In this document: positions 1-64,000 of the stretch, piece after piece
Numbering within the stretch: position 1 is the stretch's first letter
Layout: each line of letters starts with the position of its first letter
Origin: Erwinia aphidicola
Lineage (GTDB): Bacteria; Pseudomonadota; Gammaproteobacteria; Enterobacterales; Enterobacteriaceae
Length of the DNA stretch: 64,000 nt
Direction of reading: 5' to 3'
Assembly (NCBI RefSeq): GCF_014773485.1
Contig: NZ_JACXBP010000001.1
Location: forward strand, 248,001 to 312,000
The notes under the pieces: generated by a model
Databases searched by the model: none
What the model was told of the DNA's origin: nothing
Seen by the model: only the letters and a program-made list of their open reading frames with translations
Position numbers and translations under genes: made by a program

Positions 1-31
1 TATTCTAATAGTACTACGGCTGTTATTAACA

Positions 32-58
32 CTATCGGCAGAACTGATGCCTTCTTTA
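32..58 (-). promoter_or_regulatory. Sigma-28 (FliA) promoter facing out of the window, for flgMN
   Basis: Read on the minus strand, TAAA is followed by exactly 15 bases and then GCCGATAG, an almost perfect match to the flagellar class 3 consensus (TAAA-N15-GCCGATAA). It lies just after the flgA stop and points left. In related bacteria flgM and flgN follow flgA and are read both by read-through from flgA and from a class 3 promoter. The flgM start is not in the window, so the target is inferred from position. Confidence 0.8.
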
Positions 59-63
59 GTGGT

Positions 64-732
64 TTATAGCGATATCAGAATATTCCCATCCGAGTCGACT
101 TTGCCCATCACAATCTGGCCGGAGCTCATGCGTACCCTGACCGACTGCAGGGCCGTTGCGTTGTTCATTGCTTTGCCTTCGCTACTGATATTGAAGCCGT
201 CGCCGCTGGCGGTCACGGTGACCATCTGCCCGGCTTTTACGCGCCACGGCTGGCGCATCATCATCTGGGTTACCGGCTGGCCGGGATTGATATCGCGCAG
301 GGTAATGGCACCTACCGCATCTTCAGCTTTCATCAGCGTGCGGGCGGGCAGAGTATCTAAGCGGCCCTGCTGCATACGCAGATCGCCAGCGGCGATAGCG
401 GTTCCGCGCGGCACCTGGCGGGTGGCCACCAGATAACTGCCGCTGACCTGCACCTGCACCTGAATATAGCGGCGGTTCTGATCACAGTTGGCCGCGACGC
501 TGATATTGCCCCACATGCGGCTGTTGCCCGGCAGGGAGAACTGCGGCGCATCACAGGCGGGCCACATATTCTGCGGTGTCTTCACCACCACGCTCAGGTT
601 ATCGGCACCCTGGCCGTTTTCCCCATAGCGGTTTTTAAAAAACTGGTTGAGCTGTGCGTTGAGATCGCCAGCAGTGGCGGTGACGCTCGCCAGGCTCAGC
701 AGCGCGCTTAACAGCAGTGTGGCTCCACGCAT
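64..732 (-). CDS. flgA: Flagellar P-ring assembly chaperone FlgA
   Basis: 222 residues, close to the usual 219. The first ~21 residues are a Sec signal peptide (MRGATLLLSALLSLASVTATAG), so the protein is periplasmic, where FlgA assists polymerisation of the FlgI P-ring around the rod. The C-terminal half is the SAF-type domain (RQVPRGTAIAAGDL, then GQPVTQMMMRQPWRVKAGQMV). The start is preceded by a strong GAGGGGG ribosome site. It is divergent from flgB, the standard enterobacterial arrangement, and flgMN should follow beyond the left edge. Confidence 0.95.
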   Translation of the reverse strand: MRGATLLLSALLSLASVTATAGDLNAQLNQFFKNRYGENGQGADNLSVVVKTPQNMWPACDAPQFSLPGNSRMWGNISVAANCDQNRRYIQVQVQVSGSYLVATRQVPRGTAIAAGDLRMQQGRLDTLPARTLMKAEDAVGAITLRDINPGQPVTQMMMRQPWRVKAGQMVTVTASGDGFNISSEGKAMNNATALQSVRVRMSSGQIVMGKVDSDGNILISL

Positions 733-889
733 GGCGCCCCCTCTTTTTTATCAACATGGCAGCGATTCTACCCTCGCGGGTGCGATGTCAAGGCGCAAAT
801 TAGCGACCATTTTTAGCGCTATTCAAACGATAGGCCTTCCCACCCCGAGATTATGCTGTCAGCTCTAAATTCTCACTTGCGGAGGACGC
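733..889. promoter_or_regulatory. Divergent flgA/flgB control region
   Basis: 157 bp between the divergent starts of flgA and flgB. By analogy with E. coli and Salmonella it should hold the two class 2 (FlhDC-activated, sigma-70) promoters. I could not place FlhDC half-sites with certainty by eye. The flgB end carries a clear GGAGGA ribosome site at 880-885. Confidence 0.5.
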
Positions 890-1303
890 ATGCTCGACAA
901 ACTGGACGCAGCACTACGGTTTAACACCGAAGCTCTGAACCTGCGCGCACAGCGGCAGGAGATCCTGGCATCCAACATCGCGAACGCAGACACGCCAGGC
1001 TATCAGGCGCGCGATATCGATTTCGCCAGCCAGATGAACAAGGTGATGGAACAGGGGCGGGCGCAGGGTTCCGGGCTACAGCTTGCGGTCACGTCGGCAC
1101 GCCATATTCCTGCAGAAACGCTTCAACCCCCATCCATGGATTTGATGTACCGCATTCCTGACCAGCCTGCGCTGGACGGAAACACGGTTGACATGGACCG
1201 GGAACGTACCGAGTTTGCAGATAACAGCCTGAAATATCAGACCGATCTCACCATGATCAGCAGTCAGATCAAAGGCATGATGTCCGTGCTACAGGGGCAA
1301 TAA
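890..1303 (+). CDS. flgB: Flagellar proximal rod protein FlgB
   Basis: 137 residues, the normal size. Rod subunit of the basal body, exported by the flagellar type III apparatus, so it has no Sec signal. The N-terminal flagellar rod signature is visible ([21 protein letters not shown]), and the C-terminal helix region ([20 protein letters not shown]) would form the coiled D0 core with the other rod proteins. First gene of the flgBCDEFGHIJ operon; flgC starts 3 bases after its stop. Confidence 0.97.
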
Positions 1304-1306
1304 GTT

Positions 1307-1711
1307 ATGGCACTTTTGAACATTTTTGATATTGCCGGTTCGGCAATGGCTGCACAGTCACAGCGTCTGAACGTCAGCGCCAGTAACCTGGCCAACGCCG
1401 ACAGCGTCACCGGGCCGGATGGTCAGCCCTACGTCGCGAAGCAGGTGGTTTTCCAGACTAACGCGATGCCGGGTTCACCGACCGGTGGCGTGAAGGTCGC
1501 TCAGGTGATCGACGACCCGGCGCCCGCGCGCCTGGTGTACGAGCCGGGTAACCCGATGGCGGATGCCAAAGGCTACGTGAAGATGCCGAACGTGGATGTC
1601 GTAGGGGAAACGGTGAACACCATGTCAGCTTCGCGCAGCTACCAGGCCAACGTTGAGGTTTTAAACACCGTTAAACAGATGATGATGAAAACCTTAACGC
1701 TGGGCCAATAA
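1307..1711 (+). CDS. flgC: Flagellar proximal rod protein FlgC
   Basis: 134 residues. Proximal rod subunit with the N-terminal rod motif ([16 protein letters not shown]) and the conserved C-terminal stretch ([20 protein letters not shown]) shared by rod and hook proteins. It follows flgB by 3 bases and precedes flgD by 11 bases, so translation is probably coupled. Confidence 0.97.
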
Positions 1712-1722
1712 GGAGCTTCCCA

Positions 1723-2394
1723 ATGAGTATTGCTGTAGGCGTAAACGAAAAACAGGCGACCACCACGCTAACGAACTCTTCATCCAGCTCTGATACCTCA
1801 GCAGCGGATCTCCAGAGTAACTTCCTGACGCTGCTGGTCACCCAGCTACAGAACCAGGATCCGACCAATCCAATGGATAACAGTCAGCTGACCTCTCAGC
1901 TGGCGCAGATCAATACCCTGAGCGGGATTGAGAAGCTGAACACCACGCTGGGCTCCATCTCCGGGCAGATCACCAGCGGCCAGTCGCTGCAGGCATCGAC
2001 CCTGATTGGCCACGGTGTGATGGTAGACGGTTCGCAGATCCTGGTCGGCAGCAGCACCACCACGCCGTTTGGGGTGGAACTGGCTCAGGCCTCAACCAGC
2101 ACCACCGCCACCATTAAAGATGCCAGCGGCGCAGTGGTTCAGACCATTGACCTTGGCGCACAGACTGCAGGGGTTCATACCTTCCAGTGGGATGGCAAAG
2201 CGGCGGATGGCACCACCGCGGCAGACGGCAAATATACCGTGTCTATCGCTGCCAGCAACGCTACCGGCCAGCTGGTCGCACAGCCGTTGAACTACGCCTA
2301 CGTCAGCGGCGTAACCACAAATTCTACCGGTGCGGTGCTCGACCTCGGCACCATGGGCACGACAACCCTGGCTAACGTTCGTCAGATCGTTTAA
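1723..2394 (+). CDS. flgD: Flagellar hook-capping scaffold FlgD
   Basis: 223 residues (E. coli 231). FlgD caps the growing hook and directs polymerisation of FlgE; it is absent from the finished structure. The N-terminal signature is clear (LQSNFLTLLVTQLQNQDPTNPMDN), followed by a Ser/Thr-rich hinge and a C-terminal FlgD Ig-like/Tudor region (FQWDGKAADGTTAADGKYTV). An AAGGAG ribosome site precedes the start. Confidence 0.96.
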   Translation: MSIAVGVNEKQATTTLTNSSSSSDTSAADLQSNFLTLLVTQLQNQDPTNPMDNSQLTSQLAQINTLSGIEKLNTTLGSISGQITSGQSLQASTLIGHGVMVDGSQILVGSSTTTPFGVELAQASTSTTATIKDASGAVVQTIDLGAQTAGVHTFQWDGKAADGTTAADGKYTVSIAASNATGQLVAQPLNYAYVSGVTTNSTGAVLDLGTMGTTTLANVRQIV

Positions 2395-2423
2395 TCCACT
2401 AATTTTGCTTCAGGAGTGACAAC

Positions 2424-3638
2424 ATGGGCTTTTCACAGGCGGTCAGTGGCTTAAACGCTGCGTCCAGCAACCTTGACGTTATTGGTAACAACATCTCCAA
2501 CTCCGCCACCGCGGGCTTTAAATCCAGCACTGTCGCGTTTGCCGATATGTTTGCCGGTTCTAAAGTCGGCCTCGGCACCAAAGTGGCTGCTGTGGTGCAG
2601 GACTTTGGTGACGGTACCACCACCACCACCAGCCGCGGTCTTGACGTGGCGATCAGCTCTGCAGGCTTCTTCCGTATGGCCGACACCAGCGGCGCGGTCT
2701 ATTACAGCCGTAACGGCCAGTTCACGCTGGACGCGGATCGCAACATCGTGAACATGCAGGGCCTGAAGCTGACCGGCTACCCGGCATCCGGCAACCCGGC
2801 CACCGTGCAGACCGGTGCTAACCCGGTGGCGCTGACCATTCCTGAAGCGTCCATGCCGGCCAAGATGACCAGCACCGCGTCACTGACTGCCACGCTGAAC
2901 TCTTCCTCTGCCGCGACCACCGGTGCGTTTAACGCCTCCGACACGTCGACCTATGACAAAAAAACCTCGCTGACCGCGTATGACTCGCAGGGCAACGAGC
3001 ACACCATCAACATGTACTTCGTCAAAACTGCGGACAACAGCTGGACCGTTCACGCGCAGGATGCCTCTGCTACTGACCCGTCCACCACCGACACCACCAC
3101 TAACCTGGTGTTCGATACCAGCGGCGCCCTGACCACCGCCAGCGCCAAAGCGATTAGCGTGACCATGGACAACAAAGGTGGCAGCGTCACCGCCAGCCCG
3201 TTCACTGTGGATATCACCGGCAGCCTGCAGCAGAACAACGGTGGGTCCACTTTTGGTAACCCAACGCAGAATGGTTATGCCCCGGGTGACCTGACCAGCT
3301 ACCAGATCAATGACGACGGTACGCTGGTCGGTAACTACTCGAACGAAAAAACCCAGGTACTGGGTCAGATCGTGCTGGCGAACTTTGCTAACCCGGAAGG
3401 GCTGAAGTCGGAAGGCGACAACGTCTGGTCTGCCAGTGCTTCCTCTGGCCAGGCGCTGACCGGTATCGCCGGTACCGGTAACCTCGGTACGCTGACGGCG
3501 GGTGCGCTGGAGTCCTCCAACGTCGACCTGAGTAAAGAGCTGGTGAACATGATCGTGGCGCAGCGTAACTACCAGTCGAACGCGCAGACCATCAAAACTC
3601 AGGACCAGATCCTCAACACGCTGGTCAACCTGCGTTAA
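2424..3638 (+). CDS. flgE: Flagellar hook protein FlgE
   Basis: 404 residues. Major hook subunit. The N-terminal motif (LNAASSNLDVIGNNISNSAT) and the C-terminal D0 helix (VDLSKELVNMIVAQRNYQSN) are intact. The middle, about residues 130-330, is Thr/Ser/Ala-rich and forms the surface-exposed domains that vary between species. It lies between flgD and flgF with short gaps and a CAGGAG ribosome site. Confidence 0.97.
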   Translation: MGFSQAVSGLNAASSNLDVIGNNISNSATAGFKSSTVAFADMFAGSKVGLGTKVAAVVQDFGDGTTTTTSRGLDVAISSAGFFRMADTSGAVYYSRNGQFTLDADRNIVNMQGLKLTGYPASGNPATVQTGANPVALTIPEASMPAKMTSTASLTATLNSSSAATTGAFNASDTSTYDKKTSLTAYDSQGNEHTINMYFVKTADNSWTVHAQDASATDPSTTDTTTNLVFDTSGALTTASAKAISVTMDNKGGSVTASPFTVDITGSLQQNNGGSTFGNPTQNGYAPGDLTSYQINDDGTLVGNYSNEKTQVLGQIVLANFANPEGLKSEGDNVWSASASSGQALTGIAGTGNLGTLTAGALESSNVDLSKELVNMIVAQRNYQSNAQTIKTQDQILNTLVNLR

Positions 3639-3659
3639 TACGGTTAACAGGGGAGTTCA

Positions 3660-4415
3660 ATGGATCACGCGATATATACCGCAATGGGGGCTGCCAGTCA
3701 GACCCTCGATCAGCAGGCAGTGACGGCGGCCAACCTCGCCAACGCCTCTACGCCGGGCTTTCGCGCACAGCTGAATGCCGCGCGCGCGGTGCCGGTGGAA
3801 GGCTTATCTCTGCCTACCCGTACGCTGGTCACGGCTTCAACGCCGGGATCGGATATGAGCCAGGGCGCGCTGGATTATACCGAGCGCCCGCTGGATGTGG
3901 CGATGCAGGGTGACGGCTGGCTGGCGGTGCAGACCGCTGACGGCACTGAAGCCTACACCCGCAACGGCAATATGGAAGTCAGCCCGGCCGGGCAGCTTAC
4001 CGTGCAGGGCAACGTGGTGATGGGCGACGGCGGGCCGATTGCGGTGCCGCAGGGTTCGGAAATCACCATCGCGGCTGACGGTACCATTACCGCGCTGAAT
4101 CCGGGCGATGCACCAAATGCCACGGTACAGCTGGGCAAGTTGAAGCTGGTGAAAGCCAGCGGTAGCGAACTTCAGCGCGGTGATGACGGCATGTTCCGTC
4201 TCACTGCCGCTGCCCAGACTACCCGCGGCGCAACGCTGCCGCTGGACGCGACGATGAAAGTGATGCCTGGCGTGCTGGAAGGTAGCAACGTCAGCACCAC
4301 CCAGACCATGGTCGATATGATCGCCAACGCCCGTCGCTTTGAGATGCAGATGAAAGTGATCTCAAGCGTTGACGAGAACGAACAAAAAGCCAACCAGCTG
4401 CTGTCAATGGGCTGA
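3660..4415 (+). CDS. flgF: Flagellar proximal rod protein FlgF
   Basis: 251 residues, normal length. Rod subunit with the N-terminal rod signature ([20 protein letters not shown]), the FlgF/FlgG central motif ([20 protein letters not shown]) and the C-terminal helix ([22 protein letters not shown]). Separated from flgE by 21 bases with GGGGAG ahead of the start. Confidence 0.97.
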
Positions 4416-4431
4416 TCAGAGGAATAAACAG

Positions 4432-5214
4432 ATGATCCGTTCTTTATGGATTGCCAAGACCGGCCTTGACGCTCAGCAGACCAATATGGACGTTATCGCC
4501 AACAACCTGGCCAACGTCAGTACCAACGGTTTTAAACGTCAGCGTGCGGTCTTTGAAGACCTGATGTACCAGACCATGCGTCAGCCGGGTGCGCAGTCAT
4601 CCGATCAGACCACGCTGCCTTCCGGCTTGCAGATTGGTACCGGTACGCGTCCGGTTGCCACCGAGCGCCTGCACAATCAGGGCAACCTGTCGCAGACCGA
4701 CTCGTCTAAAGACGTGGCGATTAACGGTCAGGGCTTCTTCTCGGTCCTGATGCCGGACGGCACCACGGCGTATACCCGCGATGGCTCTTTCCAGACTGAC
4801 CAGAATGGCCAGCTGGTGACCAACGCCGGTTTCCCGGTGCAGCCAGCCATCACCATCCCGGCGAACTCGCTGAGCATGACCGTCAGCCGTGACGGCGTAG
4901 TGAGCGTCACGCAGCAGGGCCAGACGAACCCGGTGCAGGTCGGTCAGCTGACCCTGAGCACCTTTGTCAACGATGCCGGCCTGGAAAGTATGGGTGAGAA
5001 CCTGTACCAGGAAACTCAGGCCTCCGGTGCGCCAACCGAAAGTAACCCGGGCAACAACGGGGCCGGTACGCTGTATCAGGGCTACGTTGAAACCTCAAAC
5101 GTTAACGTCGCAGAAGAGCTGGTAAGCATGATCCAGACCCAGCGCGCCTACGAAATTAACAGTAAGGCCGTCAGTACTTCCGACCAGATGCTGGCGAAGC
5201 TGACCCAGCTGTAA
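4432..5214 (+). CDS. flgG: Flagellar distal rod protein FlgG
   Basis: 260 residues, identical in length to E. coli FlgG when the ATG at 4432 ([16 protein letters not shown]) is used; this start has AGAGGA about 9 bases upstream. An in-frame upstream start inside flgF is possible but gives a non-homologous extension. Distal rod subunit with the signature [20 protein letters not shown] and the C-terminal helix [18 protein letters not shown]. Confidence 0.97.
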
Positions 5215-5242
5215 TACGACGGAGAGCTTGACCGTCGCAGGT

Positions 5243-5262
5243 GCCGGGCTTTACTGCCCGGC
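5243..5262 (+). other. Intra-operon hairpin between flgG and flgH
   Basis: GCCGGGC and GCCCGGC (7 bp) flank a 6-base loop in the 87-base gap between flgG and flgH, the longest gap of the flgB-J operon. No T-run follows, so it is not an intrinsic terminator. It may act as an mRNA processing or stability element; this is inference. Confidence 0.5.
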
Positions 5263-5301
5263 CCGTTAATAAAATATTCACGTAATGAAAGGTTCATTTC
5301 C

Positions 5302-6003
5302 ATGGCGCAGCAGATCTCATTGCCTGGACGTTTGTTAGTAGCCGCGATGCTGCTGACGCTTAACGGTTGTGCGTTAGTTCCCCGTAAGCCTCTGGTAGAA
5401 GGTTCGACAACGGCTCAGCCGCTGCCTGCTTCTCCGCCGGTGGTCAACGGCTCTATTTTTCAGGGTGTGATGCCAATGAACTACGGCTACCAGCCGCTGT
5501 TTGAGGATCGACGCCCGCGTAATATTGGCGACACATTAACCATCACGCTGCAGGAAAACGTCAGCGCGAGTAAGAGTTCTTCTGCCAATGCCGGACGTGA
5601 CGGCAGCAGCAGCTTCGGGCTGACCGCCACGCCGAACGCGCTGGCTGGCCTGCTGGGCGGTGACAAAACCACCTTCGCCGGGGCCGGTAAAAATGATTTC
5701 GCCGGTAAGGGTGGCGCAACGGCCAATAACACCTTTACCGGTACGATTACCGTTACCGTCAATCAGGTACTGCCAAACGGCAACCTGAGCGTGGTCGGTG
5801 AGAAACAGATTGAGATTAATCAGGGAACTGAGTTTATCCGCTTCTCCGGGGTGGTTAACCCACGCACGATTAGCGCCAGCAACAGCGTAGTATCAACCCA
5901 GGTGGCGGATGCGCGCATTGAGTACGTCGGTAACGGCTACATCAATGAAGCACAAACCATGGGCTGGCTGCAGCGGTTCTTCCTGAACATATCACCGATG
6001 TAA
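5302..6003 (+). CDS. flgH: Flagellar L-ring lipoprotein FlgH
   Basis: 233 residues. Outer-membrane L-ring subunit. A lipoprotein signal peptide ends in the lipobox LNGC with Cys23 as the acylated residue. Conserved FlgH motifs follow: [39 protein letters not shown] and [19 protein letters not shown] at the C terminus. Together with FlgI it forms the bushing through which the rod rotates. Confidence 0.97.
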
Positions 6004-6012
6004 GAGGTTTTC

Positions 6013-7119
6013 ATGCGTAATGTACTGATTCGATTTGCTTTGCTGCTGACGATGGGGATCAGCGCCCTGGCGCAGGCCGATCGTATTCGCGATCTCACTA
6101 CCGTTGGCGGAGTGCGCGATAACTCCCTGATCGGCTACGGCCTGGTGGTGGGGCTGGACGGCACCGGTGACCAGACTACCCAGACTCCGTTTACCACTCA
6201 GAGCCTGAGCAACATGCTGTCGCAGTTGGGGATCACCGTCCCCGCCGGCACCAATATGCAGCTGAAAAACGTCGCGGCGGTGATGGTTACCGCCAAGCTG
6301 CCGGCCTTTGGTCGCCAGGGGCAGGTGGTGGACGTGGTGGTTTCCTCTATGGGTAACGCCAAAAGCCTGCGCGGCGGTACGCTGCTGATGACTCCGCTGA
6401 AAGGCGTGGATAACCAGGTGTATGCGCTGGCGCAGGGTAACGTGTTGATCGGCGGAGCCAGTGCCGCCGCCGGTGGCAGCAGCGTGCAGGTCAACCAGGT
6501 GAACGGCGGGCGCATTACCGGTGGCGCCACCATTGAACGTGAGCTGCCAAACAACTTCGGCAGCAGCAACGTGATTAACCTGTTCCTTAATCAGGAAGAT
6601 TTCAGCATGGCGCAGCGCATCAGCGACGCCATCAACAGCCGCGGCGGCTATGGCATGGCGCAGGCGCTGGATGGCCGCACCATTCAGATCCGCAGCAGCG
6701 CTAACAGCACCTCGCAGGTGCGCCAGCTGGCCGATATTCAGAATATCGACGTCTCCGTGCCGATTCAGGATGCCAAAGTGATCATCAACTCGCGCACCGG
6801 CTCGGTGGTGATGAACCGCGAAGTGATGCTGAGCCAGTGTGCAGTGGCGCAGGGCAACCTGTCGGTGACGGTGAATCAGACTCAGAACGTCAGCCAGCCG
6901 AACACGCCGTTTGGCGGCGGTCAGACGGTGGTGACGCCACAGACACAGATTGATCTGCGCCAGAGCGGCGGAGCGTTGCAGAGCGTGAATGCCAGCGCCA
7001 ATCTCAACAGCGTGGTGCGCGCCCTGAATGCGCTGGGTGCAACGCCAATCGATCTTATGTCCATTCTACAGTCGATGCAGAGTGCCGGTTGCCTGCACGC
7101 CAAACTGGAAATTATCTGA
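6013..7119 (+). CDS. flgI: Flagellar P-ring protein FlgI
   Basis: 368 residues with a Sec signal peptide ([18 protein letters not shown], cleavage after AQA). Periplasmic P-ring subunit; visible signature [20 protein letters not shown] and the C-terminal FlgI region with [12 protein letters not shown]. Its TGA stop overlaps the flgJ ATG (ATGA-type coupling at 7117-7121). Confidence 0.97.
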
Positions 7120-8069
7120 TGAGTGACAACAGCCAGTCGATGATGGGCGCGGCGTATGACAGCCGCTCGCTTAACAACCTGAAGCGCCTTGCCAGCAGCG
7201 ATCCGAAAGCGCATGCGCTGCAGGTTGCTAAGCAGGTGGAAGGGATGTTCGTGCAGATGATGCTGAAAAGCATGCGTCAGGCGCTGCCGCAGGACGGCAT
7301 GCTAAGCACCGAACAGACGCGGCTGTACACCTCAATGTATGACCAGCAGATCGGCCAGCAGATCGCCTCGAAGGGGTTAGGGCTGGCCGATATGATCGTC
7401 AAGCAGATGGAAACGCAGAAAGCCCCGGACGAAAAAGCCGGAACGGTGCCTATGCCGTTGGATAAAGCCTTTATCAACACGCTGCCGCCGCTGGCGATGG
7501 AACAGATGGTGCGTAAAGCGGTTCCGCGCTTCAACGCCAGCGAAATGCCGCTTTCCGGCGATAACAGCGACTTTATCGCCCAGCTGTCGCAGCCGGCAAA
7601 AGCCGCCAGCGAGCAGAGCGGAATTCCGCATCACCTGATCCTCGCCCAGGCGGCGCTGGAATCCGGCTGGGGGCAGCGCCAGATCCTGACGCGTGACGGT
7701 AAGCCGAGCTATAACGTCTTTGGCATCAAAGCTACGGGCAGCTGGCAGGGCAAAACCACCGACGTAATGACCACCGAATATGAGAACGGCGAAGCGAAGA
7801 AGGTGAAGCAGAAGTTCCGCGTTTATGACTCCTACTTCGACGCGCTGACCGACTACGTCAAGCTGCTGAGCAACAACCCGCGCTACGCCGCCGTCACCAC
7901 GGCAGCATCACCGGAGCAGGGCGCCCAGGCCTTGCAGGCGGCGGGTTACGCGACCGATCCGAAATATGCACAGAAGCTGGTGGGGATGATCCAGCAGTTC
8001 AAAAACATGGGTGAAAAAGTGGTGAAAGCCTATGGTCAGGATATGAAAGATATCTCCACGTTATTCTGA
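7119..8069 (+). CDS. flgJ: FlgJ, rod cap and peptidoglycan hydrolase
   Basis: 316 residues from the ATG that overlaps the flgI stop ([10 protein letters not shown]). Bifunctional: residues ~1-150 are the rod-scaffold domain, residues ~155-310 a GH73-type beta-N-acetylglucosaminidase domain that opens the murein layer for the rod. The catalytic glutamate lies in AALESGWGQ (Glu181); YNVFGIKA and the downstream YFDALTDYVKLL stretch are typical. Last gene of the flgB-J unit. Confidence 0.96.
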   Translation: MSDNSQSMMGAAYDSRSLNNLKRLASSDPKAHALQVAKQVEGMFVQMMLKSMRQALPQDGMLSTEQTRLYTSMYDQQIGQQIASKGLGLADMIVKQMETQKAPDEKAGTVPMPLDKAFINTLPPLAMEQMVRKAVPRFNASEMPLSGDNSDFIAQLSQPAKAASEQSGIPHHLILAQAALESGWGQRQILTRDGKPSYNVFGIKATGSWQGKTTDVMTTEYENGEAKKVKQKFRVYDSYFDALTDYVKLLSNNPRYAAVTTAASPEQGAQALQAAGYATDPKYAQKLVGMIQQFKNMGEKVVKAYGQDMKDISTLF

Positions 8070-8087
8070 TTTTTTTGGCTTTTGGTC

Positions 8088-8114
8088 TCAAGTTTACCCC
8101 GGTTGTACCGATAA
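8088..8114 (+). promoter_or_regulatory. Sigma-28 (FliA) promoter of flgKL
   Basis: TCAAGTTT, 11 bases, ACCGATAA: close to the long form of the FliA consensus (TAAAGTTT-N11-GCCGATAA), 91 bases upstream of the flgK start. Hook-junction genes are known to be transcribed both by read-through (class 2) and from a class 3 promoter, and this sequence fits the second. Confidence 0.8.
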
Positions 8115-8204
8115 CCTTTTCAGGCCGGATTTGAGTTAACCCAACTTACCGGCAAACGATTCGTCAATGCTGGCTCTGCAGTTGCCGGTTAACAAGGACC
8201 CGAA

Positions 8205-9848
8205 ATGGCAAACTTAATTAATACCGCGATGAGCGGATTGAGCGCCGCCTCCGCCGCGCTGAATACCACCAGTAATAACATCACTAACTATGCCGTTAGC
8301 GGTTATTCACGCCAGACCACGGTCCTTGCCCAGACCGCCAGCACCCTGAGCGGCAACAACTACTACGGCAACGGGGCCAGCGTCTCGGCGGTGTATCGCG
8401 AATATGACCAGTTCATCACCAATCAGCTGCGTGCCGCCAGCACTCAGGCCAGCAGCATCAGCACGCAGTACAGCCAGATGTCGAATATCGACGATATGCT
8501 GTCCAGCACCACTAACACCCTGTCGAGCAACATCCAGGACTTCTTCAGCTCGCTGCAGAGTCTGGTCAGCAATGCCAGCGACTCCTCGTCGCGTACTGCC
8601 GTGCTGGGTAAAGCGGAAGGGCTGGTAAACCAGTTCAAGGTCACCGATACCTATCTGTCCAATCTGGACAGCAGCGTCAATACCTCTGTCACCTCGACCG
8701 TTGATCAGATCAATAACTACGCTAAGCAGATCGCGAACGTTAACCAGCAGATCGGCAAGCTGAAGGGTGCAGGAGCGGGCAGCGAACCGAATGACCTGCT
8801 GGATCAGCGCGATCAGCTGGTAAGCGAGTTGAATAAGCTGGTGGGTGTTACCGTCAATCAGCAGGATGGCGGCAGTTACAACATCTCCATCGGCAGCGGC
8901 GTCTCGCTGGTGCAGGGCAGCAGCTACAGCCAGCTGGCAGCCGTGCCGTCCAGTGCCGATCCGTCGCGTACCACTATCGCTACCGTGGATGCCACCACCG
9001 GCGCAAAAAGCGAACTGCCTGAATCACAGGTGACCAGCGGTTCACTCGGGGGCCTGCTGGCGTTCCGTAAAGAGCTCGACGGCGTGCGTAACCAGATTGG
9101 CCAGCTGGCAATGGCGCTCGGCACCAGCCTGAACACCCAGCACCAGGAAGGTGTGGATGCCAACGGCGATGCGGGCGGCGCGCTGTTCAGCCTCGGCAGC
9201 CCGGCGGTGGTCTCGAACACCAAAAATAGCGGTGGGGCATCGTTAAGCGCCACCTGGGCGGACACTACGAAGGTACAGGCCTCCAACTACACCGTCAGCT
9301 ATGACGGTACTAACTGGACGGCAACACGCCTTTCCGACAACAGCAAAGCCGCTATCACCGTTGACAGCACCGCGCAGACGCTCTCTTTTGATGGTCTGAC
9401 GCTCAGCTACGATAAGCTGCCTGCTGCCAAAGACAGCTTCACGGTCAAGCCGGTTGCCGACACCATTACCGGAATGAGCGTGCTGATCTCCGATGAAGGC
9501 AAACTGGCTGCCGCCAGTGCTGTCGGTGGCGCAAGTAACAACGAGAATGCGCAGAAGCTGCTGAATATCCAGACCGCCGGTGTGATTAACGGCAAAAGTA
9601 CCCTGACTCAGGCTTATGCCAGCCTGGTGGCGGATGTGGGAAACAAAACCAGCACGTTGAAAACCACCAGTACCACGCAGACCGCTGTGGTGACGCAGCT
9701 GACCAATCAGCAGCAGTCGGTTTCCGGCGTCAACCTTGATGAAGAGTATGCCAATCTGACGCGTTACCAGCAGTACTACATGGCGAATGCCCAGGTACTG
9801 CAGACCGCTTCCACCATTTTCCAGTCGCTGATGTCCGCAGTCAGCTGA
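8205..9848 (+). CDS. flgK: Hook-filament junction protein FlgK (HAP1)
   Basis: 547 residues, family-typical. The N-terminal signature (ALNTTSNNITNYAVSGYSRQ) and the C-terminal coiled region (VSGVNLDEEYANLTRYQQYY) are conserved; the centre is Ser/Thr-rich and variable. It joins the hook to the filament with FlgL and is an export substrate of the FlgN chaperone. Ribosome site AAGGA precedes the ATG. Confidence 0.97.
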   Translation: MANLINTAMSGLSAASAALNTTSNNITNYAVSGYSRQTTVLAQTASTLSGNNYYGNGASVSAVYREYDQFITNQLRAASTQASSISTQYSQMSNIDDMLSSTTNTLSSNIQDFFSSLQSLVSNASDSSSRTAVLGKAEGLVNQFKVTDTYLSNLDSSVNTSVTSTVDQINNYAKQIANVNQQIGKLKGAGAGSEPNDLLDQRDQLVSELNKLVGVTVNQQDGGSYNISIGSGVSLVQGSSYSQLAAVPSSADPSRTTIATVDATTGAKSELPESQVTSGSLGGLLAFRKELDGVRNQIGQLAMALGTSLNTQHQEGVDANGDAGGALFSLGSPAVVSNTKNSGGASLSATWADTTKVQASNYTVSYDGTNWTATRLSDNSKAAITVDSTAQTLSFDGLTLSYDKLPAAKDSFTVKPVADTITGMSVLISDEGKLAAASAVGGASNNENAQKLLNIQTAGVINGKSTLTQAYASLVADVGNKTSTLKTTSTTQTAVVTQLTNQQQSVSGVNLDEEYANLTRYQQYYMANAQVLQTASTIFQSLMSAVS

Positions 9849-9869
9849 TTTTTGCAGAGGAATTAAACC

Positions 9870-10838
9870 ATGCGTCTCAGTACCAGCATGATCTATGACC
9901 AGCAGGCCCGCGGCATTGCCAACTCGCAGCAGAGCTGGTTGAAAGTCGGTGAGCAGCTGTCCAGCGGTAAACGCGTCGTCAATCCGTCGGATGACCCGGT
10001 AGCAGCCGCGCAGGCGGTGGTGGTTTCCCAGGCTCAGGCCCAGACTGCGCAATTTTCCACGGCGCGCGTGTTTGCCACGCAAAACCAGTCAACCGAAGAC
10101 ACCACGCTGAAGCAGGTTGCCGATGTGGTGATCAGCGCCCAGACTACCCTGGTGGCGGCATCGAACGGCACGCTGTCTGATGATGACCGCGCCTCTTACG
10201 CTACTCAGCTGGAGGGCCTTCGTGCACAGCTGCTGAACCTGGCTAACAGCACTGACGGTAATGGCCGCTATGTGTTTGCCGGCTACAAAAGCGATACTGC
10301 CCCGTTTGTCACGGACGCCACCACGGGTGAAACGACTTATGCAGGTGGCACCACGCCTATTACGCAAAAGGTAGATGCCAGCCGTACGTTGACGACCAAC
10401 CACACCGGTGCACAAATTTTCGACTCCTTGACCAGTAACGCCACGAAAGAGCCGGATGGTTCGACCGGTGAAAGCAACATATTCACGACGCTGGACACCG
10501 CGATTAAAGCGCTGAAAACGCCGCTGGCTGACGCCGATCAGACCACCGTCGATTCCGCCTCCGCCGATATGGAAAAATCGATCCGCGGCCTTAAGAACTC
10601 GCTGAATAATGTCTCTACCGTGCGCGCCGAGGTGGGGACCAACCTGCAGGAGCTGACAAACCTCGACTCCAAAGGGGATGACACTACTCTGAACCTGAAA
10701 ACTCAGCTGAGCGGGCTGGTAGATGCCGATACTACCGAAACTATCTCCAGCTACACCATGCAGCAGGCCGCTTTGCAGGCTTCCTATACCGTGTTCCAGC
10801 AGATGTCCAAGCTGTCGCTGTTCAAGCTGAATTCCTGA
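9870..10838 (+). CDS. flgL: Hook-filament junction protein FlgL (HAP3)
   Basis: 322 residues. N terminus MRLSTSMIYDQQARGIANSQ, then LSSGKRVVNPSDDPVAAAQA, the flagellin-type D0/D1 motif, and a C-terminal QQAALQASYTVFQQMSKLSLF helix. It lies 21 bases after flgK and is followed by an intrinsic terminator, closing the flagellar cluster. Confidence 0.97.
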   Translation: MRLSTSMIYDQQARGIANSQQSWLKVGEQLSSGKRVVNPSDDPVAAAQAVVVSQAQAQTAQFSTARVFATQNQSTEDTTLKQVADVVISAQTTLVAASNGTLSDDDRASYATQLEGLRAQLLNLANSTDGNGRYVFAGYKSDTAPFVTDATTGETTYAGGTTPITQKVDASRTLTTNHTGAQIFDSLTSNATKEPDGSTGESNIFTTLDTAIKALKTPLADADQTTVDSASADMEKSIRGLKNSLNNVSTVRAEVGTNLQELTNLDSKGDDTTLNLKTQLSGLVDADTTETISSYTMQQAALQASYTVFQQMSKLSLFKLNS

Positions 10839-10886
10839 TCCCATATTAAATTTTGAGCATGCTTAAACCGGGTGTGCTCAGTTTCC

Positions 10887-10927
10887 CCCGCTGTCGGTAT
10901 TTACCTGCCGACAGCGGGATTTTTTTT
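10887..10927 (+). terminator. Intrinsic terminator after flgL
   Basis: Perfect 11-bp stem (CCCGCTGTCGG / CCGACAGCGGG, 10887-10897 and 10908-10918) with a 10-base loop, followed by A and nine T's. Located 48 bases after the flgL stop. Confidence 0.92.
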
Positions 10928-11084
10928 GCCTGCCATTTACGCCCGGTGGCGACCTCCCCGAGTGTACCTTGCGCGCGCACCGGGGCAGGTTTTGTCGCCT
11001 GCGTTGAGCGGGCGGTTGCCGGCGGTGTGCGAGCAGGTGATAGACGACATTATGCGGGTGTGGGATTCACTGGCCGTTCAGGCA

Positions 11085-11119
11085 TAAAAAAAGCCCCGGT
11101 CATCAGACCGGGGCTTTTT
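11085..11119 (-). terminator. Bidirectional terminator after rne
   Basis: AGCCCCGGTC and GACCGGGGCT flank a short loop, with an A-run on the left and a T-run on the right, so it can terminate rne (minus strand, stop at 11134) and also catch plus-strand read-through from flgL. Confidence 0.9.
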
Positions 11120-11133
11120 ACTCAGCGGGACAG

Positions 11134-14100
11134 TTACGGACGCGTTGCCGGTGCCGTCGCCTGATGAGTGGCAGCATGACCGCCTGCGGAGCCTTTACCT
11201 TCAAAGTTGAAGTCAGGGCGCACCCAGTCGCTTTGGCGAGCAGGTTCTGGCTGGTAAGCCGGAGCCGGCGCTTTAGTCATTGGCGCGGTAGCATGGTGCT
11301 TGAAGCTGCTCTGCGCTGGCGCAGCAACGGCGGCAACGGCCGGCTCGTCACGTGCCGGAACCGGTGCGTGCGGCTCGCTGATGGCAGCTGGCTGCTCAGC
11401 GGCAGCTTCTGGTGCGTGCAGCACTTCGGCAACAAGCTGTTCAACTTCCGGGCTAACGTCAGCGACAGTTTCATGCGCCAGTTCGCTGGCCGCTTCAGTA
11501 ACCTGAGGCTGTTCAGCGTGCTGGGCTTCTTCCACCATTTCTGCCACGGCATCAACCGCTTCGAAAGCTGGCGCAGGCTGCGCCGGGACCGCTTCGGCTG
11601 CCGTTTCCTGTGCAACAACTTCGTCAGCGCTGGAGATCACCGCCGGCTCTTCGTTCACCGCAGCATCGATAGCTGAAGTGTCCGCCGCTTCCACCGGAGC
11701 AATCTCCGGCTGCATTTCAGGCTGTGGTTCTGCGATATGCACAGGTTCAGCTTCTGATACCGGCACCGCTGGCGTTTCCGCAACCGGGGCTTCTGCCACG
11801 GCTGCCGGTGCAGTCACTTCCGCCGGAGCCGCTACTTCAGCAGGGGCCTCAACCGCAGCAGGTGCTTCAACCGCAGCAGGGGCTTCGATAGCCGCAACGG
11901 TTTCAACAGCGGCAACGGCGGCAGCGGTTTCCACGGCGGCAGATTCTGCCACATCGGCGTGACCGTAAGCGGGAACCACAGACTGATGCTCAGCATGAGT
12001 TTCGTGATCGTTAGCCTGCGCAACCGGATAGGAGACCCACACTTTCCCGGATGCCATCTCTGGCGATGCAGCAGCGTTAGCCAGCGGCATTGGGGACTGT
12101 GTTGGGTAGCGCTCATCACGGTAACGACGACGACGCTGACCGCTGACGCGCAGGTGGCGCGGCGAACGGCGTGAACGGCGCGGCATGTTGTTGCTTTCGC
12201 GATCTTCGCTGTCATCGGCTTCAGCGGCAGCTGGCTCATTCACCGCAGCTGCTGGTGCAGCGACTTGCGGTTCGAATGAACGCGCGGCAGTCTGCTCGGC
12301 GGTTTCGATACGCACTTTCTGATTCAGCTGGCGCGGTTTACGGCGCGGCATCACCTGTACGTTCTCTTCCTGCGCATCCTGATTTTCATCTACCGCGGCG
12401 ACGATCGGTTCAACAATTGCCTCTTCCTGCACAACCGGGCGTTTTTCTTCCTGGTTCTGAGACGGGCGACGACGCTGACGTTCCTGACGCGGCTGCGGCT
12501 GTGAAGGCTCGCTGCGCTCGAATTCGTCCGGCACCATGCGCTCGCTGCGTGAGTCGTTCTGCTGCGAGTTGCGTTTGTTATTGTTGCGACGGTTGTTATC
12601 ACGGCCTTCACGCGCTTCATTGTTACGCTCGCGCGGGGCACGATCGTTACGTTCAGTACGCTCGCCATTGCGATCCGCATTACGATCGTTACGCTCTGCG
12701 TTACGGTCGTTATTACGCTCACCACCGCGCTCGTTGCGCTCACCGCTACGTTCGTTGCGGTCACCGTAACGCTCATTGCGCTCGCCGTTGCGGTCACCAT
12801 TACGGTCGCGACGGTTATTTTGGCGGCGATTGTTGCGGCGTTCACCACGCGGTGCAGCGGCTTCTGGCGCTTTCTCTTCTACTACCGGCTGTACTGGCTG
12901 CGCTGGCTGTTTCTCTTCAGCGGCAAACATTTTCTTCAGCCCGCTGAAGAAGCGGCTCATCAGGCCCGGCTGAGCGGGGGCCGCAGGGGCTTTCGCTTCC
13001 GGTTTCGCAGGGGCGGCAGGGGCAACAGCTGCGGTAACTTCTTCTACCGGCGCCGGTGGTGCATCTGGCATCACGAAGGCGGCCAGAGCGGGCTGTTCAG
13101 GGCGCTTACGCTCTGAATGCTCTTCCTCAGACGGCAGGGCCATTTCGGCTTCGTGCAGCTTCGGCAGATGGTAGCTCAGGGTCTGAGTCTCTTCGCCGTT
13201 ACGCACGCGCAGCACGGAGTAGTGCGGAGTCTGCATCTGATCGTTTGGCACGATGATAGCTTTGACGCCACCCTGACGCTTCTCGATGGCGCTGACCGCT
13301 TCGCGCTTCTCGTTCAGCAGGTATGACGCTACCTGGACTGGAACAATCGCGTGAACTTCTTTGGTGTTCTCTTTCAGCGCTTCTTCTTCAATCAGACGCA
13401 GGATAGAGAGCGCCAGCGATTCGTTATCACGGATGGTGCCGGTACCGCTACAGCGTGGGCACACGTGATGGCTGGATTCACCCAGTGACGGGCTGAGACG
13501 CTGACGCGACATTTCCAGCAGGCCGAAGCGTGAAATATGGCTAATCTGAATACGCGCACGATCCTGGCGAACCGCTTCACGCAGGCGGTTTTCAACCGCA
13601 CGCTGGTGACGTACCGGGGTCATATCGATAAAGTCGATAACGATCAGGCCGCCGAGGTCGCGCAGGCGCAGCTGGCGGGCGATTTCGTCAGCCGCTTCCA
13701 GGTTGGTGTTGAAGGCGGTCTCTTCGATGTCGCCGCCGCGGGTTGCGCGCGCGGAGTTGATATCGATAGCGGTCAGGGCTTCAGTGGTGTCGATAACAAT
13801 CGAGCCGCCGGAAGGCAGACGCACTTCACGCTGGAAAGCGGACTCGATCTGCGACTCAATCTGATAGTGGCTGAACAGCGGGATTTCACCGGTGTACAGT
13901 TTAATTTTGCTGCTGAAATCCGGACGGCCCAGTGCGGCGATATGCTGGCGCGCCAGTTCGAGCACTTTCGGGTTGTCGATCAGGATTTCGCCGATGTCCT
14001 GGCGCAGATAGTCACGGAAAGCACGCACAATCACGTTGCTCTCCTGGTGGATCAGGAACGGGGCAGGGCGGCTGTCAGCGGCTTTCTTTATGGCGTCCCA

Positions 14101-14670
14101 GTGCTTCAGGCGGAAACTGAGGTCCCACTGCAGCGCATCGGCCTGCTTGCCAACGCCCGCAGTACGCACGATCAGGCCCATGCCATCTGGCAACTCAAGA
14201 GCCGAAAGGGCTTCTTTCAGTTCGGTGCGGTCGTCACCCTCGATGCGGCGTGAAATCCCGCCTGCACGTGGGTTATTTGGCATCAGGACCAGATAGCTGC
14301 CTGCCAGGCTGATAAAGGTGGTCAGGGCAGCACCCTTGTTACCACGTTCTTCTTTATCAATCTGTACGATCACTTCCTGGCCTTCACGCAGTACGTCCTT
14401 AATATTCGGGCGGCCGTGTGCGTTGTAGTTAGCAGGGAAGTATTCGCGGGAGATTTCTTTCAGAGGTAGGAAACCGTGTCTTTCAGCGCCGTAGTCAACA
14501 AATGCGGCTTCCAGACTGGGTTCAATGCGGGTGATCTTGCCTTTATAGATGTTGGCTTTTTTCTGTTCGTGTCCAGGGCTTTCAATATCCAGATCGTACA
14601 GACGTTGTCCGTCCACGAGGGCAACACGCAACTCTTCCTGCTGAGTTGCGTTTATCAGCATTCTTTTCAT
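11134..14670 (-). CDS. rne: Ribonuclease E
   Basis: 1178 residues, about 117 longer than E. coli RNase E (1061). The N-terminal catalytic half is almost identical to E. coli: S1 domain, the active-site aspartates in AIDIN and VIDFIDM, and the Zn-link CPRC in [14 protein letters not shown]. The C-terminal scaffold is preserved at its anchors: an amphipathic segment ([15 protein letters not shown]), an Arg-rich RNA-binding block ([20 protein letters not shown]) and the PNPase-binding tail ([18 protein letters not shown]). The extra length is in an Arg/Asn/Asp/Glu repeat tract (~residues 613-677) and an Ala/Pro/Val/Glu tract (~903-967). Degradosome core; essential for mRNA turnover and rRNA/tRNA processing; usually autoregulated through a long leader. 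Confidence 0.98.
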
Positions 14671-15285
14671 CGTAACTTACTCATTATTCTTACATTAGTG
14701 ACAAAGCTGCGGGCAAAGTAACGCTGGACGTGAAAGACCGATGACCCCGTGTCTAATCGCAAAGCCGTCAACCTCACGGATGTCGGCTGCTCTTGGGGCG
14801 CAAATACTCGGTAGCCTGTTTTACATATGGAAAAACAGCGCTTTGATAGGGAGAACCGCCAGTATAATACCAGGTGAACCAATCCCGTTTTCGTCCAGGC
14901 TGCAACCCGCAGCCCGCTAAATGCCTGATTGCACAATACGTCTTACGCCATTGCTGCGTGTATGGGCTATCCGGCAAAATTTCGTATTACACCCTTATCT
15001 TTCAACTGCCATATAAAGGAAGGCTGAAAGCTATCGGGTAAACGCTTTTTTCTCGCATTCACAAGTCTTAGCGTCAAAACGGAAACATTATTCCATTGCT
15101 AAGCGGGTGATCGCAAGATGACTTTCTCCGCGTTGAGAAGTTTCTCTCAGCTTTTAGAGCGAATTGCAGTGCTTTTCAGCAGATCGTCTAAAAACCGATC
15201 ATAACCTTCTGCGAAACCGTCCAACTCAGTTAAGCACAGAAAAAGAGGTGGCGCTATCACAGCGCACTATTTAGAATCGCCAACC
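14671..15285. promoter_or_regulatory. Divergent rne/rluC intergenic region and rne leader
   Basis: 615 bp without a supported gene between divergent rne and rluC. E. coli rne has a leader of about 360 nt that RNase E itself recognises; the base-rich sequence next to the rne start (GCGTTACTTTGCCCGCAG on the minus strand) resembles what I remember of the E. coli leader. A TATTAT/TATACT -10-like element reads leftward at 14861-14869. I could not fix the start sites. The rluC start has no clear ribosome-binding site. Confidence 0.55.
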
Positions 15286-16248
15286 ATGAAAACCAATACT
15301 CCAGCCGTACATTTTATTGCTATTTCTGCCGATGAGGCAGGACAGCGCATCGATAACTTTTTGCGCACCCAACTAAAAGGGGTGCCGAAGAGCATGATTT
15401 ATCGCATTTTGCGTAAGGGCGAAGTGCGGGTGAACAAAAAACGCATCAAGCCTGAATACAAGCTTGAGGCCGGGGATGAGGTGCGTATTCCGCCGGTGCG
15501 CGTGGCTGAACGTGAAGAAGAGAACGTGTCGCCGAAGCTGACCAAGGTGGCTGCGCTGGAAGGCGCGATTGTTTATGAAGATGACCATATTCTGGTGATG
15601 AACAAGCCTTCCGGTACCGCGGTTCACGGCGGCAGCGGTCTAAGCTTTGGCGTGATTGAAGGCCTGCGCGCGCTGCGCCCGGAGGCCCGCTTCCTTGAAT
15701 TGGTGCACCGCCTGGACCGCGATACGTCCGGCATCCTGCTGGTGGCGAAGAAGCGCTCGGCGCTGCGCTCGCTGCACGAGCAGCTGCGCGAAAAGGGCAT
15801 GCAGAAAGATTATCTGGCGCTGGTACGCGGGCAGTGGCCTTCGCACGTGAAGGCGGTGCGGGCGCCATTGATGAAAAATATTCTGCAAAGCGGCGAGCGC
15901 ATCGTCAAAGTGAACAGCGAAGGTAAGCCGTCCGAGACGCTGTTTAAAGTGGAAGAGCGCTACGCAATAGCAACGCTGGTGAAAGCCAGCCCGGTTACCG
16001 GGCGTACTCATCAGATCCGTGTGCATACGCTCCATGCCGGGCATCCGATTGCGTTTGACGATCGCTATGGTGAGGCCGAGTTTGACATGCAGCTGAGCGG
16101 CACCGGGCTTAAACGCCTGTTTCTGCATGCTGCAGCGCTGCGCTTCACCCATCCAGCAAGCGGCGAAGTGATGCGCGTGGAAGCACCACTGGACGACCAG
16201 CTCAAGCGCTGCCTGGATATCCTGCGGAAGCAGTACCCGGCAACGTAA
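15286..16248 (+). CDS. rluC: 23S rRNA pseudouridine synthase RluC
   Basis: 320 residues. Converts U955, U2504 and U2580 of 23S rRNA (E. coli numbering) to pseudouridine. An N-terminal S4-like RNA-binding domain (MIYRILRKGEVRVNKKRIKP) precedes the RluA-type catalytic domain with the motif HRLDRDTSG, catalytic Asp144. The start matches E. coli RluC (MKT...ADEAGQRIDNFLR), although no Shine-Dalgarno sequence is visible. Confidence 0.97.
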   Translation: MKTNTPAVHFIAISADEAGQRIDNFLRTQLKGVPKSMIYRILRKGEVRVNKKRIKPEYKLEAGDEVRIPPVRVAEREEENVSPKLTKVAALEGAIVYEDDHILVMNKPSGTAVHGGSGLSFGVIEGLRALRPEARFLELVHRLDRDTSGILLVAKKRSALRSLHEQLREKGMQKDYLALVRGQWPSHVKAVRAPLMKNILQSGERIVKVNSEGKPSETLFKVEERYAIATLVKASPVTGRTHQIRVHTLHAGHPIAFDDRYGEAEFDMQLSGTGLKRLFLHAAALRFTHPASGEVMRVEAPLDDQLKRCLDILRKQYPAT

Positions 16249-16262
16249 CCTGTTATTTAATG

Positions 16263-16282
16263 GGGTCAGGCATGCCTGACCC
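16263..16282. repeat. Perfect 20-bp palindrome between convergent rluC and yceF
   Basis: GGGTCAGGCA followed by its exact reverse complement TGCCTGACCC, centred on GGCATGCC, 15 bases after the rluC stop and 18 bases from the yceF stop. No T-run on either side. Similar GGCATGCC-centred palindromes occur at 29431-29450 and 51485-51502, also between converging genes. Confidence 0.7.
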
Positions 16283-16299
16283 GCATCACCGTCGCGCTA

Positions 16300-16881
16300 T
16301 CATCCTAGCGGATTCACCCCTGCCTTTCTTAACATCTCACACAGCGCTATCAGCGGCAGCCCGACCAGCGTATTGGGGTCGCGCCCCGATAAACGGTCAA
16401 ATAGCGTGATGCCCAGCCCCTCACTTTTAAAACTGCCTGCGCAGTTTAGCGGCTGTTCTTTGCCAACATATGCCGCAATTTCACTGTCGCTTAATTCACG
16501 GAAATCAACGCTGAATGGCTCACAGATAAGTTGCGTTGTTCCTTCGCGGCTGTCGTGCAGTGCCAGGCCGGTGTAAAACACGACGCTGTGCCCGCTGGCG
16601 GCACGCAGCTGGGCGTGGGCATTCTCCTCGGTATGCGGTTTGCCGCAAATTTTGCCCGCGACCACGCAGACCTGATCTGAGCCGATAATCAGGTGATCGG
16701 GGTATGCAGCCGCCAGTGCCTCAGCTTTCGCTGCCGCAAGGCGGGCCACCAAATCTGTCGCGGATTCCCCGGCGAGCGGGGTTTCATCAACCTGCGGTGC
16801 CGCAGTGATAAACGGCAGCTGAAGCTTGGTGAGCAGCGCCTTTCGGTAGGTGGACGTAGAGGCTAAAACCAGTTGGCGCAT
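16300..16881 (-). CDS. yceF: Maf-type 7-methyl-GTP pyrophosphatase YceF
   Basis: 193 residues from the ATG at 16881 ([17 protein letters not shown]), equal to the family; an upstream in-frame start exists but adds a non-homologous tail. Maf/Ham1 nucleotide pyrophosphatase; YceF of E. coli hydrolyses m7GTP. Family motifs seen: [35 protein letters not shown] housekeeping house-cleaning enzyme of the cytoplasm, divergent from yceD. Confidence 0.95.
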
Positions 16882-16985
16882 AATTTTTTCCAGAATATAT
16901 AGCGAATCGGTGGCAGGCATTTTAAACTATGCGCCGCACAGGATGCGAATCATGGCTGAAAGATGCCGTTTTACGGCCTTTTTCT

Positions 16986-17014
16986 TTGACTCTATGTCGT
17001 TACAAAGTTAATAT
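16986..17014 (+). promoter_or_regulatory. Sigma-70 promoter immediately upstream of yceD
   Basis: TTGACT (16986-16991), 17 bases, TAATAT (17009-17014). The expected start site is around 17020-17022, only 2-4 bases before the yceD ATG at 17024, which implies a leaderless or near-leaderless yceD message. Confidence 0.7.
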
Positions 17015-17023
17015 GCGCGCCCT

Positions 17024-17545
17024 ATGCAAAAGGTAAAATTACCCCTGACTCTCGATGCGGTCCGAACCGCTCAAAAACGCCTGGACTACCAGGGTGTTTA
17101 CACCCCTGAACAGGTTGAGCGTATCGCCGACTCGGTGGTTAGCGTGGACAGTGATGTTGAATGTGTGATGTCGTTTGCGATTGACGAACAGCGCCTGGCG
17201 GTACTGAAAGGTACGGCTGAAGTTTCTGTGACGCTGTGCTGCCAACGCTGCAATCAGACATTCCCGCATCATGTCCACGTATCGTACTGTTTCAGCCCGG
17301 TCGTCACTGACGAACAGGCCGAAGCATTGCCGGAAGCGTACGAGCCGATCAACGTCAACGAGTTTGGCGAAACCGATCTGCTGGCATTGGTTGAGGATGA
17401 AATCATTCTCGCCCTGCCTGTCGTTCCGGTGCATGATTCTGAACACTGTGAAGTGTCCGAGGCGGACATGGTCTTTGGCAAGTTGCCTGCAGAGGCAGAA
17501 AAACCAAACCCATTTGCCGTATTAGCCAGTTTAAAGCGTAAGTAA
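17024..17545 (+). CDS. yceD: YceD, DUF177 23S rRNA accumulation protein
   Basis: 173 residues, same length and start as E. coli YceD ([20 protein letters not shown]). Needed for normal 23S rRNA accumulation in plants and bacteria; mechanism unclear. The DUF177 core with CCQRCNQTF and the acidic C-terminal half ([20 protein letters not shown]) are visible. It has no Shine-Dalgarno sequence. First gene of the yceD-rpmF-plsX-fab cluster; rpmF follows after 14 bases. Confidence 0.95.
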
Positions 17546-17559
17546 TAGGAGTAAGGTCC

Positions 17560-17730
17560 ATGGCCGTACAACAGAATAAACCAACCCGTTCCAAGCGTGG
17601 CATGCGTCGTTCACACGATGCCCTGACCACTGCAGCTCTTTCCGTAGACAAAGTTTCTGGCGAAACTCATCTGCGTCACCACATCACTGCGGATGGTTAC
17701 TACCGCGGTCGCAAGGTCATCGTTAAGTAA
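17560..17730 (+). CDS. rpmF: 50S ribosomal protein L32
   Basis: 56 residues, [20 protein letters not shown] at the N terminus and [11 protein letters not shown] at the C terminus. The enterobacterial L32 lacks the zinc cysteines found in some other phyla, as here. Located between yceD and plsX, the invariant order in gamma-proteobacteria, linking ribosome and lipid synthesis genes. Ribosome site AGGAGTAAGG lies upstream of the ATG. Confidence 0.97.
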
Positions 17731-17752
17731 TTCCGCGGCTAGCGGAGCTATT

Positions 17753-18787
17753 TTGACACGATTGACCCTGGCGATAGATGCCATGGGCGGGGACTTCGGT
17801 CCCTGCGTGACAGTGCCTGCATCACTGCAGGCACTGGCATCTAACCCACATCTGCATCTTCTATTAGTCGGCGATCCCGACAAAATCACGTCATTACTTA
17901 CCACAGCTGATTCTGCCCTCAGGGCGCGTCTGCAGATTATTGCTGCCGAATCGGTTATTGCCAGTGATGACAGCCCTTCAAAGGCGATTCGCGCCAGCCG
18001 CGGGTCATCCATGCGAATGGCGCTGGAGCAGGTGAAAGAAGGGCAGGCTCAGGCCTGCATTAGCGCGGGCAATACCGGGGCGCTGATGGGGCTGGCCAAA
18101 TTATTATTAAAACCGCTGGACGGCATTGACCGCCCGGCGTTAGTTACCTTGTTACCGCATCAGCAGCACGGCAAGACCGTGGTTCTGGATTTAGGCGCTA
18201 ACGTCGATTCTGACAGTGCTATGCTGGTGCAGTTTGCTGTTATGGGTGCGGTAATGGCGGAAGAAGTGTTAGCCATTACGCGCCCAAGAGTGGCACTACT
18301 TAATATTGGTCAGGAAGAGACCAAAGGGTTGATTTCGATTCGCGATGCGTCAGCCAGGCTGCGTGAAACGCCAGAAATTAACTATATTGGATACCTCGAA
18401 GGCAACGATCTTCTTACCGGTAAGACAGACGTGCTTGTCTGCGACGGTTTCGTGGGCAATGTCACGCTGAAAACGATGGAAGGCGTGGTAAGAATGTTCC
18501 TTTCGCTGTTGAAATCACAGGGCGAAGGTAAAAAGACGGTCTGGTGGTTGCGAGTGCTGGGGCGCGTTTTACAAAAGCGCCTGGCGAAGAAATTCGGCCA
18601 TCTCAACCCCGACCAGTACAATGGCGCCTGTCTGTTAGGATTACGCGGCACCGTGATTAAGAGTCACGGTGCCGCGAATGAACGCGCATTTGCGGTGGCT
18701 ATCCAACAGGCAGAGCAGGCGGTGCGGCGGCAAGTACCCGAGCGGATTGCTGCCCGCCTTCAAGCTGTATTACCTAAGAGTGACTGA
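17753..18787 (+). CDS. plsX: Phosphate acyltransferase PlsX
   Basis: 344 residues from a TTG start at 17753 ([16 protein letters not shown]), chosen because it matches the E. coli N terminus and has AGCGGAG 7 bases upstream; an ATG/GTG extension at 17693 overlaps rpmF and is unlikely. PlsX makes acyl-phosphate from acyl-ACP, the first step of phospholipid synthesis in the PlsX/PlsY route. Motifs: [31 protein letters not shown]. Slightly shorter at the C terminus than E. coli (356). Confidence 0.95.
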
Positions 18788-18793
18788 GCGTAC

Positions 18794-19747
18794 ATGCATA
18801 CGAAAATTATCGGTACGGGCAGCTATTTGCCCGAACAGGTGCGGACTAACGCCGATCTGGAAAAAATGGTGGATACGTCAGACGAGTGGATTGTCACTCG
18901 TACCGGTATCCGTGAACGTCGTATCGCCAGCCCGGATGAAACCGTGGCAACCATGGGTTTCCACGCCGCAGAACGTGCGCTGTCCATGGCCGGAATTGAT
19001 AAGAACGACATTGGCCTGATCGTGGTTGCGACCACCTCCTCAAGTCACGCATTCCCAAGTTCCGCCTGCATGATCCAGCAAATGCTGGAGATTGATGATG
19101 CGGCATCTTTCGATCTGGCTGCCGCCTGCGCGGGTTTCACCTATGCGCTTAGCGTGGCCGACCAGTACATCAAAAACGGCGCAGTAAAACATGCCCTGGT
19201 GATCGGCGCTGACGTGCTGGCGCGCATGCTTGACCCTGAGGATCGCAGCACGATCATTCTGTTTGGTGATGGCGCAGGCGCAGTGGTACTGGGCGCCAGC
19301 GAAGAGCCGGGTATTATCTCGACTCACCTGCATGCCGATGGCCGCTATGGCCAGCTGCTGACCCTGTCAAATCAGGATCGTGAGCATCAGGATCAACCGT
19401 CCTATGTGACCATGGCGGGTAACGAAGTCTTTAAAGTCGCCGTGACCGAGCTGGCACATATCGTTGACGAAACCCTTCAGGCCAATAATCTTGACCGCAG
19501 CGCTATCGACTGGCTGGTGCCGCATCAGGCTAACCTGCGTATCATCAGCGCCACCGCCCGCAAGCTGGGTATGGATATGGATAAAGTGGTGGTGACGCTC
19601 GATCGTCATGGCAACACCTCGGCGGCCTCGGTGCCGACGGCGCTGGATGAAGCGGTGCGCGATGGTCGTATTCAACGCGGCCAGTTAATCCTGCTGGAAG
19701 CCTTTGGCGGCGGGTTCACCTGGGGTTCGGCGCTGGTGCGCTTCTGA
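18794..19747 (+). CDS. fabH: Beta-ketoacyl-ACP synthase III FabH
   Basis: 317 residues. Condenses acetyl-CoA with malonyl-ACP to start fatty-acid synthesis. The catalytic triad is present: Cys112 in [12 protein letters not shown], His in [10 protein letters not shown], Asn in [11 protein letters not shown]. Six bases after plsX, before fabD. Confidence 0.98.
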
Positions 19748-19808
19748 TTATCTTTTTTGATTAATAAGAATTTTATTAATAAGTCATCGCGACTAACAGG
19801 AAATCACA

Positions 19809-20738
19809 ATGACGCAATTTGCAATGGTTTTCCCTGGACAGGGATCTCAGGCGCTGGGCATGCTGGCCGATTTGGCGAGCGAAAACAAGCTTGTGGAAGA
19901 AACCTTTAGTGAAGCCTCTGCTGTGCTCGGTTATGACCTCTGGCAGCTGGTTCAACAAGGACCTGCTGAAGAGTTGAACAAAACCTGGCAAACTCAGCCT
20001 GCTTTACTGGCCGCATCTGTTGCCATTTTCCGCGTTTGGCAGGAAAAAGGCGGAAAAGCGCCGTCAATGCTTGCAGGCCACAGCCTGGGTGAGTACAGTG
20101 CGCTGGTTTGTGCAGGTGTGATTGCTTTTGCCGATGCGATCAAGCTGGTTGAACTGCGTGGCAGACTGATGCAGGAAGCCGTTCCTGAAGGAACGGGCGC
20201 GATGCAGGCCATTATTGGTCTGGACGATGCGTCTATCGCCAAAGCCTGTGAAGACGCTGCGCAGGGGCAGGTTGTTTCTCCGGTAAACTTTAACTCCCCT
20301 GGTCAGGTCGTGATTGCCGGCAACAAAGAAGCCGTTGAGCGTGCGGGTGCTGCCTGTAAGGCCGCCGGCGCTAAACGCGCGTTGCCACTGCCAGTGAGTG
20401 TACCGTCGCACTGCGCGCTGATGAAGCCCGCTGCGGATAAGCTCGCGGTAGCGCTGGAGCAACTTACCTTTAACGCCCCCGCCTTCCCGGTGGTGAATAA
20501 CGTTGATGTGAAGTGCGAAACATCAGGCGAAGCGATTCGCAGTGCGCTGGTTCGCCAGCTGTACAGTCCGGTACGCTGGACAGAATGTGTAGAATTTATG
20601 GCTCAGCAGGGCGTCACTTCGCTGCTGGAAGTGGGCCCGGGTAAGGTTTTGACCGGGCTGACTAAACGTATTGTTGACACTCTGACGGCGGCGGCGGTAA
20701 ACGACCAGGCCAGCCTGTCAGCGGCGCTTGAACAATAA
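19809..20738 (+). CDS. fabD: Malonyl-CoA:ACP transacylase FabD
   Basis: 309 residues. Loads malonyl groups onto ACP. Ser92 in the GHSLGEYSAL elbow is the acyl nucleophile and the histidine of VPSHCALM completes the dyad; FPGQGSQ is at the N terminus. Separated from fabH by an AT-rich 61-base gap; CAGGA ribosome site upstream. Confidence 0.98.
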   Translation: MTQFAMVFPGQGSQALGMLADLASENKLVEETFSEASAVLGYDLWQLVQQGPAEELNKTWQTQPALLAASVAIFRVWQEKGGKAPSMLAGHSLGEYSALVCAGVIAFADAIKLVELRGRLMQEAVPEGTGAMQAIIGLDDASIAKACEDAAQGQVVSPVNFNSPGQVVIAGNKEAVERAGAACKAAGAKRALPLPVSVPSHCALMKPAADKLAVALEQLTFNAPAFPVVNNVDVKCETSGEAIRSALVRQLYSPVRWTECVEFMAQQGVTSLLEVGPGKVLTGLTKRIVDTLTAAAVNDQASLSAALEQ

Positions 20739-20750
20739 ACGAGGATGAAC

Positions 20751-21485
20751 ATGAACTTCGAAGGTAAAATCGCGCTGGTCACCGGTGCAAGCCGTGGAAT
20801 TGGCCGTGCTATTGCAGAAACTCTGGTAGCTCGCGGTGCCAAAGTTGTGGGTACTGCAACCAGCCAAAGCGGTGCCGATGCTATCAGCGCCTATCTGGGT
20901 GATAACGGTAAAGGCCTGCTCCTGAACGTTACCGACTCAGCCTCGATTGAGAGCGTGTTGGAAAATATTCGTGCCGAATTTGGCGAAGTTGACATTTTAG
21001 TCAATAATGCAGGCATCACGCGTGATAATCTTCTGATGCGCATGAAGGACGATGAGTGGCAGGATATTCTGGACACCAATCTGACTTCCGTATTCCGCCT
21101 GTCGAAAGCGGTAATGCGTGCCATGATGAAAAAACGCGCGGGCCGAATTATTACCATTGGCTCCGTAGTTGGAACAATGGGTAATGCGGGCCAGGCAAAC
21201 TACGCGGCAGCAAAAGCGGGTTTGATTGGCTTTAGCAAGTCACTGGCGCGTGAAATCGCGTCACGTGGCATTACCGTTAACGTCGTGGCACCCGGTTTCA
21301 TTGAAACCGACATGACGCGTGCGCTGAGCGAAGATCAGCGTGCGGGCATTCTGGCGGAAGTGCCTGCAGGTCGCCTCGGCGGCGCGCAGGAAATCGCCAA
21401 TGCCGTTGCATTTTTAGCCTCTGACGAGGCTGCGTACATCACTGGTGAAACGCTGCACGTCAACGGCGGAATGTATATGGTCTGA
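20751..21485 (+). CDS. fabG: 3-oxoacyl-ACP reductase FabG
   Basis: 244 residues from the ATG at 20751 (MNFEGKIALVTGASRGIGRA), identical in length to E. coli; the ATG 6 bases upstream is too close to the GAGG ribosome site at 20741. NADPH-dependent short-chain dehydrogenase with TGASRGIG, NNAG, the catalytic Ser in TIGSVVG and the YAAAKAG Tyr/Lys pair. Confidence 0.98.
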   Translation: MNFEGKIALVTGASRGIGRAIAETLVARGAKVVGTATSQSGADAISAYLGDNGKGLLLNVTDSASIESVLENIRAEFGEVDILVNNAGITRDNLLMRMKDDEWQDILDTNLTSVFRLSKAVMRAMMKKRAGRIITIGSVVGTMGNAGQANYAAAKAGLIGFSKSLAREIASRGITVNVVAPGFIETDMTRALSEDQRAGILAEVPAGRLGGAQEIANAVAFLASDEAAYITGETLHVNGGMYMV

Positions 21486-21564
21486 TCATCACGAAAGTAT
21501 TTGCGTTATTTGGGGTAAAAGCCGCAAAATAGCGTAAATCGTGGTCATACCAGCCGGGATTTAG

Positions 21565-21592
21565 TTGCATCTTTTTCAACATTTTATACACT
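21565..21592 (+). promoter_or_regulatory. Promoter of acpP
   Basis: TTGCAT (21565-21570), 16 bases, TACACT (21587-21592), in a 152-base gap after fabG. The sequence around it and the leader hairpin TCGCGAAAGCGA just downstream strongly resemble the E. coli acpP promoter/leader as I remember it. It would give acpP high expression independent of the upstream fab genes. Confidence 0.7.
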
Positions 21593-21637
21593 ACGAAAAC
21601 CATCGCGAAAGCGAGTTTTGATAGGAAATTTAATAGT

Positions 21638-21874
21638 ATGAGCACTATCGAAGAACGCGTTAAGAAAATCATTGGCGAGCAGCTGGGCGTTAAACAGGAA
21701 GAAGTTGTTAATACTGCCTCTTTTGTAGATGATCTGGGTGCTGATTCTCTTGATACCGTTGAGCTGGTAATGGCTCTGGAAGAAGAGTTCGATACCGAGA
21801 TTCCGGACGAAGAAGCTGAGAAAATCACTACCGTTCAGGCTGCCATTGATTATATCAATTCAGCTCAGGCATAA
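21638..21874 (+). CDS. acpP: Acyl carrier protein
   Basis: 78 residues, highly acidic, the standard size. Ser37 (Ser36 of the mature protein) in [10 protein letters not shown] receives 4'-phosphopantetheine. Essentially the E. coli sequence. Own promoter upstream and a terminator downstream, fitting its very high abundance. Confidence 0.99.
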
Positions 21875-21885
21875 GTGAACATCTC

Positions 21886-21914
21886 CAGGCGGTCATTCGA
21901 CCGCCTGAGTTTTA
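21886..21914 (+). terminator. Terminator/attenuator after acpP
   Basis: CAGGCGGTC and GACCGCCTG form a 9-bp stem with an ATTC loop followed by AGTTTTAT. The short T-run suggests partial termination between abundant acpP and fabF. Confidence 0.75.
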
Positions 21915-21962
21915 TCTGAACTTCCCACACAGTGTCAACTTTTCCCTCCCTGGAGGACGAAC

Positions 21963-23204
21963 GTGTCTAAGCGTCGTGTAGTTGTGACTGGTCTTGGCAT
22001 GTTATCTCCTGTCGGCAATACCGTAGAGTCCACCTGGAATGCTCTTGTTGCCGGTCAGAGTGGCATCAGCCTTATCGACCATTTTGATACTAGTGCCTAC
22101 GCAACGCGTTTTGCTGGCTTAGTAAAAGATTTCAATTGTGATGAATTTATCTCGCGTAAAGATCAGCGCAAGATGGATGCTTTCATCCAATATGGCGTCG
22201 TCGCTGGCATTCAGGCCATGCACGATTCCGGCCTGGAGATCACCGAAGAGAACGCCGACCGTATTGGTGCCGCTATTGGTTCCGGTATTGGCGGGTTAGG
22301 TCTGATTGAAGAAAACCATGCCTCTCTGGTGAATGGTGGCCCGCGTAAAATCAGCCCGTTCTTTGTGCCTTCGACCATTGTGAACATGATTGCGGGTCAT
22401 CTGACCATCATGTTCGGTATGAAAGGTCCTAGCATCTCTATCGCTACCGCCTGTACTTCCGGTGTGCATAACATCGGTCACGCTGCCCGTATCATCGCGT
22501 ATAACGACGCGGATGTGATGCTGGCAGGCGGTGCTGAGAAAGCCAGTACCCCACTCGGCGTCGGTGGATTCGGGGCGGCACGAGCGCTCTCAACCCGCAA
22601 CGAAAACCCGCAGGCGGCAAGCCGCCCGTGGGATAAAGACCGTGACGGTTTCGTCCTCGGCGACGGAGCAGGGTTAGTGGTGCTGGAAGAGTATGAGCAC
22701 GCGAAAAAACGCGGCGCGAAAATCTATGCAGAAGTCGTAGGTTTCGGCATGAGCAGCGATGCTTATCATATGACTTCGCCACCTGAAAATGGTGCAGGTG
22801 CCGCCCTGGCGATGGTTAATGCATTGAAAGATGCACAGCTGTCTGCGGAGCAGATTGGTTATATCAACGCGCACGGTACTTCGACGCCGGCCGGTGATAA
22901 AGCCGAAGCTCAGGCGGTGAAATCCGTGTTTGGTGCTTCAGCGCACAGCGTTATGGTCAGCTCGACCAAATCCATGACCGGGCATCTGCTCGGCGCGGCG
23001 GGGGCGGTGGAGTCTATCTTCACTATCCTTGCGCTGCGCGATCAGGTTATCCCACCCACCATCAATCTGGATAATCCGGATGAGGGTTGTGACCTGGATT
23101 TTGTCCCGCATACCGCACGTCAGGTGAAAGGTATGGAGTACAGCCTGTGTAACTCCTTCGGCTTTGGCGGAACTAACGGCTCGCTGATCTTCCGTAAAAT
23201 CTGA
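21963..23204 (+). CDS. fabF: Beta-ketoacyl-ACP synthase II FabF
   Basis: 413 residues from a GTG start preceded by TGGAGGA. Elongating condensing enzyme, important for temperature control of unsaturated fatty acids. Catalytic Cys164 (163 mature) in [11 protein letters not shown], His in [11 protein letters not shown] and His in TGHLLGAAG. Last gene of the fab cluster; an intrinsic terminator follows. Confidence 0.98.
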
Positions 23205-23222
23205 TCCTGCACGTACTTATCT

Positions 23223-23253
23223 AAGGCCCGCACCCAGCGGGCCTTTTTTATTT
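23223..23253 (+). terminator. Intrinsic terminator after fabF
   Basis: AAGGCCCGC / GCGGGCCTT stem with an ACCCA loop and a run of T's, 18 bases after the fabF stop. Confidence 0.92.
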
Positions 23254-23356
23254 GTGGCCGTTGCGGGCCGGTTCTATACGCTTCATTACCTGGAATCAGA
23301 TGATTCTGGCGCGCCGGACAGGTAATCTGTTCGGGTGAAAATTACGGAGAGCAAGC

Positions 23357-24157
23357 ATGATGTGGGTGAATGGCCTGGCGCAGGAGAGCATTGACGCACG
23401 CGACCGTGCCGTGCAGTTTGGTGACGGCTGCTTTACGACCGCCCGTGTCCTGCACGGCAGTATGCAGCGACCGCAAGCCCACCTCCAGCGGTTGCAACAG
23501 GCCTGTGAGCGCCTGAGGATCGCCGGGGTTGACTGGCAGCTCCTTGCGCAGGAAATCACGGCTATCGCCAGCACGATAGATGATGGCGTGCTGAAAGTGA
23601 TTATTACGCGCGGCAGCGGCGGGCGTGGCTACAGCGCCAGCGGCTGCCAGCAGCCTGCTCGAATTATTTCACTCTCCGCCTGGCCCGCGCACTACCTCAG
23701 GTTGCGCCAGACCGGGGTGCGTCTGGCGCTCAGCACGGTCCGGTTGGGGAAAAATCCGCTACTGGCCGGGATAAAACACCTCAACCGCCTTGAGCAGGTG
23801 ATGATCCGCACAGAGCTTGAGCAGACCGCCGCGGATGAGGCGCTGGTGCTTGACAGTGACGGCATGCTGGTGGAATGCTGTGCGGCAAATTTATTCTGGC
23901 GCGTGGGAAAACAGGTATTTACCCCCGATCTCAGCGCCTCCGGGGTGAACGGCATCCAGCGCCAGCAGGTGATGCAACAGGTCATCGCTCTTGGTTATAC
24001 CCTGAGCGAAGTGCGCCAGGGCTATGAGGTGTTGGCCGATGCGGAAGAAGTGCTGATTACCAATGCGCTGATGCCGATATTGCCGGTCAGCCAGATTGAG
24101 GCGTGGCGCTTTACGTCACGCGACCTGTTCAGCCAGCTCAACCCTGATAATGAATGA
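23357..24157 (+). CDS. pabC: Aminodeoxychorismate lyase PabC
   Basis: 266 residues. PLP enzyme of fold type IV that converts 4-amino-4-deoxychorismate to p-aminobenzoate and pyruvate, for folate. N-terminal DRAVQFGDGCFTTARV, PLP-binding Lys in AGIKHLNRLEQV and the conserved VECCAANLFW. A tandem ATGATG gives two possible starts three bases apart. First of the pabC-mltG-tmk-holB-ycfH run. Confidence 0.95.
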   Translation: MMWVNGLAQESIDARDRAVQFGDGCFTTARVLHGSMQRPQAHLQRLQQACERLRIAGVDWQLLAQEITAIASTIDDGVLKVIITRGSGGRGYSASGCQQPARIISLSAWPAHYLRLRQTGVRLALSTVRLGKNPLLAGIKHLNRLEQVMIRTELEQTAADEALVLDSDGMLVECCAANLFWRVGKQVFTPDLSASGVNGIQRQQVMQQVIALGYTLSEVRQGYEVLADAEEVLITNALMPILPVSQIEAWRFTSRDLFSQLNPDNE

Positions 24158-24169
24158 TGTGGAAACTTC

Positions 24170-25195
24170 ATGACTAAAATCCGAAAGATACTCGTCGCGC
24201 TGCTGGCTATCGCCGTGCTGGCTGCCGCATTCAGCTACTGGAAAACGCGTCAGTTTGCCGATTCCGCCCTGACCATTGACAGTGAAACTCTCTTTACGCT
24301 GCCGGCCGGTTCCGGGCGAGTGGTACTGGAAGCGCAGCTGGAATCAAAACACATTATCAGCAGCACGCCGTGGTTTGGGATGTTGTTGAAGCTGGAACCG
24401 GAGCTGTCGAAATTCAAAGCCGGGACCTACCGCTTTACGCCAGAAATGACCGTGCGTGAAATGCTGCAACTGCTGGCCAGCGGGAAAGAAGCGCAGTTCC
24501 CGCTGCGTTTTGTTGAAGGTACGCGCATGCAGGAGTGGCTAAGCCAGCTACGCAGCGCGCCCTACATCAAGCACACGCTGAGCGACGATAAGCTGGCGAC
24601 GGTGGCCGCTGCGCTCAAGTTAGAGGGCGAGCAGCAGGGCGTGGAAGGCTGGTTCTATCCGGATACTTACCTGTATACCGCAAACACCACCGATGTGGCG
24701 CTGCTGAACCGTGCCCATGAGCGCATGGAAAAACTGGTGGATAGCGTCTGGCAGGGCAAAATGGATGATCTGCCGTATAAAAGCAAAAATGATATGCTGA
24801 CCATGGCCTCAATTGTTGAGAAAGAGACGGCGGTGAGTGAAGAACGCAGTAAAGTGGCCTCGGTGTTTATTAACCGGCTGCGCCTTGGTATGCGTCTGCA
24901 AACCGACCCAACCGTGATCTACGGGATGGGCGACAGCTATAAAGGCACCCTGACGCGTAAAGATCTGGAAACGCCGACCGCCTATAATACCTACACTATC
25001 AGCGGCCTGCCGCCAGGCCCGATTGCGATGCCGGGTAAGGCCTCCCTGGAAGCAGCAGCCCACCCAGAAAAGACCAACTTCCTCTATTTTGTCGCCGATG
25101 GGAAAGGGGGGCACACCTTTACTACTAACCTGGCGAGCCATAACAAAGCCGTGCAGGTGTATCGCCTCGCGCTGAAGGAAAAAAATGAACAGTAA
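24170..25195 (+). CDS. mltG: Endolytic murein transglycosylase MltG
   Basis: 341 residues. One N-terminal membrane anchor ([18 protein letters not shown]), a LysM-like subdomain, then the YceG domain with the catalytic Glu in MASIVEKET and the conserved [10 protein letters not shown] and [16 protein letters not shown]. Cleaves nascent glycan strands and sets their length. Starts 12 bases after pabC; its last 11 bases overlap tmk. Confidence 0.96.
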
Positions 25196-25817
25196 ATTTA
25201 TCGTTATCGAAGGGCTGGAAGGCGCAGGAAAAACCACGGCACGCGATGCGATAGTCAGTGAACTGCAGCGCCACGGCATTAACGATATTGTTTTCACCCG
25301 CGAACCGGGCGGCACGCCGCTGGCCGAGAAACTGCGCGATTTAATCAAGCAGGGCATAGAGGGTGAGCAGGTCACTGACCAGGCCGAGCTGCTGATGCTG
25401 TACGCCGCACGCGTGCAGCTGGTGGAAAACGTGATTAAACCAGCGCTGGCACGCGGTGCATGGGTGGTGGGCGATCGTCACGATCTCTCCTCTCAGGCCT
25501 ACCAGGGAGGCGGACGCGGTATGAACAGCGACCTGATGAGCAGCCTGAAGCAGGCCGTGCTGGGCGATTTCGCACCGGATTTGACCCTGTACCTTGACGT
25601 GACCCCGGAGATTGGCCTGCAGCGCGCGCGCGCGCGCGGTGAGCTCGACCGTATCGAACAGGAGTCGCTGAACTTCTTTACCCGCACGCGTGAGCGCTAT
25701 CTTGCCCTGGCCGCCGCCGATAGGCGTATCCGCAGCGTGGATGCCACCCAGCCGCTGGAACAGGTCAGCGCCGCGCTGAAGGCCACGCTCAACCAGTGGC
25801 TACAGGAACAGCAATGA
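25185..25817 (+). CDS. tmk: Thymidylate kinase
   Basis: 210 residues. Phosphorylates dTMP to dTDP. P-loop GLEGAGKTT at the N terminus, DRH motif ([17 protein letters not shown]) and a LID segment with [11 protein letters not shown]. The LID-coding DNA contains an alternating GC run at 25622-25637. The stop overlaps the holB start. Confidence 0.98.
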
Positions 25818-26812
25818 ACTGGTATCCGTGGCTGAACCACAGCTATCGCCAGATCCTCAGCCAGCACCAGGCACAGCGCGGGCATCATGCCCTGCTGATT
25901 CAGGCACTGCCCGGTATGGGGGATGATGCGCTGGCCTGGGGCATCAGCCGCTGGCTAATGTGCAAACAGCCGGACGGACTGAAAAGCTGCGGCGAGTGCC
26001 ACCCCTGCCAGCTAATGCAGGCGGGGACGCATCCGGACTGGTATCGGCTGGAAGCGGAGAAGGGCAAAAGTTCGCTCGGCATTGATGCGGTACGTAACGT
26101 GACCGACAAGCTCTGGCACCACGCGCAGCAGGGCGGGGCAAAAGTCGTCTGGCTACCGGATGCCGGGCAGCTGACCGAAGCGGCGGCCAATGCTTTACTG
26201 AAAACGCTGGAGGAGCCGCCGAAGAATACCTGGTTTCTTCTCAGCAGCCGTGAACCGTCGCGCCTGCTGCCAACGCTGCGCAGCCGCTGCCTGTTGTGGC
26301 ACCTCGCGCCGCCGGATGAAGCACAAAGCCTGCAGTGGCTGCATAAGCAGTGTGCCGCCGGGCTGAATGAGCGCACCGCTGCGCTGCGCCTTGCCTCCGG
26401 GGCACCGGCGGCCGCGCTTGAACTGCTGCAAGAGAAAACCTGGCAGCAGCGCCAGCAGGTTTGTCAGGCGTTGCCTGCCGCCCTGCAGGGCGATACGCTG
26501 GGCCTGCTGCCTGCACTTAACCATGATGACGCTGCACGGCGCATCGGCTGGCTCTGTTCGCTGCTGGTGGATGCCGTCAAGTGGCAACAGGGCGGCGGGC
26601 AATATATCAGCAATGTCGACCGCCAGGCTGAAGTGATTCACCTTGCCAGCCTGCTGCCCTCGGCGGCGATCGATGCCAGCCTGCGCCAGTGGATGCAGTG
26701 CCGCGATCGTCTGCTCAATGTGGTCGCGGTTAATCGCGAGCTGCTGCTAACCGAACAGCTGCTGAGCTGGGAAGCTATTGTTAAACCGGCTGCGGCCGCT
26801 TCACCGAATTAG
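25814..26812 (+). CDS. holB: DNA polymerase III delta' subunit HolB
   Basis: 332 residues from the ATG at 25814 ([15 protein letters not shown]) that overlaps the tmk stop; the upstream in-frame start is discarded. Clamp-loader subunit of the AAA+ fold with a degenerate, non-ATP-binding P-loop, the zinc-binding cysteines in [11 protein letters not shown] and the conserved [12 protein letters not shown]. Confidence 0.96.
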
Positions 26813-26823
26813 AGAGTAATGCG

Positions 26824-27615
26824 ATGTTTTTAGTCGATTCCCACTGCCATCTTGATGGCCTGAATTATGAAACCCTGCATCAGGACGTGTCCGACGTGCT
26901 GGCCAAGGCCGCCACGCGCGATGTGAAATTTATGCTGGCAGTGGCGACCACGCTGCCGGGGTACAAGGCCATGGTTGACCTGATTGGCGAGCGGCCAAAC
27001 GTGGTCTATTCCTGCGGTGTGCATCCGCTGAATCAGGAAGAGGAGTACGACTTCGCCGAGCTGCGCGCCCTGGCAGCCCATCCGCGCGTGGTGGCGATGG
27101 GGGAAACCGGGCTGGACTACTTTTACCAGAAAGAGACCAAAGCGCGTCAGCAGGCCTCCTTCCGTGAACATATCCGCGTAGGGCGCGATCTGAACAAACC
27201 GGTGATCGTCCACACCCGCGATGCGCGTGAAGACACGCTGGCGATCCTGCAGGAAGAGAAGGCCGACGAGTGCGGTGGCGTGCTGCACTGCTTTACCGAA
27301 GATCGTGAGACGGCCGAAAAGCTGTTAGATATGGGCTTTTACATCTCGTTCTCCGGCATTGCCACTTTCCGTAACGCGGAGCAGATCCGTGACGCGGCGC
27401 GCTACGTTCCGCTCGACCGCATGCTGGTCGAAACCGACTCGCCTTATCTGGCCCCGGTGCCGCATCGTGGTAAAGAAAACCAGCCGGCTTACACGCGCGA
27501 TGTGGCGGAATATATGGCGGTGGTCAAAGGGGTGAGTATTGAAGAGATGGCCCAGGCCACTACGGAAAACTTCTCACGCCTGTTCCACGTCCCCATGTCG
27601 CGCCTCGCCGATTAA
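26824..27615 (+). CDS. ycfH: TatD-family metal-dependent hydrolase YcfH
   Basis: 263 residues. TIM-barrel metallo-hydrolase of the TatD deoxyribonuclease family; metal ligands in DSHCHLDGL near the N terminus, GETGLDYFY, VIVHTRDA, HCFTE and VETDSPYLAP. The true substrate of YcfH is not firmly established. Last gene of the operon; terminator follows. Confidence 0.95.
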   Translation: MFLVDSHCHLDGLNYETLHQDVSDVLAKAATRDVKFMLAVATTLPGYKAMVDLIGERPNVVYSCGVHPLNQEEEYDFAELRALAAHPRVVAMGETGLDYFYQKETKARQQASFREHIRVGRDLNKPVIVHTRDAREDTLAILQEEKADECGGVLHCFTEDRETAEKLLDMGFYISFSGIATFRNAEQIRDAARYVPLDRMLVETDSPYLAPVPHRGKENQPAYTRDVAEYMAVVKGVSIEEMAQATTENFSRLFHVPMSRLAD

Positions 27616-27666
27616 TGATTGAGCAGCGATTTCTTTTATAGCTCGTAATTAATAGGCAGAAGTCGT

Positions 27667-27703
27667 AAAGTGCAGCGCCATAAAAGGTTGCTGCACTTTT
27701 TTT
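27667..27703 (+). terminator. Intrinsic terminator after ycfH
   Basis: AAAGTGCAGC and GCTGCACTTT, 10-bp stem with a 13-base loop, followed by T's. Confidence 0.88.
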
Positions 27704-27763
27704 GTGCCGGAAAACGGCCCTTTTTTGCCGGAGTCTTCTAAAGAAATGGCCCACGTTCAACGA

Positions 27764-27785
27764 AACGTGATAGCCATCAAACAAA
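27764..27785 (+). promoter_or_regulatory. CRP-binding site upstream of ptsG
   Basis: CGTGA-TAGCCA-TCAAA matches the CRP consensus (TGTGA-N6-TCACA) with the right spacing and lies in the same place and context as the known E. coli ptsG CRP site. Confidence 0.75.
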
Positions 27786-27796
27786 TTTTAACGGAT

Positions 27797-27820
27797 TTAT
27801 TTTACTCTTCGTAATAAATA
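27797..27820 (+). promoter_or_regulatory. Mlc operator upstream of ptsG
   Basis: The half-sites TTATTTTACTC and GTAATAAATA form the AT-rich imperfect inverted repeat recognised by Mlc; E. coli ptsG carries a nearly identical sequence from memory. It predicts glucose induction of ptsG by sequestration of Mlc to the membrane. Confidence 0.75.
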
Positions 27821-27910
27821 CCGAGAGCGCAAAGCGCTCCACCCGCAGCGGGACCTCCCCCCTCTGTAACGCAGGCCGATCTCTCAGCCTGCGATAAAAA
27901 AAGCACTCAT

Positions 27911-27920
27911 ACTCAGGAGC
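27911..27920 (+). promoter_or_regulatory. ptsG ribosome site and probable SgrS pairing region
   Basis: ACTCAGGAGC just ahead of the ptsG ATG contains the Shine-Dalgarno AGGAG and is the core of the segment paired by the sugar-phosphate stress RNA SgrS in E. coli. Conservation of the flanking ACTC suggests SgrS control is kept. SgrS itself is not in the window. Confidence 0.55.
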
Positions 27921-27928
27921 TTTACACT

Positions 27929-29362
27929 ATGTTCAAAAATGCATTTGCGAACCTGCAAAAGGTCGGTAAATCGCTGATGTTGCCCGTATCGGTTCTGCCG
28001 ATCGCGGGTATTCTGCTGGGCGTTGGTTCTGCCAACTTCAGCTGGCTGCCTCTGGTAGTTTCACACGTTATGGCGGAAGCCGGTGGTTCGGTGTTCGCCA
28101 ACATGCCGTTGATTTTTGCTATTGGTGTGGCGCTGGGCTTCACCAATAACGACGGCGTTTCAGCACTGGCGGCCGTAGTGGCCTACGGTATTATGGTGAA
28201 AACCATGGCCGTGGTCGCCCCGCTGGTATTACATCTGCCAGCCGAAGAAATTGCGGCGAAACACCTGGCGGACACCGGGGTACTGGGCGGTATTATTGCC
28301 GGTTCCATCGCCGCGTATATGTTTAACCGCTTCTACCGCATCAAGCTGCCTGAGTATCTGGGCTTCTTCGCCGGTAAACGCTTTGTGCCGATTATTTCCG
28401 GTTTCACCGCCATCTTCCTCGGCGTGATCCTCTCCTTTATCTGGCCACCGGTCGGTACCGCCATCCAGACGTTCTCACAGTGGGCAGCTTATCAGAACCC
28501 GGTTGTGGCCTTTGGTATCTATGGGGTGGTTGAGCGCTCGCTGGTGCCGTTTGGTCTGCATCATATCTGGAACGTACCTTTCCAGATGCAGATCGGTGAA
28601 TACACCAACGCCGCGGGCCAGGTGTTCCATGGCGATATCCCTCGCTACATGGCGGGTGACCCGACTGCGGGCATGCTGTCCGGCGGCTTCCTGTTCAAAA
28701 TGTATGGTCTGCCAGCGGCGGCTATCGCCATCTGGCACTCAGCGAAGCCTGAGAACCGCGCAAAAGTGGGCGGCATCATGATCTCCGCTGCGCTGACCTC
28801 GTTCCTGACCGGGATTACCGAACCGATCGAGTTCTCGTTCATGTTCGTTGCGCCAATCCTGTATGCCATCCACGCTATCCTGGCGGGCCTGGCCTTCCCA
28901 ATCGCTATCCTGTTAGGCATGCGTGACGGCACCAGCTTCTCACACGGTCTGATCGACTTTATCGTGCTGAGCGGCAACAGCAGCCGCATCTGGCTGTTCC
29001 CTATTGTCGGGGTGGTTTACGCGCTGGTTTACTACACCGTGTTCCGCGTGCTGATTGTCAAACTGAACCTGAAAACCCCTGGCCGTGAAGATACCGCCAG
29101 CGAGCAGAGCACCAGTTCAGCCAGCGAAATGGCCGGTAACCTGGTGGCGGCATTTGGTGGCAAAGAGAACATCACCAACCTCGATGCCTGCATCACCCGT
29201 CTGCGCGTGAGCGTTGCCGACGTCGCAAAAGTTGACCAGGCTGGCCTGAAAAAACTGGGCGCTGCGGGGGTGGTTGTGGCAGGTTCCGGCGTTCAGGCAA
29301 TTTTCGGCACTAAGTCCGATAACCTGAAAACCGAAATGGATGACTACATCCGTAACATGTAA
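27929..29362 (+). CDS. ptsG: PTS glucose-specific IIBC component PtsG
   Basis: 477 residues, equal to E. coli. The IIC domain (residues ~1-385) is a polytopic membrane channel with the [12 protein letters not shown] sugar-binding motif; a flexible linker ([12 protein letters not shown]) leads to the cytoplasmic IIB domain, whose phosphorylated Cys421 sits in [13 protein letters not shown]. Takes up and phosphorylates glucose using IIA-Glc (Crr). CRP and Mlc sites lie upstream and two strong terminators downstream. Confidence 0.98.
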
Positions 29363-29379
29363 TTCATGACGTGAGTCGG

Positions 29380-29405
29380 GGACGGGCAATGCCCGTCCTT
29401 TTTTT
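29380..29405 (+). terminator. First ptsG terminator
   Basis: GGACGGGC-AAT-GCCCGTCC stem followed by seven T's, 17 bases after the ptsG stop. Confidence 0.9.
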
Positions 29406-29430
29406 ATCTCATTCCTGATGCGATCGGTAG

Positions 29431-29459
29431 GGGACGGGCATGCCCGTCCCTTTTTTTTT
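29431..29459. terminator. Second ptsG terminator with a perfect 20-bp palindrome
   Basis: GGGACGGGCA followed by its exact reverse complement and then nine T's. The stem is nearly the same sequence as the first terminator 50 bases upstream, so this looks like a local duplication. It lies 21 bases from the 3' end of the converging rhiN gene. Confidence 0.88.
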
Positions 29460-29480
29460 ATCTACCGCTCGATGAAGCGA

Positions 29481-30620
29481 CTACAAATAGACCCGCAGAT
29501 ACTCCGTCAGGCACAGCAGCGCCATCGCCTGGCCGTAAGGCATCGAGGTCAGCGGTACCTGGCGATAGTAGTCGAGGTCGTTGCCCATCGCGGTGCCGAA
29601 TGAGACCTGCGTCAGCTCGCCAGCATCATTAATGCGCTCAATCACTCCCTGTAACGCCCGTTCCGCCACCGGCGTATAGTCGCGGCTGATATAGCGTTTG
29701 CGTATCGCTTTCAGTATCCCGTAGGCAAACCCGGCGGTAGCGGAGGCTTCCAGATACGAGTCGCTGTCGTCGAGCAGCGTATGCCACAGCCCGCTTTCAT
29801 GCTGGCACTGCGCCAGCGCCCTGACCTGAGTCTCCAGCACCTGCAACAGATAGCGGCGCGTGGCGTGCTGTTCCGGCCAGTTCATCAGCTCAATAAAATC
29901 GGGGATGGCAATCGTCAGCCAGCTATTGCCACGCGCCCAGCGCGCTTCGGCAAAATTGTGCTGGCCGTCGAAGGTCCAGCCGTGGAACCACAGGCCGCTC
30001 TTACGATCCATCAGATACTGGGTGTGCAGCAGGAACTGGTAGGTGGCTTCCTCGACGAATTCGGGGCGGTTCAGCAGCTGGCCGATCTTTGCCAGCGGCA
30101 TCACGCTCATCATCAGCGTGTCATCCCACATCTGCTGGTGGTTCTCATTGTTATAAACCAGGTGCTGAATGCCGTGATGCTCGGTGCGCGGCATCTCATA
30201 CATCACCCACTCCGCCCAGCGCTCCAGCACCGGCAGCAGCGTCGGGTCGCGCGTCTCCTCATAGCGGCAGGCCAGCGTCAGAAACGGGCAGGCGGTGTTG
30301 ACGTTTTTGGTCGGCGTGCCTTCTGCCAGCCGGGCGCGGAACCAGTCGTCAATACGTTGCAGCGTCAGCGGGTCCCCGGTCTGCTGGTAATAGTGATACA
30401 TGCCGTACAGCCCGATGCCGTGCGTCCACTCCCAGCCCGCCCAGCCTTTGGTGTCAATCACCCGGCCATCGTCAAGGCGCAGCAGAAACTCGCCGCTTTC
30501 GTCGGTAATGCTCACCAGATTGTCGCTGACGCGGGCAATCAGTTTGCGCAGTTCGGGCTTAGGCAGCAGGAATTCGGGCTGGCGCAGCAGCGCGCTGTAC
30601 TTAACCGGGTAGACTGTCAT
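29481..30620 (-). CDS. rhiN: Unsaturated rhamnogalacturonyl hydrolase (GH105), RhiN-like
   Basis: 379 residues from the second ATG of a tandem pair (30623/30620); GGAG lies 7 bases before it. Glycoside hydrolase family 105 removes the unsaturated galacturonyl residue from rhamnogalacturonan disaccharides produced by pectin lyases. Seen: alpha/alpha-barrel motifs GWAGWEWTHGIGLYGM, the catalytic Asp region MWDDTLMMSVMPLA, EARWARGNSW and a C-terminal GTAMGNDLDYY. No signal peptide, so it acts in the cytoplasm on sugars imported by the upstream RhiT-like transporter, whose gene overlaps it by 20 bases. Confidence 0.85.
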   Translation of the reverse strand: MTVYPVKYSALLRQPEFLLPKPELRKLIARVSDNLVSITDESGEFLLRLDDGRVIDTKGWAGWEWTHGIGLYGMYHYYQQTGDPLTLQRIDDWFRARLAEGTPTKNVNTACPFLTLACRYEETRDPTLLPVLERWAEWVMYEMPRTEHHGIQHLVYNNENHQQMWDDTLMMSVMPLAKIGQLLNRPEFVEEATYQFLLHTQYLMDRKSGLWFHGWTFDGQHNFAEARWARGNSWLTIAIPDFIELMNWPEQHATRRYLLQVLETQVRALAQCQHESGLWHTLLDDSDSYLEASATAGFAYGILKAIRKRYISRDYTPVAERALQGVIERINDAGELTQVSFGTAMGNDLDYYRQVPLTSMPYGQAMALLCLTEYLRVYL

Positions 30621-32208
30621 CATGGTGCTCCTGAGGTCGGATAGCAGGGAAGGTGGGCGCCTGCGGCAGCATAGCTGCCGGAGGTTTATTACGGTTGAGG
30701 TAGCCAATATTGTTATTACCCCACAGATTTTCATAGGCCATGCCGGTCAGCGTCTCGACGGTGGCGCGTGCCTGCGCGCTTAACTGCTGAGGTACCGGCC
30801 CATCAGCCGCGCGCATTTTCAGCGTCTCTTCGCGCAGCGTGCGGTGCGTGTGCAGGTTGAGCTTAAAGCGCAGTGAGATAACAAAGCCGCAGGTCAGTAT
30901 TGCCAGCGTGCCGACGCTGAGGATAAAGATAATCGTATGGCTGACCTGCGGCAGCTGCTCTGACCTGCCGGAGACAAAGCCGGAAAGCTGCAGCACGATA
31001 CCCACCACCATCACGGCACCTGCCTGCGAGGCTTTGCGCGTCAGCGTCATGATGCCGGCAAAAATCCCCTCGCGGCGCTGGCCGGTAATCGCCTCATCGA
31101 CATCGGCAATGTAGGTGTAAATGTTCCACGGGATGTAATTGATGCCGCCGCGACCCAGCCCGGCCACTGCAGAGATCAGCACCAGCAGCGCCAGGCTGTT
31201 GCTCATTCCGGCATACCACAGCAGCGCATAAGAGAGGGAGCTGGCGGCGAACAGCGCCACCACCAGGCGGTAAGCCGGGGCCGGGCCGATACGAATGCAC
31301 AGCGGGATCATGCCGATCACCGCAATAAACTGCAGAACCGCCATGGTGCCCATCAGATTGGCAGCCAGCTGCGCACCCTGCATCAGCACAAACACCACGT
31401 ACCAGGTAAACACCGCGTTAAACACGTCCTGCGCAATATAGCCGCCGAGATACATCCCCAGATGCTGGCGGAAGATACGAATGCGCAGCGTGGAAGCCAG
31501 CTCCACATACAGCCGTTGCAGGCTCTGACGCAGGTTAAGCTGCTGTTTCTCCGCCATGGCGCGCTGCGACTCGGCCGAAAGGGCATCTGCCGGGCGCTCC
31601 CAGGTGAACGCCCACACCAGCATCAGCACGATGGCGCAGAGGGTGGAGAACACCAGGCTGGCATAGAAAAATGACACCGCATTGTCCTTGCCGAAAATCC
31701 CCAGCAGAATGCCGGGCAGAAACGCGGCGAGGATGGTTGAGAGCTGGGCCAGTGCGATGCGCGCGCCGGAAAAGCGGGTTTTCTGCTTAAAATCGTCGGT
31801 CATTTCCGGTACCAGGGTTTCATACGGCACCAGCACCATGGTGTAGACGATATCAAACGCCAGGTAGGTCAGCAGATACCACAGATAGCTCATCTCACCG
31901 ACCCACATCAGGCTGTAGCTGAATACGCCGGGAATACCGAGCAGGATGAAGAATTTACGGCGGCCAAAGCGTTTTCCCAGCCGGGTGGACCCGAAGTTGT
32001 CGGTGAGAAACCCCATCAACGGACTGATCGCCGCATCCAGCACGCGGGCAAGGGCAAAGATAAAAGTCGCTTCAATCGGCGTCATGCCGCAGAAGGTGGT
32101 ATAGAAATAGAGCAGCCAGGCGGCAGTCAGCGCCGTGGTCCCGGCACCGAGGAAATCCCCGGAGCCGTAGGCAAGGTAATTCACCAGTCCGATCTTGCGA
32201 GTGTGCAT
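30601..32208 (-). CDS. rhiT: Rhamnogalacturonide transporter, GPH family, RhiT-like
   Basis: 535 residues from the ATG at 32208 (MHTRKIGLVNYLAYGSGDFL), which has AAGGAG 8 bases upstream. Glycoside-pentoside-hexuronide:cation symporter with about 12 membrane segments, the family's N-terminal YGSGDFLGAG and the cytoplasmic loop GSTRLGKRFGRRKF. A hydrophilic C-terminal extension follows the last segment. Placed with a GH105 hydrolase gene as in the Dickeya rhiTN operon, so import of rhamnogalacturonan oligomers is the likely role. Confidence 0.82.
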   Translation of the reverse strand: MHTRKIGLVNYLAYGSGDFLGAGTTALTAAWLLYFYTTFCGMTPIEATFIFALARVLDAAISPLMGFLTDNFGSTRLGKRFGRRKFFILLGIPGVFSYSLMWVGEMSYLWYLLTYLAFDIVYTMVLVPYETLVPEMTDDFKQKTRFSGARIALAQLSTILAAFLPGILLGIFGKDNAVSFFYASLVFSTLCAIVLMLVWAFTWERPADALSAESQRAMAEKQQLNLRQSLQRLYVELASTLRIRIFRQHLGMYLGGYIAQDVFNAVFTWYVVFVLMQGAQLAANLMGTMAVLQFIAVIGMIPLCIRIGPAPAYRLVVALFAASSLSYALLWYAGMSNSLALLVLISAVAGLGRGGINYIPWNIYTYIADVDEAITGQRREGIFAGIMTLTRKASQAGAVMVVGIVLQLSGFVSGRSEQLPQVSHTIIFILSVGTLAILTCGFVISLRFKLNLHTHRTLREETLKMRAADGPVPQQLSAQARATVETLTGMAYENLWGNNNIGYLNRNKPPAAMLPQAPTFPAIRPQEHHDDSLPG

Positions 32209-32373
32209 CAGGAAAGCTCCTTTGCTGTAGGGTGGCTTCAACCACGTATTCCGGACAACTCAGACGGATGGTGGAAAAGTAGAATGTTCCCAACCATTCA
32301 ACCTTGTCATTTTTGCCAGCAAATTGAGCAGAGTGGCAAAATCACCGTGATTACCTTGCGGGATCTCTAAATT

Positions 32374-32394
32374 TATAAAACAGTGTTTCGTTTT
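32374..32394. promoter_or_regulatory. KdgR-like operator upstream of rhiTN
   Basis: TATAAAACA and TGTTTCGTTTT form an imperfect inverted repeat very close to the KdgR box consensus (AATRAAAYRNYGTTTYATT). It is about 165 bases upstream of the rhiT start, inside a 366-base gap shared with divergent hinT. It suggests pectin-derived induction. Confidence 0.6.
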
Positions 32395-32574
32395 TATCGA
32401 AAATGGCAGTTCATTGTGCGAAGCGTCACGCAAAAATAATTTTTTGACGGGCGGGCGGGGGCATAACGTCGTAAAGCCGTGCGATTAGCGAAAGAAAAGT
32501 CAGTTGCAGGTTGAAAGAAAAGGATTCTCTCGCTCATACTGCGGTAACTTATATTACGCTCAAGGACATGCAGC

Positions 32575-32925
32575 ATGGCTGAAGAAACCATTTTCAGTAA
32601 AATCATCCGCCGTGAGATCCCGGCCGACATCATTTTTCAGGATGAGCTGGTTACCGCATTTCGCGATATCTCCCCGCAGGCACCGACGCATATTCTGATT
32701 GTGCCGAATATCTTAATCCCTACCGCCAATGATGTTGGCGCCGCGCATGAAGCTGCGCTGGGGCGCATGATGACGGTTGCGGCGAAAATCGCTAAAGATC
32801 AGGGCATCGCCGAAGATGGCTATCGCCTGATCATGAACTGCAATAAGCACGGGGGTCAGGAGGTGTATCACATCCACCTGCACCTGCTCGGCGGCCGTCC
32901 TTTAGGCCCAATGCTGGCGTCCTGA
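32575..32925 (+). CDS. hinT: HIT-family purine nucleoside phosphoramidase HinT
   Basis: 116 residues (E. coli 119). Hydrolyses adenosine 5'-phosphoramidates. The histidine triad is HIHLHLL near residue 100, with the preceding [14 protein letters not shown]. Start preceded by AAGGA at 8 bases. First of the hinT-ycfL-lpoB-thiK-nagZ-ycfP run. Confidence 0.97.
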
Positions 32926-32951
32926 ACGCCAACGACTACGGACACAAATCT

Positions 32952-33320
32952 ATGCGGGCAAGCGTAACGGCACTCACGTTACTGGTAGCGTTAGCCGGAT
33001 GCAGCAGCGAGCGCACCACCATCAATACCTCACAGTCGTTAGTGATGGAGTCGGCCGTGCTGTCGGCGGGCATTACCACCGATGAACCGAATATTGGCGA
33101 AAGGGAAGGGCAGCAGCGCGCCACCACCGTGCTGTTTAATCAGCAGGAAAAGCCGGTTCAGGTCACTTATCGCTTCTACTGGTATGATGATAAAGGGTTA
33201 GAGATCTTACCTTTTGAACGCCCGCGCACGGTGACAGTACCCGCGCATGGTAAAGCCGACATCTCATCCCAAACCGGTAATCTGACGGCGAGCAAAGTTC
33301 GTCTCTACCTGTATCTGTAA
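32952..33320 (+). CDS. ycfL: YcfL family periplasmic lipoprotein
   Basis: 122 residues. Lipoprotein signal peptide with lipobox LAGC, Cys17. The body (TVLFNQQEKPVQVTYRFYWY, then LEILPFERPRTVTVPAHGKA) is the YcfL fold of Ig-like beta character. Function unknown; always next to lpoB in enterobacteria. Confidence 0.93.
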   Translation: MRASVTALTLLVALAGCSSERTTINTSQSLVMESAVLSAGITTDEPNIGEREGQQRATTVLFNQQEKPVQVTYRFYWYDDKGLEILPFERPRTVTVPAHGKADISSQTGNLTASKVRLYLYL

Positions 33321-33330
33321 GGAGTTAAGT

Positions 33331-33933
33331 GTGAACAGGAATATCTTTAAGCTCTCAGGCGTGCTGCTACTGGCGCTGATTCTGAGCGGCTGTATCAACA
33401 ATCAACAGCAGCAGCAGCCTGAGCAACCCGCCAAGGTTGAGCCCGTGCAGCCGCCGGTAACCGTGCCGGAGCAGCCAAAACCGGAACCGGGCCAGAACGT
33501 ACCGCAGCCGCCAAAAATGCAGACCATCAACTGGCCTGCCAGCGTATCACCGCTGGTGGCGCAGATGCTGAAAGCAGACGGCGTCACGGCGGGCAGCGTA
33601 CTGCTGGTGGATAACGTGAAGAACAGCACTAACGGCAGCCTGCAGAGCGCGAAAGCGACCGCGGCGCTGCAAAGCTCGCTGGCGAACAACGCGCAGTTTA
33701 CCCTCGTCACCTCGCAGCAGCTGGCGGTAGCGAAACAGACGCTGGGGCTCTCCGCAGAGGACAGTCTGGTGTCGCGCAGCAAAGCGATTGGCCTGGCGCG
33801 CTATGTCGGCGCCCAGTACGTGCTGTACAGCAATGCCGAAGGTGACGTGAAGTCACCGACGCTGCAGATGCAGCTGATGCTGGTGCAGACCGGCGAAATT
33901 ATCTGGTCAGGCAGCGGTGCCGTCCAGCACTGA
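33331..33933 (+). CDS. lpoB: Penicillin-binding protein activator LpoB
   Basis: 200 residues from a GTG start with AAGGAG upstream. Outer-membrane lipoprotein (lipobox LSGC, Cys21) that reaches through the murein to activate PBP1b. A Gln/Pro-rich flexible linker (NNQQQQQPEQ ... PEQPKPEPGQ, residues ~22-65) precedes the globular domain (MLKADGVTAGSVLLVDNVKN). Its last 17 bases overlap thiK. Confidence 0.95.
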   Translation: MNRNIFKLSGVLLLALILSGCINNQQQQQPEQPAKVEPVQPPVTVPEQPKPEPGQNVPQPPKMQTINWPASVSPLVAQMLKADGVTAGSVLLVDNVKNSTNGSLQSAKATAALQSSLANNAQFTLVTSQQLAVAKQTLGLSAEDSLVSRSKAIGLARYVGAQYVLYSNAEGDVKSPTLQMQLMLVQTGEIIWSGSGAVQH

Positions 33934-34765
33934 TCCCGCGCTCGACAGGCTGATCGGGCAACAGTTTCCGGCGGCGAGTGCCGCCGGTTCCTTTTCTGCG
34001 CTCAGCGGATTGAGCGGCTACAGCGTGCAGGTCTCGCTGGACGATCGCAAATTTCTGGCACGGCGGGCAGCCAGCGGGCAGACCATGCCGGGGGTTGACC
34101 GCCAGCGCGAATATCGTCTGCTGCGTAAACTGGCCGCCAGTGGCCTGACGCCTGGTGTACACGGCAGGAATAGCGACTGGCTGCTGCTGGGGTGGCAGCC
34201 AGGCGAAGTGTTGAGCGCCGGGCAGCTGGACAGCTGGCTGGAGGGGCTGGTGGATGAGGTTGTCAGCTTACATCACCAGCCGCTGAGCGGTTATCGCCTG
34301 CAGCTGATGCCGCTGCTGATGGATTACTGGCAGCGCAGCCAGCCGCAGCGCCGCACCGTTCAGTGGCTGCGCGCGCTGCGGCAGCTGCAGCGTCAGGGTC
34401 AACCGCATCCGCTGCGGCTGGCGGTGCTGCATATGGATCTCCACTGCGGAAATCTGGTCGCCGAAGGCAGCCGGCTGCGCTTTATTGACTGGGAGTACGC
34501 AGCGGATGGCGATGTGGCGCTGGAGCTGGCCGCCATCATCAGCGCCAATGGGCTGGACGGCGCGCAGCAACAGCGGCTTATTACCCGTTATGCGACGCGT
34601 CAGCAGCTGAACATTGACGCGCTGAGCGGCCAGATCCAGCGCTGGCAGCCGTGGCTGTCTCTGCTGGCGACCAGCTGGTACGAGCTGCGGGCGCAGCAGA
34701 GCGGTGAACAACATTTTTATACGCTGGCAGCAGAAGGCTGGCAGCAACGACAGAACAAGAGGTGA
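33917..34765 (+). CDS. thiK: Thiamine kinase ThiK
   Basis: 282 residues from a GTG inside the end of lpoB; the N terminus (ALDRLIGQQFPAAS) aligns with E. coli ThiK (274). Aminoglycoside-phosphotransferase fold with the Brenner-type motif VLHMDLHCGNLV and the metal site RFIDWEYAADGDVALEL. Phosphorylates salvaged thiamine. More divergent than its neighbours, as is usual for ThiK. Confidence 0.9.
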   Translation: MPSSTDPALDRLIGQQFPAASAAGSFSALSGLSGYSVQVSLDDRKFLARRAASGQTMPGVDRQREYRLLRKLAASGLTPGVHGRNSDWLLLGWQPGEVLSAGQLDSWLEGLVDEVVSLHHQPLSGYRLQLMPLLMDYWQRSQPQRRTVQWLRALRQLQRQGQPHPLRLAVLHMDLHCGNLVAEGSRLRFIDWEYAADGDVALELAAIISANGLDGAQQQRLITRYATRQQLNIDALSGQIQRWQPWLSLLATSWYELRAQQSGEQHFYTLAAEGWQQRQNKR

Positions 34766-34768
34766 AGT

Positions 34769-35800
34769 GTGGGACCGGTAATGTTAGATGTGCTCGGCTG
34801 CGAGCTGGATGCGGAAGAGCGTGAGATTTTACAGCATCCGCTGGTAGGGGGGCTGATCCTGTTTAGCCGCAACTATCATGACCCGGCGCAGCTGCGTGAG
34901 CTGGTACGGCAGATCCGCAGCGCCTCGCGCAACCGGCTGGTGGTGGCAGTGGACCAGGAAGGCGGCCGCGTGCAGCGTTTCCGCGACGGCTTTACCCGTC
35001 TGCCGGCGATGCAGGCGTTTGCTGCGCTGAATGATGCGGCCAGCGCGGAACAGCTGGCGCAGCAGGCAGGCTGGCTGATGGCCTCGGAGATGATCGCCAT
35101 GGACATCGACATCAGTTTTGCCCCGGTGCTGGATATCGGCCACGGTAGCGCGGCGATTGGCGAGCGCTCTTTCCACGAAGACCCGGCAATTGCCCTGCAA
35201 ATGGCGCGCTGTTTTATTCGCGGCATGCATGATGCCGGCATGAAGACCACCGGAAAACATTTTCCCGGACATGGTGCCGTCAGTGCGGACTCGCATAAAG
35301 AGACACCGCGAGATACGCGCAGCGAGGCGGAGATCCGCCATCATGATATGCCGATCTTTCAGCAGCTGATCGCCGAGCAGGCGCTGGACGCTATTATGCC
35401 TGCCCATGTTATCTATACTGAAGTCGATGCGCGCCCGGCCAGCGGCTCATCACACTGGCTGAAAACGGTACTGCGTAAGGAGCTGGGCTTTAACGGGGTG
35501 ATCTTCTCTGACGATTTGTCGATGGAAGGCGCGGCGATTATGGGCAGCTACGCAGAGCGTGGCCAGGCGGCGCTGGATGCCGGTTGCGATATGATTCTGG
35601 TGTGTAATAACCGCGCAGGCGCGGTCAGCGTGCTGGATAACCTGTCGCCGATCAATGCAGAAAGGGTCGCTCAGCTCTACCATCGGGGAACCTTTACCCG
35701 TCAGCAACTGCAGGAATCGTCGCGCTGGAAGGAGACGAGCAACGCGTTAAATACGCTGCAGGAGCGCTGGCTGGCCCATAAAGCGGCTGCGGGCATCTGA
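34769..35800 (+). CDS. nagZ: Beta-N-acetylglucosaminidase NagZ
   Basis: 343 residues, GTG start 3 bases after thiK. Family GH3 cytoplasmic enzyme that removes GlcNAc from anhydro-muropeptides during wall recycling, producing the AmpC-inducing fragments. The catalytic loop [19 protein letters not shown] (His/Asp) and the nucleophile in [10 protein letters not shown] are visible. Confidence 0.97.
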
Positions 35801-35838
35801 CAACAGGCTGCCCGTGGCGAATCACAATGAGGATGACG

Positions 35839-36381
35839 ATGATTATCTATCTGCATGGTTTTGATTCAAACAGCCCGGGCAATCACGAAAAAGTGTTGCA
35901 GCTTCAGTTCATCGACCCGGACGTGCGCCTGCTCAGCTACAGCACCCGCCATCCTAAACATGATATGCAGCATCTGCTCAAAGAAACCGACAAGATGCTG
36001 CGTCAGAGCGACGACGATCGCCCGCTGATTTGCGGCGTGGGGCTGGGGGGTTATTGGGCCGAGCGTATTGGCTTTCTCTGCAATGTGCGCCAGGTGATGT
36101 TTAACCCCAATCTGTGGCCGAATGAAGTGATGGACGGCAAGATTGATCGTCCGGAAGAGTACCTGGATATTGCCACCAAGTGCGTCAGCCACTTTCGCGA
36201 ACAGAATCGCCAGCGCGGGCTGGTGTTTCTCTCCCGCCATGACGATGCGCTCGACAGCACCCGCAGCGCGCAGGCCTTACACCACTATTACGAAGTGGTG
36301 TGGGATGAAGTTGAGGGCCACAAGTTCCGTAACATCTCCCACCATCTGCCGCGCATTAACGCCTTCAAAACACTCGGTTAA
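35839..36381 (+). CDS. ycfP: YcfP, UPF0227 alpha/beta-hydrolase-like protein
   Basis: 180 residues from the ATG at 35839 ([20 protein letters not shown]), same as E. coli; GAGG lies 6 bases upstream. The alpha/beta hydrolase elbow is [12 protein letters not shown], with Gly in place of the usual nucleophile Ser, so catalysis is doubtful. Role unknown; linked to nagZ in all relatives. Confidence 0.93.
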
Positions 36382-36480
36382 ATCGCCGCACCCGGCGTCA
36401 CATCCAGCCGCTGAAGCCCGCTAAAGTGCGGGCTGATTTTGTGGTCTTTATTCGTACTATTCTTAGTTTTGCTAATAACA

Positions 36481-36494
36481 TTGACCAGGATCAA
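36481..36494 (+). promoter_or_regulatory. FNR-binding site upstream of ndh
   Basis: TTGAC-CAGG-ATCAA matches the FNR consensus TTGAT-N4-ATCAA at 9 of 10 positions, 134 bases upstream of ndh. E. coli ndh is repressed by FNR without oxygen, so conservation is expected. Confidence 0.8.
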
Positions 36495-36627
36495 TTTTCT
36501 TATAGCAGATGATTTCCTCCGTGTTATTCTGACCCCAGCTCGCGAATTAATATCGCCAACCCTATGTTAATTAAGGTTATTTATTTAACTTTTAATTAAC
36601 GATTGGTTCACTTTTACAGGGGGTCGT

Positions 36628-37932
36628 TTGACAACACCTATGAAGAAAATTGTGATTATCGGCGGAGGTGCCGGGGGACTTGAACTGGCTACTCAGCTCG
36701 GCCATAAGCTGGGCCGCAAGAAGAAAGCCCAGATTACCCTGGTCGACCGCAACCATAGCCATTTATGGAAGCCGTTGCTGCATGAAGTCGCCACCGGATC
36801 GCTGGATGAAGGCATCGACGGTCTGAGCTATCTGGCTCATGCCCACAAGCATGGCTTCAGCTTCCAGCTTGGCACCTTGACCAACCTCGACCGCGAAAAT
36901 AGCCGCCTGCAGCTGGCGGAAATCCGCGATGCGCAGGGTGAAGTGCTGGTACCGGAACGCGAGCTGGCCTACGATACGCTGGTGATGGCGCTGGGCAGTA
37001 CCTCAAACGACTTCGGTACGCCGGGCGTGAAGGATAACTGTATCTTCCTCGATAACCCGCACCAGGCGCGCCGTTTCCACAACGAAATGCTGAACCTGTT
37101 CCTGAAGTTTTCTGCCAGCGAAGGCACGCAGGAGAAGGTCAATATCGCTATCGTTGGCGGCGGTGCCACCGGCGTAGAGCTGTCAGCCGAGCTGCACAAC
37201 GCGGTTAAGCAGCTACACAGCTATGGTTATAAAGGTCTGGATAACCAGGCGCTGAACGTCACGCTGGTGGAAGCCGGTGAGCGCATTCTGCCTGCGCTGC
37301 CGCCGCGTATCTCCAGCGCCGCCCACCAGGAACTGAGCAAAATCGGCGTGCGCGTTCTGACGCAAACCATGGTGACCAGCGCAGACAAGAAAGGCCTGAA
37401 CACCAAGTCCGGCGAATTTATCGAAGCTGACCTGATGGTCTGGGCAGCGGGCATCAAAGCACCGGACTTTATGAAAGATCTGGGCGGTCTGGAAACCAAC
37501 CGCATCAACCAGCTGGTGGTTGAGCCAACGCTGCAAACCACGCGCGACCCGAATATCTACGCGATTGGCGACTGCGCTTCCTGCGCGCTGCCGTCCGGGG
37601 GTTTTGTGCCGCCGCGTGCGCAGTCCGCGCACCAGATGGCTTCCCGCGTGCTGGCCAACATTCTGGCAGAGATGAAAGGGCAGCCGCAGAAGCCCTACGT
37701 CTATAAAGATCATGGCTCGCTGGTCTCCCTGTCCCGTTTCAGCACCGTGGGTAGCCTGATGGGTAACCTGATGCGCGGTTCAATGATGGTCGAAGGGCGC
37801 ATTGCGCGTTTCGTTTACATCTCACTGTATCGTATGCACCAGGTGGCGCTGCACGGCTACTTTAAAACCGGTCTGATGATGCTGGTGGGCAGTATTAACC
37901 GTGTGATCCGTCCACGAATGAAGCTGCATTAA
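36628..37932 (+). CDS. ndh: NADH:quinone oxidoreductase type II (NDH-2)
   Basis: 434 residues from a TTG start ([13 protein letters not shown]), the same start codon used by E. coli ndh. FAD-binding [14 protein letters not shown] at the N terminus, NAD-binding [15 protein letters not shown] in the middle, a C-terminal membrane-attachment region rich in aromatic and basic residues. Non-proton-pumping NADH oxidation during aerobic growth. Confidence 0.97.
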
Positions 37933-37954
37933 TCCCGCCGCTTTCTGTAAAATA

Positions 37955-37990
37955 AACGGCTTATAGTGCCACCAGCTATAAGCCGTTGTT
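37955..37990 (+). terminator. Hairpin terminator after ndh
   Basis: AACGGCTTATAG and CTATAAGCCGTT form a perfect 12-bp stem with a 9-base loop, 22 bases after the ndh stop. The trailing T-tract is short (GTT), so termination may be partial. Confidence 0.7.
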
Positions 37991-38212
37991 CTGATACCGC
38001 CGTCTGAACCCCCCGTTAAGAACTCTCTTAAAAGCTTTCTCTTATCATGCGCTGGCCCTTTTTCTTCCAGTATTCTTATTGTCACATTCGCTCACACAAC
38101 GCAAACTCAAGACTCATTACCACGGCGCGTCGCGCACGCCGGGAATGCCGTAGCTGTTACAGGACGTCTCAGCAGGCAATCATGCGCGGTAACAATTTCA
38201 GGAGGTTTTCCT

Positions 38213-38752
38213 GTGAATAAATCAATGTTAGCGGGTATTGGCATCGGTGTAGCAGCCGCCCTGGGTGTGGCCGCTGTGGCAAGTATGAACGTGTTCGATC
38301 GCGGACCGCAGTACGCGCAGGTGCTCTCTGCAACGCCAATCAAAGAGACGCTGAAGAACCCTCGTCAGGAGTGCCGCAACGTTACGCTGACGCATCGTCG
38401 CGCCGTGCAGGATGAAAATCGCATTGCCGGTTCAGTGCTGGGCGCGGTAGCGGGCGGGGTACTGGGTCACCAGTTTGGTGGCGGTCGTGGTCGCGATGTG
38501 GCAACGGTAGCGGGTGCGCTGGCCGGCGGCTACGGTGGTAATCAGGTGCAGGGCGCCCTGCAGGATCGCGATACTTACACCACTTCCGAGCAGCGCTGCA
38601 AAACCGTTTACGACAAGCAGGAAAAGATGCTGGGCTATGACGTCACCTATAAAATTGGTGACCAGCAGGGTAAAATCCGCATGGAAAACGACCCAGGCAC
38701 GCGCATCCCGCTCGATAATAACGGCCAGCTGGTGCTGAGCGACAAAGCGTAA
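38213..38752 (+). CDS. ycfJ: YcfJ, glycine-zipper surface protein
   Basis: 179 residues from a GTG start with AGGAGG upstream. N-terminal hydrophobic segment (MLAGIGIGVAAALGVAAVA), a glycine-zipper 2TM domain (GSVLGAVAGGVLGHQFGGG, then VAGALAGGYGGNQVQGAL) and a C-terminal domain with two conserved Cys (QECRNVT, QRCKTVY). Probably an envelope stress protein of outer-membrane association; precise role unknown. Confidence 0.93.
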   Translation: MNKSMLAGIGIGVAAALGVAAVASMNVFDRGPQYAQVLSATPIKETLKNPRQECRNVTLTHRRAVQDENRIAGSVLGAVAGGVLGHQFGGGRGRDVATVAGALAGGYGGNQVQGALQDRDTYTTSEQRCKTVYDKQEKMLGYDVTYKIGDQQGKIRMENDPGTRIPLDNNGQLVLSDKA

Positions 38753-38774
38753 TAGCATCCTGGCGCGCTGTTTT

Positions 38775-38809
38775 GTAGGGGCGGACCTTTGGTTAAGGTT
38801 CGCCCCTAC
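38775..38809. repeat. Palindromic intergenic repeat, copy 1
   Basis: GTAGGGGCG...CGCCCCTAC outer stem and ACCTT/AAGGT inner stem with a TGGTT loop. It is in the ycfJ-mfd gap, paired with a related copy 60 bases further on. Member of the family described under 52267 and 58194. Confidence 0.65.
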
Positions 38810-38869
38810 TGTTTGGGCCAACCTGAAAAGCGGTCGGCCCCGACAATATTCAGGTTATCGGCATCCCCT

Positions 38870-38899
38870 GTAGGGCGGACCCTTTTTTCGGTCCGCCCT
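38870..38899. repeat. Palindromic intergenic repeat, copy 2 (possible mfd terminator)
   Basis: AGGGCGGACC / GGTCCGCCCT (10 bp) around CTTTTTTC. On the minus strand the loop reads GAAAAAAG, like the other copies. It lies 18 bases past the mfd stop, but there is no T-run after the stem on the minus strand. Confidence 0.65.
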
Positions 38900-38917
38900 T
38901 ATTGTTGGTAACATGAG

Positions 38918-41900
38918 TTACGCCGCCGCGTTTTCCAGCATCTTATCCATAAACTCCCGCACCCAAACCATACGCACTTTGCGCTCGCCAAGGTCGCGCA
39001 TAAACTTAATGCGCGTCGGGCCGTCCAGCCGCCATTGCTGCGGATCTTTCTGCAACAGGCCAATCAGCCAGGCCGGGTCGACCTTATTTTTCTCGGCGAA
39101 CTCAACGAAGCCGCCTTTCTCGCTGGCTTCAACCTTACGCACGCCCAGCTTCTTCGCCACCAGACGCAGCCCGGCGATATCCAGCAGGTTACGCGCTGCA
39201 TCCGGCAGCAGGCCAAAGCGGTCGATCAGCTCAACCTTGAGGTCATCCAGCTCGCCGGACTCCTGCGCGCTGGCAATGCGCTTATAGAAGGAGAGGCGGG
39301 TATTAACATCCGGGATAAAATCATCCGGCAGCAGCGCAGGCATGCGCAGCTCGATCTCCGTCTGGCTGTTGGTGAGATCCTCCAGCGAGGGTTCACGGCC
39401 CTCCTTCAGCGCATCAACGGCATTTTCCAGCAGCTCCATATACAGCGAGAAGCCGATCGTCTCCATCTGGCCGCTCTGACCTTCTCCCAGCAGCTCACCG
39501 GCACCACGGATTTCCAGATCGTGCGTTGCCAGCGCGAAGCCCGCGCCCAAATCTTCCAGCGAAGCCAGAGCCTCCAGGCGTTTGTGCGCGTCGGTGGTCA
39601 TCGCTTTCGGGTGTGGCGTCAACAGCCAGGCGTAGGCCTGGTGGTGAGAACGGCCCACGCGGCCACGCAGCTGGTGAAGCTGCGCCAGACCAAAGTGATC
39701 GGCACGTTCGATAATAATGGTATTCGCGGTCGGGATATCGATGCCGGTTTCGATGATGGTAGTACACACCAGCACGTTAAACCGCTGGTGGTGGAAATCG
39801 TTCATCACCCGTTCCAGCTCGCGCTCGCGCATCTGACCATGGCCGATAGCGACACGCGCTTCAGGCACCAGTGCGGAGAGACGCTGTGCGGCCTTCTCGA
39901 TATTTTCGACGTCGTTGTAGAGGTAATAAACCTGGCCGCCGCGCAGCACTTCACGCAGGATCGCCTCGCGCACCACCAGCTCATCGTACTGGCGCACAAA
40001 GGTTTTTACCGCCAGGCGGCGGGCCGGTGGCGTGGCAATAATCGACAGATCGCGCATCCCACTCATCGCCATATTCAGCGTGCGTGGGATCGGCGTGGCG
40101 GTCAGCGTCAGAATATCCACATCGGCACGCATCGCTTTGATGCGCTCTTTATGCCGTACGCCGAAGCGGTGCTCTTCATCGACAATCAGCAGGCCGAGAT
40201 CGCGCCATTTGATCTCACTCTGCAACAGCTTGTGTGTGCCGATCAGGATATCAACCTTGCCTTCCTGCGCCTCGCTCAGCACCTGCACCTGCTCTTTGGC
40301 GGTACGGAATCGGGACAGCATCTCAATGCGCACCGGCCAGTTGGCGAAGCGGTCGCGGAAGTTATCGTAATGCTGCTGGGCCAGCAGGGTGGTCGGCACC
40401 AGCACCGCCACCTGCTTGTGGTTTTCCACCGCGAGGAAGGCGGCACGCATTGCCACTTCGGTTTTACCAAAGCCCACGTCGCCACACACCAGGCGGTCCA
40501 TCGCCAGCGGCTGGCACATATCGCTCAGCACGGCATTAATAGCAGCGGACTGGTCAGGGGTGGTTTCGAACGGGAAGCTCTCGCAAAACAGCTGATACTG
40601 TTCCCGGTCATGCTTAAAGGCAAAGCCGGTTTTGGCGGCACGCTGGGCATAGATATCCAGCAGTTCGGCGGCCACATCGCGCACTTTTTCTGCCGCTTTC
40701 TGGCGCGCGCGCGACCAGGCATCGCTGCCCAGCTTGTGCAGCGGCGCGTTCTCTTCGGCACCGCCCGCGTAGCGGCTGATCAGATGCAGAGACGACACCG
40801 GCACATACAGCTTGGCATCGCCGGCATACGCCAGCATCAGATACTCCGCCTGGATACCGCCGGTTTCCAGCGTGGTCAGGCCGATATAGCGCCCGACGCC
40901 GTGCTCGAGATGCACCACCGGCTGGCCCGGATGCAGTTCCGCGAGGTTGCGGATCAGCACGTCCGGGTTGATGGTGCGGCGGCTGTCCTGGCGACGACGG
41001 CTAACGCGCTCGCCCAGCAGATCGCTTTCGCAGATCAGCGCGCGGTTACGCAGGCCGTCGATAAAACCGTGTTCGCTGGCGCCGATCAGCAGATAGTGGC
41101 CTGGCGCCTGCGCATCCGGCAGCGAGTGGATCGCCGTCGGCTTCAGCTTGATGCGCGCCAGCAGCTCCTGCAATGCTTCGCGGCGGCCTTCGCTCTCTAC
41201 CGAGAACACCACCGGGCCGCTGAAACTCTCCAGAAAACGGCGCAGGGCATCAAGCGGTGCTTTGGCCTGCGCCTGCACCGCCAGATCGGGCAGCGTTTCA
41301 TAATGCAGATTGGTATTGGCGGCTTTATCGGCCAGCAGTTCGGTTTTCAGCTGCACGCGCGGCCACTGCTTCAGTTCGCCGAACAGTTCATCACTGCGCA
41401 GCCACAGGGTTGGCGGCGGCAGCAGCGGACGCATTGGGTCGACGCGGCGGTTCTCATAGCGGGCGTTAACATCCTGCCAGAAACGTTCGGCACTGGCTTC
41501 CAGGTCGCCGGAAATGATCAGCAGCGTATTGGCCGGCAGATAGCTGAATAACGGCTGCAGCGGCTGCTCGAAGAACAGCGGCTGCCAGTATTCAATCCCG
41601 GCGGGCAGGGTGCCTTTGCTCACCTGCTGATAGATATGCTCGGCTTCACGACGCACGTCAAAATGTTCGCGCCACTGGGTGCGGAACAGCTCAATCGCGG
41701 CTTTATCGGTCGGGAACTCGTGCGCGGGCAGCAGATTAATCGCTGCGACCTCTTCCTGAGTGCGCTGGCTGTCGACGTCAAACAGCCGCAGGCTGTCGAT
41801 TTCATCATCGAAAAAGTCAATACGGTAAGGGCGGTCGCTGCCCATCGGGTAAAGGTCAAGCAGTGCGCCACGGGTGGCAAACTCACCGTGTTCCATCACC

Positions 41901-42364
41901 TGATCCACGCTGCGATAGCCCGCCTGTTCCAGCTGGGCGCGCAGCTTGTCGCGCGACAGCTTTTGCCCTTTTTGCATCACCAGCGCATGGCCGTGCAGGA
42001 AGCTGTGCGGGCAGACGCGCTGCATCAGCGTGTTAACCGGCAGGATCAGCACGCCGCGCTCAAGCGTCGGCAGTTGATACAGGGTGGAGAGTCGCGAGGA
42101 GATAATTTCCTGATGCGGCGAAAAACTGTCAAAAGGCAGCGTTTCCCAGTCCGCCAGCGCCATCACCGGCTGGTCGGTAAACTGTTTAATTTCATCCTGC
42201 AGGCGCAGTGCATTCTGCATATCCGGTGCAATCAATACCACCGGGCCTTGATGACGTTCAACCATTTCGGCACATTCAACGGCACAGGCTGCACCGGTTA
42301 ATTGCCCCAGCTGGCGCTGGTCGCCTGCTCTGGTCGGCAGGTCGTAGCGGTAGAGTTCTGGCAT
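38918..42364 (-). CDS. mfd: Transcription-repair coupling factor Mfd
   Basis: 1148 residues, full length. Displaces RNA polymerase stalled at DNA damage and recruits UvrA. N-terminal UvrB-like homology module, RNA-polymerase interaction domain (VVHLEHGVGRYIGL), helicase motor with Walker A GDVGFGKTE, DEEH box (IVDEEHRFGVRHKERIK), TATPIPRTL and QLRGRVGRS, and the autoinhibitory C-terminal TRCF domain. In E. coli mfd is followed by the lol genes on the other side; here the upstream neighbours differ. Confidence 0.98.
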   Translation of the reverse strand: MPELYRYDLPTRAGDQRQLGQLTGAACAVECAEMVERHQGPVVLIAPDMQNALRLQDEIKQFTDQPVMALADWETLPFDSFSPHQEIISSRLSTLYQLPTLERGVLILPVNTLMQRVCPHSFLHGHALVMQKGQKLSRDKLRAQLEQAGYRSVDQVMEHGEFATRGALLDLYPMGSDRPYRIDFFDDEIDSLRLFDVDSQRTQEEVAAINLLPAHEFPTDKAAIELFRTQWREHFDVRREAEHIYQQVSKGTLPAGIEYWQPLFFEQPLQPLFSYLPANTLLIISGDLEASAERFWQDVNARYENRRVDPMRPLLPPPTLWLRSDELFGELKQWPRVQLKTELLADKAANTNLHYETLPDLAVQAQAKAPLDALRRFLESFSGPVVFSVESEGRREALQELLARIKLKPTAIHSLPDAQAPGHYLLIGASEHGFIDGLRNRALICESDLLGERVSRRRQDSRRTINPDVLIRNLAELHPGQPVVHLEHGVGRYIGLTTLETGGIQAEYLMLAYAGDAKLYVPVSSLHLISRYAGGAEENAPLHKLGSDAWSRARQKAAEKVRDVAAELLDIYAQRAAKTGFAFKHDREQYQLFCESFPFETTPDQSAAINAVLSDMCQPLAMDRLVCGDVGFGKTEVAMRAAFLAVENHKQVAVLVPTTLLAQQHYDNFRDRFANWPVRIEMLSRFRTAKEQVQVLSEAQEGKVDILIGTHKLLQSEIKWRDLGLLIVDEEHRFGVRHKERIKAMRADVDILTLTATPIPRTLNMAMSGMRDLSIIATPPARRLAVKTFVRQYDELVVREAILREVLRGGQVYYLYNDVENIEKAAQRLSALVPEARVAIGHGQMRERELERVMNDFHHQRFNVLVCTTIIETGIDIPTANTIIIERADHFGLAQLHQLRGRVGRSHHQAYAWLLTPHPKAMTTDAHKRLEALASLEDLGAGFALATHDLEIRGAGELLGEGQSGQMETIGFSLYMELLENAVDALKEGREPSLEDLTNSQTEIELRMPALLPDDFIPDVNTRLSFYKRIASAQESGELDDLKVELIDRFGLLPDAARNLLDIAGLRLVAKKLGVRKVEASEKGGFVEFAEKNKVDPAWLIGLLQKDPQQWRLDGPTRIKFMRDLGERKVRMVWVREFMDKMLENAAA

Positions 42365-42481
42365 AATCAGTTAGACGGTCTCTTGGCAAAGGGGAGATCG
42401 GAAAACCGCTGTGGTGCCGGGCGGTCCCGATTCAGCTACGCGGAGTATACCTTGATTTTAGCGGCAGTTGGGCATCCTGGC

Positions 42482-42691
42482 CTATTTTGGTGACTGCTGC
42501 GTATAGTGCATGCGCGGGCGGTCAATATTCGCCCAGATCAGCTCATTTTCACCATGATAGCTATGGTTGCCATCGTCCCACTTGACGTAGTAACCGGCGG
42601 GCTGGTCACCCTGTTCAAAAACATTCAGCACCACGCCTTTAATCTGTCCGGTTTTATGGCGCACGATACTGCCTTGTGGATATCTGGACAT
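42482..42691 (-). CDS. Small unknown basic protein, possibly KOW/SH3-like
   Basis: 69 residues (MSRYPQGSIVRHKTGQIKGV...). I do not recognise the family with certainty. The pattern of short beta strands around GSIVRHKTGQIKGVVLNVF and GYYVKWDDGNHSYHGENEL resembles small SH3/KOW-like folds. Start supported by GGGGG 6 bases upstream. No close partner: mfd is downstream at 118 bases, gpgS ends 110 bases upstream. Confidence 0.7.
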   Translation of the reverse strand: MSRYPQGSIVRHKTGQIKGVVLNVFEQGDQPAGYYVKWDDGNHSYHGENELIWANIDRPRMHYTQQSPK

Positions 42692-42801
42692 CGTTAACCC
42701 CCGCAGATACCGCCAGTAATGGATGCCACCATAGTCGCAGGGTTAACCATCGGTCATTGTCATTGAGATCAAAAAACCGACAATTAACCCCGTAATTTTG
42801 T

Positions 42802-44022
42802 TCAGACGTCACCGGTATTATCATCCTCAACGGCCTGATAGATACGCTGCAGGATATCCGGGAAGGCTGACTGTACGCGGCTCCAGCTGGGGATAAAGGG
42901 TTTCTCATTCGGGCGTTCAATAAACGACTGCCCGGCGTCGAGAATGGCCTGAGTAAACATCTCCACGGCGGCTTCCTCCGCATGCTGGTCGAACTTCAGG
43001 CCATTCATCGTCGCTTCATGGTTATAGATCTCCATCATATCCAGCGCGTTACGATAGTAGGTGGCTTTCAGCACGCGGAAGGAGTCGCTGGTAATATTAA
43101 CGCCCATGGTGGCCATTTTACGCAGCAGCGACTGCACAATGTCGTTACTCATGCGCTTCAGTCCCCCGGTGCCGTCCTCTTCGGCCAGCGGCTGATGCTT
43201 ATGGTCGTAGTTATCGGCAATCTCCACCTGGCAACTCTGCCGCGTGGTGTAGTTGCGATAGATCTCGGACAGCACGCCAATCTCCAACCCCCAGTCGCCG
43301 GGAATTTTAATGCCGTTCAGTACATGGGTGCGCATGGCGAACTCGCCGGAGAGCGGGTAGCGGAAGCTGGAGAGATAGTCGAGATACTCCGAATGGCCGT
43401 ACACCTTTTGCAGCGAGCGCAGCAGTGGGCCAACCAGCAGGCGGCCAACGCGGCCATTCAGCTTGCCATCCGCGACGCGGGCATAGAATCCTTTGCAGAA
43501 CTCATACTGGAAGCTGGGGTTCGCCAGCGGGTAGAGCAGGCGGGCCAGCATGCCGCGCTCATAGGTGACGATATCGCAATCGTGCAGCGCCACGCAGGCA
43601 GTTTTATCGGAAGCAAGGGTGTAGCCGGTGCAGAACCAGACGTTACGCCCTTTACCCGGCTGCGCAGGGGAAAGCCCCTCTTTATCCAGTTCGGCATCCA
43701 GCGCTTTCAGGCGCGGGCCGTCGTTCCACAAAATACGATGGCGCTGAGGCAGGCGCGAAAAGAACTCGCGGGCATGCAGAAACTGATCGCGGTCGGCGCG
43801 ATCCAGCCCAATCACGATCTCGGCCAGGTAAGGGACTTTCGCCAGCTCATCGACGATATGGCTGAGGGCCGGACCTTCCAGTTCCGAATAAAGGGAAGGG
43901 AGGATCAGCCCCATTTTGCGCTTGCGTGAGAAGCGCGTAAGCTCTTTTTCCAGCTCCTCCACGCTGCGCCCCGTCAGGTTATGAAAGTTAGTAATGACGC
44001 CGTTCTGGTAAAAATCGCTCAT
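42802..44022 (-). CDS. Glucosyl-3-phosphoglycerate synthase-like glycosyltransferase (GT81)
   Basis: 406 residues. Retaining GT-A glycosyltransferase resembling GpgS: KRKMGLILPSLYSELEGPAL, a DxD-type ALHDCDIVTYER, and the conserved GDWGLEIGVLSEIYRN with a later metal-ligand region (DNYDHKHQPLAEEDG). It would transfer glucose from a nucleotide sugar to 3-phosphoglycerate. The phosphatase gene 178 bases upstream fits the second step, giving glucosylglycerate, a compatible solute used in salt or nitrogen stress. A mannosyl donor cannot be excluded from sequence alone. Confidence 0.75.
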   Translation of the reverse strand: MSDFYQNGVITNFHNLTGRSVEELEKELTRFSRKRKMGLILPSLYSELEGPALSHIVDELAKVPYLAEIVIGLDRADRDQFLHAREFFSRLPQRHRILWNDGPRLKALDAELDKEGLSPAQPGKGRNVWFCTGYTLASDKTACVALHDCDIVTYERGMLARLLYPLANPSFQYEFCKGFYARVADGKLNGRVGRLLVGPLLRSLQKVYGHSEYLDYLSSFRYPLSGEFAMRTHVLNGIKIPGDWGLEIGVLSEIYRNYTTRQSCQVEIADNYDHKHQPLAEEDGTGGLKRMSNDIVQSLLRKMATMGVNITSDSFRVLKATYYRNALDMMEIYNHEATMNGLKFDQHAEEAAVEMFTQAILDAGQSFIERPNEKPFIPSWSRVQSAFPDILQRIYQAVEDDNTGDV

Positions 44023-44059
44023 CGCTTACCTCGTAATGGTGACCTCAGCTTACTGAGTG

Positions 44060-44200
<141 letters not shown>

Positions 44201-44208
<8 letters not shown>

Positions 44209-45001
44209 AAAAATGCTCAAGCCCTTCGCACCAGCCTTCCGGGCCAAAATGTTCGGTGTGATAAATAGAGTGCTTATCCTGACGCTGCAAAATAACCGGA
44301 TTTTTACTGTAGCCCTTAATCACCACCGCATAATCGACGGCATCCAGCATCTCCGCATCGTTAGGGCCGTCCCCCAGGCCAATGGTGAGCGGTGGCCCCG
44401 CCGGGTGAGGGTAGTGCTGGAGCAACCAGCGCAGCGCCGCGCCTTTACCACATCCACTGCGCACCACGGACCAGAAGCGCCCGCCCTGGATCAGGGTGAG
44501 ATCCTGCTGCGCCAGATGCTGGCGGAACTCGGTGAAACGCTCCTCGCTGTCGCGCCAGATAAGGCTTTCCGAGGCCTCGCGCTGGCGTGCTAAAGCCGCC
44601 TGATGCGGGGCCAGCCCGGTCCAGTCGGAGACCTCCTTTTCACTGACTTCGGCAAAGCCGATGAACCTGAAGCCGTGCTGCTGTTTCAGGCGCTGCAGCG
44701 TGCGGCACAGCGTGGCGTAATCGGTGCCGCCCGACTCCCTGAAAGGGCCAGCGCCGCTGCCGTCATCCCACTGCACCAGCGCGCCATTTTCAGCTATAAA
44801 CGGCGCGCCGGCGATCCCCAGCTGATCTTGCAGCGGGACGATCTCCGCTGCAGTCTTACTGGAGCAGATAACCAGCGGGATGTGCTGCGCATGCAGGCGT
44901 GCCAGCCAGGGTTCGGCGGGTTGCCAGCTATAGGTATGGTGGTCCAGTAGCGAACCGTCGAGATCGGTGATAATCATCACCGGGTCCTGCAACGTCGGCA
45001 T
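44201..45001 (-). CDS. HAD-IIB phosphatase, YedP/MpgP family (glucosyl/mannosyl-3-phosphoglycerate phosphatase)
   Basis: 266 residues from the ATG at 45001 (MPTLQDPVMIITDLDGSLLD) with GAGG 8 bases upstream; E. coli YedP (MpgP) aligns throughout. HAD motifs: DLDGSLLDHHTYSW, SSKT, and GDGPNDAEMLDAVDYAVV. It should dephosphorylate the product of the adjacent synthase. In E. coli K-12 yedP is an orphan without a synthase, so this locus looks like the complete pathway. Probably co-transcribed with the synthase across the 178-base gap. Confidence 0.82.
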
Positions 45002-45194
45002 TGGCAATACCTCATAAGTGACGGTGAGCATTGAGTATAGTCCAGAGTTTCACAGGCGCGGGGAGGGCGTAAAGCGCTCGATAGCGGTTCGGCAACTCCA
45101 GGAATTATCTTAAAAGCGAGTAAGAAAAGTGACGGGAGTGACAGTCGCGGGCGGTGCGAAAGATCAGCAGTGGCGCAGGCTGTAGCCGAGAAGC

Positions 45195-45221
45195 TTGTAC
45201 AGGCTGTGGATTTTTGTACAA
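45195..45221. promoter_or_regulatory. TTGTACA inverted repeat, possible operator
   Basis: TTGTACA (45195-45201) and TGTACAA (45215-45221) are exact reverse complements separated by 13 bases, 20 bases upstream of the candidate small-RNA promoter and about 190 bases upstream of the phosphatase start. The binding protein is unknown. Confidence 0.35.
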
Positions 45222-45240
45222 ATTAAACGGAAGTTAGGAG

Positions 45241-45268
45241 TTGTCTTAGCCAGACAATGCGTTACTCT
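45241..45268 (+). promoter_or_regulatory. Sigma-70 promoter of the DsrA-like RNA candidate
   Basis: TTGTCT (45241-45246), 16 bases, TACTCT (45263-45268). The expected start at about 45275 gives an ~80-base transcript ending at the terminator at 45325-45354. Confidence 0.5.
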
Positions 45269-45274
45269 ATTGAC

Positions 45275-45354
45275 GTCAATGAATTACCCAAGTAACGAAT
45301 TCATTTCCTGTGAGAATACTTTATCCCGGCCAGTCACTGGCTGGGATTTTTTTT
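45275..45354 (+). ncRNA. Candidate DsrA-like small regulatory RNA
   Basis: About 80 bases. 5' hairpin AATGAATT / AATTCATT (8 bp) with the loop ACCCAAGTAACG, an A/T-rich single-stranded linker (TTCCTGTGAGAATACTTTA), and an intrinsic terminator (CCCGGCCAG / CTGGCTGGG followed by A and eight T's). The segment GTAACGAATT is complementary to the rpoS-leader sequence AATTCGTTAC that DsrA and RprA bind in E. coli. Its position beside dsrB matches dsrA in E. coli. Sequence similarity to DsrA itself is limited to short blocks, so the identity is inference. Confidence 0.5.
45325..45354 (+). terminator. Intrinsic terminator of the DsrA-like RNA candidate
   Basis: CCCGGCCAG, TCA, CTGGCTGGG (one G-T pair), A, then eight T's. 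No protein gene ends upstream on this strand. Confidence 0.85.
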
Positions 45355-45375
45355 GCTCAGGCAGAAATCGCAGGC

Positions 45376-45401
45376 AAAAAAAAAGCCCGCGCTGCGCGGG
45401 C
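45376..45401 (-). terminator. Orphan minus-strand intrinsic terminator
   Basis: On the minus strand GCCCGCGCAGCGCGGGC is followed by nine T's. The nearest upstream minus-strand gene is more than 6 kb away (51509), so it must serve a short local transcript. Confidence 0.85.
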
Positions 45402-45530
45402 AAAATCCTTGTTACTTTTGGTAGGCGGTCTCCACCCACGCTAACATCCAGGGGTGGAGACAGCCTTTCTGCGCCTTTGGGGTTGGTGCAGTGAGAAGAT
45501 TCTAAGATTAAACCCTGTCAGGAGTCTCAC
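45376..45530 (-). ncRNA. Candidate second small RNA, minus strand
   Basis: Upstream of the orphan terminator the minus-strand transcript would contain a strong hairpin, GTCTCCACCC / GGGTGGAGAC (45428-45437 and 45452-45461) extended by GGC/GCC. A plausible -10 (TAGAAT, minus strand near 45507) exists without a good -35. I recognise no known RNA. The 5' end given is a guess. Confidence 0.35.
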
Positions 45531-45619
45531 CGCGAAACGTAAAGAAAGCGAAAAAGTGAGACAACAGAAGACTTTACGCAGCTTTACGCGCTTACGACGC
45601 GATGATTTTTTTGGCTAGC

Positions 45620-45625
45620 TATAAT
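45620..45625 (+). promoter_or_regulatory. -10 element of the Pmp3-like gene
   Basis: TATAAT preceded by GC (GCTATAAT), with no good -35 hexamer at the right distance. This form suits stationary-phase (sigma-S) recognition; inference only. 45 bases upstream of the gene start. Confidence 0.45.
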
Positions 45626-45669
45626 GATCAACGGGTTAACCCCTGACAAAAACAGAAAACGGAGAGTGT

Positions 45670-45828
45670 ATGGACTTTTTACGCATTGTGATTGCGATTC
45701 TTTTACCCCCACTGGGCGTGTTTATGCAGGTTGGTTTTGGCGGAGCATTCTGGCTGAATATCCTGCTGACGCTGTGCGGCTACATCCCCGGTATCATCCA
45801 CGCGGTGTGGGTGATTGCACGTCGCTAA
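45670..45828 (+). CDS. Pmp3/YqaE-family small membrane protein
   Basis: 52 residues (MDFLRIVIAILLPPLGVFMQ ... IIHAVWVIARR). Two hydrophobic helices with the family signature LPPLGVF and NILLTLCGYIPGIIHA. Pmp3 proteins affect membrane potential and are induced by salt and stationary phase. GGAGAG precedes the ATG. Placed between the small-RNA candidates and dsrB; the neighbours also suggest stress physiology. Confidence 0.88.
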   Translation: MDFLRIVIAILLPPLGVFMQVGFGGAFWLNILLTLCGYIPGIIHAVWVIARR

Positions 45829-45894
45829 CTGACCAGACTGCTGCGCGCCATAAAATACTCGGTTAAACTGAAGCAAATCAGGCTTGGAGAGACC

Positions 45895-46083
45895 ATGAAA
45901 GTTAATGAGCGCGTAACGGTAAAAACTGACGGCGGACCACGCCGTCAGGGGACGGTTCTGGCAGTGGAGGAGTTTAGCGAAGGCACCATGTTCCTGGTGG
46001 CGCTGGAGGATTATCCACTGGGGATCTGGTTCTTTAATGAATCCGGCCACGAAGACGGCATTTTCGTCGAACCGCACCCGTAA
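45895..46083 (+). CDS. dsrB: DsrB protein
   Basis: 62 residues, the length of E. coli DsrB and nearly the same sequence ([20 protein letters not shown], then [17 protein letters not shown]). Function unknown; named for lying next to the dsrA RNA gene. GGAGAG ribosome site. Two hairpins without T-runs follow (46092-46111 and 46117-46134). Confidence 0.93.
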
Positions 46084-46287
46084 CCAAAGAGGTGACAGTC
46101 ATCGCTGTCACGTCGTGGCGAGGCACGCCTCGCCCGCTTCAGGCCAGCCCTGAATGTGCCGGCACAAAATTTCCTCGCCCGCCCGCAATTCCCCACAAAA
46201 CGCCGTACCGACCCTTATCAACCCAAAAACTCTCGCCAGCATTGGCCTTACACTGTTTTAAACCGCCAAAAACAGTCAGGGATCCCT

Positions 46288-46758
46288 ATGCTAATGCCGC
46301 TTGTGCCTGCCGTTGCCGAATGGCAGCGCGATGACTACCTGTTAAGCAGCGACCCGCAAAAAATCGATATCGCCTGGGTCCACCACCACATCTCCGAACA
46401 CAGCTACTGGGCGCAGGGGCAAACGCTGGAAATGACCGAGCGCTCCCTCGCGGCCTCAATGCCTTTCGGCATCTATTACCAGCAGCAGCAGGTAGGTTTT
46501 GGCCGCCTGATCACCGACTACAGCCGCTTTGCCTATCTCAGCGACGTGATGATCGACGAAGCGCACCGTGGTAAAGGCTTAGGGCGCTGGTTTGCCGCCG
46601 CAATTGTCCATCACCCTGAACTGAAAACCATCAAACGCTGGATGCTGGCGACCGATGACGCGCACGACGTATACCGTCGGGCGGGCTGGAAGCCGGTGGC
46701 ACAGCCGCAGCGCTTGATGGAATTTATTCCTACCCCACCAGAGGATCGCACTCCATGA
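46288..46758 (+). CDS. GNAT-family N-acetyltransferase
   Basis: 156 residues from the ATG at 46288 (MLMPLVPAVAEWQRDDYLLS), supported by AGGG 6 bases upstream; a longer frame starting at 46156 is not. Acetyl-CoA site visible as LSDVMIDEAHRGKGLGRWF, plus WMLATDDAHDVYRRAGW. Substrate unknown. Its stop overlaps the hyuA start (ATGA), so it belongs to the hydantoinase operon. Confidence 0.85.
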   Translation: MLMPLVPAVAEWQRDDYLLSSDPQKIDIAWVHHHISEHSYWAQGQTLEMTERSLAASMPFGIYYQQQQVGFGRLITDYSRFAYLSDVMIDEAHRGKGLGRWFAAAIVHHPELKTIKRWMLATDDAHDVYRRAGWKPVAQPQRLMEFIPTPPEDRTP

Positions 46759-48815
46759 CCTACCGCGTTGGCGTCGATATCGGCGGCTCGTTTACTGACT
46801 TTGCGCTGCTTGACGAGCGTGATAACAGCATCCGCACCCTGAAAGTCTTGTCGCGGCCCGACAGCCCCGGCAGTGAAATTACCACCGGGCTGGCGGCGTT
46901 TCAGCAGCGCGATGGCATCAATCCGGCTGATATCCACTACTTCACCCACGGCACCACCGTTGGCGTGAATGCGGTGATCCAGCGCAAAGGCGTCAAGCTG
47001 GCGCTGTTCGCCACCGAGGGCTTCTGCGACGTGCTGGAGCTGGCCCGCCTGAAAATCCCTCATATCCACGACCTGTTCTCACGCCGCCCGGCCCCGCTGA
47101 TCGCCCGCGACCGCGTCTTCGCCATCAAAGAGCGCAGCGACCGCGACGGCAACGTGCTGCAGCCGGTCGAGCGCCAGAGCGTGGTAGACGCGGTAGACAG
47201 GGCGCGCGCTGCGGGGTGCCAGGGGATAGTCGTCTCGCTGCTGCATAGCTATCGCAACGGCAGTAACGAAGCGCAGGTGCGCGCGATCGTCGCCGAAATT
47301 GCTCCCGATCTGCTGACCTCCTGCTCGGCCGAGATCTGGCCGATTATCCGTGAATACGAACGCACCATCACTGCGGTGATCAACGCCTATGTACAGCCAA
47401 AAGTGATCTACTACCTTGACTCGTTCGAACGCGCCCTGAAAGAGATGGGCGTGCCGGTGCCGCCGCGCATCACCAAATCCAACGGTGGAGTGATGGCGCT
47501 GGCGCAGGCCAAAGCCGAGTGCGTACAGATGGTGCTATCCGGCACCGCTTCCGGCGTGATGGGCGCCAGCTATATTGCCGAAAGCTGCGGCTTTGACCGC
47601 CTGCTTAGCCTCGATATCGGCGGCACCAGCGCCGATGTGGCGGTGATTATCGATGGCCGCCCGGAGTACGGCAGTGGCGAAATTATCGGGGATTTCCCAA
47701 TCTACATTCCGTCAGTGTCGGTCACCTCGGTGGGTCAGGGCGGCGGGTCGATCGCCTGGATCGACAGTCTCGGCGTCCTGCAGGTCGGGCCGGACAGCGC
47801 CGGTTCGCTGCCGGGGCCAGTCTGCTTCCGGCGCGGCGGTAGCGAAGCCACCGCGACCGATGCCTTTGCCGCCTGCGGGCTCATTGGTCACGGCGACCTC
47901 GGCTATAACGCGGTGCAGGTCGACGTGGCCGGGGCGCGCGCGGCGGTGGAAAAACTGGCGGCACCGCTCGGTATCAGTATTGAGGAGACGGCGGAAAATA
48001 TTATCGCGCTGGCGATCTCCAGCATGTACAGCGACACCAGTGGGCTGATTTCACGCTTCGGCCTCGATCCCCGTGAGTTCTACTTCCTCGCTTTCGGCGG
48101 CGCCGGGCCGATGATGGGCTGCTTCCTGGCGCGTGAGCTGAAGCTGAAAGGCGTCGTGGTTCCCCCTACGCCTGGGGTGCTGTCGGCGCTTGGCGGGCTG
48201 GTGGCCGACATAAAAAATGACTTTATCCGCACGCTGTACTGCGAGCTGACGCTGGCGGTCATGGACGATTTGCAGGTCAACGCGAGCGAACTCCGTCGCG
48301 AAGCCGAAGGCTGGCTGGCGCGGGAATACGGTGCCGATCTGCCGTATCAGCTGAGCTTCTCCGCCGATATGCGCTACCGCGGTCAGTCGTTTGAAATTGA
48401 CGTGGCGCTGCAGGAAGCCTGGCTACTGGCGGGCGATCTCGCCGCCGTGCGTGCGGCATTTGATGCCCATCACACGCGCCTGTTCGGTCACCACGACCAG
48501 CACGCGGCGGTACAGCTGATCAACCTGCGGCTGGTGCTCTCCTCACCGACGCCGAAACCGCGCCTCAGCACGCTGGCGCAGGCCACTGTTCCGGTGGACG
48601 TAGTGCGTGAAGTGGACGCGTGGATCGACGGCCAGTGGTGGCAGGTTGGCGTGGTCGCCCGCAGCGCGCTATTGGCCGGGCACCAGCTGGATGGCCCGGT
48701 GATTATCACCCAGGACGACTGTACCACCTGTGTTCCACCGCAGATGCAGGTCGACGTCGACCGCTTTGGCAACCTGATTATTACCCCGCAAACCGGAGCG
48801 CATCATGGCAATTGA
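46755..48815 (+). CDS. Hydantoinase/oxoprolinase family protein, subunit A (HyuA)
   Basis: 686 residues. ASKHA-fold ATPase subunit with two phosphate-binding motifs (RVGVDIGGSFTDFALLD and SLDIGGTSADVAVI) and the FTHGTTVGVNAVIQRKG motif. With subunit B, members hydrolyse 5-oxoproline or N-methylhydantoin, or carboxylate ketones, at the cost of ATP. The substrate is not decided by sequence. Overlaps hyuB by 11 bases. Confidence 0.85.
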   Translation: MTYRVGVDIGGSFTDFALLDERDNSIRTLKVLSRPDSPGSEITTGLAAFQQRDGINPADIHYFTHGTTVGVNAVIQRKGVKLALFATEGFCDVLELARLKIPHIHDLFSRRPAPLIARDRVFAIKERSDRDGNVLQPVERQSVVDAVDRARAAGCQGIVVSLLHSYRNGSNEAQVRAIVAEIAPDLLTSCSAEIWPIIREYERTITAVINAYVQPKVIYYLDSFERALKEMGVPVPPRITKSNGGVMALAQAKAECVQMVLSGTASGVMGASYIAESCGFDRLLSLDIGGTSADVAVIIDGRPEYGSGEIIGDFPIYIPSVSVTSVGQGGGSIAWIDSLGVLQVGPDSAGSLPGPVCFRRGGSEATATDAFAACGLIGHGDLGYNAVQVDVAGARAAVEKLAAPLGISIEETAENIIALAISSMYSDTSGLISRFGLDPREFYFLAFGGAGPMMGCFLARELKLKGVVVPPTPGVLSALGGLVADIKNDFIRTLYCELTLAVMDDLQVNASELRREAEGWLAREYGADLPYQLSFSADMRYRGQSFEIDVALQEAWLLAGDLAAVRAAFDAHHTRLFGHHDQHAAVQLINLRLVLSSPTPKPRLSTLAQATVPVDVVREVDAWIDGQWWQVGVVARSALLAGHQLDGPVIITQDDCTTCVPPQMQVDVDRFGNLIITPQTGAHHGN

Positions 48816-50793
48816 TGGTCGTAACCTGCAAATCCTCGCTAACTACTGCGCGGCCGCCGCCGATGCGATGGCGTTTACCCTGATGCGCACCGCCCACTCG
48901 ACCTTTGTTAAAGAGACGGAGGACTTCTCCTGCCAGATCGTCAGCCGCAGCGGAATGGCGTTTGCCTCACCGCGCAGCTTCGGCGCGCCGTGGTACAGCG
49001 GTATCGACTACGGCCCGGTACTGGAACTGATCGACGGCTACCGGGAAGGGGACATCTGCATCACTAACGACGCCTACGCGGGCAATGTGGCCACCCATTC
49101 GCCGGATATCCATATCTGGAAGCCGGTGTTTTATCAAGGTGAGATCGCGTGCTTTGTGGTCGGGCATATCCACAATACCGACGTCGGCGGCGCTGTTCCG
49201 GCCTCGCTGTCGCGCTCGCTGAGTGAAATTGTGCAGGAGGGGATCCGCATTCCGCCGCTAAAAATCATCAGCGCTGGGGTGCTGAACGAAGAGGTGGCGC
49301 GCATAATGCGCCTCAATGTCCGTGCGCCGGATCAGAACTGGGGCGACTTCAACGCGCAGATCGCCTCGGTCAACATCGGCGAACGCAAGGTGCAGGAGAT
49401 TATCGCCCGCTTCGGCATTGACGATTTCCTCAGCGGTATTGAGGGGATTCTCGACTATGCCGAGCAGCAGGCACGCAGCATAATCAGCACTATTCCCGAC
49501 GGCGACTATTTTTACGCCGACTATGCCGATGAAGACGGTGAGGGCGGCTATCCGTGCCGCATCGCCGTCACGCTGCGGGTAACGGGCGAGCGGCTGGAGC
49601 TGGATTATACCGGCAGCGATCCGCAGCTGATGTCGTCGCTGAATATGCCCACCGGCGGGCGCGAGCGTCATCCGCTGGCGCTGGTCGGCGTCACCTATGT
49701 GCTCTCTACCCTTGACCGTTCGCTGCTGCTCAATGCCGGAACGCTGCGCCCGACGCGGGCTATTCTGCCGCCTGGCAGCATTATGAACTGCGAAGCGCCA
49801 GCGGCGGTGGGAATGCGCTCACTGACCTGCGCGATGTCGCAGATCGCCACCGTGGGGGCTTTCTCGCTGGCGATGCCGGAGCGCCTGCCGGCCAATTCGC
49901 CGGGCGGCAATTCCATTATCAATATTCGCACCGTTGACGGGCAGAACCGCAGCGTGGTGGCCTCGCTCGGCCCGGTAGGCGGCGGCGCGGGTGGCACGCC
50001 AAGGCACGATGGCCCGGACGGTTCGGGCGGCCTCTCGGCGTTCCTGAAAAATACCCCCATCGAGATTAACGAAGCGGAGGTGCCGGTACGCTTTCATCGC
50101 TACGGTTTGGCCGCCGACAGCGCCGGGGCCGGGGAGTTTCGCGGCGGGCTGGCAACGGAGATGGCGTTTGAGGTGTTCGCACCCAATACCACCATTACGG
50201 CGCGAAACCGTAACCGCTCGGTGTTCTCTTCGGCGGGCGCCGCCGGTGGCCGGGCGGGCAGCACTTCGTGGTTCCGCACCGAACACGCCGACGGGCGCGT
50301 CACTGAACACGGCAATACTGATGTGATCCACTGCGGGCCGGGGGATGTGGTGGCGATCAAAGGGCCGGGCGCGGGCGGCTACGGGCTGGCGAAGAACCGC
50401 AGCCTGCAGGCGGTATTGCAAGATGTGCAGTGCGGTTTTGTCAGCGAACAGGCGGCGCGCGAGCAGTACGGCGTGGCGCTGCAGTACGGAGAGATTGACG
50501 AGGTCGGCAGCGCCCGTCTGCGCAGCGCGATGGCGGATGCCAGCGGGGAACACTTTGACGTGGGCAGCGCCCGACGCGAGTTTGAAAGCCTGTGGACGCC
50601 GCAGCGCTATCAGCTGCTCACCAACTTCCTCGCGCAGCGCCCGGTCGTGTGGCGTCACTTCCTCAAGCACCAGGTGTTTGCGGCAGTGCAGGCAGGTGAA
50701 GGCCGTGAATTAGCGCTCGATCAGCAAATGTCTCAGCTGTTTGCGCGCTTATTACAACGCTTCCCGGCGCTGAACGTCCCGCAATCAATGTAA
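48805..50793 (+). CDS. Hydantoinase family protein, subunit B (HyuB)
   Basis: 662 residues. Typical opening (NYCAAAADAMAFTLMRTAHS, then TEDFSCQIVSRSG), GDICITNDAYAGNVATHSPD and GGNSIINIRT. Larger catalytic partner of the upstream HyuA. Cytoplasmic. No transporter or racemase gene is adjacent that would name the substrate. Confidence 0.85.
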   Translation: MAIDGRNLQILANYCAAAADAMAFTLMRTAHSTFVKETEDFSCQIVSRSGMAFASPRSFGAPWYSGIDYGPVLELIDGYREGDICITNDAYAGNVATHSPDIHIWKPVFYQGEIACFVVGHIHNTDVGGAVPASLSRSLSEIVQEGIRIPPLKIISAGVLNEEVARIMRLNVRAPDQNWGDFNAQIASVNIGERKVQEIIARFGIDDFLSGIEGILDYAEQQARSIISTIPDGDYFYADYADEDGEGGYPCRIAVTLRVTGERLELDYTGSDPQLMSSLNMPTGGRERHPLALVGVTYVLSTLDRSLLLNAGTLRPTRAILPPGSIMNCEAPAAVGMRSLTCAMSQIATVGAFSLAMPERLPANSPGGNSIINIRTVDGQNRSVVASLGPVGGGAGGTPRHDGPDGSGGLSAFLKNTPIEINEAEVPVRFHRYGLAADSAGAGEFRGGLATEMAFEVFAPNTTITARNRNRSVFSSAGAAGGRAGSTSWFRTEHADGRVTEHGNTDVIHCGPGDVVAIKGPGAGGYGLAKNRSLQAVLQDVQCGFVSEQAAREQYGVALQYGEIDEVGSARLRSAMADASGEHFDVGSARREFESLWTPQRYQLLTNFLAQRPVVWRHFLKHQVFAAVQAGEGRELALDQQMSQLFARLLQRFPALNVPQSM

Positions 50794-50833
50794 CGCTGAT
50801 GTAGGGCCCTGCTGAATTTTGCGATCCGTGCCG

Positions 50834-50867
50834 GAAAACAAAATTTGCCGGGGTTTTTTTATCGGCT
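50834..50867 (+). terminator. Probable terminator after hyuB
   Basis: CCGG ... CCGG stem with A/T pairs below it and a run of T's (GGGGTTTTTTT), 40-70 bases after the hyuB stop. The stem has a mismatch. Confidence 0.65.
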
Positions 50868-50958
50868 TCATTAATGTTTTTCTATTTTTAACCGGGTAGG
50901 ATTATCGGGTAGATAATAAACAGTGGGTTTATTAGTGGAATAAGTAAGAGAGGTTAAG

Positions 50959-51150
50959 ATGGATTTCAACCTGAAGGATTTTGTCAGTGCGATAGGGGGT
51001 GGGCTTGGTTTGGGGTTTGGCCTTTCAAGCCTGGTTCCCGTGCTTGTTCCTTCCGTAGTCTACAGCGATTACATCTGGAAGTGTGGCGCTATTTCTGGAG
51101 CAGTGGTACTGAGTGCTCTTTATCTCTACTCGGCATGGAGAGCTAAATGA
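50959..51150 (+). CDS. Small unknown membrane protein
   Basis: 63 residues with two hydrophobic helices (about 10-34, Gly/Leu-rich, and 42-58). Not recognised. AGAGAGG lies before the ATG and a -10-like TAGATAAT sits about 45 bases further upstream. Its stop overlaps the next start (ATGA), so the two are co-translated. The DNA looks more AT-rich than its neighbours, hinting at acquisition. Confidence 0.7.
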   Translation: MDFNLKDFVSAIGGGLGLGFGLSSLVPVLVPSVVYSDYIWKCGAISGAVVLSALYLYSAWRAK

Positions 51151-51479
51151 TGGAGTCAGCCTGGTATTTCCCGCACAACGGTCAGCAGTTGGGAGTATTC
51201 TATTTAACGATTTGCGTTATCTATTTATTAATTCACTTAATATGGGAGAGATATAGTGTGCGCGGACCACTTTTTTCCCTGAAAAATATGCATCTTAAGG
51301 CGGCCCTGGTTTTCTCCAGCACGACAATGGCATCCAGCCTGCTTTTTGTGGTGATCGTCTTCGATCTGGAAAATCCGCTGCGCTATTCGGATGCCTTTGT
51401 CCTGCCGCTGGTTATTTCAGCGCTGTGCGGGATATTTGTCTCGCTCTCCTCGCTTGATCCGGAAGCGGGGGTGAGATAA
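51147..51479 (+). CDS. Unknown three-helix membrane protein
   Basis: 110 residues. Hydrophobic segments near 16-33 (VFYLTICVIYLLIHLIW), 50-68 (AALVFSSTTMASSLLFVVIV) and 83-100 (FVLPLVISALCGIFVSLSSL). Not recognised. Tandem ATGs at 51147 and 51150. Forms a two-gene operon with the preceding small membrane protein; nothing around it explains its role. Confidence 0.7.
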   Translation: MMESAWYFPHNGQQLGVFYLTICVIYLLIHLIWERYSVRGPLFSLKNMHLKAALVFSSTTMASSLLFVVIVFDLENPLRYSDAFVLPLVISALCGIFVSLSSLDPEAGVR

Positions 51480-51484
51480 TTAAA

Positions 51485-51502
51485 GGTCGGGCATGCCCGA
51501 CC
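51485..51502. repeat. Perfect 18-bp palindrome between convergent genes
   Basis: GGTCGGGCA and its exact complement TGCCCGACC, five bases after the stop of the membrane-protein gene and six before that of the O-methyltransferase. Same GGCATGCC core as 16263-16282 and 29431-29450. Confidence 0.7.
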
Positions 51503-51508
51503 CCAACA

Positions 51509-52168
51509 TTATTTGACCAGCGCCAGCGAAAAGCCATCCCAGCCTTTGGCGCCCACGGTTTGAATCGCGGTGGCGTCAAGGCGCGGATGGCTGCCCATCA
51601 TCGACAAAAAATCACGCACGCCCTGCAGGTTCCAGTCGCTGGTGTCGCCGTCGGCCACGCGTCCGTTGCGGATCACGTTATCGCCAATAATTAACGTTCC
51701 GGAACGGGAATAGGTAATCGCCCATTCAAGGTAAGCCGGGTTATTACGCTTGTCGGCATCGATGAAAATCATATCGAACGGCGCGGACCCGGCGAGAGTG
51801 GGCAGGGTATCCAGCGCTGCGCCGACGCGGATAGTTACCTTACTCTCCAGCCCGGCATGACGGATGTTTTTCGCCGCAATTTCGGCATGATGCGCTTCAT
51901 ATTCCAGGGTGATCACTTTGCCATCCTCCGGCAGCGCACGAGCCAGCCAGATGGTGCTGTAGCCGCCCAGCGTGCCAATCTCCAGAATGCGTTTTGCCCC
52001 GACCATTCTGGCGAACAGCTGCAGCAGCTTGCCCTGATTGGGTGCGACATCAATTGCCGGTAAACCCGCCGCCTGGTTCGCCTCCAGCGCCGCAAGCAGT
52101 GCCTCATCCTGCACCACCAGCTGCTCCACCAGATAGTCGTCGACCTGCGCCCAGCGTTGTTGATTCAT
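51509..52168 (-). CDS. Class I SAM-dependent O-methyltransferase
   Basis: 219 residues. Rossmann SAM motif RILEIGTLGGYSTIWLARAL, metal-binding DADKRNNPAYLEWA and IIGDNVIRNGRV: the pattern of the cation-dependent catechol/caffeoyl-CoA O-methyltransferase group. Likely methylates a catechol-like small molecule; substrate unknown. AGGGA before the ATG. Confidence 0.9.
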   Translation of the reverse strand: MNQQRWAQVDDYLVEQLVVQDEALLAALEANQAAGLPAIDVAPNQGKLLQLFARMVGAKRILEIGTLGGYSTIWLARALPEDGKVITLEYEAHHAEIAAKNIRHAGLESKVTIRVGAALDTLPTLAGSAPFDMIFIDADKRNNPAYLEWAITYSRSGTLIIGDNVIRNGRVADGDTSDWNLQGVRDFLSMMGSHPRLDATAIQTVGAKGWDGFSLALVK

Positions 52169-52266
52169 CGTTTGTCCCTGCTGAATGGTAAATCGCTAAT
52201 TATAGATGGGTTGAGGCGGGCGAGATGCCACAGCAGGGGGATATTTTTGATGTATGCAGGTCTACT

Positions 52267-52345
52267 GTAGTGGCCGACCTTCTTTTCCGGTCGGCCTTCA
52301 GCAAAATAGTGCGGGTTGACCGAAAAAGAGGGTCAACCCCTACGC
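52267..52345. repeat. REPIN-like pair of palindromic repeats
   Basis: Two related hairpins in opposite orientation: GGCCGACC / GGTCGGCC (52272-52296, loop TTCTTTTCC) and GGGTTGACC / GGTCAACCC (52313-52339, loop GAAAAAGAG), each flanked by GTAG or CTAC on the outside. A truncated third piece, GGTCGGCCTTCAG, is at 52369-52381. They fill the gap between the O-methyltransferase and MFS genes. Confidence 0.65.
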
Positions 52346-52390
52346 CGTCACCCTGGCAACAAATTGCGGGTCGGCCTTCAGTTAGCGATA

Positions 52391-53566
52391 TCAGTTGCGG
52401 CAGGTTTCCTGCTGCGGCGATCGCGCATCGGGGATAAGGGTTAACAGCCCGCAGAACGCCATGCCAACGCCAATCCACAGCGGGGCGCTCAGGCCAAAGC
52501 CGTACTCAATGCCCAGCCCGCCGAGCAGCGACCCCAGCATCAGGCCGAGGGTGATCATCGAAGCGTGCAGCGTATTCACCAGCTGACGGTTGCCGGCCGC
52601 GCCCATCACCCGCGTCACCATCGCCGGGTTCATCGTTACCCCGGTCAAGCCAACGCCGACCACCGCCGCCACGGCAATCACCGGCTGCGCAATGTAAAGC
52701 GCAAACAGCGTCATAAACAGCATCAGGCACAGCAGGCCAAAGATAATCACCGGCAGCGCAAAGCGCTGTGCCAGCCTGCCGACCACCGCATTACCCAGTA
52801 CCGTAGCGGCGCCGTAAATCACCAGTAGCCAGGTAATGCTCCCGGCGCTAAAGCCAGTCTCGTTGCTCAGGATCGGCGTGAAGTAGCTGAAGCCGGCAAA
52901 GGTCGCGCCGATGATCATCATGCTGGTACTGTAAGTGCGCCACAGCAGCGGGTTTTTCAGCGCCCGCAGCTCGTCGCCCAGACTGATATCTTCCGCATGC
53001 AACGATTTTGGCAACGTCAGCCGCGTCAGCCACAGCGCCAGCAGCGTAATCCCCACCACCGACCAGAAGCTGACGCGCCAGCCCGCGAGGTTCCCAATAA
53101 AGCTCGCCAGCGGCAGACCGATAACGGTGCCGATCATCAGCCCACCCAGCACCACGGTGATCGCACGTGAGATCAGCTCTGGCTTAACCAGCCTGACGCC
53201 AGTACTCACCGCGCAGCCAATGAATGCCCCGGCAACCGCCCCGGTCATAATGCGCGCCGCCATCAGCAGCGGGTAGTTGCTGGCAATGGCACCGAGCGCC
53301 TGGCTGGTAATAAACAGCCCGAGGAGAATAAACAGCCCGCGGCGCGGCGGCTGCTTCAGCAGCAGCAGGGTTAGCAGCGGGCCGCCGAGCGCCATCGCCA
53401 GCGCATACACAGTGATCAAATAGCCCGCCATCGGCAGGCTGATGTGCAGGTCGGCCGTCATGATATTCATCATCGCCGCCACCTGGAATTCGCTGGTTAC
53501 CATGGCAAAAACGCCGAATCCCAGCGTATACACGGCCGCAGGCAGAGAAGTGGAAGTTGCAGACAT
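52391..53566 (-). CDS. MFS transporter, DHA1 (drug:H+ antiporter) type
   Basis: 391 residues, 12 predicted membrane segments. The DHA1-type opening (VYTLGFGVFAMVTSEFQVAA) and ARIMTGAVAGAFIG resemble the AraJ/CmlA-type exporters. Substrate unknown: drug or sugar efflux. Not clearly in an operon with the O-methyltransferase (222-base gap with repeats). Confidence 0.88.
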   Translation of the reverse strand: MSATSTSLPAAVYTLGFGVFAMVTSEFQVAAMMNIMTADLHISLPMAGYLITVYALAMALGGPLLTLLLLKQPPRRGLFILLGLFITSQALGAIASNYPLLMAARIMTGAVAGAFIGCAVSTGVRLVKPELISRAITVVLGGLMIGTVIGLPLASFIGNLAGWRVSFWSVVGITLLALWLTRLTLPKSLHAEDISLGDELRALKNPLLWRTYSTSMMIIGATFAGFSYFTPILSNETGFSAGSITWLLVIYGAATVLGNAVVGRLAQRFALPVIIFGLLCLMLFMTLFALYIAQPVIAVAAVVGVGLTGVTMNPAMVTRVMGAAGNRQLVNTLHASMITLGLMLGSLLGGLGIEYGFGLSAPLWIGVGMAFCGLLTLIPDARSPQQETCRN

Positions 53567-53690
53567 AACGTTTCCCGGAGAAGAAGAAGCAAAGAGGCAA
53601 AGTGTAGACGTTGTTCTGTGTTTGCTAGTTAGCGCACCATGCTCACCACTCGCGGCGCTTTTTAAAAACCTTCATCACTCCTTAACCGCA

Positions 53691-53712
53691 CTGTCACACA
53701 ACCTGGCCATCT
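53691..53712 (+). promoter_or_regulatory. Weak Pho-box-like sequence upstream of phnF
   Basis: CTGTCACACAA is a good first Pho-box unit, but the next 11 bases (CCTGGCCATCT) fit poorly. It is about 97 bases upstream of phnF, where PhoB control would be expected for a C-P lyase operon. Treat as a possibility. Confidence 0.3.
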
Positions 53713-53788
53713 TGGTGTGCAACCCGGTGGGGAGCTTAAGGCACATTGCCTCCCCCGCTGAACGGACGGTTTCGCGGAGATTTTTTAC

Positions 53789-54508
53789 ATGCTCAACTTA
53801 TCCAGACATCCGACCACTTTGTATCAGGCCATCGCCGCCCAGCTGGAGGAGGAGCTGCGCAACCGCTATCGCTGCGGGGAGTACCTGCCCTCCGAAAAAC
53901 AGCTGGCCGCAAACTATGCCGTCAATCGCCACACCCTGCGCCGTGCGGTGGATGAGCTGGTGGATAAAGGGCTGGTTCAGCGCCGCCAGGGCGTGGGTAT
54001 TCTGGTGCTGATGCGCCCGTATAACTACCCGCTGCATGCCCAGGCGCGCTTCAGCCAGAACCTGCTGGAGCAGGGTAGCCACCCGACCAGCGAGCGTCTG
54101 CTGGCGGTACTGCGCCCGTGCAATGCGGAAGTCGCCAGCGCACTGGCGTGCAAAGAGGGCGACACGGTTGTCCACCTGCGCACGCTGCGCCGGGTCAACG
54201 GCGTGCCGGTCTGCGTGATTAACCACTACCTGCCCGATCTCAGCTGGTGGCCGCAGCTACAGCAGTTTAACAGCGGCTCACTGCACGATTTCATTCAGCA
54301 GCACCTCACCGCCGGGCTGACGCGCAAGCAGACGCGCATCACCGCCCGCCGCGCCCAGGCAAAAGAGAGTGGCCTGCTGGAAGTGGCCCTGCACGCGCCG
54401 CTGCTGTGCGTGCGCACCCTGAATACCTGTACCGACAGCGGCAGCATGGCGGAATACTCCGTCAGCCTGACGCGTGCCGATATGATCGAACTGACGCTGG
54501 AGCACTAA
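53789..54508 (+). CDS. phnF: GntR-family regulator PhnF
   Basis: 239 residues. N-terminal winged helix (YLPSEKQLAANYAVNRHTLR) and a C-terminal UTRA effector domain (SARRAQAKESGLLEVALHAP region). Likely represses the phn operon it heads. A 222-base gap separates it from the divergent MFS gene. The phnG ATG follows the stop directly. Confidence 0.92.
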   Translation: MLNLSRHPTTLYQAIAAQLEEELRNRYRCGEYLPSEKQLAANYAVNRHTLRRAVDELVDKGLVQRRQGVGILVLMRPYNYPLHAQARFSQNLLEQGSHPTSERLLAVLRPCNAEVASALACKEGDTVVHLRTLRRVNGVPVCVINHYLPDLSWWPQLQQFNSGSLHDFIQQHLTAGLTRKQTRITARRAQAKESGLLEVALHAPLLCVRTLNTCTDSGSMAEYSVSLTRADMIELTLEH

Positions 54509-54949
54509 ATGGAAGCAAACAAGGCACGTCAGCACTGGCTCTCCGTGCTGGCCCACAGCCAGCCTGCAGAGTTGCTGGCGCACTGGCCGCAGGATCTGAA
54601 GGCGGATTATCAGCTGCTGCGCCCGGCAGAAACCGGCCTGACTCGCCTGCAGGCGCGCATGGGCGGCACCGGTAAACGCTTTATTCTGGGCGATACCACC
54701 GTGACCCGTGCCGTGGTGCGGCTGCCAAACGGGCTGTGCGGATACAGCTACATTCTTGGCCGCGATAAAGATCATGCCGAACGCTGTGCGCTGCTGGATG
54801 CCCTGCTGCAAAGCGACGGTATGCCGCATCTGCATCAGCACATTATTGCGCCGCTGGCGGCCCTGCGTCAGGAGCAGCAGACGCTGCGCTCACGCGAAGT
54901 GGCCAGCAGCCGCGTTGACTTCTTTACCCTTGTCCGGGGAGATAACTGA
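54509..54949 (+). CDS. phnG: C-P lyase core subunit PhnG
   Basis: 146 residues. Part of the PhnGHIJ core that exchanges the adenine of ATP for a phosphonate (nucleosidase step, with PhnI). Seen: LRPAETGLTRLQARMGGTG, RFILGDTTVTRAVVRL. One base shared with phnH. Confidence 0.93.
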   Translation: MEANKARQHWLSVLAHSQPAELLAHWPQDLKADYQLLRPAETGLTRLQARMGGTGKRFILGDTTVTRAVVRLPNGLCGYSYILGRDKDHAERCALLDALLQSDGMPHLHQHIIAPLAALRQEQQTLRSREVASSRVDFFTLVRGDN

Positions 54950-55524
54950 TGACCTTACTTGCCAGCTTTAGCCATCCTGTCGCTGATGCCCAGCGCGCCT
55001 TTCGCCGCATTCTGAAAGCGATGAGCGAGCCGGGCGTAATGGTGTCGTTGCCCGCGCTGCCGGCCTGGGGGCGTGCTTCTCCGGCCGCCACGGCGGTATT
55101 AATGACGCTGGTCGACCGCGAAACGCCGCTGTGGATCGACCAGGCGCTGAACGATGATGCGCTGCTCAGCAACTTGCGTTTCCATACCGGGGCGCCGGTC
55201 ACCGCGCGCACCGACGCCCCCTTTGCCCTGCTGCACGCCGCTGACGGCACGGAGATAAGCCAGTTCTCTGCGGGGGATAACGTCGCGCCGGAGAAAAGCA
55301 CCACGCTGATTATCGACGTGCCTGCCCTGAGCGGCGGACTGACGTTACGCCTGCGCGGGCCGGGCCTGATGGAGCGCCGCGCCATTGCGCCGCAGCTGCC
55401 GGAAAGCGTGCTCAGCTACCTGCGTAACCGCGCGCATCACTTCCCGCAGGGCATCGACCTGATCTTTACCTGCGGTGAAAACATGATGGCGCTGCCGCGC
55501 AGCACCGTTGTGGAGGTGTGCTGA
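54949..55524 (+). CDS. phnH: C-P lyase core subunit PhnH
   Basis: 191 residues. MTLLASFSHPVADAQRAFRR, then LPQGIDLIFTCGENMMALPR at the C terminus, both typical. Structural subunit of the C-P lyase core. Its last bases overlap the phnI ATG (ATGA-type). Confidence 0.94.
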   Translation: MTLLASFSHPVADAQRAFRRILKAMSEPGVMVSLPALPAWGRASPAATAVLMTLVDRETPLWIDQALNDDALLSNLRFHTGAPVTARTDAPFALLHAADGTEISQFSAGDNVAPEKSTTLIIDVPALSGGLTLRLRGPGLMERRAIAPQLPESVLSYLRNRAHHFPQGIDLIFTCGENMMALPRSTVVEVC

Positions 55525-56600
55525 TGTACGTTGCCGTTAAAGGGGGCGAGAAGGCGATAGCCGCCGCCCATCAGCTGCAGGAGAGCCTGCGCCGTGGCGA
55601 TGCGAACCGGGCTGAAATCCGCTGTGAACAGATTGATCAGCAGCTGGGTCTGGCCGTGGATCGCGTGATGACCGAAGGCGGCATTCACGACCGCCAACTG
55701 GCGGCGCTGGCGATCAAACAGGCGAGCGGCGATCTGGTGGAAGCCATCTTCCTGCTGCGTGCCTACCGCACCACGCTGCCGCGCCTGGCGGACAGCCTGC
55801 CGCTCGACAGCGCGGCGATGCGCGTCGAGCGACGCATCTCGGCGGTGTATAAGGATCTGCCTGGGGGGCAGCTGCTCGGGCCGACCTACGACTACACCCA
55901 TCGCCTGCTCGATTTCACCCTGCTGGCAGAGGGCAAAACGCCGCACACGCCGCGTGCCGAACAGCCGCTGCAGGCAGAGTGCCCGCATATGTTTGACCTG
56001 ATGACGCGCGAAGGGCTGGCGCTGCGTGAGGAAGATGACGGCAGTGAACCTGTCGATATCACCCAGGATGCGCCATCCTACCCGATGCCGCGCTCGGCGC
56101 GCCTGCAGCAGCTGGTGCGCGGTGACGAAGGTTTCCTGCTGGCGCTCGGCTACTCCACCCAGCGCGGCTACGGGCGTACCCACCCGTTTGCCGGGGAGAT
56201 CCGTACCGGCTATGTCACGGTGGAGATCTGCCCGGAAGAGTTGGGCTTTCCGCTGGAGATCGGCGAAGTGCTGCTGACCGAGTGCGAGATGGTCAACGGC
56301 TTTACCACCCCGGCAGATCGGGCGCCGCACTTTACCCGTGGTTACGGGCTGGTGTTTGGCCGCGCCGAGCGCAAGGCGATGGCGATGGCGCTGGTGGACC
56401 GTGCGCTGCAAACCGATGAGCACGGCGAGCGCATTACCAGCCCGGCGCAGGACGAAGAGTTTGTGCTGTCGCACGCCGATAACGTCGAGGCAGCGGGCTT
56501 TGTCTCGCACCTGAAACTTCCCCACTACGTTGATTTCCAGGCCGAGCTTGAACTGCTCAAGCGCCTGCGTGCTGAATACCAGGAGAAACACCGTGACTGA
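55524..56600 (+). CDS. phnI: C-P lyase core subunit PhnI
   Basis: 358 residues from the ATG at 55524 (MYVAVKGGEKAIAAAHQLQE) matching E. coli; a GTG two codons upstream is possible. PhnI is the nucleosidase of the core that forms alpha-D-ribose 1-methylphosphonate 5-triphosphate with PhnGH and PhnL. Motifs VDRVMTEGGIHDRQLAAL, GPTYDYTHRLLDFTLLA, HADNVEAAGFVSHLKLPHY. Confidence 0.96.
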   Translation: MYVAVKGGEKAIAAAHQLQESLRRGDANRAEIRCEQIDQQLGLAVDRVMTEGGIHDRQLAALAIKQASGDLVEAIFLLRAYRTTLPRLADSLPLDSAAMRVERRISAVYKDLPGGQLLGPTYDYTHRLLDFTLLAEGKTPHTPRAEQPLQAECPHMFDLMTREGLALREEDDGSEPVDITQDAPSYPMPRSARLQQLVRGDEGFLLALGYSTQRGYGRTHPFAGEIRTGYVTVEICPEELGFPLEIGEVLLTECEMVNGFTTPADRAPHFTRGYGLVFGRAERKAMAMALVDRALQTDEHGERITSPAQDEEFVLSHADNVEAAGFVSHLKLPHYVDFQAELELLKRLRAEYQEKHRD

Positions 56601-57435
56601 ACTCAGCGGTTACAACCCCGGCTACCTTGATGAGCAGAGCAAGCGCACCATCCGCCGCGCAATCCTCAAGGCGGTGGCGATCCCCGGCTATCAGGTGCCG
56701 TTTGGCGGGCGTGAAATGCCGATGCCTTACGGCTGGGGCACCGGCGGGATCCAGCTGACCGCCAGCGTGATTGGCGAAAATGACGTGCTGAAGGTGATCG
56801 ACCAGGGCGCGGACGATACCACCAACGCGGTGTCAATCCGCCGCTTTTTCCAGCGCGTCAGCGGGGCAGCAACTACGGAACGCACCGTGGATGCCACGCT
56901 GATCCAGACGCGTCACCGCATCCCGGAAACGCCGCTGGTCGAGGATCAGATCCTGATTTATCAGGTGCCGATCCCGGAACCGCTGCGCTTTATTGAACCG
57001 CGTGAGACGGAAACCCGCACCATGCACGCACTGGAGGAGTACGGCATCATGCAGGTGAAGCTGTATGAAGATATCGCCCGCTACGGCCATATCGCCACCA
57101 CCTACGCCTACCCGGTGAAGGTCAACGATCGCTACGTGATGGACCCGTCGCCAATCCCGAAATTCGACAACCCGAAAATGGATATGATGCCCGCGCTCCA
57201 GCTGTTCGGCGCCGGGCGCGAGAAGCGTATCTACGCGCTGCCGCCGTATACCAAAGTGGAGAGCCTGGATTTCGACGACCACCCGTTTAGCGTGCAGCAG
57301 TGGTCTGAACCCTGCGCGCTGTGCGGCTCGCGCGACAGCTATCTGGACGAAGTGGTGATGGATGATGCCGGCACGCGCATGTTTGTCTGCTCGGATACCG
57401 ATTACTGCCATCAGCAACAAGAGAATCAGCCATGA
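56593..57435 (+). CDS. phnJ: Carbon-phosphorus lyase PhnJ
   Basis: 280 residues from a GTG start at 56593 (TELSGYNPGYLDEQSKR) that overlaps phnI by 8 bases. Radical-SAM enzyme that breaks the C-P bond. The four cysteines of the [4Fe-4S] and reactive site are at 241, 244, 266 and 272, the same numbers as E. coli: CALCGS and CSDTDYC. Fully intact, so the pathway should be active. Overlaps phnK (ATGA). Confidence 0.96.
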   Translation: MTELSGYNPGYLDEQSKRTIRRAILKAVAIPGYQVPFGGREMPMPYGWGTGGIQLTASVIGENDVLKVIDQGADDTTNAVSIRRFFQRVSGAATTERTVDATLIQTRHRIPETPLVEDQILIYQVPIPEPLRFIEPRETETRTMHALEEYGIMQVKLYEDIARYGHIATTYAYPVKVNDRYVMDPSPIPKFDNPKMDMMPALQLFGAGREKRIYALPPYTKVESLDFDDHPFSVQQWSEPCALCGSRDSYLDEVVMDDAGTRMFVCSDTDYCHQQQENQP

Positions 57436-58190
57436 ACCGTGAATCCCCGCTGCTGGCGGTCAATCAGTTAACCCATCTTTATGCGCCGGGCAAAGGCTTC
57501 AGCGATGTGTCGTTTGAGCTCTATCCGGGGGAAGTATTAGGCATCGTCGGCGAGTCCGGCTCCGGTAAAACTACGTTGCTGAAGGCCATCTCGGCGCGGC
57601 TGGCGCCGCAGCAGGGCGAGATTATCTATCAGGGGCAGGATCTGTATGCGATGAGCGAAAGCGAGCGCCGCCGTCTGCTGCGCACCGAGTGGGGCGTGGT
57701 GCATCAATACCCGATGGATGGCCTGCGCGCGCAGGTCTCTGCCGGGGGCAATATCGGCGAGCGCCTGATGGCGGTGGGGCAGCGCCACTATGGTGAGATC
57801 CGCCACACCGCAGGCAAATGGCTGCAGGACGTGGAGATCCCGCTGGCGCGGATTGATGACCTGCCGGGCACCTTCTCCGGCGGTATGCAGCAGCGTTTGC
57901 AGATTGCGCGCAACCTGGTGACCCATCCTAAACTGGTGTTTATGGACGAGCCAACCGGTGGGCTGGATGTTTCGGTGCAGGCGCGCCTGCTCGATTTGCT
58001 GCGCAGCCTGGTGCGTGATTTGAATCTCGCGGTGGTGATTGTCACGCACGACCTCGGCGTGGCCCGCCTGCTGGCGCATCGCCTGCTGGTGATGAAGCAG
58101 GGCGCGGTGGTCGAGAGCGGCCTGACCGACCGGGTGCTGGACGATCCGCATCATCCGTATACCCAGCTTTTAGTCTCGTCGATTGTATAA
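57432..58190 (+). CDS. phnK: C-P lyase ABC-type ATPase PhnK
   Basis: 252 residues. ABC nucleotide-binding protein that docks on the PhnGHIJ core rather than a transporter. Walker A GESGSGKTTLLK, signature FSGGMQQRLQIA, Walker B KLVFMDEPTGG. A palindromic repeat follows in the gap before phnL. Confidence 0.95.
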   Translation: MNRESPLLAVNQLTHLYAPGKGFSDVSFELYPGEVLGIVGESGSGKTTLLKAISARLAPQQGEIIYQGQDLYAMSESERRRLLRTEWGVVHQYPMDGLRAQVSAGGNIGERLMAVGQRHYGEIRHTAGKWLQDVEIPLARIDDLPGTFSGGMQQRLQIARNLVTHPKLVFMDEPTGGLDVSVQARLLDLLRSLVRDLNLAVVIVTHDLGVARLLAHRLLVMKQGAVVESGLTDRVLDDPHHPYTQLLVSSIV

Positions 58191-58193
58191 ACC

Positions 58194-58280
58194 GGGCGGA
58201 CCGAAAAAGCGGGTCCGCTCCTACGGTTCGTGGCCGCCCGGGTCATCCAGGGGACGCCCCTTTTTCCCGGTCGTCCCGTG
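58194..58280. repeat. REPIN-like palindromic repeat pair inside the phn operon
   Basis: Fills the 111-base phnK-phnL gap. First hairpin: GCGGACC, loop GAAAAAGCG, GGTCCGC, then CTCCTACGG. Second hairpin, opposite orientation: GGGACG ... CGTCCC with CCCCTTTTTCCC between. The two are inverted relatives. No T-run, so they probably do not stop transcription fully. Confidence 0.65.
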
Positions 58281-58301
58281 TTGAAAATGATGGAAATAAT
58301 C

Positions 58302-59006
58302 ATGAAGCTGAAACTGCGCGTCGAAAATCTGTCGAAAACATTTGTGATGCATAACCAGCACGGCGCGGAACTGCCGGTGTTACGCAACGCCTCACTGCAG
58401 GTGGCGGCGGGGGAGTGCGTGGTGCTGCACGGCCATTCCGGCAGCGGCAAATCAACCCTGCTGCGCTCGCTGTATGCCAACTACCTGCCGGATAGCGGCC
58501 ATATCTGGGTGGATCATCAGCAGCAGTGGGTTGATCTGGTCAGCGCCCCGGCGCGCCAGATCCTCAGCATCCGCCGCGATACGCTGGGCTGGGTCAGCCA
58601 GTTTCTGCGCGTCATCCCGCGTATCTCCACGCTGGAAGTGGTGATGCAGCCGCTGCTGGAGCGCGGCGTGGATCGTGCCGAGAGCGCCGCGCGCGCGAGC
58701 GATCTGCTGGGGCGCCTCAACGTACCGCAACGCCTGTGGGCGCTGGCGCCGTCAACCTTCTCCGGCGGTGAGCAGCAGCGCGTTAACATTGCGCGCGGCT
58801 TTATTGCCGAGTCGCCGATCCTGCTGCTGGATGAGCCGACCGCCTCGCTCGACAGCGTTAACAGCGCGGCGGTGGTCGGGCTGATTGAACAGGCGCGCCA
58901 GCGCGGTGCCGCCATCGTCGGAATTTTTCATGATAACGCGGTGCGCGATCGCATCGCTGACCGTCTGCATGTGATGCAACCCGCTGCTGTGGAGCACGCC
59001 GTATGA
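58302..59006 (+). CDS. phnL: C-P lyase ABC-type ATPase PhnL
   Basis: 234 residues from the ATG at 58302 ([20 protein letters not shown]), with TGGA 7 bases upstream; earlier in-frame ATGs at 58287/58290 add only a few residues. Second ABC-type ATPase of the phn system. Walker [14 protein letters not shown], signature [14 protein letters not shown], Walker [12 protein letters not shown]. Overlaps phnM by four bases. Confidence 0.95.
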
Positions 59007-60139
59007 TTATCAACAACGTTAAGCTAATTCTGGAAAATGAAGTCGTGGCAGGATCGCTGGCCTGCGAGAACGGCATCATCTCCGCCTTCTCCGATACGCC
59101 AAGCCAGCTGCCCTGCGCGATTGACGGCGAGGGCGGCTGGCTGATGCCGGGCATGGTCGAGCTGCATACGGATAATCTCGACAAGTTTTTTACCCCGCGC
59201 CCCAAGGTTGACTGGCCGGCGCACTCGGCGATGAGCGGCCACGACGCGCTGATTATTGCCAGCGGCATTACCACGGTGCTGGATGCGATTGGCGTGGGCG
59301 ACGTGCGCGACGGCGGCCACCGTATGGAAAATCTTAACAAGATGATCGATGCGATACGGCACAGCCAGAAGCATGGCCTGAACCGCGCCGAGCACCGCCT
59401 GCACCTGCGCTGCGAGCTGCCTCACGACTCCACGCTGCCGCTGTTCGAGCAGCTGATGTGTAACCCGGCGCTGTCGCTGGTGTCGCTGATGGACCATTCG
59501 CCGGGCCAGCGTCAGTATGTGTCACTCGACGCCTGGCGCACCTACTTTGGCGGCAAGTACCAGCTCAGCGATGCGCAGCTGGATCAGTATCAGGCCGATC
59601 AGCTGCGCCTGGCCGCCCGCTGGTCGCAGCCGAACCGTGAAGCGATCGCCGCATGGTGCCGCCAGTACCATATTCCGCTGGCCAGCCACGACGACGCGAC
59701 TGACCAACACGTGGTGGAGTCGAAAGGGGTGGGCAGTACCATCGCCGAATTCCCGACCACGGTCGAAGCGGCACGCGCTTCCCATGAGATGGGTTTGCAG
59801 GTGCTGATGGGCGCGCCGAACATCGTGCGCGGCGGCTCGCACTCCGGCAACGTCTCGGCGGCGGAACTGGCTTCCCTCGGGCTGCTGGATATTCTCTCCT
59901 CCGACTATTACCCCGGCAGCCTGCTGGATGCCGCGTTCCGCATTGCCCGCGATGAGCAGAACGGCATTGCGCTGCCTGCGGCCGTCGCGCTGGTCACGCG
60001 TAATCCGGCCCAGGCCATTGGCCTGCACGATCGCGGAGTCATCGCCGAAGGCAAGCGTGCGGATATGGTGCTGGTGCGCCAGCATCGCGAGCAGGTGTAT
60101 GTGAAAAGCGTTTGGGCGCAGGGGCGGACGGTGTTCTGA
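59003..60139 (+). CDS. phnM: Alpha-D-ribose 1-methylphosphonate 5-triphosphate diphosphatase PhnM
   Basis: 378 residues. Amidohydrolase-fold enzyme that removes pyrophosphate before the C-P lyase step. Motifs [33 protein letters not shown] and [17 protein letters not shown]. Overlaps phnN by one base. Confidence 0.96.
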
Positions 60140-60708
60140 TGGGGCGGCTGATCTGGCTGATGGGGCCATCCGGCTCCGGCAAGGACAGCCTGCTGCTGGC
60201 GCTGCGCGAGTGTGCGCCGCCGCAGGTGGTCGTGGCGCATCGCTATATTACCCGCAGCGCGACGGCAGGGGGCGAGAATCATGTCGCCCTCAGCGAGCAT
60301 GAGTTTATGCGGCGGCGCGAGTATGGTCTGTTTGCCCTCGACTGGCAGGCGCACCAGTTTTACTACGCGCTGGGTATCGAGATCGACCAGTGGCTGGCAA
60401 GCGGGCTGGACGTGGTGGTTAACGGTTCGCGGCTGCATCTGGCCGCCGCGCAGCAGCGCTACGGCGAGCGGCTGCTGGCGGTCTGTTTGCAGGTGTCGCC
60501 CAACGTGCTGGCGGCGCGGCTGCGCCTGCGCGGGCGCGAAGATGAAGCGGAGATCGCGCAGCGCCTGCGCCGGGCCGCGGAGCCGGTTGGCGCAGGCTGC
60601 CTGACGCTGAACAACGACGGTGAGCCGGGCAGGACATTGCAGGGGCTGTTATGCCTGCTGGATGGTGATAACCCTGGCCATCAGCGCTCTGGATCATCGC
60701 TGACGTAG
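60139..60708 (+). CDS. phnN: Ribose 1,5-bisphosphate phosphokinase PhnN
   Basis: 189 residues from the ATG at 60139 ([20 protein letters not shown]), matching E. coli. Makes PRPP from ribose 1,5-bisphosphate, salvaging the sugar. P-loop GPSGSGKDS. Last phn gene in view: phnO and phnP of E. coli are replaced by a converging oxidoreductase gene, which it overlaps by 28 bases. Confidence 0.94.
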
Positions 60709-62168
60709 CCGAAAAACAGATTATGCGGATCCCAGGCGGCTCTCAGTTCATTGAGCCGCTGCCACTTTTGATCGGAAAAGCAGAGCTGTGCCAGTTCCGG
60801 TGCCAGCGAGAGGTCTATTTCGTTGATGTAGTAGCCGCTGACCCAGGGCTTAACCGCGGCATTCATTTTTTTCATCAGCCGCTGGTTGGCGGCGATCGCC
60901 TGCTGGTTTTCACCAATCAGATACCATGAAACGTAGTGGGGAGCCCACCAGGTAAAACTGCAGGGTTCTGGCACGGTAGGGTTGGTATCAATGACTGAAA
61001 ATCCGAACGAGCGCGAGTCGGGCGCCTCCTGTTCCAGCAGCTGCGCGATAACCGGCAGCACTTCCTCAGGATGCTCAGTAAAAAATGCGCTTTCACTGGT
61101 GCGGCTGGTGCTGTAAGCGTCAGTGGCACCCAGCGCGTCGAATAGCTCCAGGTAGTTAAGCGTGCGGTTGTGAGTACTCTGTAATGAGCAGATCTGGGGC
61201 AATCTGCTGTGGTTAAAAATTTCAGCCACCTCAGTGGCGGAACTGAGGTTCTCGCCAAAGGAGACAACGTTCAGAACATAGTGCCAGCGCTGTTCTGCCG
61301 GGGGAGTACCAGCAGGAGAAAACTTGCCCAGAGCACCAAGAATTTCTGAACGCTGGTTATTTGCGGGTAACAGCCTCAGGATCTCTTCCAGCGCCGGACG
61401 CAACTTTTCCAGTGGAAAATAGAAGGTGTTCATCACGGCGGCCGGTGCCGGGTGTAGCTGCAGCTTATAGCGCAGCACCACGGCAAAAAAACCGGGCCCA
61501 ACGCCGCGCATCGCCCAGTATAAATCGGGATTTTCTGTCGCAGAGGTGGTGACGATACGGCCGTCTGCCAGCATCAGCTCTGCCGCCAGCACGGAGGCAC
61601 AGCCCATACCATAAGCCGGCATGTTCCAGCCCATTCCGCCCCCCAACAGGAAGCCACCCAGCGCGACAAAACCCGTGTGCGCGCCGGGGAAAACCAGCCC
61701 GTACTGAAAGGTAGCCTGATTAAGCTGCTGGCTGAACACGCCCGGACCTGCCCAGGCCGTTTTTGCCACGGCATCAATGGCGATAGCGCTGAATAATGAT
61801 AAATCGACGGTGACGGAATTATGGCGTAACGGTGCCAGAGTGATGTTGTGGCCGGAACTGCGCAGTGCAACCTGATGCCCGGACTGAGCTGCCCAGCCCA
61901 GCAGCAGCTTAAGATCGTCACTGTCCTGCGGCTGGGCGATAAGCGCGGGGAAACGCTGCGGCTTTTTACTGTACCAGGTCATTGCCCAGAACCAGCGTAA
62001 CCACTCTGGATCGGTCTGCCATACCAACACGCCTTTGAATGACTGCAGCAGCAGCGTTTTGCTCTCTCTGGCAAAGCCCGCTGCGGGGCGGATCCATCCC
62101 GGCAATATCACGCTCAATGCCGTTAACGCTTTAATCAGGCGGCGGCGCAAAAGTGAATGATTGTTCAT
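60681..62168 (-). CDS. Exported FAD-linked oxidoreductase (PCMH domain + BBE C terminus)
   Basis: 495 residues. A Tat-like signal ([20 protein letters not shown]) then a PCMH-type FAD-binding domain: His107 in [10 protein letters not shown] is the expected covalent FAD site, and [17 protein letters not shown] follows. The C terminus is BBE-like ([10 protein letters not shown]). The Cys needed for bicovalent FAD binding in berberine-bridge-type enzymes is absent (HTGFVALGG). It would act in the periplasm, donating electrons to the cytochromes encoded upstream in the same operon. Substrate unknown; an oligosaccharide, alkaloid-like amine or aromatic alcohol are options. Confidence 0.8.
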
Positions 62169-62187
62169 ACCATCCTCAGCTTAACCA

Positions 62188-62547
62188 TCAGTGATTATTA
62201 ACAGGCAACTTGCTGAAATAGTTCGCCAGCCGTTTCATATCTTCCGCAGTCAGATTTTGGCTAATGTTTTCCATCATTCCATTTTTACGGCGGCCGGCGC
62301 GAAATGCCTGGAGTTGACTCTCCAGATAAGGTGCCTTTTGGCCGGCCAGATTTGGCCATTGCGGCGACTGACTGATACCGCCGGGTCCATGGCAGCTCAT
62401 GCAACCACTGGCTTTGGCCAGCTGTTCAATCGTCCCGGCGGGGTAAGTCATATCACTGTCAGTCAGGTGGGCTTCTGCGGATAAAGTGGCGGCGGTAAGG
62501 GCGGCAAACAGCAGGCAGTTAAGCTGGCGGGTTATTCTGACTCTCAT
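62188..62547 (-). CDS. Periplasmic monoheme cytochrome c
   Basis: 119 residues. Signal peptide (NCLLFAALTAATLSAEAH), one heme site CMSCH (residues 49-53) and a Met ligand region (NGMMENISQNLT): a class I c553-like cytochrome. Sits between the FAD enzyme gene and the triheme cytochrome gene with short spacing, so it is a likely electron carrier of the same pathway. Confidence 0.88.
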   Translation of the reverse strand: MRVRITRQLNCLLFAALTAATLSAEAHLTDSDMTYPAGTIEQLAKASGCMSCHGPGGISQSPQWPNLAGQKAPYLESQLQAFRAGRRKNGMMENISQNLTAEDMKRLANYFSKLPVNNH

Positions 62548-62576
62548 AAAAGTTCCTTTTTCGCGATTATCCTGAT

Positions 62577-63962
62577 TCAGGGTTGCGCAGCGGGGAGTGG
62601 TTTACGCAATACGGATACGGCCGTTTCTGGGACCGCTGCCGACTGATTACCCCAGGATGAACGAATAAAGCTCAGTACGTCGGCAATCTGTCGGTCGTTT
62701 AATCTGCCGGCAAAACCCGGCATTGAATAATAAGGGCCGGGCGATGCGCTTGCAGGCTGAGTCGCGCCGTTCAGAACAATGCTGATTAACCCTGCCGGAT
62801 CTGCCGAGTTAACCGCAGAATTAACAGCCAGTGCGGGGAATTTTTTACGGTAGCCAAGGCCGTTAGTTAAATGACACCCTGAGCAGTTTTTTAAATAGAC
62901 TTCAGCACCCGCTTTTGACAGATCCCCACGGCTAAATGCCGTAAAAGTGCGGGTACTATAGAAAAGTTGAGGTTGTTGAACCGCGGGGGACAATGAGCGC
63001 AGATAGTCAGCCATCGCCTGAAGATCCGGCTGAGTCATATATTGGGTTGAGTGGCTCACCACATCAGACATCGGGCCAAAGGTTGCCGCGTTGTTCGTAA
63101 CGCCGGTCTTTAACAGCTCAACCAGTTCATCCCGCTGCCAGTTTCCCAGCCCGCTGCGCAGCTCTGCACGTAAAGAAGGGGCCGCATAGCCGTCAATAAC
63201 CTGCGCACCGGACAGGTAATGGCGATCGCTGTCGTCATAAGCGACTTCCTGTAAGGTGGCTGCCCGTGGTGTATGGCAGGCTCCGCAATGTCCTAATCCC
63301 TCAACATAATAGGCACCCAGTTTTACCGGATCTTCTGGCGCATTCTGTGTGACTGGCCCCGTTTTTGGTGCAAACAGCCAGCGCCACCATGTCACTGGCC
63401 AGCGCAACGATAACGGCCAGGGGATGCTATTTTTCGCGCTGGCGCAAGGCACAGCGTCAATGCCGTGGATGAAATAAGCGTAGAGCGCCTGCATATCGTG
63501 GTGGGAAATACGACGGTAAGAAGGCCAGGGCATCGCCGGGTAGAGTGTGGTGCCATCCTTGCGAATACCCTGTCTGACGGCGTTGTCAAAATCAGCATAG
63601 CTCAGGGTGCCGATGCCAAACTGTTTATCCGGGGTGATATTTGGCGGCACCATGCCGCCAATCGGTGAGGGGATAGGCGCACCACCGCTGAAAGGGGGCT
63701 TACCTGGCTGGCTATGGCAGGCTACACAGTCACCCACGCGAGCCAGATAAGCACCGCGCTGGATTAGTTCAGGCGTTGCGCTGATGGACTGCTTTACTGC
63801 AGCAGTTTGGGGGGGCGGGATGACAAGGGTGATACCCCAGGCAATAACGATCAGCGTCAATGGCAGCGCAATCGCGATCTCTTTCCAACCCATTTTATAC
63901 GAGCGGCCCTGACTGACTAATTCTCGGCGACCGGCAGTCAACATCCTGTTTTTTCTGCACAT
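62577..63962 (-). CDS. Membrane-anchored triheme cytochrome c
   Basis: 461 residues from the ATG at 63962 (MCRKNRMLTAGRRELVSQGR), with AAGGA five bases upstream; a TTG 21 bases earlier is less likely. One N-terminal membrane anchor (~residues 27-47) and three heme sites, CVACH (79-83), CGACH (226-230) and CSGCH (359-363). Resembles the cytochrome subunit of acetic-acid-bacteria alcohol dehydrogenase and gluconate 2-dehydrogenase, which passes electrons to ubiquinone. First gene of the operon as seen. Confidence 0.85.
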   Translation of the reverse strand: MCRKNRMLTAGRRELVSQGRSYKMGWKEIAIALPLTLIVIAWGITLVIPPPQTAAVKQSISATPELIQRGAYLARVGDCVACHSQPGKPPFSGGAPIPSPIGGMVPPNITPDKQFGIGTLSYADFDNAVRQGIRKDGTTLYPAMPWPSYRRISHHDMQALYAYFIHGIDAVPCASAKNSIPWPLSLRWPVTWWRWLFAPKTGPVTQNAPEDPVKLGAYYVEGLGHCGACHTPRAATLQEVAYDDSDRHYLSGAQVIDGYAAPSLRAELRSGLGNWQRDELVELLKTGVTNNAATFGPMSDVVSHSTQYMTQPDLQAMADYLRSLSPAVQQPQLFYSTRTFTAFSRGDLSKAGAEVYLKNCSGCHLTNGLGYRKKFPALAVNSAVNSADPAGLISIVLNGATQPASASPGPYYSMPGFAGRLNDRQIADVLSFIRSSWGNQSAAVPETAVSVLRKPLPAAQP

Positions 63963-64000
63963 AATCTTCCTTAATAATGACAAGCCTGGCTACCCGGTGA

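Follow-up and report, generated by a model that had tools for sequence, protein, structure and literature searches.

A likely periplasmic, cytochrome-linked dehydrogenase module with an EncM/BBE-type flavoprotein in Erwinia aphidicola

Flavin enzymes of the berberine bridge enzyme (BBE) type belong to a family best known for O2-using oxidases, and both EncM and 6-hydroxy-D-nicotine oxidase are O2-using enzymes. Typically, FAD is bound bi-covalently in BBE-like enzymes, an arrangement described, in the literature extracts consulted, as predominant rather than universal. Single residues can act as oxygen gatekeepers: oxidase activity is lowered by the BBE exchange G164A and raised by the GALDH exchange A113G (PMC7312611, table; PDB 4pzf, title), the G164A variant being termed "reticuline dehydrogenase" in the title of PDB 4pzf; PMC4513132 was likewise drawn upon. 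The gain and loss of O2 reactivity among flavoproteins is called an open issue in the consulted extract of PMC7617285. Triheme cytochrome subunits of the kind found at the present locus reduce ubiquinone (PMC9171043, extract).

Overall, we present a computational analysis of three genes in a 64,000-nucleotide stretch of Erwinia aphidicola DNA, hereafter the window, the coordinates of which are collected in Table 1. We regard it as likely, on the reading of their sequences, that they encode a periplasmic cytochrome-linked dehydrogenase in which a triheme cytochrome serves as adapter for hosts devoid of the bc1/cytochrome c oxidase route. The original prediction of three co-directional genes with gaps of 20–30 bases was confirmed at the level of open reading frames, the intergenic gaps being 29 and 19 bases, and a purine-rich Shine-Dalgarno-like stretch was observed by eye ahead of each. 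In the region upstream of the operon, a consensus scan yielded two sigma-70-like sites, both on the tenA strand, and none on the operon strand. CxxCH motifs occur in only 3 of the 127 window ORFs of at least 100 aa, namely CYC3, CYC1 and holB (DNA polymerase III delta'), and the four heme sites lying side by side are therefore not ascribable to chance. The source genome is listed with 9.67% contamination; the operon is not a contaminant, because another genome of the same species (G1430) carries the flavoprotein in the identical location with 99% identity.

Table 1. Features of the flavoprotein-cytochrome operon and its boundary (positions in the window)
Feature	Position	Strand	Description	Basis
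CYC3	62577..63962	-	Membrane-anchored triheme cytochrome c, 461 aa	ORF, CxxCH count, Pfam, PDB match
CYC1	62188..62547	-	Monoheme cytochrome c, 119 aa	ORF, CxxCH count, Pfam, PDB match
FAD gene	60681..62168	-	FAD-binding oxidoreductase, 495 aa, VAO/PCMH fold, EncM/BBE-like, TAT-type signal	Pfam, EncM match, structure model
H107	61848..61850	-	In RSSGHN; predicted 8alpha-histidyl FAD attachment	Aligned with RGGGH motif of EncM
A163	61680..61682	-	Oxygen gatekeeper 1; position of EcBBE G164, GALDH A113 (literature)	Ungapped alignment to EncM
T165	61674..61676	-	Site of second covalent link (Cys166 in EcBBE), here non-Cys	Alignment
V168	61665..61667	-	Oxygen gatekeeper 2; position of EcBBE V169, AtBBE-like 15 L182	Alignment
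phnN	60112..60708	+	Convergent; boundary, non-member	28-base end-to-end overlap with FAD gene closes operon

Both of the expected cytochromes, one triheme and one monoheme, were recovered. The CxxCH motifs of CYC3 lie at residues 79, 226 and 360 behind an N-terminal hydrophobic segment (residues ~29–48); the protein matches Pfam Cytochrom_C (E 7.2e-23), and its best PDB match is 8gy2_B, the cytochrome subunit of a quinone alcohol dehydrogenase (E 1.6e-107, query residues 61–444 of 461). CYC3 has three heme motifs and resembles a solved member along most of its chain, and so belongs to the GADH/ADH-type triheme subunits. CYC1 carries CMSCH at residue 49 after a hydrophobic signal-like start, matches Cytochrom_C, resembles one half of cytochrome c4 (PDB match, E 3.3e-21) and aligns to the N-terminal half of the diheme partner from other genera; it matches electron-carrier cytochromes such as c4, with no peroxidase among its 16 PDB matches. 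Such trihemes had been said to partner normally with GMC or PQQ dehydrogenases. CYC3 is indeed of that kind, but the rule proved looser than stated, as two of the six other triheme copies in the source genome adjoin a molybdenum enzyme and another FAD protein, respectively, and four adjoin GMC enzymes.

The third gene had been described as an exported PCMH/BBE FAD oxidoreductase, of which an export-type start and the fold were borne out while formal membership of the BBE family was not. The protein falls into the VAO/PCMH superfamily by its match to FAD_binding_4 (PF01565; E 1.7e-25, 89.8 bits against a Pfam cut-off of 26.4). The BBE C-terminal domain (PF08031) reaches 17.7 bits, below its cut-off of 20.6 (E 0.0037), and, with E allowed to reach 10, it matches six of eight family members (best 0.0021); the flavoprotein is therefore referred to as having a BBE-like fold and is not placed as a Pfam BBE member. 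EncM is the nearest solved relative (E 2.8e-33, ~21% identity), and the structure model follows it over nearly the whole mature chain (Z 39.0–39.4, 439–445 aligned, rmsd 2.5–2.6; Foldseek E 1.1e-28) with a mean pLDDT of 75.9 and a pLDDT of ~60 in the loop bearing A163. By eye, the start of the protein fits a TAT signal with R8-R9, and PF10518 matches four of the eight family members under the same E limit of 10 (best 0.0044). Histidine occupies the H107 position in 12/12 exported cytochrome-linked rows and presumably has the covalent FAD role customary in the family. As this histidine is kept and the cysteine position is threonine, bi-covalent attachment (His + Cys) is not predicted. Neither p-cresol methylhydroxylase nor eugenol hydroxylase is named among the 60 matches listed of 84, an absence that does not amount to exclusion.

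The wiring of the flavoprotein to cytochromes, also part of the original prediction, is well supported, because in all 11 genomes with the flavoprotein or a close ortholog a same-strand cytochrome c gene precedes the flavoprotein gene by no more than 47 bases. The pairing spans the Alphaproteobacteria (Falsigemmobacter), the Betaproteobacteria (Diaphorobacter) and the Erwinia group, and a distant homolog with 30% identity and a TAT-like start (L028) has a diheme c gene directly downstream. Homologues occurring without cytochromes had been named as a refuting observation; the 11 close-clade genomes include none, but for 20 of the 23 distant homologs no neighbouring cytochrome gene was seen in the DNA examined around each. 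A homolog was scored as cytochrome-adjacent when a same-strand ORF of 70 aa or more containing CxxCH lay within 1 kb, the whole locus being accepted for L137 and L138. Leaving aside the close clade and L028, 22 loci were scored; flanks are below normal length in several of them (L006, L037, L044, L048 and L137), where a cytochrome may have escaped notice, and L046, with a weak tblastn match to the L039-type cytochrome (E 0.003), was scored as having none. Duplicate rows for loci already represented (L001-L003, L027, L029-L034, L051-L056, L059-L061, L136) were left out.

Distribution was searched with the family profile at E 1e-40 or 1e-60. Beyond the source genome, no close ortholog and one distant match were obtained in each of three samples: 369 genomes of the class, 198 of the family and 398 of the phylum. 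Within the genus, 5 of 37 genomes carry the module flavoprotein, the source and the same-species genome included. The family of Diaphorobacter gave three close and two distant matches among 250 genomes, the family of Falsigemmobacter one close and 11 distant among 198, and the class of the latter one close and three distant among 385. The 279 matching plasmid records are all below 60% identity, with none above 32% among the 40 matches listed. No bacterial pair of BBE and cytochrome c was found in the titles and abstract starts of open-licence papers.

Apart from the cytochromes, no neighbours common across genera were found that could serve as a clue to the substrate. The operon adjoins phnN in all five Erwinia-group genomes; a phosphonate role was rejected, because in a tblastn search with phnI-N, covering the six other close-ortholog loci and the distant G252, L051 alone gave matches, and these were weak cross-matches to ABC ATPases. 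Only in Diaphorobacter caeni is the module preceded by a gene for a class-III aminotransferase, to which tblastn found no match in 11 further sequences; in L024 and L051, the module is followed by a gene of the FMN-dependent dehydrogenase type.

The composition of the module seems to vary with the respiratory chain of the host. A triheme gene stands directly beside the module in 5/5 Erwinia-group genomes and was not found in the examined flanks of the seven non-Erwinia loci (984 upstream bases for Falsigemmobacter), where, counting ORFs from 100 aa upwards, CxxCH outside the partner cytochromes occurs in just one, a 143-aa opposite-strand ORF of L051 with no Pfam match. The bc1 cytochrome b (PF00033) was found in none of the five Erwinia-group genomes vs all seven others (six close-ortholog hosts and one distant). 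With an oxidase search confined to the COX1 family, cytochrome bd lying outside it, 8/8 matches in the Erwinia group exceed the CyoB cut-off and fall below that of CtaD, hence are of bo3 type only, and CtaD or CcoN exceeds its cut-off in six of the seven non-Erwinia genomes; this classification covers 18 of 32 matches in 12 genomes, some bc1-bearing genomes carrying further COX1 copies outside the 18. In a Neisseriaceae MAG, which has bc1, no COX1 match was obtained and the partner is a monoheme. Triheme homologs are encoded elsewhere in six of the seven bc1-bearing genomes. The triheme is probably a quinone adapter for hosts lacking the bc1 and cytochrome c oxidase route; its match to host wiring counts as one evolutionary event and not as 12 tests, because it is confined to one clade. 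These data also bear on an unlikely alternative, in which CYC1 and the flavoprotein constitute the enzyme, CYC1 donates its electrons elsewhere and CYC3 is an independent neighbour serving another dehydrogenase. The triheme-free flanks in other genera and the six further triheme copies with other partners would suit it, but CYC3 is co-directional at 29 bases upstream and abuts or overlaps CYC1 in three other Erwinia-group species, no second catalytic subunit is adjacent in the Erwinia-group loci, and the five genomes of this group show neither bc1 nor a COX1 of cytochrome c oxidase type.

The gatekeeper residues address the oxygen reactivity of the flavoprotein. Gatekeeper 1 is alanine, the dehydrogenase-type residue, in 11/11 close-clade flavoproteins and, with L028, in 12/12 exported cytochrome-linked rows (export assessed by eye on the N-terminal residues), the corresponding residue of berberine bridge enzyme being glycine. 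Glycine is also present in L039 and L041, two of the 14 cytochrome-adjacent homologs, neither with an evident export signal. Gatekeeper 2 is valine, an oxidase-type residue. Alanine occurs in 12/14 cytochrome-linked vs 4/20 unlinked homologs (some contexts shortened), for which Fisher's p of 3e-4 is no fair probability because the rows share kinship; GlcD, YdiJ, lactone-oxidase and similar types (L009-L020), in which the loop fails to align, were left out of the counts. On the tree, alanine requires three changes and cytochrome linkage four, and alanine accompanies linkage in 0.8 of pairs on average with none opposed, an association beyond testing because only three independent pairs are offered. 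The sequence hints are divided, gatekeeper 1 pointing to slow reaction with O2 and gatekeeper 2 against it. That the protein is an ordinary periplasmic BBE-type oxidase making H2O2, with cytochromes that remove or sense peroxide or are merely co-regulated, could draw on this valine, on the O2 use of its nearest solved relatives and on the plant enzyme AtBBE-like 28 (Gly/Val), which reacts with O2, slowly for an oxidase (PMC4898691, extract), but is distinctly unlikely in view of the invariant close-clade alanine, the carrier-like matches of CYC1 and a pairing kept from Falsigemmobacter and Diaphorobacter to the Erwinia group.

For the cytochrome-linked dehydrogenase, the following course can be proposed. 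Judging from the motifs, the folded FAD enzyme would leave the cytoplasm via the TAT path with its flavin held through H107. It would oxidise a small organic substrate, and A163 would be expected to hinder reoxidation of the reduced flavin by O2. Electrons would then pass singly to the c4-like CYC1, as the invariant gene pairing suggests, and onward to the membrane-anchored CYC3, which by homology with the trihemes of PQQ-ADH and gluconate dehydrogenase may reduce ubiquinone; the bo3 quinol oxidase would hand the electrons on to O2. In other hosts the enzyme is paired with a c4-like diheme or monoheme cytochrome alone, from which electrons could reach cytochrome c oxidase.

We lean, by a modest preference, towards a broader reading, in which this EncM/BBE-type family, the natural counterparts of the BBE G164A "dehydrogenase", forms a respiratory module that can move between hosts and changes its electron outlet to suit the host chain: a c4-like cytochrome alone in the presence of a bc1/cytochrome c oxidase chain, and a monoheme together with a recruited triheme quinone reductase in its absence. 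The further suggestion, an oxidase converted to dehydrogenase function, found no support, as the tree gives no direction of change; in the comparable case of NicA2/NctB, the dehydrogenase was ancestral (PMC12272882, extract). A natural EncM/BBE-fold clade with oppositely set gatekeepers, one dehydrogenase-type and one oxidase-type, always beside a cytochrome makes the weight of each measurable. The module would show that one dehydrogenase can fit different respiratory chains by a change of cytochrome partner alone, and that GMC, molybdenum, other FAD and EncM/BBE-type enzymes all draw on the gluconate-dehydrogenase-type triheme as a general quinone adapter.

With reference to known systems, the unusual part is the EncM/BBE-type subunit; the cytochrome wiring itself is not unprecedented, because cytochrome c-reducing VAO flavoproteins are known (PMC7617285, extract). 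EncM, 6-hydroxy-D-nicotine oxidase and EcBBE share with the present protein the fold, the histidine of the RxxGH motif and a C-terminal BBE-like segment. The protein differs from EncM/BBE types in its ~21% identity, in alanine instead of glycine at gatekeeper 1, in its TAT-type start and in its cytochrome partners, and from EcBBE in having threonine for the cysteine of the second flavin link. In p-cresol methylhydroxylase (PCMH) and eugenol hydroxylase (EUGH), a VAO-fold flavoprotein likewise reduces cytochrome c and not O2; these form the 4-phenol oxidising subgroup with tyrosyl-FAD (PMC7617285, extract), whereas the best matches here are EncM/BBE types and the partners are a c4-like cytochrome and a triheme. 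The gluconate, fructose and sorbitol dehydrogenase complexes and PQQ-ADH contain the same family of ubiquinone-reducing triheme subunit (PMC9171043, extract), from which our operon departs by a VAO/BBE-type catalytic subunit in place of GMC or PQQ, an extra c4-like monoheme and the lack of a gluconate_2-dh3-type subunit. For NicA2-CycN and NctX of the amine-oxidase family, an adjacent cytochrome c gene similarly marks an oxidase-family flavoprotein as a dehydrogenase; the flavoprotein family is a different one and no triheme adapter is mentioned in the extract concerned (PMC12272882). Finally, the fungal AA7 enzyme FgCelDH7C (PMC8035211, extract) and Phl p 4 glucose dehydrogenase (PDB titles) are likewise natural dehydrogenases in the BBE/AA7 fold, but FgCelDH7C passes its electrons to an LPMO, with no cytochrome c partner mentioned in that extract, while the Erwinia flavoprotein is encoded beside a cytochrome c.

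The original prediction of three genes in one direction, separated by 20-30 bases, was confirmed, and the operon is closed at both ends: phnN converges on it, with an overlap of 28 bases at the operon's end, while upstream a gene resembling tenA (its NCBIfam match falls short of the cut-off) is transcribed away from it. Genes for phnC, phnD and two phnE, all over NCBIfam cut-offs, are located ~2.4 to 6.0 kb past the window end, beyond the operon, the tenA-like gene and one further gene; the flavocytochrome operon thus interrupts the phosphonate genes of this genome (G000). About 7 kb upstream of the operon is another FAD_binding_4 enzyme, which has an ALO (lactone oxidase) domain.

Coordinates of the operon and of related features (L-numbers are loci of homologs or flanks)
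Feature	Location	Strand	Remarks
Three-gene operon	60681-63962	minus	gaps of 19 and 29 bases
CYC3, triheme cytochrome	62577-63962	minus	461 aa; hydrophobic segment at N-terminus
CYC1, monoheme cytochrome	62188-62547	minus	119 aa; signal-like start
FAD-binding oxidoreductase	60681-62168	minus	495 aa; twin arginines close to start
phnC, phnD, two phnE	L029 5433-9026 (G000:C11)
FAD_binding_4 enzyme with ALO domain	L029 10002-11399
Triheme and FAD protein	L134 5001-8074		window's genome
Distant homolog, diheme cytochrome and flanking genes	L030 6712-10983
Single-heme cytochromes, triheme-domain-like	L039 406-909; L056 2417-2914
MocR-like regulator genes	L024 4087-5706; L051 4105-5550; L052 3381-4766		name by reading; 24% alike between loci

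The flavoprotein has the VAO fold and is of EncM/BBE type, though Pfam does not certify it as a BBE member, on the basis of its Pfam scores (FAD_binding_4 above the cut-off, the expected BBE domain just below it), its closest solved sequences (EncM, E 2.8e-33, followed by 6-hydroxy-D-nicotine oxidase) and its AlphaFold model. Built from 7 sequences (mean pLDDT 75.9, pTM 0.76), the model best matches EncM (Z 39, 439-445 residues, rmsd 2.5-2.6) and also BBE enzymes in general.

Close orthologs, 49-99% identical, form with the window flavoprotein a clade of 11 genomes (tree support 100/100). These comprise the window's genome, one of the same species and three others of the Erwinia group (the window's genus as delimited in the genome set used, which also includes Pantoea coffeiphila 1480 and Erwinia sp. 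JUb26), together with Falsigemmobacter faecalis (Alphaproteobacteria), Diaphorobacter caeni (Betaproteobacteria), two further Diaphorobacter-family genomes, a Neisseriaceae MAG whose locus is ended by the contig end, and a Proteobacteria MAG. In all 11, the flavoprotein gene is preceded on its own strand, at a distance of no more than 47 bases, by a gene for a c-type cytochrome. This partner has a single heme in the Erwinia-group genomes and in the Neisseriaceae MAG, and is diheme in the remaining five; CYC1 resembles cytochrome c4, and its sequence can be aligned to the N-terminal halves of the diheme partners. Outside the clade, a distant homolog (L028/L030, 30%) with a TAT-like start has a diheme cytochrome directly downstream, and L039 and L041, which belong to another clade and show no evident export signal, adjoin a single-heme cytochrome resembling one triheme domain. 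This last arrangement (2/6 rows of that clade) comes from two genomes sampled from the Falsigemmobacter family, and its EncM/BBE-type flavoproteins have the oxidase-type Gly gatekeeper. No adjacent cytochrome was found for the other 20 homologs examined. The close clade thus shows the pairing without exception, and beyond that clade it is seen at least two more times.

CYC3 belongs to the PQQ-ADH/gluconate dehydrogenase kind of triheme, which, according to PMC9171043, reduces ubiquinone. Such trihemes had been expected to partner GMC or PQQ dehydrogenases; among the six other copies of G000 (seven in all) four adjoin GMC enzymes, but one adjoins a molybdenum enzyme and one another FAD protein. 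The latter, a further unusual partner, carries NAD_binding_8, is neither GMC nor BBE-like and weakly matches PigB in NCBIfam. The triheme adjoins the flavoprotein in 5/5 Erwinia-group genomes; none was found in the flanks examined for the six close orthologs outside that group or for the distant homolog (G252), and 6/7 of these latter genomes carry triheme homologs at other sites. No bc1 cytochrome b was found in the five Erwinia-group genomes, whose COX1 matches are all CyoB (8/8). The other seven all have bc1, with CtaD or CcoN over cut-off in six; the Neisseriaceae MAG gave no COX1 match. On the simplest reading, the c4-like cytochrome could not be emptied in hosts lacking a cytochrome c oxidase route, and the triheme would have been recruited there as a quinone outlet for its electrons. 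We offer this as a hypothesis and not a statistical result, since the match between host and wiring represents one evolutionary event.

In BBE-like enzymes, two re-face flavin residues control O2 access: Gly in oxidases two residues ahead of the covalent Cys, and, three residues past it, Val in oxidases versus Leu or Ile (PMC4898691, PMC4513132 and PMC7312611). The PDB title of 4pzf names BBE G164A 'a reticuline dehydrogenase', and a table in PMC7312611 lists GALDH A113G as acquiring oxidase reactivity. As the loop aligns without gaps to EncM and to two other homologs, and T165 stands where other homologs have their Cys, A163 and V168 are assigned by alignment to the first and second positions. 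Ala occupies the first in 12/12 exported cytochrome-linked rows (export judged by eye), 0/2 linked rows that lack such a signal and 4/20 unlinked rows (Gly in 16/20), counts to be read as rows related by descent, for which a test would need more than the 3 independent pairs present in the tree. By sequence, then, the flavoprotein looks like a dehydrogenase at one of the two positions (Ala) and not at the other (the oxidase-type Val).

The genes neighbouring the module differ among genera. A MocR-like regulator gene lies on the opposite strand a few kb upstream in three Diaphorobacter-family loci. The neighbourhood that looks most catabolic, and that gives the best hint of a substrate class, is that of the distant homolog, where flavoprotein and diheme cytochrome sit between two genes matching mesaconyl-CoA hydratase halves and an FAA-hydrolase gene.

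The proposal that an oxidase became a cytochrome-wired dehydrogenase is supported in part: the wiring is probable in view of the 11/11 pairing; the tree of homologs does not tell in which direction a change between oxidase and dehydrogenase ran. Clear, testable predictions follow from the module, namely oxygen gatekeeping, for which the test is simple, and host-specific wiring. Cytochrome-linked VAO-fold dehydrogenases (p-cresol methylhydroxylase and eugenol hydroxylase; PMC7617285), oxidase-family enzymes served by a cytochrome c of their own (NicA2; PMC12272882) and triheme quinone reductases (PMC9171043) are already known. No report combining cytochrome wiring with an EncM/BBE-type subunit was found in searches of open-licence papers for BBE together with c-type cytochromes, and the module would appear to join known elements in a new combination.
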